Source: Nodosilinea sp. P-1105 (GTDB lineage: Bacteria > Cyanobacteriota > Cyanobacteriia > Phormidesmidales > Phormidesmidaceae). Taken from it: 64,000 bases of DNA. Of the stretch, positions 1 through 64,000 are shown piece by piece. The stretch's first letter is position 1; each line of letters starts with the position of its first letter. The stretch is from assembly GCF_012911975.1 (NCBI RefSeq), contig NZ_SMDQ01000004.1, forward strand, positions 1-64,000. The letters are read 5' to 3'. Made by a program: the position numbers and the translations under genes. The notes beneath the pieces were generated by a model, which saw nothing but the letters and a program-made list of their open reading frames with translations, had not been told where the DNA came from and made no database searches.

Positions 1-76
1 ATGGGTGGATGGGTGGATGGGTGGATGGGTGGATGGGTGGATGGGTGGATGGGTGGATGGGTGGATGGGTGGATGG
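1..76. repeat. Perfect 8-bp tandem repeat (ATGGGTGG)n
   Basis: About nine and a half perfect copies of the octamer ATGGGTGG run from the window edge and stop at a GGGGAGGAGG run. The same unit makes up the G-rich arms of the bipartite elements between 49.6 and 61.0 kb, so this is probably the arm of another element whose other half lies outside the window or has been lost. GGG tracts at 8-bp spacing could form G-quadruplexes on this strand. Confidence 0.95.
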
Positions 77-663
77 GGAGGAGGTTTTGGATTTTGGATT
101 TTGGATTTTGGATTGAAATTGTAGGGTGCATTAGCGGTCAGGGTCTGGGTATTGGCGGTTAACCTAGGGCCGCAATGCACCGGCCAGAAAGGTGGGGAGG
201 TGGTTTTGGATTTTGGATTGAAGTCGTAGTCATTGGGTACATTAGCGGCTAGGGTCCGGGTATTGACGGTCAACCTGGGGCCGCAATGCACCGCTTCCCG
301 AAAGGAATTTTGAATTTTGAATTTTCCCCTTTTCGTTTTTCGTTTTTCAGAAGCGTAGGGGCGGACCTGTGTGTCCGCCCTGGCGGGGTATCCCTGTTTT
401 TGCGATACCCCTAGGGTGCCCAGGAGAACCAGAAGATAGCTATTCTTGATGCCGGACAGGGCTCAGGCGTGGTTTCGTATGCTGTGGCAGACGTAAAGGG
501 CGTATGCTTTAAGGCGGCAAGCTATGCCGTGTGAGCGTTCAGGAGTTAGACTACAAAAAGGGCCTGGATTCTGACTCCTGACTCCTAACTCCTGGCCTAT
601 CCCAAACTTCCCGGCTTAGATATCACGCCGGATGTTATCTGGGTTTCCCTTCTACTGTCTGCC
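77..663. repeat. Repeat-rich spacer downstream of the TamB-like gene
   Basis: No gene is seen here. The spacer holds short runs of TTTTGGATTTTGGATT, then an imperfect direct duplication of about 75 bp (first copy roughly 113-185, second roughly 218-297) that share the words CATTAGCGG, GGGTATTG and GGGGCCGCAATGCACCG-like ends. Further on are AATTTTGAATTTT and TTTTCGTTTTTCG runs, two hairpins annotated separately, and a GACTCCTGACTCCTAACTCC run near 570-595. These are typical of non-coding cyanobacterial spacers. Confidence 0.75.
359..411. repeat. Two adjacent perfect hairpins
   Basis: The first hairpin has stem GGGCGGAC (359-366) pairing with GTCCGCCC (373-380). The second has stem GGGGTATC (385-392) pairing with GATACCCC (404-411) around a loop with five Ts. 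No T-run follows either stem, so a palindromic dispersed repeat is more likely than a terminator. They lie about 250 bp past the end of the TamB-like gene. Confidence 0.6.
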
Positions 664-3600
664 TTAAAACCGGATTTCGTACTCCACGGTCACGGTTTCA
701 TTGCCAGAAAAGTTGGTCGCCCCCCGGGCCCGGAGTTGATCGCTAAACCGGTAGGACACCCCCACCTCTGGCGGGTTGCCACTGTTAAGAATTTCTAGGG
801 CATCCACACTGATGCGATCGCCGATGTCAATGGAGGCTTCTACCCCAATGCCAATGCCAGCGGTGCTATCGGTGGCGGTATCAGTGGTTGGGAACACACT
901 AAAGGAGCGCAGACCGATGGTATCGGCGACGCGATCGCCAAATCCTGCCAGAGCTCCAGATCCAAAGAAGCCAGCCACCTGTCCCAAAGAGGCCCCATAG
1001 ACATTGGTCAGTACACTGCGACCCAGCAGGGCCACCAGATCGTCCTGGCTGCGGGCGGGGCGGCTGGTTAAGGCAATCAGCTCCGTGGCCTGCCCGGGGG
1101 CATCGGCCTCTTGTAACTCACTGGCGTAACCAAAGGCGGTGGCAAACACGTTGACAAACTCCACCTGGCCTGTGGTCAGGCTCGTGGTATCGGCCACCTC
1201 AGCACTGACAAAGGGGGTGGCTGCGGCCTGTCTGACTTCCTGGTCCCGTAGCCGTGCCCGCATGCGCACATCCAGAAAGGGATCTAACCCATGGGCCGGG
1301 GTAAAGGTGGCGGTATTGGTTTCCCCAGGAATCAGCCGAAACTGCGTGGAGAACAGGTTGATCCAGCCGGAGTCTAGGGTGATAACCCCATCAGGACGTG
1401 GGTCCGCCAGGGTACCATCCACTTGGATATTGCCTGAGGCGGCTATGTTGTAGAACGGCTGTCCCGAGATCAACAGTTGGTCGGCTAAAACCAGATTAAA
1501 GTTGCTCAGCCTGACCTGTTCCATCAGCTGATTCGGTAAGGTTTGCGGCTGGGGTGGTAATGGAAACCCGCCCACCTGAGCTTGGTACTCGGCAACGGCA
1601 TCCGCCAGGGGAGTGGAAAAAAGTGTGGGTTGCTCAGTTGCTGGATCCAGCTCTGAATCCAGCTCTGGATCGACACCATGACCGTTATTGAGTTCGCCCA
1701 TATAGCCGAGCAGATTATTAGCTCTGACTAAACCACGGCTGACCTCCACCAGCCCAGAGACTTCGGGTGCCATCACCGCCCCTGCAATCAGCACCTGACC
1801 TTCCACCTGGGCTTCCAGCAGGTCAGCATAGTCTACATTTAGCTGATTCAGGGCGATCGTCAGTCCCGCAGCAGCCCCTGGGTCTTCCAGAGTCTGTTTG
1901 GTCTGGGCTAAGGCAACCGCCGTCCCATGCTGAATCGGCAGTCGTCCATTCACCTCAATGGTGCCATCCCCAAAGACAGCTTGCAGCTGGTTAACCTGCA
2001 CCTGCTCCAGGTTGAATTGCACATTGCCGGTCAGGTTGGTCACGGGTTGGGTCAAGGCGCTGCTCGTCAACTGGCCATCTTGAAATTGGGCGCGACCTAC
2101 CACGATCGGATCTTCCAGAGTGCCACCTACCTGGACTGTGACATTACCCTGCCCCCCGTCCCAACGCAACTGCTCTTCAGTGAGTAGGTTCAGTACCTGT
2201 AAGCTTTCATTTTGCATGGCCAGCAACACCTCGATCTGGTCGCTGGGGGGCTGCACTGTCATGAACGGTAAGGCATAGGGCACCGTTCCCTGGAGGGTGA
2301 TTTGGGCTGGATCGGTGACCACCGCAGCCCCTTCAAACCGCAGTTGGGCATTGTCGTAGGTGAAATCGAGATCAACCCCGTCCAGGGGCTGCTGATTCAG
2401 CCTGGGATTAACCACTGTCACCTGCCCGACCACCAGGGGATTGCTGAGACTACCCCCCAATTGAGCGGTGGAGGCGATATCCCCCTCAACCGCCACCGGT
2501 AAATCGATCAACAGTTCCGCCAGTTCCACCGGTACACCGCTAACCGTCAGTTGGCCATCCAAGTTATCTAACCTGCCGGCACCGGTGAATGCCACCAGCG
2601 TGTCAGGGGAGCGAAACTCCAGCGGGCTCACCACGAAGGCCTCGTCTTGGTAGCGGGCGGCCAGTTGGAACTGATTGCAGGCTATGGCGCTCTCCAGGGG
2701 TCCAGGGGAATCGGGGGACAGTAGCGGGGCTGAATCGCTTTCATTTCTGGCACCACAGGGCAAAATCCTTCCCCACGACCAGTCTTGGCCTTGGATATTG
2801 GCCGTAGCCTGCAGGGTATCGGCAGCAAACCCCTGTCCCTGGACCATGATTGAACCGGTAAACTCACCCTCCAGGGCACTGGGTGGCGGCAGGGCAATCT
2901 GAGTGCCGTTCCGCTGGGGTTCATAGGTGTTTAAAAACTGGGCAAACGCCTGCAACTGATCGAAGAAAGGGGCAACGGGCAGAGTCGCTGGCTGCGGAAC
3001 GACGTCGGCTGCGGTCCCTGTGATGTCATCGGGGGGGGCAAAACCGATATCGCTAAATTCCTCCCAACCCAGCGTGGCCAACGCATCTTCAAAGTTGCCA
3101 GTCACAATCTCAACCTGGGCCGCATAGGTCAGCTCGGCCGCCGCCAAATCAGCTTGGCCCGTGAGTTGGTAATGGCTACTGGCAAAGCGTAAATCACCGT
3201 TTGTCAAAGCCGCCAGGCCATTGGCATAGCTGTACTGCCCCTCAAAGCTATCAGCCACTACATCCCCCAAGGCCGGGTTGGCAATGGTGGCGATGCCCTG
3301 GGCGGTAGGGCTGGCAAAATCAGTCAGATCCGCCTGGAGGGTGGCCTCTAACCGCCCAGCCAGAGGCCCTAACCCGATCGCTTGGGCCGGGGCCAGGTTG
3401 AGAGCATCCAGCGGGAAGTTCTGCAGGGTAGCGGTGAGTTGGCGGTTGACCATCTGGCCGTCAGCGGTGGTGTCTCCCTGGCGCAGGGCAAACTGGCTAG
3501 GTAACAGGTCAGCATCCAAGCTGGCACTGATGCGATCGCGCTGCCCCCGCAAGTCCACCTGTCCCCCCTCCGCTAGGGCTAGGTTTACGGGGCCTCGAAG

Positions 3601-5763
3601 CCGGGGCTCAAAGGCGAAGGCATTAACTGCCAGGTTATCCAGTTGAGTATCCCCCTGCAATCGCAGGTTAGCCAGGGGACCCGTGATTTGGCCATCAAAA
3701 CTGGCCAGCCCAGCCAGGGTAATTTCAGAGCGGGCAGGCTCGGGAATGAACGGGGTTAACCGGCGCAGGTCATAGGGGCTGAGCTGGACCGCTAGATCGA
3801 CAGTATCGATCGGCGGTGTGGCGGCAAAGTCGGTGGCAATAAACCCGGCAGCGGTTACCCCAGGGGCGTTGAACTGGTCCACCTGAAGGCCAGTGCCAGC
3901 CCAGCGAAAGGCAGTGGTCCAGTCCCCCCGGTCCAGTAACGGCGGGGAACCCGGCGCGATCGCCACTTCGGCATCAGCAACCCGGGCCGTACCACTAGCC
4001 GCGATCGCGGCTAGATTCAAGTCTTGTAAATTGCCAGCAGCATTGACCACGGCGCTCAACCGGCCGCGGGCCTGATCCGTAAACCGTTCCACCGGCACAT
4101 CCACTGTGGTCAGTTCTGCCGACCAATCTCCCAGATCAAAGCGAGCCTGGGCGGTGGCATTCAGGGTACCTCCCTCCACCTGGAACTGGGTTTGGTCTAC
4201 CACCAGCAGGTTGTTGCGATAGGTCGCCTGCCCCTGTCCAGGGTAGGTGGATTCTGGCAGTTGAAACTGCACCACAGCCTGGGGATCATTGAGGCTACCG
4301 GTCATTTCCCCGGTAGCCTGGACAGGGCCAATCACCGCCTGGTTAGGCAGCGTTACCCCATAGAGGTTCGCTAGGGCATCGCCGGGCAGGTCGGCCTGCA
4401 TGTCAAAGGCGAAGCTAGGGTTGGCCAAATCAGCTAAATCTACCTGCCCCTGGCCGGTGATAAAGCCGCCATCCGCAGGGATAATCCGTAGGGTCTGGAG
4501 GTCAAACTGCGCCTCGGTGGCCGCAAAGTTGGCGGAGAAGGTATCCACCGTTACTTGGTCCGCCTGGACCGGACCCAGATTGTTCAGTTCCCCCGTCAGT
4601 TGAGGCTGATCCAGCGGGCCAGTGACAGCCCCTTCAAACTGAAACGTTCCGGCAGCCTGCACAGGCAGGTCCAGGTCTAGCAGGTCTGTTACCTGGGCCA
4701 GGCTAACCGCTGGAATGGCAGCGGTCAGGTCATAACCCGTCTGCCAATCCACCGTACCGGCAGCCGTCAGCGGAATATCCCCCAGCTGCAGACCGGTGTC
4801 TTCTAGCACAACCCGCTCCCCCTGAAAGCGCAGGCTGCTGTTGAGATCCCGAATCGGTTCCGGCAGCTGGCTAACCAGGATTTCCCCGTCGCTAAACTGA
4901 GCCGTCCCCTGGGCCGACACAGGCCGCACCTCGTCCTGTAGGCGCACCTCGGCCGTCAGGTTACTGTCCAGGGTGCCCCCTGCCAGTCCTAGTTCCGGCG
5001 GCAGAAACAGGTTGACCCCGACAGTGGGCAATTGATGGGTTCGCACACTGATATTCAGCTCCTGCTGGTCGAGTAGACCACGGCCCTGGGCCTGAAAGGT
5101 GCCGTCACCCAATTGGCCTTCGACCTCAAAGCCCAGTTCATCCACCTCCGGATCATCCAGGGGGGTGAGGTAGGCCCTGGCGTTAACCGCCTCCAGCAGA
5201 ATCGGCTCCGCCGGGGCGATCGCTTCAGGACGAGGAATTTGGCTGGTCACATGCACCCTGGCGTTTTTCGCCTTGAGTTCCCCCAGCTTGAAGGAAATGG
5301 GGCCGGGGTCTTCATCGGGCTCTGGCAGGGTCAGATCAATCCAACGGCCATCCGCCGCCTGCACCACCACCACATCTGGATTCAGCAGGGTCAACGATGG
5401 ACGCAGGGTGCGGCGAAAAATCAGATCGGGCCAGCTAATGCTGACGTCGATCGCCTCGACGGTGGCCTCGGTCTGTACGGCCTCAGTGGGGGGGAGATGG
5501 GCTGAGCCAATGCGAAAGCCCGTTAGGGTAAAGTGTTCAATTTCCCCTACCACCACTGGGCGCTCCAGCGTCTCTTCCAGGCCTGCTTCTAGGCGGGGAA
5601 TCACCTGCTGGTTCACCACATCCCGACCCCAAATGGCGGTGACAACCCCAGCGGCTACAATCACTCCACCCAGGCCGATACCTACCTTATAGGCCAGGGG
5701 CATAGCCGAGCGCGACACATCATCCTGATCAGGGGAAGGGGGCAAAGGGGTAGGCTGGGTCAT
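664..5763 (-). CDS. tamB: TamB-like translocation/assembly module protein (DUF490/AsmA-like)
   Basis: This 1699-residue protein is probably an inner-membrane-anchored periplasmic bridge of the TamB/AsmA-like class, which helps move lipids or assemble outer-membrane proteins together with Omp85 partners. It has one N-terminal transmembrane segment at about residues 26-46 (VGIGLGGVIVAAGVV), followed by over 1500 residues of beta-rich repeats typical of the family's lipid groove. The last 350 residues have the TamB C-terminal character (RVSFNVF-like, then GVSYRFSDQLRARG and a terminal VTVEYEIRF). Start is ATG at 5763. The gene appears to be transcribed alone. No TamA/Omp85 gene is nearby. Length fits cyanobacterial homologues. 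Family assignment is confident; substrate is unknown. Confidence 0.88.
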   Translation of the reverse strand: MTQPTPLPPSPDQDDVSRSAMPLAYKVGIGLGGVIVAAGVVTAIWGRDVVNQQVIPRLEAGLEETLERPVVVGEIEHFTLTGFRIGSAHLPPTEAVQTEATVEAIDVSISWPDLIFRRTLRPSLTLLNPDVVVVQAADGRWIDLTLPEPDEDPGPISFKLGELKAKNARVHVTSQIPRPEAIAPAEPILLEAVNARAYLTPLDDPEVDELGFEVEGQLGDGTFQAQGRGLLDQQELNISVRTHQLPTVGVNLFLPPELGLAGGTLDSNLTAEVRLQDEVRPVSAQGTAQFSDGEILVSQLPEPIRDLNSSLRFQGERVVLEDTGLQLGDIPLTAAGTVDWQTGYDLTAAIPAVSLAQVTDLLDLDLPVQAAGTFQFEGAVTGPLDQPQLTGELNNLGPVQADQVTVDTFSANFAATEAQFDLQTLRIIPADGGFITGQGQVDLADLANPSFAFDMQADLPGDALANLYGVTLPNQAVIGPVQATGEMTGSLNDPQAVVQFQLPESTYPGQGQATYRNNLLVVDQTQFQVEGGTLNATAQARFDLGDWSAELTTVDVPVERFTDQARGRLSAVVNAAGNLQDLNLAAIAASGTARVADAEVAIAPGSPPLLDRGDWTTAFRWAGTGLQVDQFNAPGVTAAGFIATDFAATPPIDTVDLAVQLSPYDLRRLTPFIPEPARSEITLAGLASFDGQITGPLANLRLQGDTQLDNLAVNAFAFEPRLRGPVNLALAEGGQVDLRGQRDRISASLDADLLPSQFALRQGDTTADGQMVNRQLTATLQNFPLDALNLAPAQAIGLGPLAGRLEATLQADLTDFASPTAQGIATIANPALGDVVADSFEGQYSYANGLAALTNGDLRFASSHYQLTGQADLAAAELTYAAQVEIVTGNFEDALATLGWEEFSDIGFAPPDDITGTAADVVPQPATLPVAPFFDQLQAFAQFLNTYEPQRNGTQIALPPPSALEGEFTGSIMVQGQGFAADTLQATANIQGQDWSWGRILPCGARNESDSAPLLSPDSPGPLESAIACNQFQLAARYQDEAFVVSPLEFRSPDTLVAFTGAGRLDNLDGQLTVSGVPVELAELLIDLPVAVEGDIASTAQLGGSLSNPLVVGQVTVVNPRLNQQPLDGVDLDFTYDNAQLRFEGAAVVTDPAQITLQGTVPYALPFMTVQPPSDQIEVLLAMQNESLQVLNLLTEEQLRWDGGQGNVTVQVGGTLEDPIVVGRAQFQDGQLTSSALTQPVTNLTGNVQFNLEQVQVNQLQAVFGDGTIEVNGRLPIQHGTAVALAQTKQTLEDPGAAAGLTIALNQLNVDYADLLEAQVEGQVLIAGAVMAPEVSGLVEVSRGLVRANNLLGYMGELNNGHGVDPELDSELDPATEQPTLFSTPLADAVAEYQAQVGGFPLPPQPQTLPNQLMEQVRLSNFNLVLADQLLISGQPFYNIAASGNIQVDGTLADPRPDGVITLDSGWINLFSTQFRLIPGETNTATFTPAHGLDPFLDVRMRARLRDQEVRQAAATPFVSAEVADTTSLTTGQVEFVNVFATAFGYASELQEADAPGQATELIALTSRPARSQDDLVALLGRSVLTNVYGASLGQVAGFFGSGALAGFGDRVADTIGLRSFSVFPTTDTATDSTAGIGIGVEASIDIGDRISVDALEILNSGNPPEVGVSYRFSDQLRARGATNFSGNETVTVEYEIRF

Positions 5764-6074
5764 GACTATCCCGGGGTAGGGGTCAATTAATAAATCATGT
5801 AAAGCATGGCGCTAGCAGAAGGCAGTAGGGCTTTGACCGGGGGTAGCAGGCAGCTTCTCACTAACTCTGCTGGGATAAGCACATGTGCAAGAACCCGATT
5901 AAGCGCCTTGCATCTACCGAGTCTGTAATCCTGGTAGCACTTTTCAACGAAATTAAGTTAAGGAGACTGTACAAATAATCTGAGCCTCAGGCAAGGGGCG
6001 GACGCTACCCATTTGCCCGCGCAGGGCACCAAAGCAATGCCAGCATCTAATGGGTTGCATATAAATGCCAGCAT
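5764..6074. other. Intergenic region, tamB / LpxB-related gene
   Basis: About 310 bp, presumed to contain the tamB promoter. No small gene or RNA is recognised. Its right-hand end contains one copy of a 28-bp tandem duplication that continues into the neighbouring gene. Confidence 0.5.
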
Positions 6075-6092
6075 CTAATGGGTTGCATATAA
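6037..6092. repeat. Perfect 28-bp tandem duplication spanning a stop codon
   Basis: Two identical 28-bp units (6037-6064 and 6065-6092), each starting ATGCCAGCATCTAATGGG, sit head to tail. The right copy contains the last codons and TAG stop of the LpxB-related gene; the left copy is the same DNA repeated just after the stop. The coding frame is unaffected. Confidence 0.95.
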
Positions 6093-7307
6093 CTGATGCA
6101 GTGCTAAAGCCATTTGGTGAGCGGCCCCGGCTTGACCCATGCGACGGCGACCGTTTTCGGCGATCGCCTGCAAGCGATCGCTGTCTTCCAAACATTGGCG
6201 CATGGCCGCCCCCACCTCGGCGGGCTGGGTAGTCAAAATAATCGATGGCCCCAACAGCCGCTGCTGGGCCTCGGCAAAGGCATAGGTAAACTGGGGACCC
6301 GGTCCAGGCAGGGTGAACACAGGCTTACCCAAGCCGACCGCCTGTTCGGTGGCGGTGCCAGCGGTGGCAATCACGGCATCGGCTAAGTGCAGGCACTCGG
6401 CAAAGTGGTTGGTACTCAGCACCAGAAAGCCGTTGTGGCGACTAAAGGCCAGGGGCTGCCCGGCGATCGGTTGCCAGCCCGTATCCAGCAGCGCATCTTT
6501 GAACGCGGCCTGGTTTAGAGAGGGGGCGATCGCCCCCAGTAGCCGCACCTGCCGTTCTGGGAAAATCGCCAGAATACTGTCGATCGCCGCCAACATCAGC
6601 TGCCAGTTATCAAACGCCTCAGGAGCGCGGGATCCAGGCAATAGGGCGACGGTCAACACCGCCTCAGCCGGGGCAAAGGTCCCGGTGAGTTGAGCTAACT
6701 TATCAGCGGCGGCCCCCAGGTCATCCATCATTGGGTTACCCGGGTAAATCGCCGGCACTCTAAGTTTCTGCAGCCGCTCAGCGGTCAACTGGTCTCGCAC
6801 AAACACCCCCTGGCAGCGGCGGTGACTCATCAGCCAGCGCTCCCAGGGTAAATAGACTGAGCCCCCCCATCCCTCGGTCAGGGGGCGACCGGGCAAGCGA
6901 CCGGTTTCATCCCGCAAGAAATATTCTGACTTCGCAGTGCCCAAAAACGCATAGGGAGCACCGCTGTACCAAGCCATGGCCAGGGGCACAATATCCCCCA
7001 CCGCCAAAATGGCGCCCCCCGCTTTTCCCCACTGGCGTACGGTTTGCAGCTGTTTCCAGGTCAGCCCCAGCAGCCCCCCCTGGATGTCGCGCATGGCCTG
7101 CCGCCTATCCATATAGATAAACCCGCCCGAGGGCAGGGTTTGGGTCGGGCCAACAATGGGAATTCCGGCTTTTTGAAACGCGCCCCCCTCCCCCACAATC
7201 GGCAAGGCCGCCAGGGAGGGCGCACCAGGCAAACGACGCAATTGCTTCAAAAGCCTTACCGCAATGCTATCTTCGCCATGACCATTGCTAACACAGAGTA
7301 AATCCAT
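6075..7307 (-). CDS. Lipid-A-disaccharide synthase-related glycosyltransferase
   Basis: A 410-residue protein of the cyanobacterial family related to LpxB (GT-B fold), presumably transferring a sugar onto a lipid or envelope acceptor. The start MDLLCVSNGHGED gives the usual N-terminal GxGE/D-like nucleotide-sugar fold; longer upstream reading frame has no family character, so ATG at 7307 is chosen. The C-terminal half has LLPGSRAPEA near the middle and an ADAVIATAGTATEQAVGLGKPVFTLP-type donor site (written here only as key words TAGTATEQ). It lies 76 bp downstream of purT on the same strand and may be cotranscribed. Actual substrate is unknown; cyanobacteria generally lack classical lipid A, so an LpxB role is doubtful. 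Confidence 0.85.
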   Translation of the reverse strand: MDLLCVSNGHGEDSIAVRLLKQLRRLPGAPSLAALPIVGEGGAFQKAGIPIVGPTQTLPSGGFIYMDRRQAMRDIQGGLLGLTWKQLQTVRQWGKAGGAILAVGDIVPLAMAWYSGAPYAFLGTAKSEYFLRDETGRLPGRPLTEGWGGSVYLPWERWLMSHRRCQGVFVRDQLTAERLQKLRVPAIYPGNPMMDDLGAAADKLAQLTGTFAPAEAVLTVALLPGSRAPEAFDNWQLMLAAIDSILAIFPERQVRLLGAIAPSLNQAAFKDALLDTGWQPIAGQPLAFSRHNGFLVLSTNHFAECLHLADAVIATAGTATEQAVGLGKPVFTLPGPGPQFTYAFAEAQQRLLGPSIILTTQPAEVGAAMRQCLEDSDRLQAIAENGRRRMGQAGAAHQMALALHQLYATH

Positions 7308-7383
7308 TCCCAAGGCTATTCTCAAGGCTGTTTCAAGGGCTATCCACAACCCTATCAGAAAAGCTGAAAAGCCGGTTTTTGCT

Positions 7384-8592
7384 TCACAGCTCTACGTGCA
7401 CCTGTTGGGCACAGGTCGTGGCCCGCTGGCGAGCCACTTCCGTGGTTGCTCCGGTGGCCAGGGCGACGCCCATGCGGCGATTTGGGTGGGCCGTGGGCTT
7501 GCCAAACAACCGGATTTTACTGCTGGGTACCTGGAGAGCTTGGGCCAGACCGGTGTAGCGGGGGCGATCGCCAGTACCTGCGGCTAAAATCACCGCCGAG
7601 GCCCCCGGTCCAATCAGGGTGATTTCACCGATGGGCAGCCCCAAGATGGCCCGCACATGTAGCTCAAACTCAGACATGGCCTGGCTGGCCATGGTCACCA
7701 TCCCCGTATCGTGGGGCCGGGGGCTCACTTCACTAAAATATACAGTCTGCGGCCGATCCGGAGGACCAGCAATAAACAGCTCCACCCCAAACACTCCCCA
7801 ACCGCCCAGGGCATCGGTAACGGCCCGGGCCATGGCCTGGCATTGGGCCAGGGTCTCGGTGGGCAGGTCACAGGGCTGCCATGACTCGCGGTAGTCTCCC
7901 GCCACTTGCCGGTGACCGATGGGGGGGCAGAACCAGGTGCCATCTGCGGCCCGTACGGTTAACAGGGTAATTTCGGTGTCAAAGGGAATAAACCCCTCTA
8001 CAATCACGCGATCGCTCTTACCCCGCCCGGCGTCTCGGGCATAGGCCCAGGCCGGTAGCACCTCTGACGTCTGGCGCACTGTTCGTTGCCCCTTCCCCGA
8101 CGAGCTCATGATCGGCTTGACCACACAGGGCAATCCCACCAGCTGGACCGCCTCCTGATACTCGGCCTCAGTGGCAGCAAATCGGTAGGGGGAGGTCTTT
8201 AAGCCTAATTCTTCCGCCGCCAGCCGCCGAATGCCCTCCCGGTTCATGGTCAGCTGAGTGGCCCGGGCGGTGGGAATGACGGTGTAGCCCTCCGCTTCTA
8301 GATCAACCAGGGTATCAGTGGCGATCGCCTCTACTTCCGGCACAATCAGGCTAGGTTGTTCCACCTCCACCACTCGGCGCAGCTGAGTACCATTCAGCAT
8401 GTCGATCACATGACGGCGGTGGGCCACCACCATGGCCGGGGCCTGATCGTAGCGATCGACGGCAATCACCTCTAGGCCCAGACGGATGGCTTCCAGGGCC
8501 ACTTCTCGCCCGAGCTCGCCAGAACCCAGTAACATCAAGCGTTTAGCCCCATCCGTCAAGGGGGTACCAAGGTGGGTGAAGGGAAGAGTCAT
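7384..8592 (-). CDS. purT: Formate-dependent phosphoribosylglycinamide formyltransferase (GAR transformylase 2)
   Basis: PurT uses ATP and formate to formylate GAR in de novo purine synthesis. The 402-residue product has the family's N-terminal Rossmann-like region ([16 protein letters not shown]), the central ATP-grasp domain ([13 protein letters not shown] at about residues 150-163) and the PurK/PurT motif [17 protein letters not shown] at 8592 is chosen because it gives the canonical N-terminus and follows a CTGGAG Shine-Dalgarno-like sequence; a longer frame upstream has no homology character. Cytoplasmic. Likely cotranscribed with the downstream LpxB-related gene. Confidence 0.95.
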
Positions 8593-9185
8593 GGGCGATC
8601 GCTCCAGGGATAAACAGATGGGGTAAAGAACCAGTGCGCCAAAAAAATAGCAAGTTTTTGTCAATCTAGGCGTCCACTTTTCAAAAGTATGTGTAACATC
8701 ACTGGTGTAGTCAGGTTTTTTCTATCAGGGCAACTATTTGGAGCAGACGCTTTCGGGTTGCACCACTGAGGGTGTGCCCCGTTGGCTTGATTAATAGCTA
8801 GTTAGAATTAGGAGTGCGTCGCTAGGGGGGGGGTGATCTAATCCCTCATCGAATCAGATAGTCGATTCAACGATTCAGCGTCCCTACATTAGTGGGGCGA
8901 TCGATTTTAGGTGGGCGATGGCGATCCCTCTCTAGACCTCTAGATTAGACCCTGGGCTTTAAAGGGATGAAAAGTGGCAAATCTCAAACAAATTGTGTAC
9001 CATTCGTTAGCACAATTTTCCTAGGGGCGGCCAAACACCCCATAAGCCTAACCTTTAGGCCTAGAAATAGGGTGCCTTAACGGGCTGCAACTAGGACGCG
9101 GGGGCAATGTCTCTGCCATTTTTGTGGGCTATTTGATGATTTGACGTTTAGTTTTAGTTACTGATCTGTTTTTGCGGACACTGCC
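8593..9185. other. Divergent promoter region, purT / pilM
   Basis: This 593-bp region separates purT (minus) from the pil operon (plus) and must contain both promoters. A TTGACG hexamer at 9141-9146 could be a -35 for pilM but the matching -10 is poor. A G-run of nine occurs near 8826-8834. No small ORF with a good ribosome site and no recognisable structured RNA was found. Confidence 0.5.
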
Positions 9186-10286
9186 GTGGATAGTTTGAAA
9201 GCTATTTTTAATCGTAAGCCTCGCGGCGTTGGCGTTGAGCTTACCCCCGAACGAGTCAACCTAGCCCGACTCAAAAAGCAAGGCGCTAGCCTCAAGTTAG
9301 AGACCTTGGCTTCGGTCGAGCTGGCCGAGGGAATTTATGAAGAGGGGCAAATTCTAGACACGGCGGCAATGGCTGACGCCATTCAAACGGTGCTGACCGA
9401 AAGCAAAATCAAGGTTAAACAGGCCACCAGTGCCATCCCAGGGAGAGCTATCACTCGGGTGATTCCGGTGCCAGCAGAGCTAGATGATCAAGAACTACGG
9501 GAAATGGTGCTGAATCAAGAAGCCAGCCTCTATCTACCCTTTCCTCGGGAAGAAGCGGATGTGGACTACCAAAAGCTGGGCTACTTTGTGGATGAAGATG
9601 GCATCGAAAAGGTGCAAGTGCTGCTGGTGGCTGTGCGCAAAGACTTAACCGATCCCTACATCGAAGTCTTCCAACAAGCGGGGCTAGCCCTGAATGTGCT
9701 GGAAACCTCTAGCTTTGCCTTGATTCGCACCATTCGCGAGCAGCTGCGCCAGTTCACCCCCCAAGAAGCCGCAGCTGTGGTCGACATCGAATTTGAAAAC
9801 ACTGAAATCTCGATTGTGGTGGATGGGGTGCCCCACTTTTCTCGCACCGTTCCCATTGGTACCTTCCAAATTCAAACGGCTCTCAGTCGGGCCATGAATC
9901 TACCGCCATCCCGCAACACAGAACTCCTCCAGGGCATGACCGTACCGATTCAGTCTATGGATACCGTAGGGTCGCCCCAGATGGGCAACACCAACCCTGG
10001 CACGACCGCCATGCTACGGGTGCTGGGGGAACTAGCTGACGAACTGCGGCGGTCAATCGACTTTTACCTGAACCAGGGGGAAGAGATGGAAGTCGCCCAA
10101 TTGCTGTTAGCTGGGCCAGGGGCATCCATTGGCCAATTAGACGAGTTTCTGGCGCAGCGGTTGAGCCTACCCGCCAGTCAAATTGATCCGATTTCAGCCC
10201 TGTCCTTAGAGGTGGATGACGACATTCCAGAGGTGCAGCGGGCAGGGTTGGCAACCGTGATTGGTCTTGGACTGCGGGAGGTATAG
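9186..10286 (+). CDS. pilM: Type IV pilus assembly protein PilM
   Basis: PilM is an actin-like (FtsA/Hsp70-fold) cytoplasmic protein that binds the PilN N-terminus and links the pilus motor to the inner-membrane platform. The 366-residue product matches family length and begins with the usual GVGVELTPERVNLARLK region after a basic leader; the type IV pilus PilM signatures AIPGRAITRVIPVP, EEADVDYQ and RSIDFYLNQ are present. The start is GTG at 9186; no in-frame ATG lies close by that keeps the conserved N-terminus. First gene of the pilM-N-O-Q operon, two bases before pilN. Confidence 0.95.
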   Translation: MDSLKAIFNRKPRGVGVELTPERVNLARLKKQGASLKLETLASVELAEGIYEEGQILDTAAMADAIQTVLTESKIKVKQATSAIPGRAITRVIPVPAELDDQELREMVLNQEASLYLPFPREEADVDYQKLGYFVDEDGIEKVQVLLVAVRKDLTDPYIEVFQQAGLALNVLETSSFALIRTIREQLRQFTPQEAAAVVDIEFENTEISIVVDGVPHFSRTVPIGTFQIQTALSRAMNLPPSRNTELLQGMTVPIQSMDTVGSPQMGNTNPGTTAMLRVLGELADELRRSIDFYLNQGEEMEVAQLLLAGPGASIGQLDEFLAQRLSLPASQIDPISALSLEVDDDIPEVQRAGLATVIGLGLREV

Positions 10287-10288
10287 CC

Positions 10289-11062
10289 ATGTACAGCTTA
10301 GATATTAATTTTCTTAAAGACCGAGAGGTCAGGGTCTTTGAAGCCAAGCCCAGGCAGCGTAGTGCGGCGGTGCCTGGCGATCGTCGTCCGCTAATTTTAG
10401 GGTTAGTCGTGGCCTTGATTCCCCTGGCCCTGGTGGGGGGCTACTGGGCGGTGACCCGCAACCAAGTCAACACGCTCCAGGCCAGAAGCAACGAACTGGA
10501 TGCGGAACTGGCTCAGCTACGGGGGCAACTGGATGAAATTAGTGGTATTCAGGGGCAAATCCAGGCGGTTCGCGCCGAAAACAACGCTTTTGTTTCAATC
10601 TTTAATGAGATTGTCCCCTGGTCCGCTTTGCTGCAAGACATCCGCAACCGCACCCCAGCCCGGGTGCAAATCACCACCCTCAACCAAACCGCTGGGGACA
10701 CATCAGAAATTAACCCCGACCTACAACCGCCCAGGGCAGGCGGGGTATCCATTGATGGGGTCGCCTGCTCCCACGACGATATCAATGACTTTGCCTTAGT
10801 CCTCCAGCGATCGCCCTTACTACAAACCTCATCGGTGGCCATTGTCCGGGCCCAACAGCAAACCAACCTGCTTGACCCCGAAACCGAGGGTCGCTGCCCC
10901 GGCACCGCCGTCGGTGATCCGGAATTTCTAGTGGACTACACCATCCGCGCCAACATTACGGATACCCCCGCCGCCCAGTTGGTGGACGAGTTGGAACGCC
11001 AAGGCACCGTTGGTTTAGTGACCCGGCTCCGTGCCCTCAGAGAAACAGGAGTGATCGACTGA
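10289..11062 (+). CDS. pilN: Type IV pilus assembly protein PilN (fimbrial assembly)
   Basis: PilN is an inner-membrane protein whose short cytoplasmic N-terminus (MYSLDINFLKDREV here) docks in PilM, followed by one transmembrane segment (about residues 32-52, LILGLVVALIPLALVGGYW) and a periplasmic coiled coil plus ferredoxin-like domain. The 257-residue length is somewhat above E. coli-type PilN, as is usual in cyanobacteria. The coiled coil runs about residues 55-90 (heptad-rich QARSNELDAELAQL). The stop overlaps the pilO start by one base, indicating coupled translation. Confidence 0.93.
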   Translation: MYSLDINFLKDREVRVFEAKPRQRSAAVPGDRRPLILGLVVALIPLALVGGYWAVTRNQVNTLQARSNELDAELAQLRGQLDEISGIQGQIQAVRAENNAFVSIFNEIVPWSALLQDIRNRTPARVQITTLNQTAGDTSEINPDLQPPRAGGVSIDGVACSHDDINDFALVLQRSPLLQTSSVAIVRAQQQTNLLDPETEGRCPGTAVGDPEFLVDYTIRANITDTPAAQLVDELERQGTVGLVTRLRALRETGVID

Positions 11063-11946
11063 TGTCATACACAGGTGACTTTCTGCCCGCCGAGGAAAAT
11101 CAAGAGTTTGAACAGGCCAGCCCGGCCTATCCCACTGCGTTTGGGGTAGAGTTCACGCCAAAAGTTCAGGGCATTGCGATCGCTGTTTTGGGCATTATTG
11201 GAGCCTTTGCGGTCTATAACTTTTTGGTACAACCCGTAGTTGAAGAGCGCCAACGGTTAGAAGCTGAAGTGGCCCAAAAAGAGACAGAGTTGGCCCAACA
11301 GCGGGCCAACCTGGAAGGGATAGTCGAACTCCAAGCTCAGTTAGATCAAGCCCTAGAGCAGCGGGTTGGCATTTATAGCCTGTTGGGAGATTCCCAGAGC
11401 GTAGACACCCTACTGCTCGACATTAACCAACAGATCCGTAACAGCAATGCGGCCATCAGTGATGTGCTTCAAGTTGACTTTGACCGCTTAGATGGGGGGC
11501 AACTAGCCGCCCTTGGGCTTAACCAAGCCCAGATCCAGCGAGTTCGGGCCGAGTTTGCCGGTGACCCAGTCACCCAAAAGTTGCTCTACACCTCTGAGTT
11601 GATGAGCTTTAATCCAGGCCCGTCTGTTTTGCTCAGTGATGGTCCCCCCGAGCTCAATAATCGGCTCGAACGGCACACCGTTGATGTCTCTATGCAGGCC
11701 CTATTTCCACAAACCCTTAGCATCATGCGTAATATCGAGCGGTTAGAACCCTTGATCATTATTCGTGATATGCAGCAGACCATTGCCCCTACACCCCAGG
11801 GGGTCAGCGAAGAGCAGCTGATAGGGCTGACCCGCCTGCTACAAACCAACTTCACCCTAGATGTCTTGGTTCCAGTCAACGATCCCAGCATTCCACCGAC
11901 ACCCGTTGCCCCAGAGGGTGAAGAAGGCGAAGACGTCAGCGAGTAA
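11062..11946 (+). CDS. pilO: Type IV pilus assembly protein PilO
   Basis: PilO forms heterodimers with PilN in the inner-membrane alignment complex. The 294-residue product has an extended hydrophilic N-terminus, a transmembrane segment at about residues 36-56 (GIAIAVLGIIGAFAVYNF), a coiled coil (about 60-105, RQRLEAEVAQKETELAQ) and a periplasmic domain, then an acidic proline-rich tail ending in EGEEGEDVSE. ATG overlaps the pilN stop (TGATG). No pilP follows, consistent with cyanobacteria in which the lipoprotein PilP is absent and PilQ comes next. Confidence 0.92.
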   Translation: MSYTGDFLPAEENQEFEQASPAYPTAFGVEFTPKVQGIAIAVLGIIGAFAVYNFLVQPVVEERQRLEAEVAQKETELAQQRANLEGIVELQAQLDQALEQRVGIYSLLGDSQSVDTLLLDINQQIRNSNAAISDVLQVDFDRLDGGQLAALGLNQAQIQRVRAEFAGDPVTQKLLYTSELMSFNPGPSVLLSDGPPELNNRLERHTVDVSMQALFPQTLSIMRNIERLEPLIIIRDMQQTIAPTPQGVSEEQLIGLTRLLQTNFTLDVLVPVNDPSIPPTPVAPEGEEGEDVSE

Positions 11947-12034
11947 CCCTGTCCCGATGCCCCCGCCAACCGAAGATAGATCGCCCAGTATATAAGCCAT
12001 GCGGCCCGCCGCAACTGTGATGGAGGAGTGAACC

Positions 12035-14212
12035 GTGAACCGTGTATTGAACCTGAATCCCCTACTACTAGGCGGTGCCCTAATCGCCCTAGCCGCTGAG
12101 CCTGGAGTTGCCTCTGTAACCAGCATTACTGGCGTTCGGGTCAACCCCACCGATGCTGGCCTAGAGCTAGTCCTAGATACCAGGGGTGGCGATGCCAGTA
12201 ATGTTTTCACCGTCAGCCAGGGCAATACCCTACGGGCTGACATCACCCGTGCCCAGCTCAACCTGCCCGATGGCAATGGGTTCAGCCAGGCCAACCCAGC
12301 CCCTGGCATTGCCGAAGTATCTGTGGTCCCCCTAGACGCCAACAGTGTCAGGGTAACCATCAACGGCAATGGTCAAGCCCCGACTGGGTCGGTCTCGTCT
12401 TCGGGTAATCAGGTGGTGGTGTCGGTTCGCAGCGATGGTCAAGCCGCCCAGCAACCGACCCCCGTACCCACTGAGCTAGAGACCGTACCTGCCCCCGAGG
12501 CGCCCCCGGCCACCGCCCAGGCGACGCCCCCGGCTGACGCCACACCGGCCACGCCCCCAGCCCAGGCCAACCCAGATATTTTAGTGCCAGACCCCGAGGT
12601 GACCATCGATGGTCAGCCAGTACCCCAGCCCCGGCCCCAGCAAGCTCCCCCCTTCCTCCCCCGGGCCGTGGCTCCACCGGTGGGTGATATTGCCGTAGCG
12701 GAGGCCGTACCCACCTTTGGCAGTATTGATCTGGGCAGCAACGAGCGCATTCCTCGGCTGCTGCTGCGGGATGCCTCAGCCCGAGAGGTACTGTCGCTAT
12801 TGGCCCGTTCCGCTGGGCTAAATCTGGTCTTTACCCCGGCCACAGACAATGGTGCTGCCGCTAATGGCGATGGCCCCACCATTAGCCTCGACATTGAGAA
12901 CGAGTCGGTGCAAGACGTGTTTAACCACGTTTTGCGGGTTTCGGGCTTACAGGCTAACCGGGTGGGTCGCAGTATCTATGTGGGTCAAGCCCTGCCGGTG
13001 TCAGCTCAGACTATTAACACTCGCACTCTGCGTTTAAACCAGGTGGATGCCACGGTTGCCGCCAACTTCCTAGTCGCCCTAGGGGCTGAGAGTGCGGTCA
13101 GCCGCGAGCGTTTAGTCACCAATGTCACCGCCGTTGAAGTGGCTGAGGGGACTCCGCCCCTGACCGAAACCCAAACCACTACGGTGGACCAGATTGAAAC
13201 CCAACGGGTGGACTATGAAGATAGTCGGGCAATTTTGCGGGGCCTACAGGTTGTGGCCGATGAGCGCACGAACTCGGTGACTCTGGTGGGTCGAGGGGAG
13301 TTGGTGGCGATCGCCACCGAACAACTGACCCGCCTGGATATCCGCCGTCGTCAGGTGGCCATCAATGTCAGAGTGATTGACATTGACCTGAACGCTCTAG
13401 ATGCCTTTGGCACCAGCTTCTCGTTCCAGACGGGTAATTTTGGTATCACGAGTACCGGTGGTCTAGGGGTAATCAACCTCGGCACCCCTGGTATAGGTAA
13501 CCCTGGTGTTCCATCCACCCCAAATCCACCTACTGTACCGGGTGCAACCCCTATCGGGCCCAGAACTTTGGGGGGGCCTGGGACTAATTTAACAGCTAGC
13601 AATTTCTTGTTCCAGTTGCTAGCCACCGTCCAAAGCGGTAGCGGCAAGATCATTACCGACCCCACCCTGATTGTGCAGGAGGGACAAAACGCCACCGTTC
13701 AGCTCACCCAGGACGTGGTCACCAAAGTCGAAGAAACGACCACGATTACGAATGGCATTTCTGAAACCACTCAAGAAGTTGAAATTAGCCCAGCTGGCTT
13801 AATTCTGCAAGTCAATGTCGATCGGATTGATGATAACGGCTTCGTTTCCCTGTCTGTAGCACCGAGTATTTCCGCACCTACCGATACCTTTACGGTGGCA
13901 GGAGAGACATTCTTTCTGCTGTCTGAGCGGCAGCTCAGCTCTGGACAGGTGCGGGTGCGAGATGGACAGACCCTGCTGTTGTCGGGCATTATTCAAGAGA
14001 CAGAGCGCTCTACTGTCACCAAGGTGCCCATTTTGGGCGACATCCCCATTCTGGGGGCGCTTTTCCGCAGCACGGTCACAGATAATCAGCGGCGAGAGTT
14101 AGTTGTGTTACTGACACCCCAGATTCTCGACGACTCAGATCAGAGTGTGTGGGGCTACAGTTACACCCCCAGCGAAGAAGTGCAGAATATCTTGGAAAAT
14201 CGGCAGCGCTAG
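12035..14212 (+). CDS. pilQ: Type IV pilus secretin PilQ
   Basis: PilQ forms the outer-membrane channel for the pilus fibre. The 725-residue product has a hydrophobic leader (residues about 5-25), an AMIN peptidoglycan-binding domain (about 28-115), a proline/alanine-rich linker (about 140-220), a secretin/TonB short N-terminal domain (about 240-312), an N0/N1-type ring domain, and the secretin core (about 420-710) with VPILGDIPILGALFRS near the end. A Gly/Pro loop (about 480-520) lies inside the core. The start is GTG at 12035, with GGAGGAG seven bases upstream; there is no better ATG. Last gene of the pil operon, 88 bp after pilO. Confidence 0.95.
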   Translation: MNRVLNLNPLLLGGALIALAAEPGVASVTSITGVRVNPTDAGLELVLDTRGGDASNVFTVSQGNTLRADITRAQLNLPDGNGFSQANPAPGIAEVSVVPLDANSVRVTINGNGQAPTGSVSSSGNQVVVSVRSDGQAAQQPTPVPTELETVPAPEAPPATAQATPPADATPATPPAQANPDILVPDPEVTIDGQPVPQPRPQQAPPFLPRAVAPPVGDIAVAEAVPTFGSIDLGSNERIPRLLLRDASAREVLSLLARSAGLNLVFTPATDNGAAANGDGPTISLDIENESVQDVFNHVLRVSGLQANRVGRSIYVGQALPVSAQTINTRTLRLNQVDATVAANFLVALGAESAVSRERLVTNVTAVEVAEGTPPLTETQTTTVDQIETQRVDYEDSRAILRGLQVVADERTNSVTLVGRGELVAIATEQLTRLDIRRRQVAINVRVIDIDLNALDAFGTSFSFQTGNFGITSTGGLGVINLGTPGIGNPGVPSTPNPPTVPGATPIGPRTLGGPGTNLTASNFLFQLLATVQSGSGKIITDPTLIVQEGQNATVQLTQDVVTKVEETTTITNGISETTQEVEISPAGLILQVNVDRIDDNGFVSLSVAPSISAPTDTFTVAGETFFLLSERQLSSGQVRVRDGQTLLLSGIIQETERSTVTKVPILGDIPILGALFRSTVTDNQRRELVVLLTPQILDDSDQSVWGYSYTPSEEVQNILENRQR

Positions 14213-14255
14213 GGGTAGTTACCAGGTCAGCTTAAACTTAACCCAAATATGACAC

Positions 14256-14300
14256 GAGCCTAGGGGTGTAACTCACGACATCTCTAGGCTTTGCCTTTAT
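14256..14300 (+). terminator. Possible terminator after pilQ
   Basis: AGCCTAG (14257-14263) can pair with CTAGGCT (14284-14290) around a 20-base loop, followed by TTGCCTTTATTT. It lies 45 bp past the pilQ stop. The loop is long and the T-run interrupted, so the call is tentative. Confidence 0.45.
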
Positions 14301-14583
14301 TTAAGTTCCTGCCCTACTATCCCACTGTCCCAGAAACCCGGCTTCTTCACTGACGGGCTCACACGTTGAGCGGGTGATATAAATCCTAGTTGTATAACCC
14401 CGAATCAAACCCTGTGCCGCTCAGGCTGAGCTTGTCAAAGCCCTAACTCGTTTCGGGGTTTTGTTAACCGGATTTGGTATGACAGAGTAGAAACCGGGTT
14501 TCTAGCCAGACGATCTCTTTTCTCTGGCTCTGATTTACAGCCAAGTTGAGTAAACTAGGGCTAACAGTCCCTAAGGCACTTCC
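14301..14583. other. Spacer between pilQ terminator and Uma2 remnant
   Basis: No gene seen. It contains AGAAACCCGGCTTCTT and, about 155 bp later, AACCGGGTTTCT in inverse orientation, a pair of words common in cyanobacterial spacers. Confidence 0.5.
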
Positions 14584-14832
14584 ATGGCTTACCGCGACTA
14601 TCCCCAGCCCGCCTCAGAAACTTTGCCGACAATGTACGACTTGCCCAGTGAGGATCCGGAAGGGTTGGGCCTTGGAGTGTGGCCAGGCCAATACCAGGAT
14701 ACCCAAGGGATCTAGTTGCGCTGGTACCAAGACGATGGCAGTTGGGTCCCAACCGCCCAGGAGCAGGCAGACCAGGAGCGACAGCGGGCTGAGCGCTTAG
14801 CGGCTCAACTGCGGGCTTTAGGGGTTGACAGA
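14584..14832 (+). pseudogene. Uma2-family endonuclease remnant (internal deletion and stop)
   Basis: One frame reads MAYRDYPQPASETLPTMYDL, the start of cyanobacterial Uma2/DUF820 putative restriction-endonuclease-fold proteins, then jumps to LGLGVWPGQYQ, a TAG, and LRWYQDDGSWVPTAQEQADQ...RLAAQLRALGVD, the family's C-terminal tail. Around 120 residues that should carry the PD-(D/E)XK-like catalytic core are missing, and the TAG at about 14713 interrupts what is left. The frame is otherwise preserved, which points to a recent in-frame deletion plus one nonsense change. Family recognised from memory of these proteins; function is lost. Confidence 0.75.
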
Positions 14833-14956
14833 GTAAACATCAAAGACCGCTTTGCCTTCTGGACTAGTGGTCTGTCAAGACTAAAAATTAGGGTAAGCGC
14901 TTTGCAAAGCCCTTTTATCTTCAGGGAGGTTGCTTCAACACATCAGGACCTTTCAT

Positions 14957-14992
14957 CCCCTCCCACGGAGGGGTGCCCGGAGGGCGGGGTGG
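14957..14992. repeat. REP-like palindrome CCCCTCC-CAC-GGAGGGG
   Basis: CCCCTCC (14957-14963) and GGAGGGG (14967-14973) form a short perfect hairpin, followed by a GGGCGGGGTGGG tail. Related palindromes occur at 53486-53501 and 62063-62090, so this is a dispersed family. It sits just past the stop of the minus-strand GNAT gene, where it could also help end transcription. Confidence 0.7.
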
Positions 14993-14999
14993 GTCTGTA

Positions 15000-15521
15000 C
15001 TAGTCCGGGTACCAGAACATACCTTTGATGCCTTCAGGGTCGGGCATAAATCCCAGCTGCTTATAAAACTCCACCACCTGGGGATCGGCAAACAGGGTGA
15101 CATTGCTAATATCTTCACTGCGCAGTTTCTTGATCAGCTGTCGCATCAGCTCCTTCCCCAGCCCTCGCCCTTGAAAGTCTGGATGCACCACCACATCCCA
15201 AATCGTGGCGTTAAAGGCATGATCCGAGGTGGCCCGCGAAAAGCCAATCAACCGTTGCCGTGCCCCTCGCTGTTCCCACATTGACACCACCAGATAGCTA
15301 TGCTGAATGGCCTTGCGCACCTTGCGAATCGGGCGCCTGGCCCAACCTACCGCATTACACAGTTCTTCGAGCTCGTATAGGTCGATGTCACGATTCGTGC
15401 TAAAAATAATCGCGCTGCCCTCGTCGCGCTCTCGCATCGCCTCTAGAACGGTACCCGACGGCCCTAAATTCCCCGATGACGCGCCATCGGATCCTACAAA
15501 AAGACTCTTCCAAAAACCCAT
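15000..15521 (-). CDS. GNAT family N-acetyltransferase, Ycf52/NSI-like
   Basis: This 173-residue protein belongs to the cyanobacterial/plastid GNAT group related to algal Ycf52 and plant chloroplast NSI acetyltransferases, which transfer acetyl from acetyl-CoA to amines, including N-termini or lysines of proteins. The acetyl-CoA pyrophosphate-binding loop QGRGLG is at residues 117-122, preceded by [10 protein letters not shown] (beta 4) and followed by [18 protein letters not shown] (written in part), the usual C-terminal signature. The first 35 residues are a variable leader. Start ATG at 15521. The gene stands alone; the substrate is not predictable from context. Confidence 0.87.
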
Positions 15522-15855
15522 GTAGGCACTGCTCTATAACGAACGAAGACAACTGTCAGCAAGGACAACCACGTTTTTTAGTATATCCTCTGGCTCTGGT
15601 TCTACGGCCTAGTCCCTAACATCTGGGCAAATTCAACCAGGACTACCCCTGAAGTCGCACTTATACTAGTCTAATCAGGTTCACTGTAGGTCTAAACGTT
15701 GTACGATGGAGCCGCTTAACCCGGCGTGGCGCCTAGTTCATCGGCGGCGGCAACCAAGTCACAGATGTAACCCTAGAATCCACAGACGGGATGGTCGTCT
15801 TGCCCTGTGACTCAACCTATCAGTTTCTGGGGTTTCAGATGCTAGCTTTACCTCA
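15522..15855. other. Divergent spacer, GNAT / ACT-like gene
   Basis: About 330 bp with presumed promoters for both flanking genes. No small ORF with a ribosome site and no hairpin of note was recognised. Confidence 0.4.
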
Positions 15856-16593
15856 ATGGAGTTCCCCTTTTCAACGATGGCCGCTGGCTTAAACCCCTCC
15901 ACGGTTGAGTTACTCAAGCGCTTTAACCGGGCGTTTCCCCAGTTTTATGAGCAGTTTGTCAGCAGCGAGATCCAGCTCCAGAATTTGAGGCTGGCTTACC
16001 AGTTGTATAAGCAAAAAACTGCCGTTATCGACATCAAACCCGATGGCAGCAAGAGCGCCTTGTACTTTGCCTACCGCAACCAGTCTTTTTTGTTGAGCGA
16101 TATCTTTGGGGTGTTAGCGGCCTATGGGCTAACTATCCATAACCTGAGTCTATACGGGCAGATTTATTCGCCCATGCTGGTTTTTATGAAGCTGGTGGTG
16201 TCGCGCAGCCGGCAGGCCCTACTCGGACCAACCGCTGACAATGTCTGTCGAGCCATTCGTGAAACCCTGGCGGGACACTTCGAAGTCGAGGAAATGCTGA
16301 CAGTAGAGTTTAACCTGGATGCGGGACTAGAGCGGGTAGAAACTGAGTTTTATGTGGATCCAGTCTTTCATCTGCCAGCCCTCCTGATCGAGGCGGATAA
16401 CCAACCTGGTTTGTTCTATAAGGTGATGTACGCCATTTGGCAGGAGGATCTCTTGGTGGTGAATGCCAATTTGCTGGTGTGGCGAGGCCGCACCCGGTTA
16501 ATTTTGTACCTGCTGGGTCCGAACGAAAGCTTAATTCCCGATTACCTAGGCCAAAAGATTGCCGAGGGCATTCGCTACCGCCTCATGGCTTAA
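15856..16593 (+). CDS. Conserved cyanobacterial protein with ACT-like repeats
   Basis: A 245-residue soluble protein. Two stretches look like ACT-type regulatory folds similar to those at the C-terminus of GlnD: about residues 55-110 (FLLSDIFGVLAAYGLTIHNL, then a beta strand) and about 175-240 (LLIEADNQPGLFYKVMYAIW, then LVVNANLLVWRGRTRLI). ACT domains usually bind amino acids or other small effectors. No catalytic domain is visible, so a binding or regulatory role is inferred. An internal ATG eight codons in is an alternative start. The hydrolase gene follows 57 bp downstream on the same strand and may share its transcript. Confidence 0.65.
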   Translation: MEFPFSTMAAGLNPSTVELLKRFNRAFPQFYEQFVSSEIQLQNLRLAYQLYKQKTAVIDIKPDGSKSALYFAYRNQSFLLSDIFGVLAAYGLTIHNLSLYGQIYSPMLVFMKLVVSRSRQALLGPTADNVCRAIRETLAGHFEVEEMLTVEFNLDAGLERVETEFYVDPVFHLPALLIEADNQPGLFYKVMYAIWQEDLLVVNANLLVWRGRTRLILYLLGPNESLIPDYLGQKIAEGIRYRLMA

Positions 16594-16650
16594 GGGATGA
16601 GCATTGAGCTGATTACTTGATTGGGCCAGGGTTTGCAGTAGGATCAACCT

Positions 16651-17547
16651 ATGGCCACAACCACAATTTTTGGTGTTCCTCACCACTACCAATTCACTAC
16701 CGAGGGCACGGATGCTCCCTTTGTATTTATCCACGGTTGGCTGTTGAGCCACAGCTACTGGCAACCGGTTATGCACCAACTAGTGGGTTGTTATCCTTGC
16801 CTGGCGTATGATCTGCGCGGGTTTGGCGAGTCCCGATATCATCTCGATCGCTACGAACCTGGCTTGCCCCCCAAAGCTGAAGCCATAGGGGCATCTGATT
16901 CTCCCTATGGTTTAGCGGCCTATGCTCGGGACCTGGCAGCCCTGTTGAAACAGCTAAATCTAGGACCTGTGTGGCTTGTGGGCCATTCGTTGGGGGGCAG
17001 CATTGCCCTCTGGACGGCCTATTGCTATCCCGAGTTGGTACAGGGGGTGATTTGCCTCAACTCCGGAGGAGGCATTTATATCGAGCGAGACTTCCAACAG
17101 TTTCGCCGGGCTGGGCAGCAGATTGTGCGCTGGCGATCGCCCTGGCTGGGCCGGGTGCCGGTGTTACCGCTGCTACTAACTCGGATGATGGTGGCCAAGC
17201 CTCTACCTTATCATTGGGGATGGCAGCGCTGTCGCGACATGCTCTGTGCCCATCCTGCAGCGGCCCTAGGTAGCCTGCTCGAATCTACCACCGAGGCAGA
17301 AGTACACCTATTACCTCGAATTGTCTCTAGCTTGACCCAGCCTGTGTACTTTATCACCGGTCGCCAAGATCAGGTGATGGGGCCAACCTTTGTCTATCAC
17401 CTGGCGGGCTATCTAGCCGCCACAGAATCCGGTAGCAAAACGGTGTTTGAGCTAGATAACTGTGGCCATATGGCCATGATTGAACAACCCCAAGCCGTCG
17501 TCGATGTTCTTAAGACCATGGTGTTAGGCCCCAACCTCCAGGGCTAG
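16651..17547 (+). CDS. Alpha/beta hydrolase
   Basis: A 298-residue alpha/beta-hydrolase-fold protein. Visible are the oxyanion HGW (residues 28-30), the nucleophile elbow GHSLGG (111-116, Ser113), a likely acid in TGRQDQVMGP (near 235) and the catalytic His in CGHMAMIEQP (near 273). These make an active Ser-Asp-His enzyme likely, acting on an ester, lactone or similar bond; the substrate cannot be told. No signal peptide. It lies just behind the ACT-like gene, possibly an operon. Confidence 0.88.
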   Translation: MATTTIFGVPHHYQFTTEGTDAPFVFIHGWLLSHSYWQPVMHQLVGCYPCLAYDLRGFGESRYHLDRYEPGLPPKAEAIGASDSPYGLAAYARDLAALLKQLNLGPVWLVGHSLGGSIALWTAYCYPELVQGVICLNSGGGIYIERDFQQFRRAGQQIVRWRSPWLGRVPVLPLLLTRMMVAKPLPYHWGWQRCRDMLCAHPAAALGSLLESTTEAEVHLLPRIVSSLTQPVYFITGRQDQVMGPTFVYHLAGYLAATESGSKTVFELDNCGHMAMIEQPQAVVDVLKTMVLGPNLQG

Positions 17548-17735
17548 GCCGCCGTTTTCCCAGTGAGGACCAATTTTTCCTAAGGCCAAGATAGTCCAGC
17601 GATCGAGCACCAACCCATCCCCTCAGCTCCCAGCCAGCGTTGCAGGCGATGGTTCTAACTTGATAAGTTAACAACATAACTGTTGAATTTTGGATCGCTA
17701 TTGCAGTCAAAAGACACTGCTATAGCGATGTACCT

Positions 17736-18317
17736 ATGCTTTTTCATCTACGCCAACTAAATCCCAGGCTGCTACTGGGCTTGCCCCTGCTACTGAGTAT
17801 GGGTTGTACAGAGGCGTCGCTCAATGACACCAATGATCCTAGCGGTCAAACCGAGCCACCCTTTGAGGGTACAACGACGACTATCGATCAGATGGATGAC
17901 CTGGAAAGGGCCGACTCGGGGATCTTAGAAGAGGTGCGAGTAGCCGAGCATGATGGCTATGAACGGGTTGTGTTTGAATTTCGCGATCGCAGACCTGCCT
18001 ATCGAGTGGACTATCTCGATCGTCCAGCCCAGGCCTGCGGTTCCGGCTTTGATATGGACACGGCAGGTGATCAGGTACTCAAAGTCAGTTTTGCCCCGGC
18101 CTCGGCATTTGAGGATATTGATGGGGAACGCCGGAAAACTGTTGACGACACCGAACTGAGACCTAACTTGGCGGTGCTGCAAGAAATGGTTGAAACCTGC
18201 GACCACCATGGTGGAGTATCGTGGGCCTTAGGTACCGCTGAGCAGGTTCCGTTTCGCGTACTTGAGCTAAAGGACCCTGGGCGGCTGGTTATTGACCTGC
18301 GTTCCCCATCGCTATGA
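17736..18317 (+). CDS. Lipoprotein with AMIN-like domain
   Basis: A 193-residue predicted lipoprotein: a hydrophobic signal ends in the lipobox L-S-M-G-C with Cys24 as the lipidation site. After a short polar linker, about residues 65-193 carry the AMIN-like pattern (VRVAEHDGYERVVFEF at the start, GRLVIDLRS at the end), a beta-sandwich related to AMIN peptidoglycan-targeting domains. It probably sits in the periplasm bound to the cell envelope. ATG at 17736 gives a proper signal peptide. Apparently monocistronic, with a bidirectional hairpin about 95 bp downstream. Confidence 0.82.
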   Translation: MLFHLRQLNPRLLLGLPLLLSMGCTEASLNDTNDPSGQTEPPFEGTTTTIDQMDDLERADSGILEEVRVAEHDGYERVVFEFRDRRPAYRVDYLDRPAQACGSGFDMDTAGDQVLKVSFAPASAFEDIDGERRKTVDDTELRPNLAVLQEMVETCDHHGGVSWALGTAEQVPFRVLELKDPGRLVIDLRSPSL

Positions 18318-18409
18318 TCAACCCTACCTTTCTGAACCTTTTCGACATGGGGGAGTAGGTCGCTGATTTGATTTGGTTCAAAACTTGGCAAAATAGCTAA
18401 CAAAACAAA

Positions 18410-18456
18410 AGAGATGCCGACGACTGGCCGTGTTTCGTCTCGGCATCTCTTCTGGT
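18410..18456. terminator. Bidirectional hairpin terminator between converging genes
   Basis: AGAGATGCCGA (18410-18420) pairs perfectly with TCGGCATCTCT (18440-18450). Read on the minus strand the stem is followed by TTTTGTTTTG, a good rho-independent tail for the minus-strand gene ending at 18604; on the plus strand it follows the AMIN-like lipoprotein gene, with a poorer tail. Confidence 0.8.
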
Positions 18457-18603
18457 TCGCTCCTCACACATCCAAATTATAGGCAATGACCATGAGGTTG
18501 TCACCCCTTTTTATAGGGTTAACCCAACAGTTTTTCTTATAGGTCGAGTCGGTTAGGGGTCAGAGTTCAGGATCATTAGGCTGGAGAGCAGCCAGGGTAA
18601 CCC

Positions 18604-19473
18604 TTAAAGGCTGGTGGGGGCGGCATGGCTGAGCAAACCTACCAGCAGGTGTTCTAATCCGCAGACAATGCCTCTCAGCAATAGAACCGTGGGTGGGCGA
18701 GCTGAATCAGCTGACCTCCATGGCAGAGGGTCGAGTTTCCCGAACCAGTGCTCGACTCGGGCGGACAGGTGATAACCGGCCTCAAAACAGGCTGTGGGGT
18801 CTGGGGAATCAAACCGATCGATCAGCCGAATTAAGGCCCAAAGTATCTCTTGTTCTAGCGGGGTAGACGCCACAAAGCGATCGGGTAGGAGGAGGTTGTC
18901 TTCCCCTAGGCCCGCCAGTCGGTAACACTGACAATAGGCATATTGCACAAATGCCAGGGGAGATAGGCCTAACCGCTGGGCGACCTGCGAGTCTCCTATG
19001 AACCCTGGCCAAAGGGGGCTGACCTCTGGGGTATCCCTGGGGCGGGGGGAGTGAACCACCTCCCACAACCACAGACTGAGGGCTTGGGCGGTGGGGGTTA
19101 AGAGGATCTGTCCAGTGGATAAACTTTGGGCTTGGGTCTGCCAGGCGATCGCATCCCCCCGTTCATCCAACTCCGGTCTCATCGCCATCGCCCCAGAATC
19201 ACCTACCTCCGATAGGTGATTCCAGTCCCTAGCCAGGGTGTTGGCCAAAGTAGCGGCGGCTGGGGCCGGAGTTAGCCTCAGGGCAAGGGCCGAGCCATAG
19301 CAAATGGGATCGGGGTTGCGGCCCAGGCACAGGTCCCAAGCGGTTAACCGGGATGGTTCCCCGGCGTGGTTGTTTAGGAGCGTTGGCTCCGATATCTCCA
19401 GAATGCCTAGGTGCTGAATCGCGATCGCCCCCAACCGGGCCTGTAAAATCCCCTGCAATGTTCGGTAGCCCAT
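18604..19473 (-). CDS. Conserved hypothetical cyanobacterial protein
   Basis: A 289-residue soluble protein that I do not firmly recognise. It is Leu/Ala-rich and mostly helical in the C-terminal 130 residues (LGLSPLAFVQYAYCQCYRL, then LEQEILWALIRLIDRF and LLLRGIVCGLEHLLVGLL). That tail has the look of a DALR anticodon-binding-like bundle found as a stand-alone domain in some cyanobacterial proteins, but this is a weak impression. No catalytic motif, signal peptide or membrane segment is evident. The gene is flanked by a good terminator and stands alone. Confidence 0.55.
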   Translation of the reverse strand: MGYRTLQGILQARLGAIAIQHLGILEISEPTLLNNHAGEPSRLTAWDLCLGRNPDPICYGSALALRLTPAPAAATLANTLARDWNHLSEVGDSGAMAMRPELDERGDAIAWQTQAQSLSTGQILLTPTAQALSLWLWEVVHSPRPRDTPEVSPLWPGFIGDSQVAQRLGLSPLAFVQYAYCQCYRLAGLGEDNLLLPDRFVASTPLEQEILWALIRLIDRFDSPDPTACFEAGYHLSARVEHWFGKLDPLPWRSADSARPPTVLLLRGIVCGLEHLLVGLLSHAAPTSL

Positions 19474-19864
19474 CGTTATTCTTAAATACTTTTGAGGTGT
19501 ATTAGTATGAGAATGTTCCTGCTAATCTTTTACTCTGGTCACTTTTACTCTGGTCATTATTGTCATTTGTGGTTGGTCTGGTATTGGGGTTCGAGTTCTG
19601 GACCTTAGATTGGGAGTTTTGGGAAGGGGGGGCAGCTAGGGTTTTAGGGGTTAGAGATAGACCGTATGCTGATGCTTAGTGGCATTCACAGCTCTCCCCA
19701 AGTCTCTGGTTATGGGGTTCCTGGCTACAAAGTTAGTCACCAAGCCTAAGGCTTCAGGTGCCATAGGCGATTAGATCTGGGTCTTTAGTCGTCCTATAGG
19801 CAAATCGTCACTACTGAACTTGATCCAAGTTATTTCTAGTAATATCCTGCGCTGTCTAAACTTT
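19474..19864. other. Divergent spacer upstream of the Crp-family gene
   Basis: About 390 bp. The only clear structure is a perfect 15-bp tandem pair, CTTTTACTCTGGTCA, at 19527-19541 and 19542-19556, which could be a doubled regulator site 50-80 bp upstream of the minus-strand gene start. Nothing else recognised. Confidence 0.5.
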
Positions 19865-20596
19865 ATGCCGCTATCCACCAGTGCTGACAATGCTCGTCCA
19901 TTTTTGACCTGGCAACGTATTACTGACTGGGCCCAAGAGCATTATCGCTCCAGAACCTTCAATAAAGATGAACGCATTCCCACCCGCCCAGGGTTGCTTT
20001 ACCTGGTAGAACGGGGTGCTGTACGCCTAGTGGGGGCGGCTCAGGCGGGGGCGGGCCCCAGCGAAGATGACGATGAAACCGAAGGAAATGATTACGAGTC
20101 CCTATCTGCGGCCACATTGGGTAACAACGAGGAGGCGTTTTTAGGCTTTGTAGGATCTGGGCAACCCTTTGAGATCGTGGCCCAGTCTCCCTTTAGCCTG
20201 CAAAGCTTTGCCCATGTCGATCAAACGATTGTGATCTGGCTGTACTGGAATGATCTAGACAATTGGCCCCACTTTCGCCGGGAAGTGTTAGATGCCTTTC
20301 GCTACCAACACCAGCGTAAGCTGCTATGGCTTAGTACCCTGGGCCAACGCCGTACCATCGATCGCCTGCTGGGATTCTTGACCCTGCTGATTGAGGAATT
20401 TGGGGAGCCCTGTGAGTCAGGCTACTACCTACCCTGGCCGCTGACCCACGCTCAAATTGGCAGTGCCATCGGGTCTACCCGGGTGACGGTAACCCGATTG
20501 ATGGGCAAGTTGCGGCAAAAACAGCTGATTCAAACCTATAAAGATGGGCTGATTGCCATTCCCAACCCCGCTGATCTATCCATTCGAGGGGCTTAG
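19865..20596 (+). CDS. Crp/Fnr family transcriptional regulator
   Basis: A 243-residue DNA-binding regulator. The N-terminal two thirds have the reduced cyclic-nucleotide-binding-like beta barrel, interrupted by an acidic insert (GPSEDDDETEGND, about residues 62-74). The C-terminal Crp-type winged helix includes LTHAQIGSAIGSTRVTVTRL (about 195-214), with recognition helix STRVTVTRLMGKL. It lacks the phosphate-binding cassette arginine pattern of true cAMP receptors, so the ligand is unknown. A longer frame from a TTG at 19820 is possible but ATG at 19865 is preferred. It resembles cyanobacterial regulators in the NtcA/Crp superfamily without being NtcA itself. Confidence 0.82.
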   Translation: MPLSTSADNARPFLTWQRITDWAQEHYRSRTFNKDERIPTRPGLLYLVERGAVRLVGAAQAGAGPSEDDDETEGNDYESLSAATLGNNEEAFLGFVGSGQPFEIVAQSPFSLQSFAHVDQTIVIWLYWNDLDNWPHFRREVLDAFRYQHQRKLLWLSTLGQRRTIDRLLGFLTLLIEEFGEPCESGYYLPWPLTHAQIGSAIGSTRVTVTRLMGKLRQKQLIQTYKDGLIAIPNPADLSIRGA

Positions 20597-20782
20597 TACT
20601 CTGCAGCATAAGTCAGCCAACGATGTCTGATACCTGGCACCTGGTAACCCACCTCTGCCTACTTCGACAAGTTACCCCTGCTTCGACCAACTCAGGACAT
20701 CGCCTGGGGTCGCTGCGCGAGCAGTACAGGCCTCCCAGGAGGCAATACCCGACACCCGATACCCACTACTACCAGCCAATGC

Positions 20783-21820
20783 TTAGGGAGTTGGGCTGGG
20801 GCAAGGCTCTGACGGTGAGGCGGGTTTAGAGCCATTTTTGTCGGGGCTAGTCTTTTCGGAACTGGCCTTGTTGGCTCCAGCGGACTGAAAGTTAAGGGGC
20901 AGGTTAGTAAACTGCGGCAGAATTTCGCTGGTAAACGCCGCCGCCGCCTTGGAGCGATAGCGGTTGGGATTAAAGATCACCGATAGAGTGCGATGGACAA
21001 CCACAGAGTCAATTTTGGCTCGATGGAGTACCCCCATTTGCAGTTCCTTTTCGATCGCCGAGTTAGATACAAAAGCGACCCCAAGACCAGACTGCACCGC
21101 CGTTTTAATCGCTTCGATGGAATTCAGTTCCATTTCAATCTTCAGGCGGCGGGTTTCAATCCCACTGCGGGTCAACACCTGGTCAATTACTTTGCGAATG
21201 GTGGATTGGGAATCTAGGGCAATAAAGTGAAGTTTGTAAAGATCTTCCCGCTGAATCACGTCGTGACTGGCCAAGGGATGATAAATCGGCATGATCAATG
21301 CGAGTTCATCCTCCGCGTAGGGCACTCTTTCTAAAGAGTCTTGTAATTCAGGAGGAACTTCACCACCAATAATCGCTAAATCCACCTGGCCATTGGCCAC
21401 ACTCCAGGAGGTCCTGCGGGTGGAGTGAACATGGAGTTGCACAGCCACATCGGCATACTTCTGCCGAAACAGGCCAATCATTCGAGGCAGCAAGTATGTC
21501 CCTGTGGTTTGGCTAGCGCCAATGATTAGGGTACCTCCCTGCAAATTTTGCAGATCCTCGATCGCCCGGCAGGTTTCTTGGCAAAGGCTCAAAATGCGAT
21601 CGCCGTAGCTCAGTAATAGATGCCCAGCTTCCGTCAGCTGGGCTCGCCGTCCACCCCGGTCAAACAAGGGGACATCCAGCTGACGCTCAAGGTTTTGCAC
21701 CTGGAGGCTGACCGCTGGTTGAGACACGTAAAGACTGTCGGCGGCTCGCTTAAAACTACCTTCTGCAGCGATCGCTTTCAGGATACGCAATTGATCAAGG
21801 GTGAAAGGAAGGTCAGCCAT
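20783..21820 (-). CDS. rbcR: LysR-type regulator RbcR/Ycf30 (rubisco operon regulator)
   Basis: RbcR activates rubisco genes in cyanobacteria and red-lineage plastids. The 345-residue protein begins [18 protein letters not shown], the characteristic RbcR start, with the LysR winged helix at about residues 5-65 ([20 protein letters not shown]) and a periplasmic-binding-protein-like effector domain (about 95-300). A proline/serine-rich tail of about 40 residues extends past the domain. Two in-frame ATGs lie two codons apart; the second (21820) is preferred because an AGGG ribosome site is nine bases ahead of it, versus three for the first. No rbcL genes are in the window. Confidence 0.93.
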
Positions 21821-22049
21821 GGGCATTAACCCTAACGTAAAGTGATACTGGAACGCCAGTAGATAACAGTAGCAGCGGCAGGTAGCCGTCGAGGGGAATC
21901 CCTCAACAGCAGCGGCACCGCTCTTGTCTCGACGCCAGGTTCAAGGACACTATTTTAGATCTATCGATTCTTTTCGATAAGTCTGCCATCCTTAGATTAC
22001 TTGGTTCGGGACCTTCACAGAAAAAAAATGCACAATACCCCAACGATTT

Positions 22050-22850
22050 ATGAAACGTCAGGTTATTCAGAACTTCCTGAATCTACCCGGCATCTCGGGG
22101 GTGGCGTTGATTGATGGCCGAAATCGCCCCTTCTTCTTTGGGCCAGATATCAGTCTTAACTCCCACCAACAAGATGTTCTAGCCCAAGGGATTCAGCAGG
22201 TCGTATCCACGACCTCGGACAACTTCGACACATTCTCGTTCCGCTTTACCAATCAGTTGGCCCACATCTACAAACTTGACCAGGGGGTTATTCTCCTGGT
22301 GTTGATGGCTGAATCACAGCCTTTGGCCGACTATCGCTCGGCAGTGAGCCAACTGAAGGCGACCCTGATGGAAGCGCCCCACAACGTCGTACCCACCTTT
22401 CGCCTGGTTGCCGGCTGTGTCACATTGAACGGGCCATCTCAGAACACCCCTGCGTCCCCCGCCCCTGGAGCTGAAAGGGCCGAATTGGGTACGCTAACAA
22501 TAACCTTTGAAGATACTGTGGTCGCACTTAACCACCTGAGCCATAGTGCCGCTCAATACCTGGGCAACGTGATTGTGGCCAATACTTGGAAACAGGCTCG
22601 CCCAGCGAATCCCTGGCTCGACCAATTTGAGTTGCAGCCCAATGGTTCGTTTCGAGTGGTTGAAGCCAGTACAACCTCACTGACTGAAGAGCAGCAGCAG
22701 TGGGTCAGGGAATGGGTGAGCGCATTTCTGCAGCGGGGAGGGCGAACCATCCGCAACTTCCATAGCCTGGTGAGCGATACGGCCCTGACGCCCCAGGAAA
22801 AGCAGCTACTGCTATCCCCACCGCCGCGATCGCCAGATTCACCTTCCTAG
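22050..22850 (+). CDS. Conserved cyanobacterial protein with roadblock-like N-terminus
   Basis: A 266-residue soluble protein. Residues about 1-105 have the pattern of a roadblock/LC7-like fold (short helix, IGVALIDGRNRP-type strand, helix, strands, LVLMAESQP), a fold used in small-GTPase regulation and dimerisation. The rest, after a Pro/Ala linker near residues 130-145, is unassigned and ends in a proline-serine tail. Homologues are known as conserved hypotheticals in cyanobacteria. It precedes the ferredoxin gene by 108 bp on the same strand. Role unknown. Confidence 0.6.
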   Translation: MKRQVIQNFLNLPGISGVALIDGRNRPFFFGPDISLNSHQQDVLAQGIQQVVSTTSDNFDTFSFRFTNQLAHIYKLDQGVILLVLMAESQPLADYRSAVSQLKATLMEAPHNVVPTFRLVAGCVTLNGPSQNTPASPAPGAERAELGTLTITFEDTVVALNHLSHSAAQYLGNVIVANTWKQARPANPWLDQFELQPNGSFRVVEASTTSLTEEQQQWVREWVSAFLQRGGRTIRNFHSLVSDTALTPQEKQLLLSPPPRSPDSPS

Positions 22851-22958
22851 CCCTGGGTGCGTTCCCCCCATAGTTGATTCAGACGGCCATCGTCATTGCC
22901 CCTCCCTGCGATCGCAGCGATATCATGTTTAACCTCCTGACTGTAGACATTACCCACC

Positions 22959-23444
22959 ATGGCTAAAACTGTCCGCCTTGAACCCATTGCCCAAGAAACG
23001 TCGGTAGAAACCAACGGCAACCTGCTCTCGGTTCTGTTGAACAAAGAGCTAGACGTGCTGAAGGAATGTGGCGGTCGTGGCATGTGCGCCACCTGTCACA
23101 TCTATGTGCAGTCGGGCATGGAGTCACTAACCCCAATCAATCGCCGAGAACAACGCACCTTAGAGGTAATTACCTCATGTAAGTCCAACTCACGGCTCGC
23201 CTGCCAGGCTCGGGTGATGGGAGAAGGGGTGGTCGTCGAACTACCACCCGGGATGTACGTCAACTCCTTACAGGACATTGAAGCGTTGATTGGGCGACGG
23301 GCCGACCAAGACTTACTCCACCCGATTACCGGAGAAGTGCTAGTGGAACAGGGCAAGCTGATTACCCGATCTACCCTGAAACAGTTGGAAGACACCGCTA
23401 GCTTTAAGGTGGGCGAGTTTTTTACCCAAAGCAAAGAAGGATAG
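22959..23444 (+). CDS. 2Fe-2S ferredoxin-like protein with C-terminal extension
   Basis: A 161-residue electron-transfer protein. The 2Fe-2S cluster ligands are visible as Cys37, Cys42 and Cys45 in CGGRGMCATC and a fourth Cys near residue 82 in LACQARV. The spacing C-x4-C-x2-C ... C is that of adrenodoxin/plant-type folds, closer to the adrenodoxin side. About 60 residues follow the ferredoxin domain (IEALIGRRADQDLLHPITG...), with a conserved look but unknown purpose. Cytoplasmic. Likely donor or acceptor for an unidentified reductase. Confidence 0.87.
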   Translation: MAKTVRLEPIAQETSVETNGNLLSVLLNKELDVLKECGGRGMCATCHIYVQSGMESLTPINRREQRTLEVITSCKSNSRLACQARVMGEGVVVELPPGMYVNSLQDIEALIGRRADQDLLHPITGEVLVEQGKLITRSTLKQLEDTASFKVGEFFTQSKEG

Positions 23445-23475
23445 GGCTATAGGTCGGGGTTTGGGTATCGGGCCC

Positions 23476-23645
23476 AAGGTTCATGGTTCACGGTCTAAGG
23501 CTCATGGTTCATGGTTCACGGTCTAAGGTTCACGGTTCGCCGTACACCTTACACCTTGTACCTTGAACCTTCCCCACCTTGTACCTTGAACCTTCCCCAC
23601 CTTGTACCTTGAACCTTCCCCACCTTGAACCTTCCCCACCTTGCA
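23476..23645. repeat. Two short tandem repeat arrays
   Basis: First, about two copies of a unit with TTCATGGTTCACGGTCTAAG (about 23476-23540). Then three full copies and one shortened copy of a 23-bp unit containing CTTGTACCTTGAACCTTCCC (about 23552-23643). No gene. They fill most of the gap between the ferredoxin gene and hrcA. Confidence 0.85.
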
Positions 23646-23725
23646 CCTGCTTCCTACTTCCTGCCCCTGACACATCTGCTATGGTAAGGCAAAGCCTTAA
23701 TTGAGTTTTGTCGAGCCCTTTGGTT

Positions 23726-24808
23726 ATGGAATCTGTCCCGCCACTCAATGCCCGCCATCAGCAGGTGCTACAGGCTACTATTCGTCACTACATCGCCACT
23801 GCCGAGCCGGTGGCGTCGCGATCGCTAGCCCAGGAATATAACCTCAAGGTTAGTCCGGCAACGGTGCGCAATGCCATGGGTCTGCTAGAAAAATACGGCC
23901 TGCTGTATCAGCCCCACACGTCAGCGGGGCGGGTGCCATCAGATTTTGGCTATCGTCTTTATGTCGATCGCCTGATGCCCCCGGCTAATCAGGTGGGGCA
24001 GCGGGTGGATACACTACTGACAGAGGGGTTGAGTTGGGTGGGCTGGAGCCTAGAGGCGGTCTTGAAATCGGCGACTCAAATCCTGGCCCAGGTGAGTGGC
24101 TATCTGGCCTTGGTGACTGTCCCCCAAGCCAATACGGTGCTGATTCGCCATGTCCAGTTGGTGGAAGTAGACAGTGGCCAGCTGCTAATGATTGTGCTGC
24201 TCGATTCTTTGACCACCCAGTCGGTGGTGATCCAACTGCCCACCGAGGCAGCCCAGCCCCTGTTTGAGGGGCCTTGCGGCCGCGAGATGGAGATTTTATC
24301 TAACTTTTTGACCCACCACCTGCGGGGTCGCCCCCTAGCAGAGGTCGCTACCCTAGACTGGGGGGAATTAGGGGATGACTTTCAGCACTATGCCCAGATG
24401 CTATGCCAAGCCCTGCTGGATCTGGCCCGGCGATCGCGGCCGACCAGTGCCCCCCAGCTGGTGATTAGTGGCCTTTCAGAGGTGCTGCGCCAGCCTGAAT
24501 TTTCCGAGTCTCAACAGATTCAAGCGGTCGTCAGACTGTTGGAGGAGGAGCAATCCCAGCTTTGGCCATTGTTGTTTGAAGCGCCTGCCATGGCCCCTGA
24601 ATCTTCTGACGTGCGGGTGTGGATTGGCTCTGAAAACCCAATTGAGCCGATGCAGGGGTGTGCCTTAGTCGTATCTAACTACACCCGAGACGATACCTCC
24701 CTGGGGACTGTAGGGGTGCTGGGGCCTACCCGCATGGTCTACGAAAATGCAGTAGCGGTGGTAAAGGCAACGGCTGACTACCTGTCCACCGCTCTCAGCA
24801 CCCCTTAG
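23726..24808 (+). CDS. hrcA: Heat-inducible transcription repressor HrcA
   Basis: HrcA represses groESL/dnaK operons by binding CIRCE elements. The 360-residue product has the N-terminal winged helix (ARHQQVLQATIRHYIATAEPV region, VSPATVRNAMGLLEKYGLLY in part) and the family signature PHTSAGRVPSDFGYRLYVD (about residues 65-83), then the GAF-like and insert domains. ATG at 23726 is preferred over a TTG six codons upstream. No CIRCE inverted repeat or chaperone gene was seen in the window. Seven bases separate it from the DUF4126 gene, so the two are likely cotranscribed. Confidence 0.94.
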   Translation: MESVPPLNARHQQVLQATIRHYIATAEPVASRSLAQEYNLKVSPATVRNAMGLLEKYGLLYQPHTSAGRVPSDFGYRLYVDRLMPPANQVGQRVDTLLTEGLSWVGWSLEAVLKSATQILAQVSGYLALVTVPQANTVLIRHVQLVEVDSGQLLMIVLLDSLTTQSVVIQLPTEAAQPLFEGPCGREMEILSNFLTHHLRGRPLAEVATLDWGELGDDFQHYAQMLCQALLDLARRSRPTSAPQLVISGLSEVLRQPEFSESQQIQAVVRLLEEEQSQLWPLLFEAPAMAPESSDVRVWIGSENPIEPMQGCALVVSNYTRDDTSLGTVGVLGPTRMVYENAVAVVKATADYLSTALSTP

Positions 24809-24814
24809 CTACCT

Positions 24815-25381
24815 GTGATCATCACTGAGCTACTAGCGGTACTTTCGATTGGGGCAGCCACGGGGTTACGGATTGCCCTGCCCCTGCTGCTGATTGGACT
24901 AATGTCAGGTAATCAGCTGTGGGCCAATGTGCCCTTACTATCCCGCCTGCCACCGGCTCTGCTGCTGGGAATCTTAGCCAGTTGGTCGGCGGCCGAGTTG
25001 ATGTTGTCGAAGGATCGCCACAGCCAGCGGCTATTTCAAAGTATCGAGCTCGTGCTTAGCCCTGGGGTAGGGGCCTTGGCTGGTGTTGCCTTGGCCCGCA
25101 CCGTAGGTCTGGAGGGATGGCTGCATTGGATTTTTGGCTTAATCAGCGCCCTATTGGCCCTGGTGATTCAGCTCTTGCAGGTAGGGTTCTTTTATCGTCC
25201 CCGACGTCCCCCCCTGTGGGCTTTTTTTGTGGTGGATGGTCTGTGTATTGTGTTGGCTTTCTTAGCCTTTGATGACCCCAATGCTGGGGGCATCATTGCC
25301 TTGCTGCTGCTCTGGCTGGTAATTCGCACCTCTTACCTCTGGCGCAATTGGACCAGAGGTGGTCCCCGATCGCAGGGCTGA
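24815..25381 (+). CDS. DUF4126 integral membrane protein
   Basis: A 188-residue protein with about five hydrophobic segments (near residues 5-30, 45-65, 80-100, 105-130, 140-175). The family (DUF4126) has repeated GxA-rich helices; function unknown. The start is GTG at 24815, immediately behind hrcA. The short Arg/Gly tail (RNWTRGGPRSQG) is probably cytoplasmic. Confidence 0.78.
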   Translation: MIITELLAVLSIGAATGLRIALPLLLIGLMSGNQLWANVPLLSRLPPALLLGILASWSAAELMLSKDRHSQRLFQSIELVLSPGVGALAGVALARTVGLEGWLHWIFGLISALLALVIQLLQVGFFYRPRRPPLWAFFVVDGLCIVLAFLAFDDPNAGGIIALLLLWLVIRTSYLWRNWTRGGPRSQG

Positions 25382-25404
25382 TGGTTGACTTATGCCTTGC
25401 TCAG

Positions 25405-26568
25405 CTACAGAATGCCAACAAAATGCAGTGGCCCTTTGCCACTGACCAGTTCCAGCAGCAGGGCCAAGAACCCCACCATGGCCAATCGCCCATTCCACAC
25501 TTCGGCCACCGGAGTAAGCCCCCAAGCCGATCGCTCTTGGGGATAGATCTTCACCTTCTTGTCAGGCTGCACCACTTCAGAAAACAGCTTACGGGGCGAC
25601 TCTAGGGCGTCAACCACCATTTCGGCCATATCAGCGATGAACTGGGGGTGGGTGTTGAGGGCGGGCACCCGATGAAACCCTTCGATACCGGCATGTTCAG
25701 CAATTTCGCGATATTCGATATCAATTTCTTGCAGGGTTTCAATGTGCTCAGAAACAAAGCTAATGGGCACCACCACCAGGTCTTGCACCCCCTGCTGGGC
25801 CAGTTCCTTGATGGCGTCTTCGGTGTAGGGCTGAAGCCATTCCACTGGACCCACCCGGCTTTGATAGGCCAGAGTATGGGGGTTAGGGCGATTCAGCGAT
25901 CGCATGATCAACTCAGTACAATGCTCAATCTCCCGCTGGTAGGGATCCCCCGCTTCTTCCACATAACTCACGGGGACGCCATGGGCGCTAAAGAAGATAT
26001 GGGCCTGATCAGGGCGATCTAGCTTGTTTAACTCTTGGGCAATTAGATCGGCCACGGCCCCGGTATAGCCTGGGCGGGCATACCAGGAGGGAATCACAGT
26101 GTAGACAATCCGTTGCAAAGAAGGATCTTCCATCCACAGTCGCTCTAGTAAGCGAAAGCTAGAGCCACTGGTACTGATAGAAAATTGCGGGTAGAGGGGA
26201 AGCACCACTAATTTTTCAATGCCATCGCGCTTAATTTGGGCCACTGCTTCTTCGGTGAAGGGGTACCAATAGCGCATGCCAATGTAAATATTGGCATCAG
26301 TACCCTTGGCGGCTAAGGCGGCTTGCAGCGCCTCTGCTTGTTGCTCGGTAACTTGCCGTAGCGGCGAGCCACCACCAATTTGCTGGTAATTTTCTTGGGA
26401 TTGCTTGGCTCGAGAACTGGAAATTAGCCAAGCCAATGGCCGCTGTAGCCAAGGGAATGGGAGTCGAATAATTTCTGGATCAGAAAACAGGTTAAACAGG
26501 AAGGGGCGAACATCGTCAAGTTGTTCTGGCCCCCCCAGATTAAGCAATAAGACCCCAACGCGACCCAT
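25405..26568 (-). CDS. hemH: Ferrochelatase with chlorophyll a/b-binding-like C-terminal helix
   Basis: HemH inserts Fe2+ into protoporphyrin IX, the last step of heme synthesis. The 387-residue product starts [20 protein letters not shown], the usual cyanobacterial N-terminus; a longer frame upstream crosses into the opposite-strand integrase gene and is rejected. The catalytic His is in [11 protein letters not shown] (about residue 200). The last 45 residues form a linker and one helix with the CAB/HLIP motif [12 protein letters not shown], as in cyanobacterial and plastid type II ferrochelatases; it is thought to bind pigment and influence enzyme localisation. Convergent with the DUF4126 gene. 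Confidence 0.96.
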
Positions 26569-26689
26569 GGCACTATCGTGTTTATAAACGTCTGAGCGTG
26601 TTCGCTCTCGTAACTGTGATAAAGCTGAAAGCTGTGATTTCATATATTCTACAGGTTCCCTGGATGGTTTCCCACCGCTGACATGACCT

Positions 26690-27889
26690 ATGGGCCAGCT
26701 TGACTCGTTAGATGTGGCGATTACTAAGCTCAACCATCGCTTAAAGGCCGCTCGACTGGGGCTACAGGTGGAGCGTCGAGGCGATCGCCTGAACCTCAGA
26801 GGAACCCTTCCCCCCCGTCCTGGCAGCACCAAGCAACGCCGCCACCAGCAACGAATTCCCTTGGGGCTACCTGCGACTAAACCGGGACTAAAGCAAATTG
26901 AACAAGAGGCGAAAATCATTGCCGCCCGCCTGATTGAGCGTCGGTTTGACTGGTCTGACTACCTCGCCCCTAGCCAAACACCAAAGCCCGAGGGAGCCAG
27001 CTTAGCCGAACGCATTGCCCAGTTTCAGGCGGCGATGATCGCCCAGGCCGGTCCCGACACGGCGGCTTTGGCCTCTTGCAAAACCACCTGGGCCAAGGCC
27101 TATGCCCCTTATCTCAACAAGCTGACGGCCCAGGCGGCCCAGTCCCCTAACCAGTCGTTGGCGGAGGCCATCATCGCCACCCTAGAAAGTTATCCGCTCC
27201 ACTCCCGCAGTCGCCAGGTGGGGTGTACCGCCCTCAAAGCCTTTGCGGCTTACCACCAGATTGATCTGCCCCCCGACCTGGATAGCCTCTGGGGCCGCTA
27301 CGGGAGTCGTCAAGCCCAGCGCCGCCAACTTCCCTCTGAGCAGGACATTGTGGCCTGGTACGATCGCATTCCTAACCCTGGCTGGCGCTATGTGTATGGG
27401 TTAATGGCCACCTATGGTCTGCGGAATCACGAGGTGTTTTTTTGCGATCGCACCCCCCTCACCAGCGGCGATCCCGAAGCCCGTATTACTGTCCTAGAAA
27501 CCACCAAGACAGGGTTGCACGACGTCTGGCCCTTTTACCCAGACTGGGTAGAGCAATTTAACCTCCGCCAGACTGTCCTCCCGGCGATCAACATTGACCT
27601 GAAGCAAACCACCTTACAGCGGATTGGCCAGCAGGTCACAACCCAATTTCGGCGTTACCAAATCCCCTTTTCCCCCTATGATCTGCGCCATGCCTGGGCG
27701 GTGCGCACCATTCACTTTGGTCTGCCCGACACCGTAGCTGCCCGGATGATGGGCCACTCGGTCGCCATTCACACCCGTACCTATCACCGCTGGATTACCC
27801 TGCGAGACCAGCAGCAGGCGGTGCGATCGGCCCTGGCCCGGATTTCGGAAACTAGCCAAAATCTGGGCTCAGGTGACGATAGGGTTTAG
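26690..27889 (+). CDS. Tyrosine-type site-specific recombinase/integrase
   Basis: A 399-residue phage-integrase-type protein. The C-terminal catalytic domain shows the first Arg in YGLRNHEVF (about 244), an H/R box [10 protein letters not shown] (about 325-334), MGHS (about 347) and a candidate Tyr nucleophile in TYHRW (about 357), so it looks intact. The N-terminal 200 residues contain a basic DNA-binding region (KQRRHQQR) and a SAM-like core-binding domain. No excisionase, att repeats or cargo genes are obvious, and codon use looks like the neighbours, so it may be a domesticated chromosomal recombinase shared among cyanobacteria rather than a recent arrival. Confidence 0.88.
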
Positions 27890-28074
27890 ACTAAATCACA
27901 ACAAAACCATTAATATGCACAATATTTACTATTCTGACGTTTATTATTCAGAGCGATATGCTTCTGGTTCTGCCTGAACTGGTTCTATCTAAACTAACTC
28001 TGCCTGCATAAGAGGCATCCCCCAACCCTGGGATGGCAGGATATACCCCGACGTTTTGCCTACTTGGCATTGCT

Positions 28075-30057
28075 ATGAAAGTCTTGCTTGTTGAGGATGA
28101 TCGACCAACCCGTGACCTGCTGGCCTATCATTTGACAGCAGCACGATACACCATTGAGCAAGCCGCTGATGGCGTTACGGGCCTAGAATTAGCCACTCTG
28201 CTCACCTATGATCTAATGGTGTTGGATGTGCAAATTCCCCGCCTAGACGGCATTAGTCTCTGCCGCAAACTCCGGAATCAAGGCATTACCACCCCCATTT
28301 TGATCTTGACGGCTTATGGGAGTGAAGACAGCATCATCACTGGCCTAGACGCTGGGGCCGACGACTATGTCACCAAGCCCTTCGAGGTATCCCAGGTCTT
28401 AGCCCGGATTCGTGCGTTGCTCCGTCGGGGAGACAGAGGCCAAGGAGTTCCTTCTCTGGTTTGGGGGGACTTGTGCTTAGACCCCGCCCTAGCCGAGGTG
28501 ACCTACCAAGGACGCACCGTGCCGGTCACACCGAAGGAATACAGTTTACTAGAGCTCTTTTTGCGCCATCCTCAGCAGGTGCTTAGCCGCAGCACCATCT
28601 TAGATCACCTCTGGACCCTTGACGATTCCCCCACCGAGGGCGCGGTGACCAACCTGGTCAAAGACTTACGCAATCAGCTTAAACGCAGTGGAATGACCGA
28701 GTCTGTGATTCAAACCGTATATGGGCTGGGATATCGACTAAAGGACTTGCCTGCCACGCCTCAACCCAGCTCTTCGTCCCAGCCTGACGGCTCCACCCCA
28801 GTCAGCCATGCCCCCTCCCCAGCCGCCCCAGAGGATATCCACCAGGGGGCAGATCCCTCAAATACCGTGGCTCAGATCGGTGAGCTTAAGGCCATTGCGG
28901 CGCGATTTCAGGCTTCAATTCGGCAGCGGCTAATGGTGGTCGAGGACGCCATACGAGTCTTGCAGGCGGGTGTTCTCAATCCGCAACAGCAAACCATCGC
29001 CTGTGAAGAAGCCCATCGTTTAGCAGGGGGGCTAGGCACGTTTGGCTACAACACTGGCTCAATGTTGGCCAGGCGCATCGAACAGCTGCTGCAGCAGAAC
29101 CAGCCTTTGGATTCCTCAGCCATCGACGCTTTGTCAGCGACTCTGCTGAAGCTCAAGCAGACTCTGGCAGCCCCTCCCCAGTCGCTAACCAGGGCTGAAC
29201 CCTTAACTGGGACGGGGGCTGCACATCAACTGGTTACCCTGGCCGTTGCCCCATCCTTAGTCGAGCAATTAGGCCAGAGCGCCCCTAACCAGCATTGGCA
29301 AGTTACAGCCCTGGATAATCTGGATGGCCTCGATCAGGTGATGGCAAGGGTACCCATCGACGCCATCGTCATAGATTTGCATGGCTCTGTGCCCGCTGGG
29401 GAAGCCTTTGGGTTCCTGCGCACCATCAAGCAACGTGATCCTGAAATACCAGTCCTGGTGCTGAGTAGCAACGACTGTCTGGCGGAGCGGGTGCAGGTGG
29501 CACGTCTAGGTGGCGATCGCTACCTAGTGACACCTGCCACGGCGGCCCAAGTACTAGACAGCCTTGAGCCGTTGTTGCCGTCCTCTTGCCCTATCTCCCA
29601 GTCACAGGTCATGGTGGTCGACAATGACCCGATGACCTGTGCCGCAGTCACCAACTTACTAACCCCCTGGGGTCTAGAGGTGGTCGAACTCAATCACCCC
29701 ACCCAGTTTTGGACAGCACTGCACCAAACTCAACCGAATCTGCTGCTGCTGTCGATGGAAATGCCCACCTTCAGTGGGACGGATTTATGTCGGGTAGTAC
29801 GGCAAGATCCTCGCTTCGGCCACTTACCGATTTTGATGATGGCAGCTCACCCCGACACCGTGACCATCCACCAGGTGTTTGAGGTGGGGGGTGACGACCT
29901 AATTGGTAAGCCAATCATTGGTCCTGAGTTGGTGACGCGGGTCCTTAGCCGGTTGGAGCGCAATCACTTGCGCCAGCCGCTAGCCTGTATACGTCAGCCG
30001 CAAGCCATGTTTTGGCCCCAATTCGCTTTACATCGCGTTGCCCATGCACCCACCTAG
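28075..30057 (+). CDS. Multidomain response regulator (REC-OmpR HTH-HPt-REC-REC)
   Basis: A 660-residue phosphorelay protein. Order: a canonical receiver (residues 1-115, phosphoacceptor in LMVLDVQIPR near 51, Lys in DDYVTKPF), an OmpR/PhoB winged helix (about 125-222, ending GLGYRL), a proline-rich linker, an HPt-like bundle (about 265-360, EEAHRLAGGLGTFG carries the candidate phospho-His), and two further receiver-like domains. In the first of these the Lys position reads YLVTPAT; in the last the phosphoacceptor position reads LLLLSMEMP with Ser instead of Asp. It is thus a transcription factor fused to relay modules, with two receivers partly degenerate. ATG at 28075 begins the receiver. 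The next gene, a lone receiver, starts 13 bp on. Confidence 0.9.
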   Translation: MKVLLVEDDRPTRDLLAYHLTAARYTIEQAADGVTGLELATLLTYDLMVLDVQIPRLDGISLCRKLRNQGITTPILILTAYGSEDSIITGLDAGADDYVTKPFEVSQVLARIRALLRRGDRGQGVPSLVWGDLCLDPALAEVTYQGRTVPVTPKEYSLLELFLRHPQQVLSRSTILDHLWTLDDSPTEGAVTNLVKDLRNQLKRSGMTESVIQTVYGLGYRLKDLPATPQPSSSSQPDGSTPVSHAPSPAAPEDIHQGADPSNTVAQIGELKAIAARFQASIRQRLMVVEDAIRVLQAGVLNPQQQTIACEEAHRLAGGLGTFGYNTGSMLARRIEQLLQQNQPLDSSAIDALSATLLKLKQTLAAPPQSLTRAEPLTGTGAAHQLVTLAVAPSLVEQLGQSAPNQHWQVTALDNLDGLDQVMARVPIDAIVIDLHGSVPAGEAFGFLRTIKQRDPEIPVLVLSSNDCLAERVQVARLGGDRYLVTPATAAQVLDSLEPLLPSSCPISQSQVMVVDNDPMTCAAVTNLLTPWGLEVVELNHPTQFWTALHQTQPNLLLLSMEMPTFSGTDLCRVVRQDPRFGHLPILMMAAHPDTVTIHQVFEVGGDDLIGKPIIGPELVTRVLSRLERNHLRQPLACIRQPQAMFWPQFALHRVAHAPT

Positions 30058-30069
30058 GGCTGAGGAATT

Positions 30070-30456
30070 ATGACTAAGCGTATTCTCGTGATTGACGATG
30101 AGCTCGATATTCGAGAAATCGTTTGCCTGTCCATAGAGGCGTTTAGCGGCTGGGATGCCGAAGGGGCGGCCTCTGGCGGCCAAGGGCTGGAAAAGGCTCA
30201 GCAGGGCCATTGGGATGCTATTTTGCTAGATATTTCGATGCCCGATATGGACGGGGTCGAAGTGTTTGAGAGGCTACAACAAACCCCCCAAACCCAACCA
30301 ATTCCGGTGATATTGCTAACCGCCAAGGTGCTACCTAGCGATCGCGATCGCTTTGCCAAACTGGGGGTAGCTGGTGTGATCACCAAGCCCTTTGACCCAG
30401 TTAATATTGGTCGGCAGATGGCCGAGCTGCTGACATGGCCATCTCCATCAAGATAA
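30070..30456 (+). CDS. Single-domain response regulator
   Basis: A 128-residue CheY-like receiver without output domain. Acidic pair in VIDDELD, phosphoacceptor Asp in ILLDISMPDMDG (about 54), Thr in LLTAKV and Lys in VITKPFDP are all present, so it should be phosphorylatable. It follows the multidomain regulator by 13 bp in the same direction, suggesting that the two work in one relay, perhaps through the HPt domain. No histidine kinase is in the window. Confidence 0.92.
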   Translation: MTKRILVIDDELDIREIVCLSIEAFSGWDAEGAASGGQGLEKAQQGHWDAILLDISMPDMDGVEVFERLQQTPQTQPIPVILLTAKVLPSDRDRFAKLGVAGVITKPFDPVNIGRQMAELLTWPSPSR

Positions 30457-30603
30457 GTGACATCAAGATGAGTGAAACTGGACTCAGCCCACGATCACTG
30501 TAGACTAAGCCCAGTCGCTTATTCCCTGGCTCATGAAGGTAGAGGAACCCGTTGCTGATAGTGTCAGGTTCTGGGTGCCAGGTATCAGGAATGATCGATC
30601 GAC

Positions 30604-31089
30604 CTATGCTGGGGTCAGCATCAGCACCAAAGCCCGCTTATCTAGAGCCTGCACCTTGCCAGCCTCGCCGATATCCTGCACAATCCGATCCAGTAGCTCT
30701 CCAGCCCGATCGCGGTGTTGGTGTTCCCGCCCCCGCAACCGCACTAAAAACTTGACGGAATCTCCCTTCGACAGCCACTCTGTCGCCCGCTTGATCCGCA
30801 ATTGGTAGTCAGACTCGCCCACATTAGGCCGCAGCTTGACCTCCTTGAGGGAAGGCTTAGAGCTTTGCTTTTGTCGCTTACTCTGTTGATACTGAAGCTT
30901 ACCGTAGTCCAGAATTTTGGCAACAGGAGCATCTTTGCCGTTCGAGACCACCACCAAATCGAGCCCTTCATCCTCAGCTAGCTTAAGCGCATCGCGAGTA
31001 TCAATGAGCCCCCGGTTTTGATTCTCATGATCAATCAGCAGCACCTGAGGTGCGCGAATTTGCCGGTTTACCAGTTGAGTCTTAGAAAT
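30604..31089 (-). CDS. infC: Translation initiation factor IF-3, probable AUU start
   Basis: IF-3 binds the 30S subunit and proofreads initiator tRNA/start codon pairing. The product (161 residues) has the IF3 N-domain (VNRQIRAPQVLLIDHENQ), the linker helix rich in Lys/Gln, and the IF3 C-domain with LKEVKLRPNV and FLVRLRGREHQH. The frame is open upstream to 31215, but that extension has no family character. The best start is ATT at 31089, eight bases after a GGAGG (31098-31102): no in-frame ATG or GTG is near, and infC genes classically use AUU so that IF-3 limits its own synthesis. The usual cyanobacterial IF-3 begins MPxIxKK-RDLPQINERIR; this sequence differs, so it may be a second paralogue. 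Confidence 0.85.
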   Translation of the reverse strand: MSKTQLVNRQIRAPQVLLIDHENQNRGLIDTRDALKLAEDEGLDLVVVSNGKDAPVAKILDYGKLQYQQSKRQKQSSKPSLKEVKLRPNVGESDYQLRIKRATEWLSKGDSVKFLVRLRGREHQHRDRAGELLDRIVQDIGEAGKVQALDKRALVLMLTPA

Positions 31090-31304
31090 AAGTCGATCCT
31101 CCAAGAATTCGATATAAAGGATATCGCTGACAACAGTGGTCAAGCGAACGGTTAGAGTATGGACCAAACTAAAACTAGAATAGCCTAGCTTTTCACAAGT
31201 GTCGTACTCAGCCAAGGGGTCTTAACAAAATGGTAAATCGCTAGTCAAGTATGAGTTTGGTCTAGGCGGCTCAACCCCTTGCTGGCCTTGTTTTAGGAAT
31301 CGTT

Positions 31305-32429
31305 ATGGCAGAGTACTTTTTGACCGTCGCCCGAGGGCTAGAGCCCCTGGCCGCCACCGAATTGGCGAGCCTGGGCGCTGAGGCCATTACCCCAGAGTTT
31401 TGCGGCGTTGCCTTTGAGGGCAATCGGGCGTTGCTGTACCGGGTGAATCTGTGGTCGAGGCTGGGGTTTCGGCTACTGGTGCGGCTGGCTACGGGTCCCT
31501 GTGGGGATGCAGACGACCTCTATCAGACGGTGCAGCAAATCGACTGGCGGCCCCACCTACCCCCCGATCACACCCTGGCGGTGGATGCCACCGGTAAAAA
31601 TCGTCGCCTTAACCATAGCCACTTCACGGCTTTGCAGGTCAAAAATGCGATTGTCGATCAGCAACGGCAACACTGGGGGGAGCGATCTGACATTGATAGT
31701 CAACACCCGGATGTGCGGGTCAATGTCCACATCCGGGGCGATCGCGCCATGATTAGCCTAGACAGCTCTGGCCATAGCTTGCACCGCCGGGGCTATCGGC
31801 ATGCGGTGGGCGCTGCCCCTCTCAAAGAGTCCCTGGCTGCTGCCCTGGTCACCTGGTCTGGCTGGTCGGGGGATATGCCCCTAATCGACCCCCTCTGCGG
31901 CTCTGGCACCTTGCCCCTAGAAGCCAGCCTCAAGGCCCTGAATATTGCCCCTGGACTCTTGAGGGAGCAATTTGGGTTTGAAACCTGGCCCGATTTTGAT
32001 GCCCCCCTCTGGCAACAGCAGATTCAGGACGCCAAAGCCAGCCGTAAACCAGACCTAGAGACAATCATTTGGGGCTGCGATCGCGACCCCGACGTTATTC
32101 AACAAGCCAGCGACAACGCCCAACGCTGTGGCCTGGAGGGCCAGATCGAGTTTTTTGAGCAGGAGCTGTCGGAGTTGGTGGCCCCGGCTGACAACGGTGT
32201 GATTCTCTGCAACCCGCCCTACGGCGAGCGCCTGGGCCAGGGGGAGGATTTAGGCCAGTTTTATCACCTCTTGGGGGAGGTGCTCAAACAGCGATTCAAG
32301 GGCTGGACCGCCTTTGTGCTCAGTGGCAACAAGGCCCTGGCTCAGCACATTGGCCTCAAGTCAGCCCAGCGCATCCCCGTATACAACGGGTCGCTGCCCT
32401 GTCAGTGGATGAAGTATGAGTTGTATTGA
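31305..32429 (+). CDS. THUMP-domain class I SAM-dependent RNA methyltransferase (RlmL N-terminal type)
   Basis: A 374-residue protein resembling the m2G2445-methylating half of E. coli RlmL (YcbY). The N-terminal THUMP-associated region covers about residues 40-155, followed by the Rossmann methyltransferase with motif I DPLCGSGTLPLEAS (about 195-208) and the N6/N2-type catalytic NPPYGERL (about 303-310). Expected to modify a guanosine in 23S rRNA with SAM; exact target is inferred. Divergent from infC with about 215 bp between. Cytoplasmic. Confidence 0.9.
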   Translation: MAEYFLTVARGLEPLAATELASLGAEAITPEFCGVAFEGNRALLYRVNLWSRLGFRLLVRLATGPCGDADDLYQTVQQIDWRPHLPPDHTLAVDATGKNRRLNHSHFTALQVKNAIVDQQRQHWGERSDIDSQHPDVRVNVHIRGDRAMISLDSSGHSLHRRGYRHAVGAAPLKESLAAALVTWSGWSGDMPLIDPLCGSGTLPLEASLKALNIAPGLLREQFGFETWPDFDAPLWQQQIQDAKASRKPDLETIIWGCDRDPDVIQQASDNAQRCGLEGQIEFFEQELSELVAPADNGVILCNPPYGERLGQGEDLGQFYHLLGEVLKQRFKGWTAFVLSGNKALAQHIGLKSAQRIPVYNGSLPCQWMKYELY

Positions 32430-32457
32430 GGGGGACAGGGGACAGGGGACAGGGGGT
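32430..32457. repeat. 7-bp tandem run (GGGGACA)n
   Basis: About three and a half copies of GGGGACA lie right after the methyltransferase stop, a typical short tandem repeat of cyanobacterial spacers. Confidence 0.85.
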
Positions 32458-32463
32458 TAGAGA

Positions 32464-33150
32464 TTATTCCCCAGGGGGGCTGGCTGGAGGAGTCACGGCT
32501 GGCTGGCCAACCCCTTGACTGAGGCTGTAAGCCAGTTTGTCAGCCAACCCGGCCACCCAGGCTTCATCCTGTTTGGTATAGCTGCGGGGGGCATTGGCGG
32601 CTAGAATCAGCGCCCCGGCGTCCCCCAGGGGTTGGCAAATCACCCCCTGGGTATTGTCTGGCAGATAGTCAAATTCCACCCGGCCGGGATAGATGGCCAG
32701 CTTGACCAGATACACCGCCTTGCCCGTCTCCAATACCCGCTTCAGGATCGGGCCAGGGGTGACGGTGGCTTTGGGGCCTAATACCCCCCGTCGCAGCAAG
32801 ACGCGACCCTGGTAATACACCACCAGCGATCGCGTCACCGTATTGGTTAGCAGTAAATGGGAGGCCCAGGCTAGCTCAGTTTTGACCGCTTCGGGTAAAT
32901 CCTCGGCCAAATCAAACCCCTCTTCCCCCGTTAACACGACCGCCTCGGGCGGAATCGGCTGCACCCGCTGCCAGAGCAAGCCAGTCAAAATCAGCAGCGC
33001 GCTGAGGATCACCCCGATCACATCCGATCGGGCCTGGGATTCGGTCAGGGCTGGGGTCAACAGCCGATTTAGCAGCAGCAGGGTACCGCCCAAACTACCG
33101 ACCACAATCGGTAACAGTCGTAACTCCCGGCTGGTCCTGGCTGTTGTCAT
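32464..33150 (-). CDS. Cofactor assembly of complex C subunit B (CCB2/CCB4-like)
   Basis: A 228-residue membrane protein of the CCB family that attaches heme ci covalently to cytochrome b6 in the b6f complex. Two hydrophobic segments lie in the first 65 residues (LLPIVVGSLGGTLLLLNRLL in part, then VIGVILSALLILTGLLW), followed by a soluble domain of about 150 residues with GDAGALILAANAPRSYT. Ends in a proline-rich tail. Standalone minus-strand gene converging on the methyltransferase gene. Confidence 0.83.
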   Translation of the reverse strand: MTTARTSRELRLLPIVVGSLGGTLLLLNRLLTPALTESQARSDVIGVILSALLILTGLLWQRVQPIPPEAVVLTGEEGFDLAEDLPEAVKTELAWASHLLLTNTVTRSLVVYYQGRVLLRRGVLGPKATVTPGPILKRVLETGKAVYLVKLAIYPGRVEFDYLPDNTQGVICQPLGDAGALILAANAPRSYTKQDEAWVAGLADKLAYSLSQGVGQPAVTPPASPPGE

Positions 33151-33204
33151 GGCTCCCTGGGGCTAATCGCGGGACAGCCCATCCTTACGCTACTGGGAAC
33201 CAGT

Positions 33205-34170
33205 CTACCCCGCTAGAGACTCGCTATCACCGACAATCGACCGCATGCCTTCTAGGGTGGCAGGGATGCTGCGGGGATCCATAAACATCACTTTGCTACT
33301 ATCGCTACTGCCAATTTTGAGGCCCATCTCCATATAGTGTTGAGCAATTAAAAATTGCAGTGCTTCCCGAGTACCAGGATCCTCGGTCATGGTTTTAGCA
33401 ATAATCTGCATCGCCTCAGCCGTGGCCTGGGCCTGCAAGATTTGTTCTTGGCGAAAGGCTTGGGCCTTCATGACGATGGCTTTTTGCTGGGCTTCTGCGT
33501 CTAAAATAGCGGCTTTTTGGCGGGCTTCTGCATCTAAGACAGCCGACTCAGCCTTGCCTCGGGCAGAGTTTACAGCCGATTCCCGCTCCCCTTCTGAGGT
33601 CAACACGGCGGCCCGCTTTTTGCGCTCAGCCGCCATTTGCAGTTCCATCGAGTCTTGCACCGCCTTCGAGGGCACAATATCCCGCAATTCCACCCGGGTC
33701 ACCTTCACCCCCCAGGGATCAGTGGAAATATCCAGTTCCCGCAGCAGAATTTCGTTAATCTCAGAACGGGCGGTAAAGGTTTGATCTAGCTCTAGCTGAC
33801 CCATCTCGGCGCGAATTTGGGTCAGTACCAGGTTGACCATGGCCGCCTGCAGGTTTTCCACCTTGTAGTAGGCCTTTTCCATATCCACAATCCGCCAGTA
33901 CACTACCGCATCGACGCTGATGGACACGTTGTCGCGGGTAATACACTGTTGGGGGGGCACATCCAGCACCCGCTCTCGAATGGTCTGTCGATAGACCACC
34001 TTGTCTAGGAAGGGAATCAAGAAGTTGAGGCCCGGGGTCAACTTCTTGCCGTTGTATTTCCCCAGGGTTTCCACCAGGGCTTCGTCGCTTTGGTTGATGA
34101 TTTTGACAGAGCTAGCGGCAATGGAGCCGCCAAAAAATAAAATAATCAGAAAACTAACTAAACCACCCAT
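33205..34170 (-). CDS. SPFH/Band 7 slipin-type membrane protein
   Basis: A 321-residue stomatin/slipin relative. One N-terminal membrane segment ([19 protein letters not shown]), the SPFH domain (about 20-190, with [20 protein letters not shown] in part and [17 protein letters not shown]), then a long alanine/glutamate-rich coiled coil (about 190-275) that drives oligomer rings. It follows an NfeD gene by 75 bp on the same strand; slipin-NfeD pairs are widespread and form membrane microdomain scaffolds. Substrate or partner beyond NfeD is unknown. Confidence 0.92.
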
Positions 34171-34245
34171 AGTTTGAGTTCCTTAGATTGTGGGTCATCA
34201 ATGATTAAGACAGGATATCTAGGCGTTCTATCCCTACTGGTTACT

Positions 34246-34671
34246 TCACATCCTCAAGGCGCTTTCCGGCATCACATACAAGGTATTGCCCTTGCGGCTG
34301 ACCACCACCACTGGCTGATCGGCCGGAATCAGCAGCGCTTCATCATCGCAGCGAGCTGACCAGGAGTTGCCCTCATAGAGCACCCGCCCGGCCTGACCTG
34401 GGGGAATGGCAGTGAGGGTACGGGCTTCGGTGGAATCGAGCAAAATGCTGGGGGTGCGCTTAGGCATAAACCGGCGCAACAGAAAGATGAAGATTAGCGA
34501 TAGCACTACCCAGAGGGCAATTTGCAGGCCGAACCAGGGGACCACCAACGCCACTAGGGCCACCACAAAGGCACTGAGCCCCAGGGTGGACTCCACAAAG
34601 CCAGTGGGTAGAAAGAGTTCCATCAGACAGAACACAGCACCCAAAATTACCCAAAATAGGGGATAGTTCAT
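34246..34671 (-). CDS. NfeD family membrane protein
   Basis: A 141-residue short-form NfeD: three closely packed hydrophobic segments in residues 3-75 and a C-terminal OB-fold domain (about 85-140) with the family words PPGQAGRVLYEGNSWSARC and VVVVSRKGNTLYV. It lacks the protease domain of long NfeDs, as is normal for the type encoded next to slipins. Upstream partner of the slipin gene in a two-gene operon. Confidence 0.9.
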   Translation of the reverse strand: MNYPLFWVILGAVFCLMELFLPTGFVESTLGLSAFVVALVALVVPWFGLQIALWVVLSLIFIFLLRRFMPKRTPSILLDSTEARTLTAIPPGQAGRVLYEGNSWSARCDDEALLIPADQPVVVVSRKGNTLYVMPESALRM

Positions 34672-34830
34672 AGGAAAAATGAGATGGAAGCGGGCTGAAA
34701 GGACGGCGGGGCACAGACTTTCTCTATGTTGCCCGCTGAAATCACCAATATCCTCTAGGATTAATCTATCTTTAGGGTCAGCCCTTGCGGGGCCTGATGA
34801 CGTTGTCTTAAGAAATGCTGGCTTTGGCCT

Positions 34831-36636
34831 ATGAACCGTGTTGAGCGTCTGCCATCTCGCATGAAGCCTTACCTATGGGCCGTGGGAGAGGGCCTGGACA
34901 CCTTACCCCTAGATGAATTGGTGAGCCAGCGTTATCGGGTCGTGGCCCCCCGGGTATGGCTGGATACCCGACCCGAACAACGGCCCGATACCCCCGATAG
35001 CTTACCCCCGGTAGCGACCCCTTACTTAACGCTACACCACCACCGCCTGCACGTGCCAGGTCTCTATGGGGTGTTGGAGCAGGCCATCACCACGCCTATT
35101 TTGTTGTTAGAGAATGCGCCTATTCATCCCCAGGGGGGAGAACTCTACCCCACCCTTGAGACTGGGCTGTTTAACGCATCACCCCTGCGGCAGATCAACT
35201 GGATCTGGCAAATGTGGGAGCTGTGGCCGATTCTAGAGGCCTATGGGGTGGCCACGAGTCTACTCACCCCGAATAATGTGCGGGTAGAGGGGTGGCGGAT
35301 TCGCTTACTAGAGTTGGTGGCTGACCCAGACCCGCCGGAATTAGCCGCATTGACCCAACGGTGGCGATCGCTATTATCCCCCATTCATGTTTCAGTGTCA
35401 GAACCCCTAGGACAGTTGCTTGATGCCATCGATCAGGGCCGGGTCGAGGTAGAGACCATCGGGCTCCAGCTCAACCAAATCTTGCTGACCCAGGGGGCCG
35501 CCGTCTCCAGCCGCTTGGCCTTGGCGGGGGCACTGACCCAGGGGCCAACTCAACCCCGAAATGAAGATGCCTGCTGGCCCTATGGTCCGGCCCTAGAGCT
35601 AGAGAGCGATGACGAGCGGTTGCAGGTGGGCATTGTCTGCGATGGGGTAGGGGGCCATGACGATGGCGAAGTTGCTAGCCAGCTAGCGGTCCAGTCTTTA
35701 CAGATTCAGCTGCAGTCTTTACTGGCGGAAACCCAAAAAGAATTTCAACTGTTGCCGCCCCAGGTGGTGACCCAGCAGTTGGAGGCGGTAATTCGCATCG
35801 TCAACGAACTGCTGAATTTTCAAAATGACAACCAAGGGCGAGTGGGTCGCCAGCGCATGGGCACCACCCTGGTGATGGCGGTGATTATTCCCCAACGGGT
35901 GCAAACAGATGAGGGTTGGGGCCGGGTCAATGAGGTTTACCTGGCCCATGTGGGAGACAGTCGAGCCTACTGGATTACCCCCGACTACTGCCACCAACTC
36001 ACGGTCGATGATGACATCGCTGGCCGGGAAGTGTTAGCTGGGCGCCAGACCTGGCCCTTGGCCAAACAACGCACCGATGCTGGTGCCCTGACCCAGGCCC
36101 TGGGCACCCGGGGGGGGGGCCACCTGCACCCCCACATCCAACGCCTGATTCTGGATGAAACGGGTCTGTTGCTGCTGTGTAGTGATGGCCTCAGCGACAA
36201 CTACCGGATTGAGGATGCCTGGGCGAATTACATCGGGTTGATTATCAAGGATATTGTCACCCTGGAGTCGGCGGTGGCCTCATGGATTGAGTTGGCTAAC
36301 CAGAAAAATGGCCACGACAACACAGCGGTGGTGTTGATGCAGCACAAGCTGGTCACACCCATCGGGGGTAGGGCTGACGCTACTCCCCTAGACGATAACC
36401 CCCGAGAGGAACGGGTGTCCCCGACCGGGGCCAAACTCTATGGCGAAAGCCTGGGACAAGAGGACACTGCTGCTGCCAGCACCCCTAAGCGGCCTAAGGG
36501 TATACCCCGATGGCTCTTGGCGGTGTCTGGGGGAGCACTGCTGATCGCCTTGGTGGGCTGGTGGCTGATGACCCGATCGCCGACTCCCCCTACCCCCACC
36601 CCACCAGCGGAGACAGAGATAGAACCCGAGTCTTAG
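34831..36636 (+). CDS. Membrane-anchored PP2C-type protein phosphatase
   Basis: A 601-residue protein. Residues about 1-225 are an unassigned region, possibly a degenerate kinase-like or regulatory domain, since it has no kinase motifs. The PP2C domain spans about 230-510: RNEDACW, VCDGVGGHDDGE (metal-binding Asp-Gly), HVGDSRAYW, LLLLCSDGLSDN and NGHDNTAVVL are present, so metal-dependent Ser/Thr phosphatase activity is expected. One transmembrane helix near the C-terminus (about 558-580, WLLAVSGGALLIALVGWWLM) anchors it with a proline-rich tail outside. Divergent from nfeD; a small membrane-protein gene follows 23 bp downstream. Confidence 0.92.
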   Translation: MNRVERLPSRMKPYLWAVGEGLDTLPLDELVSQRYRVVAPRVWLDTRPEQRPDTPDSLPPVATPYLTLHHHRLHVPGLYGVLEQAITTPILLLENAPIHPQGGELYPTLETGLFNASPLRQINWIWQMWELWPILEAYGVATSLLTPNNVRVEGWRIRLLELVADPDPPELAALTQRWRSLLSPIHVSVSEPLGQLLDAIDQGRVEVETIGLQLNQILLTQGAAVSSRLALAGALTQGPTQPRNEDACWPYGPALELESDDERLQVGIVCDGVGGHDDGEVASQLAVQSLQIQLQSLLAETQKEFQLLPPQVVTQQLEAVIRIVNELLNFQNDNQGRVGRQRMGTTLVMAVIIPQRVQTDEGWGRVNEVYLAHVGDSRAYWITPDYCHQLTVDDDIAGREVLAGRQTWPLAKQRTDAGALTQALGTRGGGHLHPHIQRLILDETGLLLLCSDGLSDNYRIEDAWANYIGLIIKDIVTLESAVASWIELANQKNGHDNTAVVLMQHKLVTPIGGRADATPLDDNPREERVSPTGAKLYGESLGQEDTAAASTPKRPKGIPRWLLAVSGGALLIALVGWWLMTRSPTPPTPTPPAETEIEPES

Positions 36637-36659
36637 GGGGCAGTGATGAGGGTCAAGTG

Positions 36660-37073
36660 ATGGCACTGTTAAGTGATACCTGGACAATGCCCTGGACCGA
36701 TGGCTTGCAGTCGGCGCTGCTCAATCCAGTCCAGACCTGGTTGGCCGAACACCCGCTGATTGCCTGGCTGGTAGCGCATCCCCTGTGGGCCTTAGGCTTG
36801 CTGGTGCTCGGCATTTTGCTGCTGGCTGGATTGTGGAGCGCGATCGCCCGGCTGACCGAAGGCTTTTGGCTAACCCTGGTAGGGTTACCGTTTCAGCTAG
36901 TCAGTTGGTTGTTTACCACGGTGACTAGGGTGTTGGTTCGACGCTGGGCCAAGCCAGCCCCCCAGGCCCACCCCGATCGGCTGACGGAAATTATCGGTCG
37001 TCTAGAAACCCTGCAAACCGAACAGGAAGATCTGCTGGCGGAAATGCGGCAGTTATTGGGGGAGAGGGAGTAG
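36660..37073 (+). CDS. Small membrane protein with C-terminal coiled coil
   Basis: A 137-residue protein. Two hydrophobic stretches (about residues 33-66 and 73-95) and a helical, acidic C-terminus (RLETLQTEQEDLLAEMRQL) that could form a coiled coil. The family is not recognised. ATG at 36660 is chosen since the frame upstream overlaps the phosphatase gene. Its tight spacing behind the phosphatase suggests the two are cotranscribed. Confidence 0.65.
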   Translation: MALLSDTWTMPWTDGLQSALLNPVQTWLAEHPLIAWLVAHPLWALGLLVLGILLLAGLWSAIARLTEGFWLTLVGLPFQLVSWLFTTVTRVLVRRWAKPAPQAHPDRLTEIIGRLETLQTEQEDLLAEMRQLLGERE

Positions 37074-37126
37074 GGGAGGTGGGGTGATGGGGTGGTGGGG
37101 GGATGGGGGGATAAGCGAGGGAGACA
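37074..37126. repeat. G-rich low-complexity run
   Basis: GGGGTGATGGGGTGGTGGGG and similar words fill the start of the spacer. It resembles the G-rich arms further along the window, but without their regular unit and without a C-rich partner. Confidence 0.6.
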
Positions 37127-37240
37127 ATGTTTTTATTTTTGTCGAAGCTGCTGCCACTGTTGATCTATCCCCTGGGGTTAGCCTGTGTACGGTTGGCCAA
37201 CTTATGCGGCAGAGGACTAAACCTGGTATCGGCCGTCTAG
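37127..37240 (+). pseudogene. N-terminal remnant of a YdcF-like (DUF218) membrane protein
   Basis: An ATG preceded by GCGAGGGAGACA opens a 37-codon frame reading MFLFLSKLLPLLIYPLGLAC, which strongly resembles the start of cyanobacterial YdcF/ElyC/SanA-type proteins (short basic lead, first membrane helix). After about 22 residues it loses the hydrophobic pattern and ends in TAG, overlapping the stop of the minus-strand gene by three bases. The catalytic DUF218 domain is absent. Either a decayed gene or a short membrane peptide; the first is more likely. Confidence 0.5.
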
Positions 37241-37746
37241 CCTTTGGCCGTATAGCCCTGAATATTCTCTGGACGAAACTGACGCATAATTGGTGTCGCT
37301 TGGCGCACCAATCCTTCGGACCCACGCACCACCACCAGAAACTTGCCGTCGTTGAGGCGGTTGCGGTAAGACAAGGCATCGCCACTACCAATGGCAATAC
37401 CCACGCCACCGCCAATAAAAAAGGCCCCCATGGCCCCAGAGCCAGCCCCCAACAGACCGCCAATCAACTGATTGCCCAAACGCCCAGTCCAGGCAAAGGT
37501 GTCAAGTCCAGTAATCAGGTTGAACACAAACCCGGCCGCAAAGCCAAAGGGCACCAGCCACAGCATCATCAGCCGAATTTGCTTCCAGGCCTGGTCGGCG
37601 GGGTCAATCAGCCCGTAGTCATCGGCAGACTTAAAACCGTTACCTAAAATATCAAAGCTGTCTTTGGGCACCTCAGCTTTTTCTAGGGCAATGTAAGTTT
37701 CTTCGGCTTTGATTCGAGTATCGAAAACGGCTACCAGATAGTTCAT
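37237..37746 (-). CDS. Membrane protein with general-stress (YflT-like) N-terminus and glycine-zipper helices
   Basis: A 169-residue protein. The first 60 residues (MNYLVAVFDTRIKAEETYIAL) resemble general stress protein 17M/YflT-type ferredoxin-like domains; the middle has a hydrophobic helix (about 74-95) and a glycine-zipper segment (LIGGLLGAGSGAMGAFFIGG, about 111-130). The end (FLVVVRGSEGLVRQATPI) returns to a small alpha/beta pattern. ATG at 37746 gives the conserved-looking start; a longer frame adds 18 atypical residues. Function unknown. Confidence 0.68.
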   Translation of the reverse strand: MNYLVAVFDTRIKAEETYIALEKAEVPKDSFDILGNGFKSADDYGLIDPADQAWKQIRLMMLWLVPFGFAAGFVFNLITGLDTFAWTGRLGNQLIGGLLGAGSGAMGAFFIGGGVGIAIGSGDALSYRNRLNDGKFLVVVRGSEGLVRQATPIMRQFRPENIQGYTAKG

Positions 37747-37845
37747 CGCAATCCCTAAAGGTACGTCAATCAGCACTGTTCCTGAAACCTGGCCGCTCAC
37801 CCCTGAAACCCCGAGCCAGGGTTGTCATGGTTTTACCAGCCAGGA

Positions 37846-38535
37846 TTAGTTGCGTAGTTTAGGACAAGGTTGCGGCCTGGCCGCTAAGGCGCATTGGTCC
37901 ACTAAACAGGGTTGATTATAGGCTGCTTCCGTTTCTAGGGGTGGCGGCGGCTGGCCAAACACCATCTCACAGCTAAAATCTTCAAAGTTAGGGGTCATGG
38001 TCAGCGGAATGCCAAAATCTTCGGTAAAAAATCGCTGGGTGGGTAACTTGCACATGTTGACGCACAGGCCAACGCAGCGGCTCTCATCCAGGTAACGGCA
38101 TTTTTTAATCTGTACACCGCTTGCCTGGGGGCGTACCCGTCCGGTGCCGTCATCGACGTCTACCGTCGTAACGTCGCAGGGGCCAACCAACCACTCAAAC
38201 AATCGGGTGGCAAACCAAGCATTGAGCTCACACACCAACTGGGTGGGCGAAAAGAGCTGACGAATCAGCCATAGGGCCGGCCCAGGTACCAAAGATCTCA
38301 GCACTACCGCCACCACGGCTTGTTGCTCTTGGGCGTTGCGTCCCTGCATAATTTGTTTCGACAGGTCCACAAACCCGTCGTAGCCCTTGAAGGCGGTTTT
38401 TTGCCCCACAGCGCGGGACATTTTGCGACTAAATAGCCCAATAAATAAGCGGTCGAAGATATTATCGCGATAAACCGTCTTTTCAGACGTGGGGCCGACC
38501 CCAGAGACTGGTTGCAGCGGCATGTTTTTCTTCAC
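37846..38535 (-). CDS. DUF4033 protein, D27 beta-carotene isomerase-like
   Basis: A 229-residue homologue of plant DWARF27, the iron-containing isomerase that converts all-trans- to 9-cis-beta-carotene; cyanobacterial relatives are of uncertain role. The C-terminal half carries the DUF4033 cysteines and signature: KKCRYLDESRCVGLCVNMCK (about 150-169), EDFSCEMVFGQPPPP and a Cys-rich tail (PCLVDQCALAARPQPCPK). The start is unclear: GTG at 38535 or ATG at 38523. A perfect, extended Shine-Dalgarno AAAGGAGGTGATC lies 14 bases ahead of the GTG and closer to an out-of-frame ATG at 38539. Confidence 0.83.
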   Translation of the reverse strand: MKKNMPLQPVSGVGPTSEKTVYRDNIFDRLFIGLFSRKMSRAVGQKTAFKGYDGFVDLSKQIMQGRNAQEQQAVVAVVLRSLVPGPALWLIRQLFSPTQLVCELNAWFATRLFEWLVGPCDVTTVDVDDGTGRVRPQASGVQIKKCRYLDESRCVGLCVNMCKLPTQRFFTEDFGIPLTMTPNFEDFSCEMVFGQPPPPLETEAAYNQPCLVDQCALAARPQPCPKLRN

Positions 38536-38915
38536 CCATGACCTTGATCACCTCCTTTACCAGGGTAATGGTTTACTCACCCATCGGAGTAATTGGACCT
38601 GGAACCCTCTAAGCCGGATTGAGAGCAATCCAGCTTAGAGGGTTTTAGCTAAAACTTAGCCAGAGTCTCACGGTGACCGGCCCAACGGACCGAGTTCGCG
38701 TCCTGGAAATGGATGTTTTCTGAGTTGGGATACGCTTAGCTTCCGGGTGACAATGGTGCCAAGATGTAATTTTATTGAATAGAAGCTAATCGCGATCGCC
38801 CCCGGAACGGGCCGCCTTGGCTTTTAGCTGGCTGGCCAAAGCCTCGCTCCCTTGCCAGGGGCAATGGCACAGCACCCGGCAGACGCAACTCAGTTCAGCA
38901 GGAAACGGTATCTAA
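38536..38915. other. Divergent leader region upstream of sat
   Basis: About 380 bp between the D27-like gene and sat. It holds a strong hairpin (separate entry) and a region around 38650-38760 that might be transcribed with sat, but I match no known riboswitch class in it. A HIP1 octamer GCGATCGC lies at about 38792. Confidence 0.5.
38605..38646 (+). terminator. Strong hairpin with T-run, 270 bp before sat
   Basis: CCCTCTAAGC (38605-38614) pairs with GCTTAGAGGG (38633-38642), one G-C to T-A-type flaw excepted, with an inner GGATTG/CAATCC stem and AGAG loop, followed by TTTTAGC. No plus-strand gene ends just before it, so it would terminate a short RNA or act in the sat leader. Confidence 0.65.
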
Positions 38916-40097
38916 ATGACTCTACAAAAAGATGGTATTGCGCCCCATGGTGGCACCCTAGTGGATCGGCTTGTGACCGCTGACCAAAAGGGGATGTTTC
39001 TCGACCAAGCGGATACCCTACCCCGTGTCACCCTAGATGAGCGAGCCTTTTCTGACTTGGTGATGATTGCCATTGGTGGCTTTAGCCCGCTGGATGGGTT
39101 TATGGCCAAGGCTGATTACGACACCGTAGTCACCGACATGCGTTTAGCCAGCGGCTTGCCCTGGGCCATTCCGGTTACCCTATCGGTGGACGAGGCAGTG
39201 GCCAACAGCTTGAAAGTAGGTGACCTGGTGCGGCTGGATGATCCGACTGGGCGGTTTGTGGGCGTACTAGAGTTGACTGAAAAGTACACCTACGACAAGG
39301 CCCACGAAGCGGTCAACGTCTACCGTACCGACGAAGATAAGCACCCTGGGGTCAAGGTGGTCTATGACCAGGGGGCGGTTAACCTGGCTGGGCCAGTGTG
39401 GCTGCTCGAGCGGGATCCCCATCCCCTATTTCCCAACTACCAGGTGGACCCAGCGGCATCGCGGGCTCTGTTCCGAGAACGGGGCTGGAAAACGGTGGTG
39501 GGCTTCCAAACCCGCAATCCCATCCACCGAGCCCATGAGTACATTCAGAAGTGCGCCCTGGAAACCGTAGACGGTCTGTTTCTGCATCCCCTGGTCGGGG
39601 CCACCAAGGCTGATGACATCCCCGCCGACGTGCGTATGCGCTGCTACGAGATCATGATTGAGCATTACTTCCCCCAGGACCGGGTGATTCTGGCGATCAA
39701 CCCGTCTGCCATGCGCTACGCTGGTCCCAGGGAGGCGATTTTCCATGCGCTTATTCGCAAAAACTATGGTTGTACCCACTTTATTGTGGGCCGTGACCAT
39801 GCCGGTGTTGGCGACTACTATGGCACCTACGATGCCCAGCATATTTTTGAGCAGTTTGAACCGACTGAATTGGGCATCACGCCGATGAAATTTGAGCATG
39901 CCTTCTACTGCACCCGCACGGGGGGCATGGCAACGGCAAAAACCAGTCCCAGCACGAAGGAAGAGCGAATCCATTTGTCTGGCACAAAGGTCAGAGAAAT
40001 GCTGCGTCGGGGCGAACTGCCCCCCCCAGAATTCTCTCGCCCTGAGGTAGCAGCAGAGTTGGCCCGAGCGATGCGGGTACCTGAAGCTGTGGGATGA
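38916..40097 (+). CDS. sat: Sulfate adenylyltransferase (ATP sulfurylase)
   Basis: Sat converts sulfate and ATP to APS, the first step of sulfate assimilation. The 393-residue homo-oligomeric type is present without APS kinase fusion. Catalytic motifs: [15 protein letters not shown] (QxRNPxHxxH, about residues 193-207), [15 protein letters not shown] and [12 protein letters not shown] (about 288-299). ATG at 38916. Length fits the bacterial/cyanobacterial single-domain enzyme. The long leader with a hairpin suggests regulation at RNA level, unproven. Confidence 0.96.
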
Positions 40098-40151
40098 GGG
40101 AAATCGTTAGACTGAAATCAGGCTGCAATCACTGAGCATGCGAGCAAACCG

Positions 40152-42401
40152 GTGACATTAAAACGACGGGCGTTTCTGCAACAGGCAAGTCTCACCCTGG
40201 GAGCATTGGGGGTTGGGGGCTCCACCTGGTTGGCTGGCTATCAGCAAGCGCTGGCTAAACCGACCCAGCGGAAGCTAGCGCTGTTGATTGGGATTAATCA
40301 GTACCCTAGTCGCGCTATAGACCCAATTTTGGCGGATGATGTCGGTCTGAAGGGCTGCCTGATGGATGTAGAGATGCAACGGCAACTGCTGGTGCATCGG
40401 TTTGGCTTTCAGCCGGTGGATATTCTCACCCTGACTAACCAGGAAGCCAGCCGTCAGGGCATTCTGGAGGCGATTGACCAACATTTGCTCCAACAAGCTA
40501 AGGGGAATGACGTGGTGCTGCTGCACTTTAGTGGTTATGGCAGCCAGGTGCGATTGGAGGCTGATAGCCCGACTTTCCGGGCGGCTTGGGTCGCTTGCGA
40601 CAGTCGTCTTCCTAGGGAAGATGCGCCAGCCCTCACCGATGTGTTGGAAGCGGAACTAACGGCCCGGCTGCAACAGCTCCCCACCACCAACATCACCACG
40701 GTGATTGATGCCGGTAGCCAAGATGCCGGGTATCTGCGCTGGGGCAACTTGAAGGTGCGATCGCGGCCTGCCGTACCTACAGGCACACTACCTACGGGAG
40801 CACAGCCAGAGTGGGTGGATAATATGGCCCCCTGGCCAGGGCTGCTGTTACGGGCCGGGGATTTGGGGCACCTGGTTTTAGAGGGTCAATGGGATAGCTT
40901 TAGTGCCGGGGTGTTCACCTATGCCCTGACCCAGAGTTTATGGGAAACCTTACCCGACCCCAATCCCAAGGTACTGCTGAAACAGGCCACCAGCCGCCTG
41001 CAGGTGTCTATTGGTCCAGATCAACAACCCACCGTTGAGAGCTCTCTACCCACTAAAACAGAAGCCGCCTATGCCCTTCCCCCCCAATTGCCACCAGCGG
41101 ATGGGGTGGTCTTGCCGACCTCCAGTAGCGATCGCCCCTTAATCCTATGGCTGGGGGGGATTGCAGCCCCGGTCCTCCGATACTTACAACCGGGATCTCG
41201 ATTTGTTACCCGGCCTAGCAATGGTGCCACCCACTTTTCGGCCCCTGACACCGTCCAGTTACGGTTGGAGTCCCGCAGTGGCCTGCGAGCCACGGTTAAA
41301 GTGGCGGGACCCGCGCCCAGCCAGCCCCTAGACCGCCAGCCGATTTACGAAAAGTTGCGTCTACTACCCCAAGCCATTGATTTAGTGGTGGCCCTCGATC
41401 ATCAACTCAAGCGGGTTGAGCGGGTAGATGCCACCAGCGCCCTTTCCAATATTCCCTTTGTCACCTCAGTCGTAGCGGGAGAGCGGGCCGCCGACTGCTT
41501 ATTTGGCCGATTGCCAGTCGGCCCTGTATCCACCCTAACCGCTTCCCTGATCGGTGTCGCAGAGACCGGCGACTTTCCCAAAGCCAGCGACAATGCTCTC
41601 AGCAGCTACGGCCTATTCGCCCCCAATCGCACCCTGGTGCCGGGCACAATGCTGCCCAAGGAAGAAGCGGTTAAAACCGCCGTCAACCGCCTCACACCCC
41701 AGTTACAAACCCTGTTGGCCTTAAAGCTATTGCGCCTGACTGAAAACCGTTCAGTCTCCTGGCTGGGTGCCACCGTCGCCCTGGAAACCACCCAGCCGCA
41801 GCCCCAAGTATTTATGAAGCAACAGACCGATCGCAGCCCCAAAGAAGGGGTGGCGGCGGTGCTAAATCGGTTGACCCAAAGGCAGTCTCCCCCCGAGGAG
41901 ACCCTGGTGCTGACCAATGAGCACCGAGTGCTATACCGCCTCAGTAATCAATCGAGTCAGCCCCTGCATGTGTTGTTGGTCCGATTTGACAGCCGTGGGG
42001 ACTGTGCTGCTTCCATTGCCCCCCCAGAAACCGTCGATATTGAAGACGAGTCAGTCACTGATCTATCCGCAGCGGCCATATCCCCGGGAAAAAGCCAAAC
42101 CCTGCCCCGGGATGGCTCAGGCTGGGGGGTGATTAATGGTGCCAACTGGGTCGAAACCCATGTGGTGCTGAGTGCACAGCCTTTACATGAATGTTTAAGG
42201 GTACTGAGCCACGATGGTGATATCACCCCTCCAGCTGGGGAATTACAGCGGGTGCGGCAACCCCTGAAATTAGCCCGGGCTCTGTTACAGGATTTGCATA
42301 ACGCCACAGTGGCTGCCGATCCCAAGCTGGCCTCAACCGATCACTATGCTTTAGGGCAAGAACAGTGGGCCACCTTTACGTTTAAGTACACCATTGCCTA
42401 A
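40152..42401 (+). CDS. Caspase-like (orthocaspase/metacaspase) protein with altered catalytic dyad
   Basis: A 749-residue exported protein. N-terminus KRRAFLQQASLTLGALG is a twin-arginine-like signal. The p20-like caspase fold covers about residues 38-300 (ALLIGINQYP at the start). Active caspase homologues have LHFSGHG and DxCHSG. Here these read LLHFSGYG (Tyr129 for His) and VIDAGSQDAG (Gly188 where Cys is expected), so peptidase activity is unlikely. The remaining 450 residues are a beta-rich region ending in a DUF4384-like pattern (HVLLVRFDSRGDCAASIAPP in part) common in cyanobacterial caspase-like proteins. GTG start at 40152. A binding or scaffold role is inferred. Confidence 0.82.
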   Translation: MTLKRRAFLQQASLTLGALGVGGSTWLAGYQQALAKPTQRKLALLIGINQYPSRAIDPILADDVGLKGCLMDVEMQRQLLVHRFGFQPVDILTLTNQEASRQGILEAIDQHLLQQAKGNDVVLLHFSGYGSQVRLEADSPTFRAAWVACDSRLPREDAPALTDVLEAELTARLQQLPTTNITTVIDAGSQDAGYLRWGNLKVRSRPAVPTGTLPTGAQPEWVDNMAPWPGLLLRAGDLGHLVLEGQWDSFSAGVFTYALTQSLWETLPDPNPKVLLKQATSRLQVSIGPDQQPTVESSLPTKTEAAYALPPQLPPADGVVLPTSSSDRPLILWLGGIAAPVLRYLQPGSRFVTRPSNGATHFSAPDTVQLRLESRSGLRATVKVAGPAPSQPLDRQPIYEKLRLLPQAIDLVVALDHQLKRVERVDATSALSNIPFVTSVVAGERAADCLFGRLPVGPVSTLTASLIGVAETGDFPKASDNALSSYGLFAPNRTLVPGTMLPKEEAVKTAVNRLTPQLQTLLALKLLRLTENRSVSWLGATVALETTQPQPQVFMKQQTDRSPKEGVAAVLNRLTQRQSPPEETLVLTNEHRVLYRLSNQSSQPLHVLLVRFDSRGDCAASIAPPETVDIEDESVTDLSAAAISPGKSQTLPRDGSGWGVINGANWVETHVVLSAQPLHECLRVLSHDGDITPPAGELQRVRQPLKLARALLQDLHNATVAADPKLASTDHYALGQEQWATFTFKYTIA

Positions 42402-42947
42402 CTAAAAGCTCACTACCCCAAGTCCGCCCCCTAGGGCTAGACCCACCAGACAGGTCAAACCCAGCCGAGTCATCACGGCCCCACTGGAAAACCGACGTAG
42501 GAGGCGATCGCCGAGGGTAGCTGTTGCCACGCTACAAACCGCCGCTATCAAGACCGCCAACCCACTCAGCAGGGCAATTTCCAGCATCGCCCCAGCGATG
42601 GTGAGGTCATCCAGTTGGTCGGTACCTTGGTGGTTCAGAGCCACGGCCAGGGCGATCGCCACAATGCCCGCCCCCACCGTGCTAACCAGCACCAGCAGAT
42701 TGGCCCTAAACCACTTGAACCGCTGGAGAGATTGGGGGCCGGCCAGCCCCACCACTTGCAGCAGCACCCCGGCCAGGGCGATCATCCATAGCCAGGGGGC
42801 ACCGGTAAAGCCAATTAAGATAAACCCGGCGATCGCATAAAGCACAATACACAGCACCGTTAGGCCTGGCGTCGATCGTCGTGTCGTCCGTCTAGGGCGT
42901 TGAGCTTTGCGATTGGCCGAGCGACGACGGGGGTAAGGACTAGGCAT
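42402..42947 (-). CDS. Conserved membrane protein
   Basis: A 181-residue protein with a basic, disordered N-terminus (RRRSANRKAQRPRRTTRR) and about five hydrophobic segments (near 29-48, 51-68, 81-105, 117-142, 158-179). No family recognised with certainty. The stop directly abuts the stop of the convergent caspase-like gene. Its divergent neighbour is the ZIP/cNMP protein. Confidence 0.62.
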   Translation of the reverse strand: MPSPYPRRRSANRKAQRPRRTTRRSTPGLTVLCIVLYAIAGFILIGFTGAPWLWMIALAGVLLQVVGLAGPQSLQRFKWFRANLLVLVSTVGAGIVAIALAVALNHQGTDQLDDLTIAGAMLEIALLSGLAVLIAAVCSVATATLGDRLLRRFSSGAVMTRLGLTCLVGLALGGGLGVVSF

Positions 42948-43047
42948 GACGATCTACCGCTAGGACTACTGAAAATCCTAAGGGATAGTTTGCCAGCAAG
43001 GGCAGTATTGTGCAGTAATCTTGTCATAAATCCGTAGCTCCGAAAGC

Positions 43048-44322
43048 ATGAGTGTTCACCTCGCTGCGTTATTTCAAGGTTTGATTGGTGCGTCTAGCCT
43101 GCTGGTGGGGGCCATCTTGGGGATTGGCTGGCGACCATCCCGGGGGTTTACTGCTGCGATTATGGCCTTTGGTAGCGGTACGCTGTTGTCGGCGATCGCC
43201 TACGACATTACCTTGCCAGTTTTTCATAGCAGCGGCTTCTGGCCCCTGGTGGTGGGGTTTGCCTTTGGCGGTACCCTCTTCAGTGTGATTGTCAACTACA
43301 TCGACAATCAGGGGGGGTTTATCCGCCATCCCTCATCCTCCCGGCGATTTCTCTATCACCACCGTCAGGATGAGGCCTCTGAGGTACTCGATCGGATTGG
43401 CCATATCGAGGTTCTCCATACTCTGTCTCCTTCGGAGATGCAGGCGGTGATCCCCTTGCTGAAGCCGCTGCAAGTGGATGCTGACACAGTGCTCTGCCAG
43501 GAGGGAGAACCCGGGGATGCCATGTTTCTGATTGTGGATGGTAAGGCTGGAGTCTTTAAGGGTAACCAATGGCTGGCCCAACTGGGGGCGGGTGAGATCT
43601 TTGGGGAAATGGCCCTGCTGACCGGAGAGGAGCGATCGGCTACGGTGATCGCCAAAACCCCGATGGAGCTATACGAGCTGGGCAAAGCTGACTTTGACGC
43701 CATGATCAACTACGCGCCTCAGTTATCCAGTGGTCTCAGCCGCATTCTAGCTCGCCGGTTACGGGAAACCACCCAGTCAACAGCCACAGCCAAGACAATC
43801 GATGATGAGCGCTGGCGGCAACAGGTGCTCGACAGTGTCGAGGTGGATATTCCCCTTTCCGAGCAGCAATTTCAGGAACTGGCCAAAAGCTCAGCCCCCT
43901 TTGCCATCCTGGTCGGCACGCTGATCGACAATATTCCTGAAGCCCTGGTGATTGGTGTTAATGCGGGGGCCGGTCATGTGGGTAGCTCCTTTCTGTTGGC
44001 CGTGTTTATTTCCAACATTCCCGAAGCCATGTCCAGTTCCATCGGTATGCGCCAGGCGGGCACCCCCTCCCAGCGGATTATTGCCCTCTGGACCGGCGCG
44101 GTGCTGCTGGGGGGGGTGACGGCGATCGGCGGCAGTCTGTTGGCCGATATTGCCTCTGACTGGATGGTAGATGTGGCCCAGGCCACGGCAGGAGGGGCGA
44201 TTCTGGCAATGCTGGCCAGCACCATGATGCCCGAGGCTTATGAAATGGGCGGGGGATCGGTCACCTTTTCGACCATTGCTGGTTTTCTGATCAGCTTTTG
44301 GGTGGCCTCGATCGCGTTCTAG
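43048..44322 (+). CDS. ZIP-like transporter interrupted by a cyclic-nucleotide-binding domain
   Basis: A 424-residue membrane protein. Three helices (residues about 5-85) and five C-terminal helices (about 283-424) have ZIP-carrier character; in the loop between helices 3 and 4 lies a complete cNMP-binding domain (about 118-240) with the phosphate-binding cassette FGEMALLTGEERSATV. The ZIP metal motif HNxPEG of helix 4 reads IDNIPEAL (about 293-300) and that of helix 5 reads ISNIPEAM (321-328), so both histidines are replaced by Asp and Ser while Asn-Pro-Glu remain. This suggests a nucleotide-responsive carrier with changed metal preference, or a channel-like derivative. No nucleotide cyclase is nearby. 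Confidence 0.82.
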   Translation: MSVHLAALFQGLIGASSLLVGAILGIGWRPSRGFTAAIMAFGSGTLLSAIAYDITLPVFHSSGFWPLVVGFAFGGTLFSVIVNYIDNQGGFIRHPSSSRRFLYHHRQDEASEVLDRIGHIEVLHTLSPSEMQAVIPLLKPLQVDADTVLCQEGEPGDAMFLIVDGKAGVFKGNQWLAQLGAGEIFGEMALLTGEERSATVIAKTPMELYELGKADFDAMINYAPQLSSGLSRILARRLRETTQSTATAKTIDDERWRQQVLDSVEVDIPLSEQQFQELAKSSAPFAILVGTLIDNIPEALVIGVNAGAGHVGSSFLLAVFISNIPEAMSSSIGMRQAGTPSQRIIALWTGAVLLGGVTAIGGSLLADIASDWMVDVAQATAGGAILAMLASTMMPEAYEMGGGSVTFSTIAGFLISFWVASIAF

Positions 44323-44406
44323 ACTAGAGCTAGAGACTGATTCCCGTAGCCCAGGGAAACGGGCGTTAGAATAAGGAAATTGTTGTCACACCTATCGGGT
44401 TTATCT

Positions 44407-45498
44407 ATGTCCGTCTTAGCTGCGATCGCGGTGATTGCCCTGCTAGTTGCTGTCCACGAAGCTGGGCATTTTCTAGCAGCTCGGCTCCAGGGTATTTATG
44501 CCAACCGCTTTGCCATCGGCTTTGGTCCCATTCTGTGGAAATACCAGGGGGCTGAAACCGAGTATTCCATCAGGGCCATCCCCCTGGGGGGCTTTGTTGG
44601 GTTCCCGGACGATGATCCCGATAGCGACATCCCTGCCGATGATCCTAACCTGCTTAAAAATCGTCCTATCCTCGACCGGGCGATTGTGATTAGTGCCGGG
44701 GTCATTGCCAACCTGGTGTTTGCCTACCTGGTGTTTGTGGTCCAGTTTGGCATTATCGGCGTTCCCGAAACCTTTAACCCCCAACCCGGGATCTTGGTGC
44801 CCCAGGTGATGTCTGAAACCACCCCGGCGGCCCAGGCCGGGATTCGGCCTGGGGATGTACTAGTGGCTGCTAACGGCGAACCCATTGAGGGGGGTGAACC
44901 AGCCGTACAAGACTTCATTCAACTGATCAAGGCAAGTCCTAATACGCCGGTTGAACTGACGGTGCAGCGGGGCAGTCGTGAGCTTGATCTGGCCGTAACC
45001 CCAGAGGTCGGGGCCGATGGTACCGCCGTGATTGGGGTACAACTGCAACCCAATGGGGATTTTGGCTACCGTCGTCCCCATAACCCGATCGAGGTGATCA
45101 CCTTAGCCGCCCAACAATTTCAAGACATGTTGGTGCGTACCGTCGTTGGCTTTATTAGCCTGGTGACTAACTTTAATGAAATGGCCAGTCAGGTGGCTGG
45201 TCCTGTCAAAATCGTGGAACAGGGGGCGGGGCTAGCCCACTCTAGCGCAGCCATGTTGTTTCCCTTCACTGCCATCATCAGTATCAATCTGGCGATTATC
45301 AATATTCTGCCGCTGCCAGCCCTCGACGGTGGCCAGCTGGCCTTTTTACTGGTAGAGGCCCTGCGCGGTAAGCCCTTGCCCGATCGACTTCAAGAGAACG
45401 TGATGCAAACCGGTCTGGTCCTGCTGCTGGGGCTGGGGGTGTTTCTCATCGTCCGAGACACCACCCAACTGGAAGTGTTTCAAAACCTGCGCCAGTGA
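44407..45498 (+). CDS. rseP: RIP metalloprotease RseP (site-2 protease)
   Basis: An intramembrane zinc protease that cleaves single-span membrane proteins such as anti-sigma factors. The 363-residue product has the HExxH motif as HEAGH (residues 17-21) in the first helix, a single PDZ domain (about 125-205, PGDVLVAANGEPI), and the third ligand motif NILPLPALDGG (about 298-308). ATG at 44407 is preferred over a TTG nine codons upstream, giving the standard start. It overlaps nth by four bases (GTGA), so the two are translationally coupled. Confidence 0.95.
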   Translation: MSVLAAIAVIALLVAVHEAGHFLAARLQGIYANRFAIGFGPILWKYQGAETEYSIRAIPLGGFVGFPDDDPDSDIPADDPNLLKNRPILDRAIVISAGVIANLVFAYLVFVVQFGIIGVPETFNPQPGILVPQVMSETTPAAQAGIRPGDVLVAANGEPIEGGEPAVQDFIQLIKASPNTPVELTVQRGSRELDLAVTPEVGADGTAVIGVQLQPNGDFGYRRPHNPIEVITLAAQQFQDMLVRTVVGFISLVTNFNEMASQVAGPVKIVEQGAGLAHSSAAMLFPFTAIISINLAIINILPLPALDGGQLAFLLVEALRGKPLPDRLQENVMQTGLVLLLGLGVFLIVRDTTQLEVFQNLRQ

Positions 45499-46148
45499 CC
45501 CCGAAGCGGCGGGCCTCTAAACAGCAGCGAGCCCGAGAAATTTTGCTGCGCCTCAAGCGGCTATATCCCGATGCCGTCTGTTCGTTAGATTACCAGACCA
45601 CCCTACAGTTGATGGTGGCCACAATTTTGTCGGCCCAATGTACCGATGAACGGGTCAACAAGGTCACCCCGGCCCTATTTGCCGCCTACCCCGATGCCGA
45701 GGCCTTTGCCGAGGCTGACCTGGAAGCCCTGGAAGCCCTGGTAAAATCCACTGGCTTTTACCGCAACAAGGCCAAAAATATCCGTGCCGCCTGCCAAAAA
45801 ATTGGCACCGAGTTTGGTGGTGAGGTACCGGCCACCATGGATGAGTTGCTGACGCTGCCGGGGGTGGCCCGCAAAACTGCCAATGTGGTACTCGCCCACG
45901 GTTTTGGCATTAACGCTGGGGTCACCGTCGATACCCACGTCAAACGCCTGAGCACCCGCCTGGGGTTGACCCAACACACCGACCCGATCAAAATCGAGCG
46001 GGACTTGATGAAGCTACTGCCCCAGCCGGACTGGGAAAACTGGTCGATTCGTCTGATCTACCACGGACGCGCTGTCTGTACCGCCCGTAACCCCGACTGC
46101 GGGGCCTGTGCCCTGGCTGATCTCTGCCCCTCCGCCCGGGTCCTGTAG
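45495..46148 (+). CDS. nth: Endonuclease III
   Basis: A 217-residue DNA glycosylase/AP lyase for oxidised pyrimidines. Helix-hairpin-helix LPGVARKTANVVLAHGF contains the catalytic Lys, and VDTHVKRLSTRLGL the catalytic Asp. The 4Fe-4S loop has the C-x6-C-x2-C-x5-C spacing at the C-terminus. GTG start inside the rseP stop. Cytoplasmic base-excision repair enzyme; the pairing with rseP is common in cyanobacteria only in part and probably reflects cotranscription rather than joint function. Confidence 0.96.
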   Translation: MTPKRRASKQQRAREILLRLKRLYPDAVCSLDYQTTLQLMVATILSAQCTDERVNKVTPALFAAYPDAEAFAEADLEALEALVKSTGFYRNKAKNIRAACQKIGTEFGGEVPATMDELLTLPGVARKTANVVLAHGFGINAGVTVDTHVKRLSTRLGLTQHTDPIKIERDLMKLLPQPDWENWSIRLIYHGRAVCTARNPDCGACALADLCPSARVL

Positions 46149-46188
46149 GGGCCAGCATCCTTGCCGCAGGAACGGTGCCGGAACAAGG

Positions 46189-47517
46189 CTAATGGTCTGT
46201 CACCAGCAACTTGACGGGGCTCGGCCCGATGGTTACCCCCCGCCGCTGGGGCCTGACCGGTTGACGGTTAGCAGGGGCCAGTCGGCAAGTGGTAAGAATA
46301 GTGCTAATCACCAATGCCATTTCTAACTGGGCCAGGGCGGCGCCGACGCAGCGCCGACTGCCCCCGCCAAAGGGCATAAACTCGTAAGGGGAAAAGCTGC
46401 GCTCTAAAAATCGTTGGGGCCGAAACTGACTAGGGTTGGGATAGAGGTCAGGACGGTGATGCAAAGAATAGAGATCGGCCATCACCACAGTGCCCGGCTC
46501 TAGGGGGTAGCCCATCAATTCCGTCGGACGTTCCACCTGCCGGGCAAAGCTCAAAGGCGCCACGGGATAAATCCGCAGGGTTTCTTTGCAAACCGCGTTT
46601 AGAAAGGGTAATTGCGATCGCGCGATCGCATCATCTCCAACCTCGCTGGCGTCCAGTTCCTGGCGCAGGGTCCCCTGGATTTCGGGCAACGCATGAATCC
46701 AATACAGGGCCCAGGTCATGGCTGTCGCCGTTGTCTCGTGGCCAGCCAGCAACAGAGTCATCAACTCGTCTCGGAGTTCTTGATCACCCATGCCCTCACC
46801 ATCGGCATCGCGGGCCTCAAGCAAGAGGGACAAAATATCCCGGCGGGTTGGGTCGGGGCAGCTGCGCCTCTGGCTAATTTCGGCAAACAGCAGCTGATCA
46901 ATGTCTGTTTTTAACCGTCGTAATTGCCCCCCTGGGCTCCAGACCCCAATATCCCGCTGTAGGGCAGGGAAAAACAAGAGCGACGCTGTTAAAGGAGTTC
47001 CTACCAGTTCCAGCAACTGACCCAGCAGATGCCTCAGACGCTGGTGGCGTTCCCCGGCGTGGAGTCCAAACACGGCCTCCAGAATTACCCCCATGGAAAT
47101 ACGCTGCATGGCTGGCCTGACAGCAAAAGGCCGCTGCAACGGCCAGGTCTCAATGTCAGCCTGGGTCAGGCGGACAATCAGGTGGGCATAGGCCTTTAGC
47201 GCCTCTCCGTGAAAGGAAGGCATGAGCAGTTGACGCTGCCGGCGATGGTGGGCACCACTTTGAAGCAGCAGTGAATGTTGCCCAACCAGAGGGGCTAAAA
47301 TCTGGTTTTGCTCCCCTGGGGCGCTGAATTCCTGGGTGTCATGGGTCAGCAATTGCTGGACCGCTGCAGGATGATTGACAAAGACGAACGGCTGATACAG
47401 GCGCACCCAGTACAGGTCTCCGTAGCGCTCAAAATTGGCTTCTAGAAACTTGAGGGGCTGGAAGATCCACTGAAGAAGCTGGATGTAGTGATGTTGGGTT
47501 GGACCTGAAAGGTGCAT
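46189..47517 (-). CDS. Cytochrome P450, CYP110-like
   Basis: A 442-residue heme monooxygenase. The I-helix oxygen-binding motif is AGHETTAT, the K-helix ExxR is KETLRIYP, and the heme-thiolate loop is FGGGSRRCVGAALAQ near the C-terminus. Overall pattern is closest to the cyanobacterial CYP110 family, whose members hydroxylate alkanes, fatty acids or terpenes. ATG at 47517 is preferred over a TTG two codons upstream. It needs a ferredoxin partner; none is adjacent. Converges on nth. Confidence 0.93.
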   Translation of the reverse strand: MHLSGPTQHHYIQLLQWIFQPLKFLEANFERYGDLYWVRLYQPFVFVNHPAAVQQLLTHDTQEFSAPGEQNQILAPLVGQHSLLLQSGAHHRRQRQLLMPSFHGEALKAYAHLIVRLTQADIETWPLQRPFAVRPAMQRISMGVILEAVFGLHAGERHQRLRHLLGQLLELVGTPLTASLLFFPALQRDIGVWSPGGQLRRLKTDIDQLLFAEISQRRSCPDPTRRDILSLLLEARDADGEGMGDQELRDELMTLLLAGHETTATAMTWALYWIHALPEIQGTLRQELDASEVGDDAIARSQLPFLNAVCKETLRIYPVAPLSFARQVERPTELMGYPLEPGTVVMADLYSLHHRPDLYPNPSQFRPQRFLERSFSPYEFMPFGGGSRRCVGAALAQLEMALVISTILTTCRLAPANRQPVRPQRRGVTIGPSPVKLLVTDH

Positions 47518-48172
47518 GGTCAATCCCAGAATGCTTCCTTTCCATACTAGAAAGATAATCCTTAAGGCGTGAAGGCGATCGCTCCCAAGGAGATGTCCGA
47601 GAAAGAACAGCCCCGCTTTAAGTCAGCGAGCATCGCTGCCGCAGGGGAGGCCGTTTTCCGGAAATCACCCAAGGCGACAACTACTCAGATACTCCTAAAA
47701 GTAGAGCCCAAAAAAGTAGAGCCCAAAATAAATATGACGGGGACCATCACGCGCCGACGATCCCCGTCATCTCTGACCTATTAAATTGTCCAAGCATTCC
47801 CTCCTTTTGACATCACGAGAGTGAACTTAACGAGCATGCAGTTAGTAACACTTTCCGTCCACAGCCGCCTCTTGCCAGATCCTGGTTTGGCCTTGCCCAC
47901 TGGGCGTTGCCACGTTTTCTGCGGTGGGAAGGATAACCTGCATCCTCATCTACATGTTAGCAAGTCATGACATCAAAAGCGGCCTGTCCTCACCTTTTGT
48001 TACCGAAATGCTGACACCCAGTTCCTGTCACCTGACATCAGTCCCTTCAAGCCAGCTCTGGCGTCCTCTGCCAAACCCCAGTAATCCCTTGGGGCGCACG
48101 GCGACCACTCCCTAGACATCGAGCATCGGATACCAACCTCAGCAACAGGAGTCATATTTCTGCCAAACCGGC
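47518..48172. other. Gene-poor spacer between P450 and small membrane ORF
   Basis: About 655 bp. Contents seen: a direct repeat of AAAGTAGAGCCCAAAA (about 47698-47728), a perfect hairpin (separate entry), and otherwise unremarkable sequence. Short plus-strand frames here (for example 71 codons from 47569) have biased, low-information composition and no ribosome site, so they are not called. Confidence 0.5.
47734..47770 (-). terminator. Perfect 10-bp hairpin, likely minus-strand terminator
   Basis: ATGACGGGGA (47734-47743) pairs with TCCCCGTCAT (47761-47770) around a 17-base loop. On the minus strand the stem is followed by ATTTATTTT. It could end a minus-strand transcript that contains the 24-codon ORF at 48173-48247. 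Confidence 0.65.
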
Positions 48173-48247
48173 TTAGCTCACGAATTGAAACAAAATAATC
48201 CCAACGGCCCAGGCGAAGAAAAGCCAGGCAATTAAACTCGGAACCAT
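48173..48247 (-). CDS. 24-residue single-helix membrane peptide (candidate)
   Basis: The frame encodes a hydrophobic 24-residue peptide, MVPSLIAWLFFAWAVGII followed by a few polar residues, i.e. one transmembrane helix. It has a very good ribosome site: AGGAGG five bases before the ATG, and a CCGCT/AGCGG hairpin just upstream of that. Such peptides are common as subunits of photosynthetic and respiratory complexes, but the sequence does not match the Psb, Psa, Pet or Ndh small subunits I know. Divergent from rpsN with about 180 bp between. Plausible gene, function unknown. Confidence 0.5.
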   Translation of the reverse strand: MVPSLIAWLFFAWAVGIILFQFVS

Positions 48248-48430
48248 AGCGCCTCCTAGGTTGTACCGCTTTTACTGTAGCGGCTAATTAATCCCAATCT
48301 GAGGGCTGAAACCCGAACCAGGGCAGACCGGGCATTCTTTGTAAGATTGGGCTTTACGAATTCGTGTATCTTCAGCTAGAATTATCAATTGTGCGTTTGT
48401 AATCAAGAACCCCACAGCTTAAGGAACTAA

Positions 48431-48733
48431 ATGGCTAAGAAAAGCATGATCGCGCGGGAGCGCAAGCGGGAAAAGCTGGTAGAAAAGTATGCCAAGAAGC
48501 GGGAAGCCCTGCTGGAAGAGTTCAACAATGCTCAGAACCAGCAAGAAAGAGTGGCGATTCACCGCAAGATTCAGCAGCTTCCCCGGAATAGCGCCCCCAC
48601 TCGTCTGCACAACCGCTGTTGGATGACGGGTCGGCCCCGAGGCTACTACCGCGACTTTGGTCTCTGCCGCAACAAGCTACGGGAAATGGCTCACGAAGGT
48701 TTACTGCCTGGGGTGGTCAAGTCAAGTTGGTAG
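48431..48733 (+). CDS. rpsN: 30S ribosomal protein S14 (zinc-independent type)
   Basis: A 100-residue S14 of the long, C-minus type: [20 protein letters not shown] is present but the CxxC...CxxC zinc ribbon of short S14 is absent. This is the normal cyanobacterial and plastid form. ATG at 48431 after GGAAC. Its location beside the zinc island may be chance; zinc-free S14 is what zinc-limited cells need, but here it seems to be the standard copy. Confidence 0.96.
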
Positions 48734-48856
48734 ATAAATTGCCCCAAACCAGAGTTCCTGCTTGATAAAGCAGCACTGTCATCCATGCCGTGGCAAGGCT
48801 GTTTGTGAATGGCCAGGGGTTAAGAAGCATCTGGACGCTAATTCCACAAGAGCCCC

Positions 48857-48881
48857 CAAAACCCAGGGGTGGGTGGTTTTG
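48857..48881 (+). terminator. Possible hairpin after rpsN
   Basis: CAAAACC (48857-48863) and GGTTTTG (48875-48881) enclose CAGGGGTGGGT; the T-run lies within the stem. About 125 bp past the rpsN stop. Weak terminator candidate. Confidence 0.4.
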
Positions 48882-48919
48882 TATGATAAGTTCTGACGTA
48901 GCCGGGGTGTCACAGATCT

Positions 48920-49663
48920 TTAACGATAGCCCAGCCCCTTTGATGCCCCAAACCCCTTGGCCACGCTACCCTGCACCTGCTTGAAGCTAACTCTATCGGC
49001 ACCGGGGTCATAGAGTACGTAGGCAGGTTGGCCTACCCGACCCACATTGCCCACCCCCACCACTCGGCGGGGTGACTTTTCCTGCTCCTGGGGTGCCGCT
49101 GTCTGATCCAAGGTAGTCACCGTAGAGCGCAGAGCACCAGGCTCGATCCAACACTCAAAGGCTCGCCCTGATCGCCCACAAAACAGCGTGTTGGCATCGG
49201 CGCGGATCAGGCCATCGCATAGAGTAATCGGCGGCGTCTCCGGCGTCAGCTCATCGCTGTAGCTCACGGTACTGCCGTGGATCAGCAGACAATCCAACTC
49301 GTGGAAGCCAAAGTCTAGAGTCGCCAACCACTGCACCGTCTGCCGCGACACCGTCTCCCACAGGTCTTTCACTGCCCCAAGGCCATACCGTTCCACCAAT
49401 TCCGGCGCATCGGGCAGCCCGCGAAAACCGTGCAGGCTAAAGCACTGCTCCTCCCACCAGCCCGTACAGACCTGGGGGATAGGTTCCCCTGGCTGGGGCT
49501 CTCTCACCCGCCGCACCACCGCCTCGTTATCGCCCTTCAGCCCCACTAGATCGCCCACTATATAGAGATCCGTCACCGGATTGCGCTGTCGTCGAATATC
49601 CGCCAGCACTGCCTCATAGGCCGCTAGATTGCCTTCGATGCCGCTGAGAATGGCCCATTGCAT
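48920..49663 (-). CDS. Calcineurin-like phosphoesterase paralogue with lost metal ligands
   Basis: A 247-residue protein with the fold pattern of the small MJ0936/YfcE-type phosphoesterases and clear relationship to its neighbour, but the metal motifs are broken: DxHGN reads SGIEGN (Gly8, Glu10), GNHD reads CTGWWEEQC, and GHTH reads FCGRSGRAFE. GDLVG and IHGS remain. It is therefore probably not a normal dinuclear phosphoesterase; a binding or regulatory role is inferred. ATG at 49663 is chosen because an AGGAG site precedes it and the frame upstream runs into repeat DNA encoding Pro/Thr/His. Last gene of the putative zinc operon. Confidence 0.75.
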   Translation of the reverse strand: MQWAILSGIEGNLAAYEAVLADIRRQRNPVTDLYIVGDLVGLKGDNEAVVRRVREPQPGEPIPQVCTGWWEEQCFSLHGFRGLPDAPELVERYGLGAVKDLWETVSRQTVQWLATLDFGFHELDCLLIHGSTVSYSDELTPETPPITLCDGLIRADANTLFCGRSGRAFECWIEPGALRSTVTTLDQTAAPQEQEKSPRRVVGVGNVGRVGQPAYVLYDPGADRVSFKQVQGSVAKGFGASKGLGYR

Positions 49664-49681
49664 GAATTGGACTCCTATTTT

Positions 49682-49878
49682 GTGGATGGGTGGATGGGTA
49701 AGGGGTGGATGGGTAGGCGGGGAAGTAGGTTGTTTAGAGGGAGTGTTCAGCAAATCGCGCTTGACAAGGCTGAAACCCTTGATTTTTCGTTCCCGGAACG
49801 GGGGTTTACGCAAAATTTTGGTCGCTCCCTAGACTCATGCACCCATCCACCCATCCCCTCATCCACCCTCACACCCCA
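49682..49878. repeat. Bipartite G/C-arm element A, interrupted by a short insert
   Basis: The G-rich arm (about 49682-49722; GGATGGGTGGATGGGTAAGG) is followed by the core AAGTAGGTTGTTTAG, then about 93 bp of unrelated sequence, then the second half of the core (AGACTCATG) and the C-rich arm (about 49840-49878; CACCCATCCACCCATCC). Comparison with elements B and C shows the core is normally continuous. The arm reaches right up to the stop codon of the next phosphoesterase gene. Confidence 0.85.
49738..49830. mobile_element. Candidate 93-bp MITE inside element A
   Basis: The insert begins AGGGAGTG and ends CGCTCCCT, inverted ends that match at seven of eight positions, and the flanking host bases AG (or TAG) appear on both sides, as expected for a small target-site duplication. 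It carries no ORF. The inside contains GTTCCCGGAACGGG, another short palindrome. It looks like a non-autonomous derivative of an insertion sequence; the parental element is not in the window. Confidence 0.55.
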
Positions 49879-50691
49879 TTACCGCTCACAAACATGCCCC
49901 GCATCCTCCGCCCGCTCGGCAAACTCCATGCCCCGCTCCAGTCGCCAGGCGAAGATCGGCGGCAGGCCCTGTTCGAGGATGGCGGCGCAGGTTTTTTTGT
50001 AGTCGTAGGGCACTTCCCGCAGGGTGACCTGGGTGGTGTCGGTGTCGTAGAGGACGTAGGTGGCGTTGGGTCTGCCGTGGCGGGGTTCGCCGACGGAACC
50101 GGCGTTGACGATGCGTTTGAGGGGGGCGGTGAACTGGCGCTGGGTTTCCCCTTGCCCGGGCTGCTGCACCCTGACCGAGAGGGTGCCATTCTCTAGCTCT
50201 CGCAGATAGGGGACGTGGGTGTGGCCACAGAACAGCACATCGGCCTCGGCGGCCAGGACCCGCTCCAGGGCAGCGAAGCCATCCATGGTGGGCAGCAGGT
50301 ATTCGTGCTGGCTGTTGGGGCTGCCGTGGACAAAGCAAAGGTTGTCCTGGCGTAGGGTCATGGGCAGGCTGGCCAGGTACTCGCGCACCTCGGGGTGAAT
50401 GACGCGGTTCGTCCACTCATGGGCCAGGTGACCTCGCTTTTCCGCCAGTTGGGAGGGGTAGCTGCACTCGCAGGCGTTCAGCCCCTCGACGATGTCTTCA
50501 TCCCAGCAACCCTGACAGGTGGGGATATCCAAAGACCGAATCATCTCGACTACGGCGTTGGGGTAGGGGCCATAGCCCACCAGGTCCCCCAGGCAGTAGA
50601 TCTGCTCAGCCTTTTGATTGTCGATGTCGCACAGCACGGCGTCGAGGGCCTCATAGTTGCCGTGGATGCAGGAAATGACCGCTAGTTTCAT
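49879..50691 (-). CDS. Calcineurin-like phosphoesterase with cysteine-substituted metal site
   Basis: A 270-residue member of the MJ0936/YfcE-like metallophosphoesterases. GDLVGYGP (35-42), FVHGSP, CGHTHVP and NAGSVGEPRHG are intact. The first metal motif DxHGN reads SCIHGN, so Cys8 replaces the usual Asp, and GNHD reads GCWDED, with Cys62 for Asn and Trp for His. Further cysteines cluster at 59, 74 and 76. Cys at metal-ligand positions suggests a site for a softer metal such as zinc, or a redox-sensitive or inactive site. Overlaps the upstream CobW-like gene by four bases (ATGA), so coupled translation is likely. Confidence 0.82.
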   Translation of the reverse strand: MKLAVISCIHGNYEALDAVLCDIDNQKAEQIYCLGDLVGYGPYPNAVVEMIRSLDIPTCQGCWDEDIVEGLNACECSYPSQLAEKRGHLAHEWTNRVIHPEVREYLASLPMTLRQDNLCFVHGSPNSQHEYLLPTMDGFAALERVLAAEADVLFCGHTHVPYLRELENGTLSVRVQQPGQGETQRQFTAPLKRIVNAGSVGEPRHGRPNATYVLYDTDTTQVTLREVPYDYKKTCAAILEQGLPPIFAWRLERGMEFAERAEDAGHVCER

Positions 50692-51458
50692 ACAAAAAGA
50701 GCCTCTTCTGCAGGGTCTAGGGATTGGTAATGCTGTTGGTATTGGGCCAGGGCGGCGTCGGATAGGGTGCTATCCAGCAGGGTTTGGGCGATCGCCTCTC
50801 GCTCTAGTCCATAGCCCACCACCTCAATGCCGCTGAAGCGATCGGGCCGCCCCTCTAGCCAGCGGGGAATCGCCAACTCGGTATAGGCCATCCCCGGCAG
50901 CCCCTCGACAAAATCCACATGGAAGGCGCGTCCATCGGGAAGCTCAAAAATTCCCTTCATCCGGCCCACCTGGCCGTAGGCTCCCCCGGACACCTCCAGC
51001 AGCAGCGCCTCCAGGCTGGGCGGGTCGAACACCTGCCCATTCAGCGGCGTACACCAAATTTCTGGCAAGTAACCATTGGCCGGAGCTGCCACAGGGTTAC
51101 CGGTCACGATGCGATCGCTCCATCCGTGCCAGTCCGATTCGGCCAGGTCAGGGGGCAGCACCGCCACCCGCTCCCAGGGCAACTCTGCCAAAAACGGTGA
51201 ACCCAAATCCAGGTGAAACCCCCACTCCAAATACACCGTTGCCTGCTCCGGCAAATCCGCCAGAATGGCCGTCAGCTGAGCCTCAGGTACCACCTGCACC
51301 CAGGGAAATCGATAGCCAATGTGGGCCAAATCCACGGACAGGTCCCCCAGCCCTGGGCACACATAGTACTGGGGAGTGGACTGATGCTTGAGAAACTGGC
51401 TAATCCAAGTCGTTTTGCCGCTGCCAGAGGGGCCGGAGATGGCGATGAGGTGGGGCAT
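50688..51458 (-). CDS. CobW/COG0523-like P-loop GTPase lacking CxCC
   Basis: A 256-residue divergent relative of the G3E GTPases. The P-loop is GPSGSGKTT (residues 9-17), and the C-terminal half retains a CobW C-domain flavour (RMKGIFELPDGRAFHVDFVE in part). It has no CxCC metal-binding motif and no His-rich stretch, both present in the neighbouring CobW proteins, and the NKxD specificity motif is not evident. Probably it works with the downstream phosphoesterase, to which it is coupled by a four-base overlap. No Shine-Dalgarno is visible: the C-rich side of element B ends two bases before the ATG. Confidence 0.7.
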   Translation of the reverse strand: MPHLIAISGPSGSGKTTWISQFLKHQSTPQYYVCPGLGDLSVDLAHIGYRFPWVQVVPEAQLTAILADLPEQATVYLEWGFHLDLGSPFLAELPWERVAVLPPDLAESDWHGWSDRIVTGNPVAAPANGYLPEIWCTPLNGQVFDPPSLEALLLEVSGGAYGQVGRMKGIFELPDGRAFHVDFVEGLPGMAYTELAIPRWLEGRPDRFSGIEVVGYGLEREAIAQTLLDSTLSDAALAQYQQHYQSLDPAEEALFV

Positions 51459-51460
51459 TT

Positions 51461-51651
51461 GGGGGGATGGGTTGGAGGGTAGGAGGGTGGATGGGTAGGA
51501 GGGTAGGAGGGTGGATGGGTAGGAGGGTGGATGGGTAGATGGGTAGGGGGTAGATGGGTAAGCGGGTCAAGGAGTAGGTAGGTTGCTTAGACTCATGAAC
51601 CCATTCACTCATCCACTCATCCACCCATCCACCCATGCACTCATCCACCCT
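51461..51651. repeat. Bipartite G/C-arm element B
   Basis: G-rich arm at 51461-51567 (units such as GGAGGGTGGATGGGTA), core AGGTAGGTTGCTTAGACTCA (about 51576-51595), C-rich arm at about 51597-51650 (units CACTCATCCACTCATCCACC). It occupies the complete gap between the CobW-like start and the folE stop. In the minus-strand transcript the G-rich copy of the right arm comes first and the C-rich copy of the left arm last, directly before the CobW-like AUG. Confidence 0.9.
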
Positions 51652-52302
51652 TTAATGAAACGCCGGACTGTGCCGAATCAAACTCATAAACTCCTGCCGG
51701 GTGCGGGCGTCGTCGGCAAAGACGCCTTTCATGGCGCTGGTGACGGTCCAGGAGCCGGGTTTTTGGACGCCGCGCATGACCATGCACATGTGGGTGGCTT
51801 CGACCACAACGGCAACGCCCTGGGGTTGCAGGAGCCCCTGGAGGGCGTCGGCGATCTGGGCGGTGAGGCGTTCTTGCACTTGCAGGCGGCGGGCGTACAT
51901 TTCGCAGATGCGGGCGACCTTGGAGAGACCGATCACCTTGCCGTTGGGAATGTAGGCCACATGGGCGCGGCCCAGGATGGGCAGAATGTGGTGTTCGCAG
52001 GAGCTAAATAGGTCGATGTCGCGCACCAGCACCATTTCGTTGGTGTTTTCGTGGAAAACAGCGCCGTTGAGTAATTCATCCAGGGATTGGTTGTAGCCGG
52101 AGGTGAGGAATTTGAGGGCCTTGACCACCCGCTTGGGGGTGTCGATTAGTCCTTCGCGATCGGGGTCTTCCCCCAGGCCAATCAGCAGGGTACGCACCGC
52201 CTGCCGCATTTCAGCCTCGGAGACGCGGGGCTGGGACTGGATGGAAAGGGCGGCGATCGACTGATCAGCGGAGAGGTCGCGGGAGGGAAGTTGTGCGGTC
52301 AT
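51652..52302 (-). CDS. folE: GTP cyclohydrolase I (FolE, type IA, zinc-dependent)
   Basis: FolE turns GTP into 7,8-dihydroneopterin triphosphate for folate and pterin synthesis. The 216-residue product has the zinc ligands Cys102 and His105 in SSCEHHILP and Cys173 in HMCMVMRGV, so it is the zinc-requiring IA form. Its position downstream of a His-rich CobW fits the known link of COG0523 GTPases with FolE under zinc limitation (ZagA in Bacillus). ATG at 52302; a weak AGGA lies upstream. Cytoplasmic homodecamer by family. Confidence 0.96.
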
Positions 52303-52321
52303 GGCCGATGAAGTCCTAAAT

Positions 52322-52408
52322 GGGTGGGTGGGTAAGCGGTCTACGGTTTACGGTTTACGGTTTACGGTTTACGGTTTGAGCCTTGCACCGTGAACCGTTC
52401 ACCATGCA
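52322..52408. repeat. TTTACGG heptamer tandem and related words
   Basis: A GGGTGGGTGGGT run is followed by five copies of TTTACGG (about 52343-52377), then TTGCACCGTGAACCGTTCACCATGCACC. The array runs through the TAA stop of cobW, which lies at 52362-52364, so the last codons of that gene (Asn-Arg-Lys-Pro) are repeat-derived. Confidence 0.88.
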
Positions 52409-53450
52409 CCGATACTTGACAAGCGGCCAACTGCTGTCGCAGTCCATCCGCGTCGAGGTGGCGACCAATGAAGACGATCTGGTTGCCGGGACTGGCACTG
52501 TGCCAGGGTTCTACGTCGAGGGTGCAGCGTTTGCCACTGAGCTGAAAAATATGTTTGTTGGGGCTTTCGTTGAACCACAGCAGCCCCTTAGCGCGAAACA
52601 CATCCCTGGGGAGGGCCTCGAGAAACTGCTCAAACTGACGTAGGGCAAAGGGGCGATCGCTGCGGTAGGACACTGACACAAAGCCGTCGTTTTCTAGATG
52701 ATGGCTGTGATGGCCATGTCCGTGGTGGTCATGGTCATGATGATCGTGATGATCGTGGCCATGGCTATGATCATCGTGGCCATGTTCCGCTGGCTCTAGG
52801 GGAATCATGGCGTCGTAGGCCATGGGGTCATTGAAGCCCACATTCAGCACTAGGGGCAGGGGCAACGAGGCATTCTGGCAGCGGATGATGCGGGCACCTT
52901 CCTTCAGGCTATGGATGTGGTTTTCGAGCTTTTCCACCCCCTCATCGGGCACCAGATCGGTCTTGTTCAGCAGAATCATGTCGCTGTAGGTGATTTGTTT
53001 AAAGGCCGCCTCGCTATCAAACAAATCGGGGGCAAAGGCCGAGGCATCGACCAGGGTAATGACGGAATCGAGCCGGGTGAGATCGCGCAGTTCGGTGCCC
53101 AGAAAGGTGAGCAAAATCGGCAGCGGATCGGCCACGCCAGTGGTTTCAATCACCAGGTAGTCAATTTTGTCGCCCCGTTCGAGCACGTTGTAGACTGCTT
53201 CCACGAGGCCATCGTTAATCGTGCAGCAGATGCAGCCGTTACTCAGCTGCACCATGTCCTGATCGACGGAGACCAGTAGCTGGCTATCGATGTCAATATC
53301 ACCAAATTCATTCACCAAAACCGCAACTTTCAGGTTTTGATTATTGGTCAGAATGTGGTTCAGCAGGGTGGTTTTGCCACTGCCCAAAAAGCCAGTGATG
53401 ATGGTGACCGGCAGACCACGTTTGGGGATGGATGGGGATTGGGAGGTCAT
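52362..53450 (-). CDS. CobW/COG0523 metal-chaperone GTPase with His-rich region
   Basis: A 362-residue G3E-family GTPase. GFLGSGKT (20-27) is the P-loop, NGCICC (71-76) the CxCC metal site, LNKTDLV the base-recognition motif, and about residues 222-253 hold a long His/Asp/Gly stretch typical of zinc-related members. By family it would load zinc into client enzymes when the metal is scarce; folE is the next gene downstream. C-terminal CobW_C domain (about 258-350) has RAKGLLWF. The ATG at 53450 has no clear ribosome site, and the C-terminus runs into a heptamer repeat. Minus-strand zinc operon. Confidence 0.93.
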   Translation of the reverse strand: MTSQSPSIPKRGLPVTIITGFLGSGKTTLLNHILTNNQNLKVAVLVNEFGDIDIDSQLLVSVDQDMVQLSNGCICCTINDGLVEAVYNVLERGDKIDYLVIETTGVADPLPILLTFLGTELRDLTRLDSVITLVDASAFAPDLFDSEAAFKQITYSDMILLNKTDLVPDEGVEKLENHIHSLKEGARIIRCQNASLPLPLVLNVGFNDPMAYDAMIPLEPAEHGHDDHSHGHDHHDHHDHDHHGHGHHSHHLENDGFVSVSYRSDRPFALRQFEQFLEALPRDVFRAKGLLWFNESPNKHIFQLSGKRCTLDVEPWHSASPGNQIVFIGRHLDADGLRQQLAACQVSVHGERFTVQGSNRKP

Positions 53451-53590
53451 AGGGGTATCGGGTTTTGGGTATCGGGTTTAGGCATCCCCTCCTGGGAGGG
53501 GCAGGGGTGGGTTGGTCCGGTATCGGGTTTCGGGTTTCGGGTTTCGGGTTTTGCCTGACACCTAACACCCGACACCTGACACCTGTCCCC
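53451..53590. repeat. Repeat-filled gap between znuB and cobW
   Basis: The gap contains TATCGGGTTTTGGG words, the REP-like palindrome CCCCTCC-TG-GGAGGGG (53486-53501) with a GGGGTGGG tail, three and a half copies of CGGGTTT (about 53523-53552), and ACACCTAACACCCGACACCTG runs. No gene. Confidence 0.85.
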
Positions 53591-54421
53591 TTAAACCGCC
53601 GACAATTTCGTTCTAGGCAATACAATTGCTACTAGAAAGATCGCAAGCTGCATGGTGACGATCGCAGGTCCTGAAGGCAGATTAAAGGCTGCCGAAATCA
53701 CCATACCTAGCACGGCACCTAATGCCCCCAGCAGGGCGGACAAAATCACGTAGCCAGTGAAACTGTGGCTGAGTAGGCGGGCAGCGCAGGCAGGAATCAC
53801 CACAAAGGCACTGATCAATAGCACACCGATCGCCTGGATGGAGGTGCCCACCACTAGGGCCAACAGCACAATGAATGTCGTGCGGTGGGCCGAGGCGGAG
53901 ATACCCCGAGCCACGGCTAAGGGTTCGTGGAGGGTGAGCAGAATCTGCGATCGCAGGGTCAGCCCCACGTAAACCACACAGGCTACCAGCAAGATGGAAC
54001 CCACGACTAGATCGCCCTGCCGCACCGCCAAAATGTCGCCGAACAAAATGTTGTTAATACCACCTCGGTACTGCCCCACAAAGGTCAGCAAAATCACCCC
54101 AATGGCCAGGGACGACGAGTAGACAATATTCAACAGCGCATCCGTCCACAGCCGCGTGCGCTCTAGCAAGTACGTCACCCCCAGGGCGAATACCACCGCA
54201 AAGGGCAGTAACACTGAGGAGGGGTTCATGCCCAACAACAGCCCCAGACTGATACCCAACAGGGCCGAATGCCCCAGGGCATCACTAAAAAACGACAGCT
54301 GCCGCAGGATGGTGAAACTGCCCATTAGCCCCCCCATCAAGCCGGTGAGGATGCCGCCCATCAGGGCGCGCTGCATGAAGGGGAGTTGGAAGAGTTCGAG
54401 GGTGTGGGTGAGGGAGGGCAT
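53591..54421 (-). CDS. znuB: Zinc ABC transporter permease ZnuB
   Basis: A 276-residue ABC-3-type membrane permease with about eight helices (for example residues 15-40, 55-80, 95-118, 135-158, 178-205, 220-250). The family pattern FSDALGHSALLGISLG (about 45-60) is present. It would form the channel of the ZnuABC importer for Zn2+. ATG at 54421 follows a C-rich repeat (CCATCCACCCCT) with no visible ribosome site. It is separated from znuC by about 480 bp that hold an opposite-strand gene within a repeat element, so it may depend on read-through from znuC. Confidence 0.93.
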   Translation of the reverse strand: MPSLTHTLELFQLPFMQRALMGGILTGLMGGLMGSFTILRQLSFFSDALGHSALLGISLGLLLGMNPSSVLLPFAVVFALGVTYLLERTRLWTDALLNIVYSSSLAIGVILLTFVGQYRGGINNILFGDILAVRQGDLVVGSILLVACVVYVGLTLRSQILLTLHEPLAVARGISASAHRTTFIVLLALVVGTSIQAIGVLLISAFVVIPACAARLLSHSFTGYVILSALLGALGAVLGMVISAAFNLPSGPAIVTMQLAIFLVAIVLPRTKLSAV

Positions 54422-54490
54422 AGGGGTGGATGGGGGGGAGGGTGGATGGGGGGGTGATTTTGGGGGAAGGGTGGATGGGGGAGGGGTTGG
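54422..54490. repeat. Left G-rich arm of element F
   Basis: GGGTGGATGGGGGGGAGGGTGG-type sequence (units shortened here) directly upstream of the znuB start and running into the start of the opposite-strand four-helix-bundle gene. Its counterpart is the C-rich run at 54858-54901, in inverted orientation. Confidence 0.8.
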
Positions 54491-54858
54491 TTAGGGGATA
54501 TCGGGATTTAGAGGTTTATCAGGTGGCTTTCGAGGCGGCGATGGAAATTTTTGAGGTCTCAAAAAGGTTTCCGGTTGAGGAACGGTACTCATTGACCGAT
54601 CAAATTCGGCGCTCCTCGCGATCGGTCTGTGCAAATTTGGGAGAGGCTTGGCGAAAGCGACGATACGAAGCAGCCTTCATTGCCAAGATCAGCGATTGTC
54701 AGGCTGAGGCGACAGAAACACAAATCTGGATAGAATTTGCCGTCAAATGCCAGTACCTCGATCCTGAAACTGGCAGACACCTGTACTGCATGTACGACAA
54801 AGTCCTGGGTCAACTCGTCAACATCATCAAAAACTCCTCCCACTGGATCATCAAATAA
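54475..54858 (+). CDS. Four-helix-bundle protein, 23S rRNA-intervening-sequence (IVP) type
   Basis: A 127-residue protein of the IVP family (first described from spacer inserts in 23S rRNA genes), a pentameric four-helix bundle of unknown function. The signature includes GYRDLEVYQVAFEAAMEIF in part, YSLTDQIRRSSRSVCANLGE and a helical C-terminus. It is the only plus-strand gene in the minus-strand zinc operon and lies between znuC and znuB, bracketed by inverted G/C-rich arms. Its probable ATG (54475) lies within the G-rich arm; a TTG at 54487 is an alternative. The arrangement looks like an inserted cassette. IVP genes often occur as isolated, mobile-looking units. Confidence 0.85.
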   Translation: MGEGLVRGYRDLEVYQVAFEAAMEIFEVSKRFPVEERYSLTDQIRRSSRSVCANLGEAWRKRRYEAAFIAKISDCQAEATETQIWIEFAVKCQYLDPETGRHLYCMYDKVLGQLVNIIKNSSHWIIK

Positions 54859-54901
54859 CCCCACCCATCCACCCCCTACCCATCCACCCATCCACCTCCC
54901 C
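54858..54901. repeat. Right C-rich arm of element F
   Basis: CCCACCCATCCACCCCCTAC-type repeats starting at the stop of the four-helix-bundle gene and ending at the znuC stop. It is complementary to the left arm about 400 bp away. Confidence 0.8.
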
Positions 54902-55666
54902 CTAATGCCGATGCCGATACCTGACAAACTCCGACCCATAGACCAGCGCCAGGTTATCCGGTGCTAAAGCTACCTCTGGGCTGCCCTGGCACCGGATAGA
55001 GCGGTTGAGGCAGAGGACGCGATCGCAGTGTTTGCGGACCATGTCGAGGTCGTGGGAAATTTGCAGGATGGCCCAGCCCTGGTCTTGTTTCAGTTGGTAG
55101 AGCAATTGGTAAAACTCTGACTCACTGCGGATATCGAGGCCAGCGGGGGCTTCGTCGAGGATCAGCAGGCGGCGGGGGCGCACCAGACAGTAGGCCAGTA
55201 GGGCACGTTTCATTTCGCCGCCAGACAGACGAGAAATCGGCTGGGGACCGAGGTGCAGGGCATCGACTTCGGTGAGGGCGCGGCTGACCGCCAGGCGGCG
55301 GGGTTGGCGGTTGGCCCAGGGTAGCTGTGGCCCTAGGGTGTCCCAGCCGAGGGCGACGAGTTCGTTGACCGTGATTGGGATGCGACGGTCGAACAGGAAG
55401 TTTTGGGGCAGGTAGGCAATCTGCTGCCGCACCTGGGCCGGTAGACGCCCCTGACGACTGAGGGCATGCCCCAGCACAAACACATCCCCCGACCGCCGGG
55501 GCAGGATGCCCAAAAGGGCCTGAATCAAGGTACTTTTGCCAGCCCCATTGGGGCCAACGATGGCGGTGTCAGTGCCCTCAGCCAGGGTAAAGGACACATC
55601 CTGCACGGCGGGGTAGGTGTCGCGGTATACAGTCAACCCGTCTACGACTAGAACGTCAGTGCTCAA
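54902..55666 (-). CDS. znuC: Zinc ABC transporter ATP-binding protein ZnuC
   Basis: A 254-residue ABC ATPase for the Znu importer. Walker A is GPNGAGKST, the signature RLSGGEMKRALLAY, Walker B LLILDEAPAGLD, and the H-loop is in LQISHDLDM. The best start is TTG at 55666: AGGAGGGG lies just ahead and includes the TAG stop of znuA, which couples the two genes. An ATG 26 codons upstream (55744) is inside znuA, and has no ribosome site, so it is rejected. Followed by the C-rich arm of element F. Confidence 0.92.
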   Translation of the reverse strand: MSTDVLVVDGLTVYRDTYPAVQDVSFTLAEGTDTAIVGPNGAGKSTLIQALLGILPRRSGDVFVLGHALSRQGRLPAQVRQQIAYLPQNFLFDRRIPITVNELVALGWDTLGPQLPWANRQPRRLAVSRALTEVDALHLGPQPISRLSGGEMKRALLAYCLVRPRRLLILDEAPAGLDIRSESEFYQLLYQLKQDQGWAILQISHDLDMVRKHCDRVLCLNRSIRCQGSPEVALAPDNLALVYGSEFVRYRHRH

Positions 55667-55677
55667 GTGCGCCCCTC

Positions 55678-56820
55678 CTAGAACCGTAGGCCCATGGTCT
55701 GGGGAACCGCTGCCACTGGTTGAGTTTCCCACCGTGGTAGCCAAGACTGGGGCTCAGCCCCAAAGGAAGCTACCAAATTAGCCGCATTTTGGCGCATCGT
55801 CGCCAGATAGTACTCAGGCTGCACTGCCTCGGGACCGCCCACTTCGATGGGGTCGAACATGCTGACGCCTACCCCCAGATCGCGGGCGATCGCATCAAAG
55901 GCATCCTCCCCAACCGTGGGCTCGGTCAAAATTGCCTTTAGCCGGGACGTATCAACTTCATCCATCACTCGCCGCACATCCTCGGGAGAAGGGTTAATGG
56001 CGGGCACATCCACCAAATACTCGCTCTCTAAGCCATAGCTCTCGGCAAAGTAGGGGGCAAAGTCGTGGAACACCACAAAGCTCTGTCCGGCAAACGGGGC
56101 CATTTTCTCTGCAATCTCCGCATCCAGCGCTTCTAGCTCAGCAATGAAAGCCGCCGCATTGGCCGTGTAAATCTCCTCTCCCTCAGGGTCTACAGAAATC
56201 ATACCGTCGCGGATATTCTCCACCTGCTGAATCGCCCGCTTGGGGTCGAGCCAGATGTGGGGATTGTACTCGCCGTGGTGGTGATGGTGGTGCCCCGCCT
56301 CGGCGTGGTCGTGGTCATGATCGTGGTCATGGCTATGATCGTGGTCGTGGTCGTGGCCATGATCATCATCATTACCGTGACTGTGACCATGGCTATGCCC
56401 TCCCTCATCCTCATTGGCCAGCACTGCAATCCCCTCGCTGGAGTCAATCATCACTAGATCCGGGTTCTCGGCATTGGCAATCAGGTCATCCAAGAAGAAC
56501 TCCATCTCCAGGCCGTTCTTCACCAGCACGTCAGCATTGGCCAGCGCCTGCACATCCGCAGGCCGCGCCTGAAAATCGTGGGGATCCACATTGGTCGGCA
56601 TCAGGGGAATCACCTCAGCGCGATCGCCCACTACTGCATTGGTAAACTGCGTGATCGGCAAAATCGTCGTCATCACCGTCAGGTCAGTGGCCTCCACCGC
56701 CCCACCAGGGGCATCGGCCTCGCCGACCTCAGTAGGGCCAGTGCCGCAGCCCCCCAGGGCGATCGCCACAGAGGATACAAGCAGTAGGGCCGTTCGGCGG
56801 AAAGGGAAGAGGGTTGGCAT
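55678..56820 (-). CDS. znuA: Zinc ABC transporter substrate-binding lipoprotein ZnuA
   Basis: A 380-residue cluster-9 metal-binding protein. It has a lipoprotein-type signal with LGGC (Cys25), then NVDPHDFQ (His81), a His/Asp-rich loop (about residues 142-182) typical of zinc-specific members, NPHIWLDP (His188), FVVFHDFAPYF (third His) and EPTVGEDAF near the fourth ligand. ATG at 56820 is chosen since AAGGAG lies just before and the signal peptide starts there; the frame upstream is repeat DNA. It captures Zn2+ in the periplasm and hands it to ZnuB. A 290-bp gap filled with element C separates it from hemB. Confidence 0.95.
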   Translation of the reverse strand: MPTLFPFRRTALLLVSSVAIALGGCGTGPTEVGEADAPGGAVEATDLTVMTTILPITQFTNAVVGDRAEVIPLMPTNVDPHDFQARPADVQALANADVLVKNGLEMEFFLDDLIANAENPDLVMIDSSEGIAVLANEDEGGHSHGHSHGNDDDHGHDHDHDHSHDHDHDHDHAEAGHHHHHHGEYNPHIWLDPKRAIQQVENIRDGMISVDPEGEEIYTANAAAFIAELEALDAEIAEKMAPFAGQSFVVFHDFAPYFAESYGLESEYLVDVPAINPSPEDVRRVMDEVDTSRLKAILTEPTVGEDAFDAIARDLGVGVSMFDPIEVGGPEAVQPEYYLATMRQNAANLVASFGAEPQSWLPRWETQPVAAVPQTMGLRF

Positions 56821-56829
56821 GGGGGTCTC

Positions 56830-58193
<1,364 letters not shown>

Positions 58194-58220
58194 TTCCTGA
58201 GTATCCTATCTTATTTTGCT

Positions 58221-58649
58221 ATGGATCGCGACCCTTCAGCCGAAAAAAACTGTGCGGCGGTATCGGCGGTACCGCCTCCCCCTGGGCTGACCCCTGGACA
58301 GCAGGCTGTGTTGACGGCCCTGCGGCAGCAGCCCCAGCCGCTCTCGGCCCAGGCACTCCATGGGGTGATGGCGGTCCAGCGCTCCATCGGGCTGGCCACG
58401 GTTTACCGAGCGCTTGACCTGCTCAAGTTGTTAGGACTGGTGCAACACCGGGTGACCCTGAGCGGAGAAACACTGTACAGCGTGGTGGAGCACGACCACC
58501 ATTACCTCACCTGTCTGCAGTGTGGCGTTTCAGTGCCGGTGGAGACCTGTCCAGTGCAGGAACTGGTGGCGCACCTCCAGAGAACCAACTCGTTCCGGAT
58601 TTACTATCACACCCTGGAGTTTTTCGGCGTCTGCGATCGCTGCTCTTGA
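58221..58649 (+). CDS. zur: Zinc uptake regulator, Fur family (Zur)
   Basis: A 142-residue Fur-superfamily repressor. Winged helix with recognition region IGLATVYRALDLL (56-68), then HDHHYLTCLQCG and a C-terminal VCDRC, giving the two CxxC pairs (98/101, 138/141) of the structural zinc. The adjacent zinc importer, COG0523 genes and Zur-type operator make zinc the likely signal: with zinc it should bind the operator and repress itself, hemB-znuACB and cobW2. ATG at 58221. The first 20 residues are variable. Confidence 0.92.
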   Translation: MDRDPSAEKNCAAVSAVPPPPGLTPGQQAVLTALRQQPQPLSAQALHGVMAVQRSIGLATVYRALDLLKLLGLVQHRVTLSGETLYSVVEHDHHYLTCLQCGVSVPVETCPVQELVAHLQRTNSFRIYYHTLEFFGVCDRCS

Positions 58650-58849
58650 CCACGTACATGATGGGTTGACTGGAAAAACTCAGGTGGTAGAAGTGCTTTG
58701 TATAACCTTTTTCAAATTAGCTGGGGTACGCTTTGGCGCGGCGCGGTTGTGGAACACTTATATGCCCATCTCTGTCATAGGCGATATTCGAGCACAAGCC
58801 GCTATCACAAGCTGCGAGTCCACCAAGGATATCAAGGATATACAGAGTA

Positions 58850-59476
58850 ATGACCGGCAAGATTCTCTTAAAACTGTTGACCGTTCCTGCCATCGCCGGG
58901 GCCATTGTGGCGATGGGATTTTTGGGCTTGGCCAACGGAGGCGTATCCCCCCAGCGTTATACAGGTACCCCAGGGGTGTCTGAGGCGGCGTCCTGCGGAG
59001 TATCGGCGGAGCCTGGGTCACTGCTGCGATCGCTCCACGGCGACACGTTAATGGCATCCGCCACTGGCATCCCGCTGCCAACGGGAACGCAAAACCAGCC
59101 CGACGATTATGAATTTGACGTCAACTTTAGCGCTGCCGAAAGCGATGCCGCCGTTGCCCTGTTCGGCTGCGATTGCCCGGCCTGCCTCAATGCCCTACAG
59201 CAACTCCGCAACCAACCCCCCGCTCCCCAGGCGTTCACCAGTCGTCGCCTCGGCCCCAGCAACCGCCTTACCGCCACCAATCGAACGCTGTTTGCCAGCA
59301 GTCAGCGCAGACTCCCGGCAGCAGCCCCCAGTCCTGCCCAAACCTTTGGCCGCCAGCCCGACGTAGCTAACCCCGTTCAGAGCCACTGCTGGGTCAATCT
59401 CCAGGAGCGCAACACCCCCGCCCAAATCCAGGCCGTGCTGCAAACCCTAGAAGCTGAAGAGGCAGGAGCGAGGTAG
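58850..59476 (+). CDS. Exported protein with CDCPAC cysteine motif
   Basis: A 208-residue protein with an N-terminal membrane/signal segment (about residues 4-27, LLKLLTVPAIAGAIVAMGF). The distinctive part is FGCDCPACLNALQQLR with Cys107, Cys109 and Cys112, a candidate metal or redox site, plus single cysteines at 49 and near 178 (SHCW). The middle is Ser/Pro/Arg-rich and probably disordered. Family not recognised. It follows zur by 200 bp on the same strand and is the last gene before element D, so a role with zinc is plausible but unproven. No operator seen directly upstream. Confidence 0.62.
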   Translation: MTGKILLKLLTVPAIAGAIVAMGFLGLANGGVSPQRYTGTPGVSEAASCGVSAEPGSLLRSLHGDTLMASATGIPLPTGTQNQPDDYEFDVNFSAAESDAAVALFGCDCPACLNALQQLRNQPPAPQAFTSRRLGPSNRLTATNRTLFASSQRRLPAAAPSPAQTFGRQPDVANPVQSHCWVNLQERNTPAQIQAVLQTLEAEEAGAR

Positions 59477-59483
59477 GGAAGGT

Positions 59484-59770
59484 GTTGGGTGTTTGGTGAG
59501 TGGATGGGTGGATGAGGGGATGAGGGGATGAGTGGATGGGTGGATGAGGGGATGGGTGGATGAGTGAAAACCACCTGTTCACCAACATTTACCCTATCCC
59601 CAACTCATCTACCCCCTACCCGCCCACCCATCCACCCGCCTACCCATCCACCCCCTACCCATCTACCCATCCACCCGCCTACCCATCCACCCGCCTACCC
59701 ATCCACCCGCCTACCCATCTACCCATCCACCCCCTACCCATCTACCCATCCACCCGCCTACCCATCTACC
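59484..59770. repeat. Bipartite element D (inverted orientation)
   Basis: Plus strand: short arm with GTGGATGGGTGGATGAGGGG units (about 59498-59566), core complementary to TGTTGGTGAACAGG (59558-59588), long C-rich arm with CACCCGCCTACCCATC units to 59770. The TAG stop of the WD40 gene is inside the long arm. The core matches that of element E at 29 of 31 positions in opposite orientation. Confidence 0.9.
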
Positions 59771-60824
59771 CAAATCCCTTCCCCGCCAACACCTGCCCCC
59801 ACACCACCACCTCGCCGCCACAGCCCCCTGCCGCCAGGTACTTCCCCTGGGGCGACCAGGCCAGGGTTGAAAATCCGTCTGCTGCGCCTTCCAGGATTTG
59901 AGCGGCCTGGGTGGCATTCTGCCATAGACAGACCCAGCCGTCCTCGGAGGCGGAGGCCAGCAGCTTGGACTGGGGCTGAAAGGCGATTACCCGCACCGTC
60001 CCACTGTGCAAATCCAGCACGCTAGCGGTCCAGCCCTCGGCCTCACCCTCGGCCTTAGCCCACACCACCACGCCCTCTGCACTGGCCGACGCCAGCAACG
60101 GCGCATCTCCCTGGGCCGTCACCGTAGACCAGGCCAGCTGCCGCACCTTGCCCGGAAACCCTTGCATCTGCCAGGGGTAGGGGTTGTCCCAGGCCCACAC
60201 CAGCAGGGTGCGGTCGTTATTACCCGAGGCCAAGTACTGACCGTCGGGGGAAATGGCGATCGCCCCACTGGCCCCACCGGTTTCTCGAATCAGTGGATCA
60301 TCATCCCAAGCTTCTCGCCGCCAGGTCTTCACGCTCTGGTTACCCGCCAGCAGCAAAGCGTCGCCGCTGGGGTGCCAGGCCAAGTCCAGCACTGACGACG
60401 CTTCAAAATTGAGGGTTGTCACCACCGCTTGTGCTGCGGCATCCCACACCTGGGCGTAGCGCCCCAGGCCAACCCCTAGTTCTGGCCGGTGCGGGTGCCA
60501 TTGCAAACAATCGACCCACACCCTAGAATTTTCCAACTTGCTCACCAGCGTCGGTGTCTCTGCCGCCACCTGCCAGATGCTCACCGCTCCATCCTGTCCA
60601 CCCGTTGCCAAAAACTGGCCATCGGCGGAAACTGCGATCGCATCCACCGACGCCCCCTGCTCTCCTTGCAGCATCATCGAAGTCCCCGTCCTGGCGTCAA
60701 ACACGACCACCTCCCCCGCCGCCGAGCAGGCCGCTAGTCGAGCGCCATCGGGGAACCAGGCGATCGCGGTTACGTAGTCCGACAGCAGGGTTTGCCAGGT
60801 GGGGTTTAGCAGGGGTTTGGGCAT
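59766..60824 (-). CDS. WD40 repeat protein
   Basis: A 352-residue protein forming a probable seven-bladed propeller: repeated units with GxxD...W endings, for example SADGQFLATGGQDGAVSIW, SPDGQYLASGNNDRTLLVW and QSKLLASASEDGWVCLW. No signal peptide and no enzymatic domain; such proteins are scaffolds. It follows cobW2 on the same strand with element E in between. ATG at 60824 is chosen since the frame upstream is repeat DNA; no ribosome site is visible, because the repeat arm ends three bases before the ATG. The gene is enclosed between inverted elements D and E. Partner unknown; the neighbouring COG0523 gene is the natural candidate. Confidence 0.87.
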   Translation of the reverse strand: MPKPLLNPTWQTLLSDYVTAIAWFPDGARLAACSAAGEVVVFDARTGTSMMLQGEQGASVDAIAVSADGQFLATGGQDGAVSIWQVAAETPTLVSKLENSRVWVDCLQWHPHRPELGVGLGRYAQVWDAAAQAVVTTLNFEASSVLDLAWHPSGDALLLAGNQSVKTWRREAWDDDPLIRETGGASGAIAISPDGQYLASGNNDRTLLVWAWDNPYPWQMQGFPGKVRQLAWSTVTAQGDAPLLASASAEGVVVWAKAEGEAEGWTASVLDLHSGTVRVIAFQPQSKLLASASEDGWVCLWQNATQAAQILEGAADGFSTLAWSPQGKYLAAGGCGGEVVVWGQVLAGKGFG

Positions 60825-60826
60825 GG

Positions 60827-61014
60827 GGAAGGCGGGTGGATGGGAAGGCGGGTGGATGGGAAGGCGGGTGGATGGGTGGGCGGGTAAGGGGTGGATGGGT
60901 GGGCGGGTAAGGGGTGGATGGGTGGGCGGGTAAGGGGTGGATGGGTGGGCGGGTAGGGCAAGTGTTGGTGAACAGGTAGTTTTCACTCATCCACTCATCC
61001 ACTCATCCACTCCT
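60827..61014. repeat. Bipartite element E
   Basis: Long G-rich arm (about 60827-60957; units GGGTGGATGGGTGGGCGGGT), core GTGTTGGTGAACAGGTAGTT with TTCACTCATCC (60962-60991), short CACTCATCCACTCATCC arm ending at the cobW2 stop. With element D it forms inverted ends around the WD40 gene, long arms inside and short arms outside. Confidence 0.9.
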
Positions 61015-61986
61015 TCACCTCACCAAACACTCCCTAAACGACTCCTTCAACCCCATTTCTTCCAAATTTCGGCCGATAAACACCAGCTCGTTCTTGCGGG
61101 TTTCGTCAGCGCGCCAGGGGCGGTCTTGGCGGCCATCGAACAGCATGTGAACACCCTGGAAGACAAAGCGACAGTCTTCGCCAGCGATGTTGAGAATGCC
61201 TTTCATGCGGAAGATGTCGGGGCCGCGATCGCGCAATAGTGCCCCCAGCCATTGATTAAGCTTGTCGCCATCGACTTCACCCGATTCCACCAGGGCAATG
61301 GAGCCGACGGTTTCGTCATGTTCGTGGGCGGTTTCGTTGAGAAATTCGGGATCGATCTGGAGGGCGTTACCCAGGTCAAAGGCGCTGACGCCAAGGATAG
61401 AATCCATTTCCACCTGGGCGTCGCGGGTACGGTAGATTTTGGCGATCGCATTCATCCCCCGAATCCGCTCTTCCAGCGCTTTTAGCTCTGCTTCGGTCAC
61501 CAGATCAATTTTGTTGAGCAAAATCACATCGGCAAAGGCAATCTGCTCTAGGGCTTCGTCGGCCTCCCAGTGCTGGACGATGTGGGCCGCATCTACCACG
61601 GTCACCACGGCATCCAGGCTGGCCTGGGTCTGCACCTCGTCATCCACAAAAAAGGTCTGGATTACCGGGGCGGGGTCGGCCAACCCCGTAGTCTCGATCA
61701 CCAGGTGGTCAAACTTGTCGCGGCGCTTCATCAGATTGCCGATGATGCGGATCAGGTCGCCGCGCACGGTGCAGCAGATGCAGCCGTTGTTCATCTCAAA
61801 GATTTCTTCGTCGGCGTCGATCACCAGCTGGTTGTCGATACCGACCTCACCAAACTCGTTGACAATCACCGCCACCTTCTTGCCGTGCTCGTGGGTGAGG
61901 ATGCGATTCAGCAGCGTGGTCTTGCCCGCCCCAAGATAACCTGTTAGCACCGTAACCGGAACAGAATGCTGGATAGCAGCGACCAT
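61015..61986 (-). CDS. CobW/COG0523 metal-chaperone GTPase (second copy)
   Basis: A 323-residue G3E GTPase: GYLGAGKT (16-23), NEFGEVGIDNQL, NGCICC (67-72), ETTGLADPAP, NKIDLV and the CobW C-domain with RMKGILNIAGED and LVFIGRNLEEM. Unlike the other copy it lacks a His-rich stretch. A Zur-type site lies about 20 bp upstream, so it should be expressed when zinc is low and deliver metal to client proteins. ATG at 61986 has GAGG seven bases ahead; GTG at 61992 is possible. Probably cotranscribed with the WD40 gene. Confidence 0.94.
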   Translation of the reverse strand: MVAAIQHSVPVTVLTGYLGAGKTTLLNRILTHEHGKKVAVIVNEFGEVGIDNQLVIDADEEIFEMNNGCICCTVRGDLIRIIGNLMKRRDKFDHLVIETTGLADPAPVIQTFFVDDEVQTQASLDAVVTVVDAAHIVQHWEADEALEQIAFADVILLNKIDLVTEAELKALEERIRGMNAIAKIYRTRDAQVEMDSILGVSAFDLGNALQIDPEFLNETAHEHDETVGSIALVESGEVDGDKLNQWLGALLRDRGPDIFRMKGILNIAGEDCRFVFQGVHMLFDGRQDRPWRADETRKNELVFIGRNLEEMGLKESFRECLVR

Positions 61987-62007
61987 GGTCACACCTCGCC
62001 TTATGAA

Positions 62008-62022
62008 TGATAATCATTTTCA
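62008..62022. promoter_or_regulatory. Zur-type operator upstream of cobW2
   Basis: TGATAATCATTTTCA matches the 7-1-7 pattern with one mismatch in the right half. The overlapping AATGAT-A-ATCATT (62006-62018) is a perfect 6-1-6 palindrome identical to a Fur-box core. It lies 22 bp from the cobW2 ATG. Confidence 0.78.
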
Positions 62023-62062
62023 GATTATAAAGGAGGGAAGGGGGGTACGGTTTACGGTTCTA

Positions 62063-62090
62063 CCTTATCCCCTCCTGGGAGGGGATAAGG
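62063..62090. terminator. Perfect 13-bp palindrome (REP-like), possible terminator
   Basis: CCTTATCCCCTCC and GGAGGGGATAAGG flank a TG centre. It belongs to the same family as the palindromes at 14957 and 53486. It lies between the end of the amidase gene and the cobW2 operator on the minus strand and may end the amidase transcript, although no T-run follows. Confidence 0.6.
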
Positions 62091-62184
62091 TGGGGTATTG
62101 CGGTTTGAGGTTCAGGGACATACCTTGCACCGCAAACCTTGCACCGTACACCTTTCCCCTTGCACCGCATACCCTCCGTCTCGG

Positions 62185-63276
62185 TCAACGAGCCGCCTCT
62201 AAAAATTGCAGCGGTTCGCTGGGTTGAAACTGGTCGGCGGTATTACCGGCAAACACAGCGCCGTCGGTCAGGGTGAGTTTGCGTACTGGGGCTCCGGGAG
62301 ACAAATCTAAATCATCCAGGTTGACCCAAAACACATTAGGACTGCGGGTTGACTCAAAAAAGTAGCGTCGGTTGGTTTGATCGGCAACTGTGCGCCAGAT
62401 AGTGGACGAGATATCGGGGCGATCGGGCGTTGTAAACCCCAAGGGCACCGAGGCATTGCGAATTACAGAAAACACGCTGGCAGCGGCTTCTTTAGGATCT
62501 GCCGTTTGTGGGATGGAATTGATATAAAACGACGCCCGCACAAACCGATCCGCTGCCCGATTTGTACCGGGTAGCATGGTTAAGCCGCCAATCTGCTCCC
62601 AATATTGATTTAGGGCAAGCTGCTGGTCAAAGGTCGGTGAATTGGTCATCACCTGGTAGTCGCGGCTGTGGTGAATCATCAGTTCACCGTCCACATACTC
62701 AAAGATAGCCGAATCGCCAGTGGCGTCGGAAATCGATAGGTGTACAGTCCCCGCCCTGCCATCGGGCGATTCTACCGGAATCACGTAGAACGGCTCCTGT
62801 TCCATCGCCTCAACGGCTTCGGCAACGGTGGCAAAGTTATCTAGCATGTACTGGGGCCACAGGGTTAGCGACAGCGGTGCCCGGGGATCATTCGGGGCAG
62901 GGGTGGGATATACGCTTTCAGTGAGATAGAGCATGTTGGCCACTAAGCCTTTCTCGTTCATGCCGTCGGCGATGCCAATATCCCAGACGCCAGTGCCGAC
63001 ACTGCCGTATTGCGAGGTCCACTCTATAGAGCCAGGGCCAGCGGCCCCGTGGCGCTCCATACCGCTCGGAAATGCCCACAGGTTAGATTCCATATCATTG
63101 ACCCAGTCCATACTGCGTCCTGTAATCACCAGGTTATCTGGCCCCAAGTAAACGGCACGGGTGCAGGCTAGCACCGTAGACATCGGTATCAGCCCCAAAA
63201 AGCTTAGGGGCAGGGCAAGCCACAGAGAATGGGTAAATCCCTGGGCTAGGCTAATCAGCTGATGAAAATTAAGCAC
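62185..63276 (-). CDS. Choloylglycine-hydrolase-family linear amide C-N hydrolase
   Basis: An N-terminal-nucleophile hydrolase of the CBAH/penicillin V acylase family (363 residues). A signal peptide (about residues 5-36) is followed by Cys38 in VLACTRAVYLGPDN, the expected nucleophile freed by processing; further family features are TGRSMDW (Arg/Asp), MNEKGLVANMLY and YQVMTNSPTFDQQL. It is thus probably exported to the periplasm and cleaves amide bonds, perhaps of acyl-amides or acyl-homoserine lactones; the substrate is inferred only from family. GTG at 63276 is preferred as GAGGAG lies seven bases ahead; a longer frame adds 42 atypical residues. Confidence 0.87.
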   Translation of the reverse strand: MLNFHQLISLAQGFTHSLWLALPLSFLGLIPMSTVLACTRAVYLGPDNLVITGRSMDWVNDMESNLWAFPSGMERHGAAGPGSIEWTSQYGSVGTGVWDIGIADGMNEKGLVANMLYLTESVYPTPAPNDPRAPLSLTLWPQYMLDNFATVAEAVEAMEQEPFYVIPVESPDGRAGTVHLSISDATGDSAIFEYVDGELMIHHSRDYQVMTNSPTFDQQLALNQYWEQIGGLTMLPGTNRAADRFVRASFYINSIPQTADPKEAAASVFSVIRNASVPLGFTTPDRPDISSTIWRTVADQTNRRYFFESTRSPNVFWVNLDDLDLSPGAPVRKLTLTDGAVFAGNTADQFQPSEPLQFLEAAR

Positions 63277-63633
63277 AGAACAACTCCTCAATATCGTCAA
63301 ACAACTGTAGCCTCTCATTTTTCGCATCCATTTCAATATCGGGCTGCGAACTGAGCCATCGACCAACCAACCCAGTACGTTAAAGCACTGGGTGCATCCC
63401 ACTTTTGCAACCCCCTCCCTAAATCCCTACGGTGCACACACATCTCATAAACCGTCCTAACTTGCCGATTTTGGCCCCCCTAGCCCCCCGATTTCGGGGG
63501 GGATCAGACTTCAAAGTCCCCCAGAAATATGCCCTCTGGGCACGCTGCGCGAGGGGGGCTTATAGCCTTACGGGTATACCAGGAAAGGGGGCCAAAGCGG
63601 AGGAGCTAAGGTCAAACAAGACTTATGTATACA

Positions 63634-63649
63634 ATGATAATTATCATTA
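63634..63649. promoter_or_regulatory. AT-rich 16-bp perfect palindrome, possible Fur/Zur-like site
   Basis: AATGATAATTATCATT shares its AATGAT/ATCATT ends with the two Zur-type operators in this window, but the centre is AATT, so spacing differs from the 7-1-7 pattern. It lies 358 bp upstream of the amidase start and just past the end of the next minus-strand gene, so its target is unclear. Confidence 0.5.
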
Positions 63650-63653
63650 AACT

Positions 63654-63707
63654 TAGGGCTCGGGGGGCATTACAGCACATTAGGGCTCGGGGGGCATTAC
63701 AGCACAA
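63654..63707. repeat. Tandem direct repeat, about 27 bp x 2
   Basis: Two copies of a unit containing TTAGGGCTCGGGGGGCATTA and ending ACAGCACA lie head to tail right after the AT-rich palindrome. No coding role seen. Confidence 0.85.
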
Positions 63708-63749
63708 TCTGAACGCTCACCACAAGTTGCCCTCTGTCATCAGCCAGTG

Positions 63750-64000
63750 CTAGTCGGCAGTGGTTGATACTGATTCTGGCTCAACAGCCTCAACTGGTTT
63801 AGCTTTCGAGGGCCGATTCCATTCCAGCTGCTTTCGTCTTAGAAATAGAATAGTGACGGTACCTGTACCCCAAAGGGCCGCATGGGTGATTGGGCTGAAA
63901 TTTCCTGCCATGGTCTGATAAATATGCCAGGGAATGAGCACCATGAGGCCATAGGTTAAGCGATGAAGCTTGACCCAGAAACGCTTGAGTTTGCGGCGCA
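63750..64000 (-). CDS. C-terminal part of a membrane protein (cut by window edge)
   Basis: The frame enters from the right edge and ends at 63750. It begins within KLKRFWVKLHRLTYGLM and has a helix containing LIPWHIYQTMAG, a second hydrophobic stretch (ITHAALWGTGTVTILFL), and a polar Glu/Pro-rich tail. The pattern W-x-K-L-H-R-L-x-Y resembles the heme-binding helices of ferric-reductase-like/MsrQ-type membrane proteins, with His residues as possible heme ligands. Only about 83 residues are visible, so the family call is tentative. Confidence 0.5.
   Translation of the reverse strand, partial: RRKLKRFWVKLHRLTYGLMVLIPWHIYQTMAGNFSPITHAALWGTGTVTILFLRRKQLEWNRPSKAKPVEAVEPESVSTTAD

Follow-up and report, generated by a model that had tools for sequence, protein, structure and literature searches.

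The PloopC, MpeA and MpeB genes and their neighbours

The window, which is the whole stretch of 64,000 nucleotides of Nodosilinea sp. P-1105 DNA that was analysed, carries three adjoining genes on the minus strand. PloopC (50688..51458, minus strand) encodes a P-loop protein with a CobW_C domain (PF07683), to which the window's protein matches weakly but above the cut-off, at 25.0 bits against 22. The Prochlorococcus copy at locus L110 gave no CobW_C match, the CxCC metal motif was absent from the PloopC alignment A3 (46 sequences, of which every second row was inspected), and no NKxD was seen in the PloopC sequence. MpeA (49879..50691, minus strand) overlaps PloopC by 4 bases and encodes a Cys-converted metallophosphoesterase of 270 residues that matched PF12850 (Metallophos_2) in a profile search with E 5.8e-22 and 78.8 bits against a cut-off of 27. 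Apart from MpeA, the genome of the window has another 11 matches to PF00149, which are of other kinds. MpeB (48920..49663, minus strand) is a predicted pseudo-phosphoesterase of 247 residues with 31% identity to MpeA. The initial annotation had started this gene at the TTG of an open reading frame reaching 49813; that frame runs into a low-complexity repeat, and the ATG at 49663, which fits the homologues, was adopted in its place. Scanned as the longer reading frame, MpeB gave no Pfam or NCBIfam match at E 0.001.

The three genes form one unit. MpeA was found in 84 of 242 genomes of the class and, in raw genome counts uncorrected for relatedness, MpeA and MpeB occur together in 82 genomes, MpeA only in 2, MpeB only in 6 and neither in 152, setting aside genome G395, whose sole match is MpeA itself. 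The corresponding counts for MpeA and PloopC are 81, 3, 8 and 150. Many of the exceptions are partial matches, some at contig ends, and among the genomes lacking MpeA a nearly complete MpeB is present in G440 and a nearly complete PloopC in G420, G225 and G530. The overlap between PloopC and MpeA is exactly 4 bases at 74 of 109 loci, and the two genes lie at most 20 bases apart at 98; MpeB usually follows MpeA, with a methyltransferase-like gene between them at some loci. A gene for an FAD/NAD(P) oxidoreductase was present in the fetched stretch at 42 of the 83 loci searched, often divergent beside PloopC. Within the genus of the window, two of the seven members listed carry the unit. The shared occurrence of the three genes and their arrangement speak for a joint function of their products.

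Beyond PloopC lie genes of zinc homeostasis, all on the minus strand unless noted. A FolE gene (GTP cyclohydrolase I; 51652..52302, PF01227) is one of two copies in the genome, the second lying elsewhere and matching at 73%. It is followed by a COG0523 GTPase with a CICC motif and a His-rich stretch (52362..53450; cobW/CobW_C, by sequence), a ZnuB-type zinc ABC permease (53591..54421; PF00950, with AztB as the best NCBIfam model, below its cut-off), a ZnuC-type ATPase of uncertain start (54902..55744; PF00005) and the zinc-binding protein ZnuA, whose start is an estimate (55678..56820; PF01297, E 1.1e-74). HemB (57111..58166; PF00490) carries what we take to be an Asp-type metal motif and is likewise one of two copies (the other, elsewhere in the genome, at 59%). 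Divergent from hemB is a Fur-family regulator (58221..58649, plus strand; PF01475) taken as Zur by position, and a second COG0523 GTPase lies at 61015..61992.

The metal site of MpeA and its loss in MpeB

The motifs of MpeA read SCIHGN (residues 7-12), CLGDLVGYGP, GCWDED (61-66), HGSP and CGHTH. Cys8 (codon at 50668..50670, minus strand) replaces the first Asp of DxH, leaving CxH, and Cys62 (50506..50508, minus strand) replaces the Asn of GNxD, leaving GCWDE. These positions we take to be metal ligands from established family knowledge. The other expected ligands, H10, D36, H122, H157 and H159, are retained in GD, HGS and GHxH motifs, and the full set of catalytic-site residues that persists is H10, N12, D36, D64, H122, S124, H157 and H159. 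A phmmer alignment sets SCIH of MpeA over SDVH of the solved protein 3rqz and so fixes the register of C8, with a two-residue slip around GCWDED; the register of C62 was taken from ars-operon relatives, whose IPTIAGNYDE pairs without gaps with IPTCQGCWDE of MpeA, and from the same register in the alignment to 1nnw. Two further thiol features are invariant and fall in parts of low-confidence prediction, a CxC loop formed by Cys74 and Cys76 (50464..50472, minus strand) and a C-terminal HxC with His266 and Cys268 (49888..49896, minus strand). The sequence of MpeA contains no ferredoxin-type CxxC spacing.

The Cys changes in MpeA are lineage-wide in cyanobacteria and not strain decay. Our first alignment had 112 rows, made up of the window, its duplicates L001 and L002, and 109 further loci; a scan seeded by six peptide patterns (two including Cys) retrieved 80 of these loci, and a pattern-free search the other 29. 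C8, C33, C62, C74, C76, C155, C235, C268 and H266 were present in all 112 rows. In the second alignment, of 45 rows from pattern-free searches in which L142 repeats L128 and L143 repeats L119, C8, C62, C74, C76, C155, H266 and C268 were present in every row, and Ser replaced C33 in two rows and C235 in one. The two sets share genomes, with L130 and L062, and L140 and L056, having the same contig coordinates, and the rows are therefore not independent counts. The GD, HGS and GHxH ligands were retained in both alignments, and 99 columns of MpeA were invariant. The initial annotation had reasoned that DxHGN/GNHD in close homologues would point to strain-specific decay; neither the 109 further loci nor the 45 rows contained this combination. 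Across the 109 loci, each of the six Cys positions counted is encoded by TGT at some loci and by TGC at others, so that the Cys residues have persisted despite silent change. The swap is kept across cyanobacteria, Prochlorococcus included.

All three genes are under purifying selection. MpeA gave dN/dS values of 0.06-0.08 in five of six comparisons, the sixth being saturated, MpeB gave 0.11-0.15 in all six, and PloopC gave 0.09-0.15 in five of six, the sixth having a stop. The values for pairs with L048 and L036, PloopC-L048 excepted, are rough because dS exceeds 1.

MpeB presents the motifs SGIEGN, VGDLVG, GWWEEQ, HGST and CGRSG. As the initial annotation had noted, the upstream paralogue MpeA carries Cys for the first Asp and for the Asn and keeps GHTH, and the downstream paralogue has lost Asp, His and GHTH together; the sequence confirms both points and adds that the Asn of MpeB is also gone. 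Both GHTH histidines are missing, and what is left of the site is the Asp of GD and the His of HGS. The same picture holds in 12 MpeB rows, which have G-x-E/Q/K/G at the DxH site and GWWE at the Asn site, with GD and HGS present and GHxH absent. MpeB is thus a conserved protein that, judged by these residues, would be a pseudo-phosphoesterase. The initial proposal was that the pair may act as sensor and scaffold, or as a heteromeric enzyme with one dead subunit. An altered and a dead site fit a pair with one dead subunit, and joint function is favoured, with physical association, sensing, scaffolding and catalysis all putative. The case was also larger than first described, since the CxC at 74/76, the HxC at 266/268 and a third partner, PloopC, belong to it.

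AlphaFold2 models of MpeA and MpeB had pLDDT values of 80.8 and 89.0. The MpeA model matched five solved entries with Z 26.5-28.5, among which 2gju (Z 28.5, rmsd 2.5, 226 aligned), 3rqz (Z 27.9, rmsd 3.1, 219 aligned) and 1nnw (Z 27.9, rmsd 2.9, 228 aligned) are tied; the Ap4A hydrolase SapH (3qfm) gave Z 26.7 with rmsd 2.7 over 230 aligned residues. By profile and predicted fold MpeA belongs to the metallophosphoesterase superfamily. The pLDDT of MpeA falls below 50 at residues 71-80, 127-130 and 260-270. Both the CxC loop and the HxC tail lie within these parts, and this fits either an ordering of these parts only with a metal or partner or a simple lack of data for the prediction.

Canonical relatives differ at the positions that matter. 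Asp occupies position 8 and Asn position 62 throughout a small selection, and no census, of 21 further relatives, 15 of them drawn from plasmid records and 6 from genomes within the same phylum but outside the class; none of the 21 has the HxC tail. This agrees with the expectation that Cys would not be found in ordinary members. The expectation has to be read beside the Pyrococcus proteins 1nnw and 2gju, in which Asn, Ala and Lys align with C8, H10 and C62 of MpeA; these contain no Cys, and altered sites as such are thus not unheard of. C33 and C155 are not special to MpeA, being found in some of the 21 canonical relatives as well. In the tree, a branch supported at 100/97 has MpeA and MpeB on the same side, a placement consistent with a putative tandem duplication; MpeA as a single group reached a support of 59/85 only, and several outgroup branches are long. 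A viral or cyanophage origin was rejected, as one scan of viral contigs confirmed no relative and there was a single distant phage match of 26%.

Zinc genes, Zur-box-like sites and plasmid pAQ7

The initial annotation had argued that Cys ligands would favour zinc or iron. The link to zinc is strongly supported by the gene context, which is better evidence for it than ligand chemistry alone, with iron as a less favoured candidate. A palindrome, TGATAATGATTATCA (58179..58193), between zur and hemB is a perfect copy of the cyanobacterial Zur-box consensus assumed here, and another Zur-box-like site (62008-62022) precedes the second COG0523 GTPase. Against this same assumed consensus, which was used for all scoring, the 6.0 Mb genome contains 6 Zur-box-like sites with at most one mismatch, and the reversed control contains 0. 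In the window the nearest box lies 6.7 kb upstream of PloopC, with repeats and an opposite-strand gene between; the operon being loosened in this way, transcription of the unit from the box at 58179 is only putative here.

At other loci the box often directly precedes PloopC. With the assumed consensus, a Zur-box-like site scoring at least 11/14 was present within 400 bases upstream of PloopC at 49 of 79 named loci, the control being single-base shuffles with a mean best score of 8.65. In this count L102 was dropped as too short, the distances for L034 and L089 are unreliable, and the site counted for L041 resembles part of a run of His codons. Zinc genes, defined as any of seven window queries above 80 bits in the fetched stretch, were present at 46 of the 79 loci and absent from 33. 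Of the 30 loci that lack a good box less than 400 bases from PloopC, 23 have zinc genes, so that 72 of the 79 have zinc genes or a box-like site and 7 have neither. Most Prochlorococcus loci are without a zinc gene in the fetched stretch. On plasmid islands of Trichormus variabilis and Dolichospermum the trio is accompanied by thrS, annotated GTP-binding proteins and metal ABC genes. Judged from these neighbours and sites, the clusters of the trio look controlled by the zinc-starvation switch Zur.

Published expression data from PCC 7002 appear to speak against such control. In the available text of Ludwig et al. 2015 (PMC4628125), zur deletion and TPEN raise the plasmid genes hemB-II, folE-II, G0131 (GTPase-like) and G0132 (FAD oxidoreductase); no rise of G0129 (phosphoesterase) or G0130 is reported in the zur deletion. 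We inspected 30 kb of the PCC 7002 plasmid pAQ7 in comparison with PCC 7117 and found that the stretch from residue 148 of PloopC to about residue 120 of MpeB, including all of MpeA, has been replaced by about 950 bases. This insert gave no match to the trio, and the sequences that flank it are 94% and 99% identical to PCC 7117. A plasmid search of the whole collection likewise listed no pAQ7 match of at least 60% to MpeA among its matches. If the old tags are assigned by gene order, G0129 would correspond to what is left of MpeB, G0130 to the insert and G0131 to the PloopC remnant directly behind the box. The broken unit explains the RNA-seq result that seemed to oppose Zur control, and under this assignment the PCC 7002 data, as far as that text extends, support Zur control of PloopC and are silent on MpeA.

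Proposed zinc holding, possible hydrolysis and comparison with known systems

We tentatively favour the explanation that the unit is a Zur-regulated zinc-starvation module in which MpeA holds zinc and hands it over rather than mainly hydrolysing a substrate. PloopC, MpeA and MpeB would be co-translated and switched on once Zur, which presumably binds the box-like site, loses its zinc. Each half-site of MpeA would have gained one thiolate, giving C8/H10/D36/H159 and D36/C62/H122/H157. Each metal position would thus consist of a Cys, two His and the shared Asp, a ligand set that suits Zn(II), and MpeA probably holds a thiophilic metal, which we infer to be Zn. Thiols of a mobile CxC loop and HxC tail could close over the site, so that MpeA would bind Zn(II) tightly and pass it on, presumably with loss of hydrolase activity. 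PloopC, which is without a CxCC site of its own, might supply a nucleotide-driven step, and MpeB, the sister with the dead metal site, may serve as a structural partner in a putative complex. Against zinc holding, the intact remaining catalytic-site residues and the 99 invariant columns also fit a working enzyme. The 33 loci lacking a zinc gene in the fetched stretch, the 30 lacking a good box near PloopC, the 6.7 kb that separate box and unit in the window and the weak CobW_C likeness of PloopC likewise count against the favoured explanation. An extended form, in which the phosphoesterase fold has been rebuilt as a zinc-allocation machine, loaded and unloaded at its Cys/His/Asp sites by the CxC and HxC arms, docked by MpeB and driven to release by PloopC, is speculative and rather unlikely; if true, it would make MpeA a metallochaperone class of separate derivation, to our knowledge derived from none of those known.

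Zinc holding and handover is favoured over the reading that MpeA is still a phosphohydrolase, which we nevertheless regard as a serious contender. MpeA would then act on nucleotides or phosphodiesters through a thiolate-supported Zn, Fe or Co site with MpeB as an inactive partner, and would be produced when zinc runs short, in order to act on a nucleotide signal or recycle a product. The main argument for it is that every other ligand and substrate-site residue is retained; MpeA also evolves slowly, and SapH, at Z 26.7, is among the closest solved folds. Zinc hydrolases with Asp-Cys-His sites do exist, the metallo-beta-lactamases being an example. However, no catalytic use is evident for the extra thiols of the CxC loop and the tail, and added thiolates would raise the zinc hunger of the enzyme just when zinc is scarce. 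The same objection weakens the idea that MpeA stands in for a housekeeping phosphoesterase as its zinc-sparing back-up paralogue, in the manner of the adjoining HemB and FolE. Both of these are second copies, and HemB has its Asp-type motif, but Cys ligands would increase and not decrease zinc demand. Moreover, only MpeA and MpeB match in the window's genome at E <= 0.001, which leaves no close canonical copy for MpeA to back up, and we consider this account decidedly improbable.

The thiols might instead hold a redox-active or iron-sulphur centre in a redox or iron-responsive protein, a proposal to which we give a small chance. It can draw on eight near-invariant Cys, of which C8, C33 and C62 lie in or beside metal-site motifs, and on the oxidoreductase gene at 42 of 83 loci. 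MpeA nevertheless lacks a ferredoxin-type CxxC and retains its His and Asp ligands, C33 and C235 are sometimes Ser, C33 and C155 are shared with canonical relatives, and the gene context is one of zinc and not iron. Least probable is decay, in which MpeA and MpeB would be dying genes that have taken on inactivating mutations. Some genomes without MpeA do retain pieces of MpeB or PloopC, and the PCC 7002 plasmid copy is broken, but real decay looks otherwise, with truncation and stops. As an account of the two families it is refuted by lineage-wide invariance and by purifying selection, with dN/dS of 0.06-0.15 for both paralogues.

In the open-access literature we found no biochemical work on PloopC, MpeA or MpeB, and the trio may have been missed in part because the plasmid copy is broken in the widely used PCC 7002. 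MpeA is a variant of a known fold, and its occurrence with MpeB and PloopC in clusters that look Zur-controlled points to a means of coping with zinc scarcity that has not been studied so far. Replacement of Asp and Asn by Cys in a dinuclear phosphoesterase site is a natural experiment in metal selectivity, and a patchy but conserved trio tied to zinc scarcity matters for marine cyanobacteria in zinc-poor water.

Several known systems resemble parts of this unit. The Zur-regulated zinc-starvation sets of cyanobacteria comprise znuABC, hemB2, thrS2, folE2 and COG0523 genes (PMC6103462). The trio has similar neighbouring genes and a similar box-like site, but PloopC, MpeA and MpeB are not named as a unit in the available text of that report. 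PloopC has the P-loop, the CobW_C domain and the zinc context in common with the COG0523 (CobW/ZigA) zinc GTPases, and differs in being shorter and in lacking CxCC and NKxD. The metallophosphoesterases of ars operons in Bacteroidota and Clostridia, which adjoin arsB/ACR3 and in some cases also arsM or ArsR, are among the closest non-cyanobacterial relatives found, at 35-37% identity to MpeA. They retain the Asp and Asn ligands and lack the HxC tail, whereas MpeA has Cys and the tail. The CxC loop is common to six of ten relatives labelled as ars-operon members, all six of which read GNYD, and these proteins are a hint about this loop only. An arsenic role for MpeA was rejected since zinc genes are commoner neighbours than ars-type genes; an ArsJ-like gene occurs at 4 of 83 loci searched, of which the L110 copy is the sole one run against the ArsJ model. 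The likeness to the Ap4A hydrolase SapH appears to be one of fold only. With the Metallophos_2/YfcE type in general (PF12850; SapH 3qfm and Sphaerobacter 3rqz) MpeA shares the fold, the motif order and H10, D36, H122, H157 and H159, and it is set apart by Cys at both ligand positions, the CxC loop, the HxC tail, the zinc context and a pseudoenzyme partner.

Gene neighbourhood and integrity of the trio

The unit formed by PloopC (a COG0523-like P-loop protein), MpeA (the Cys-converted metallophosphoesterase) and MpeB (the pseudo-phosphoesterase) was compared across loci fetched from other genomes and plasmids. Of the 83 loci searched, 42 carry a gene for an FAD/NAD(P)-binding oxidoreductase within the fetched stretch, for example L112 (6757-8022), often as the divergent neighbour of PloopC with a Zur-box-like site between the two genes. 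MpeA and MpeB are separated in several loci by a short methyltransferase-like gene, as at L059 (10819-11319), that is seemingly truncated. On plasmid pAQ7 of PCC 7002 (L194, 18584-20711) a replacement disrupts the PloopC-MpeA-MpeB unit, whereas the unit is intact in PCC 7117. Separately, a single open frame of 522 codons spans PloopC and MpeA at L083 (9251-10816), reflecting either a gene fusion or a sequencing slip.

Repeats and zinc genes in the Nodosilinea genome

The intergenic gaps of the cluster of zinc genes and trio at 49664-49878, 51459-51651 and 54422-54901 of the window are filled by GGATGGGT-type repeats, which also lengthen ORFs in the cluster and give rise to spurious HPPTHPP-type peptides. 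Between the zinc ABC genes znuB and znuC, on the opposite strand, lies a gene for a 23S rRNA intervening-sequence protein (54430-54858) with GGTGGATGGG-type repeats on both flanks. Elsewhere in the same genome, an additional His-rich ZnuA-like gene was identified by eye (L190, 414-1526), and a Zur-box-like site is found near it.

Arsenic-linked and metal-site-altered relatives

A gene at L110 (7670-8929) matches the model of the organoarsenical exporter ArsJ and has close relatives in three further loci (L096, L102 and L107); these ArsJ-like genes lie a few kilobases away from the trio. Some arsenic-resistance operons from Bacteroidota and Clostridia (L115, L117, L118, L175, L177 and L183) encode metallophosphoesterases that combine the CxC loop (Cys74-Cys76 of MpeA) with GNYD, the canonical Asn motif where MpeA has GCWDED. 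In the solved Pyrococcus relatives 1nnw and 2gju, alignment places Asn, Ala and Lys at the expected phosphoesterase metal-ligand positions, and the subfamily therefore contains further metal-site-altered branches.
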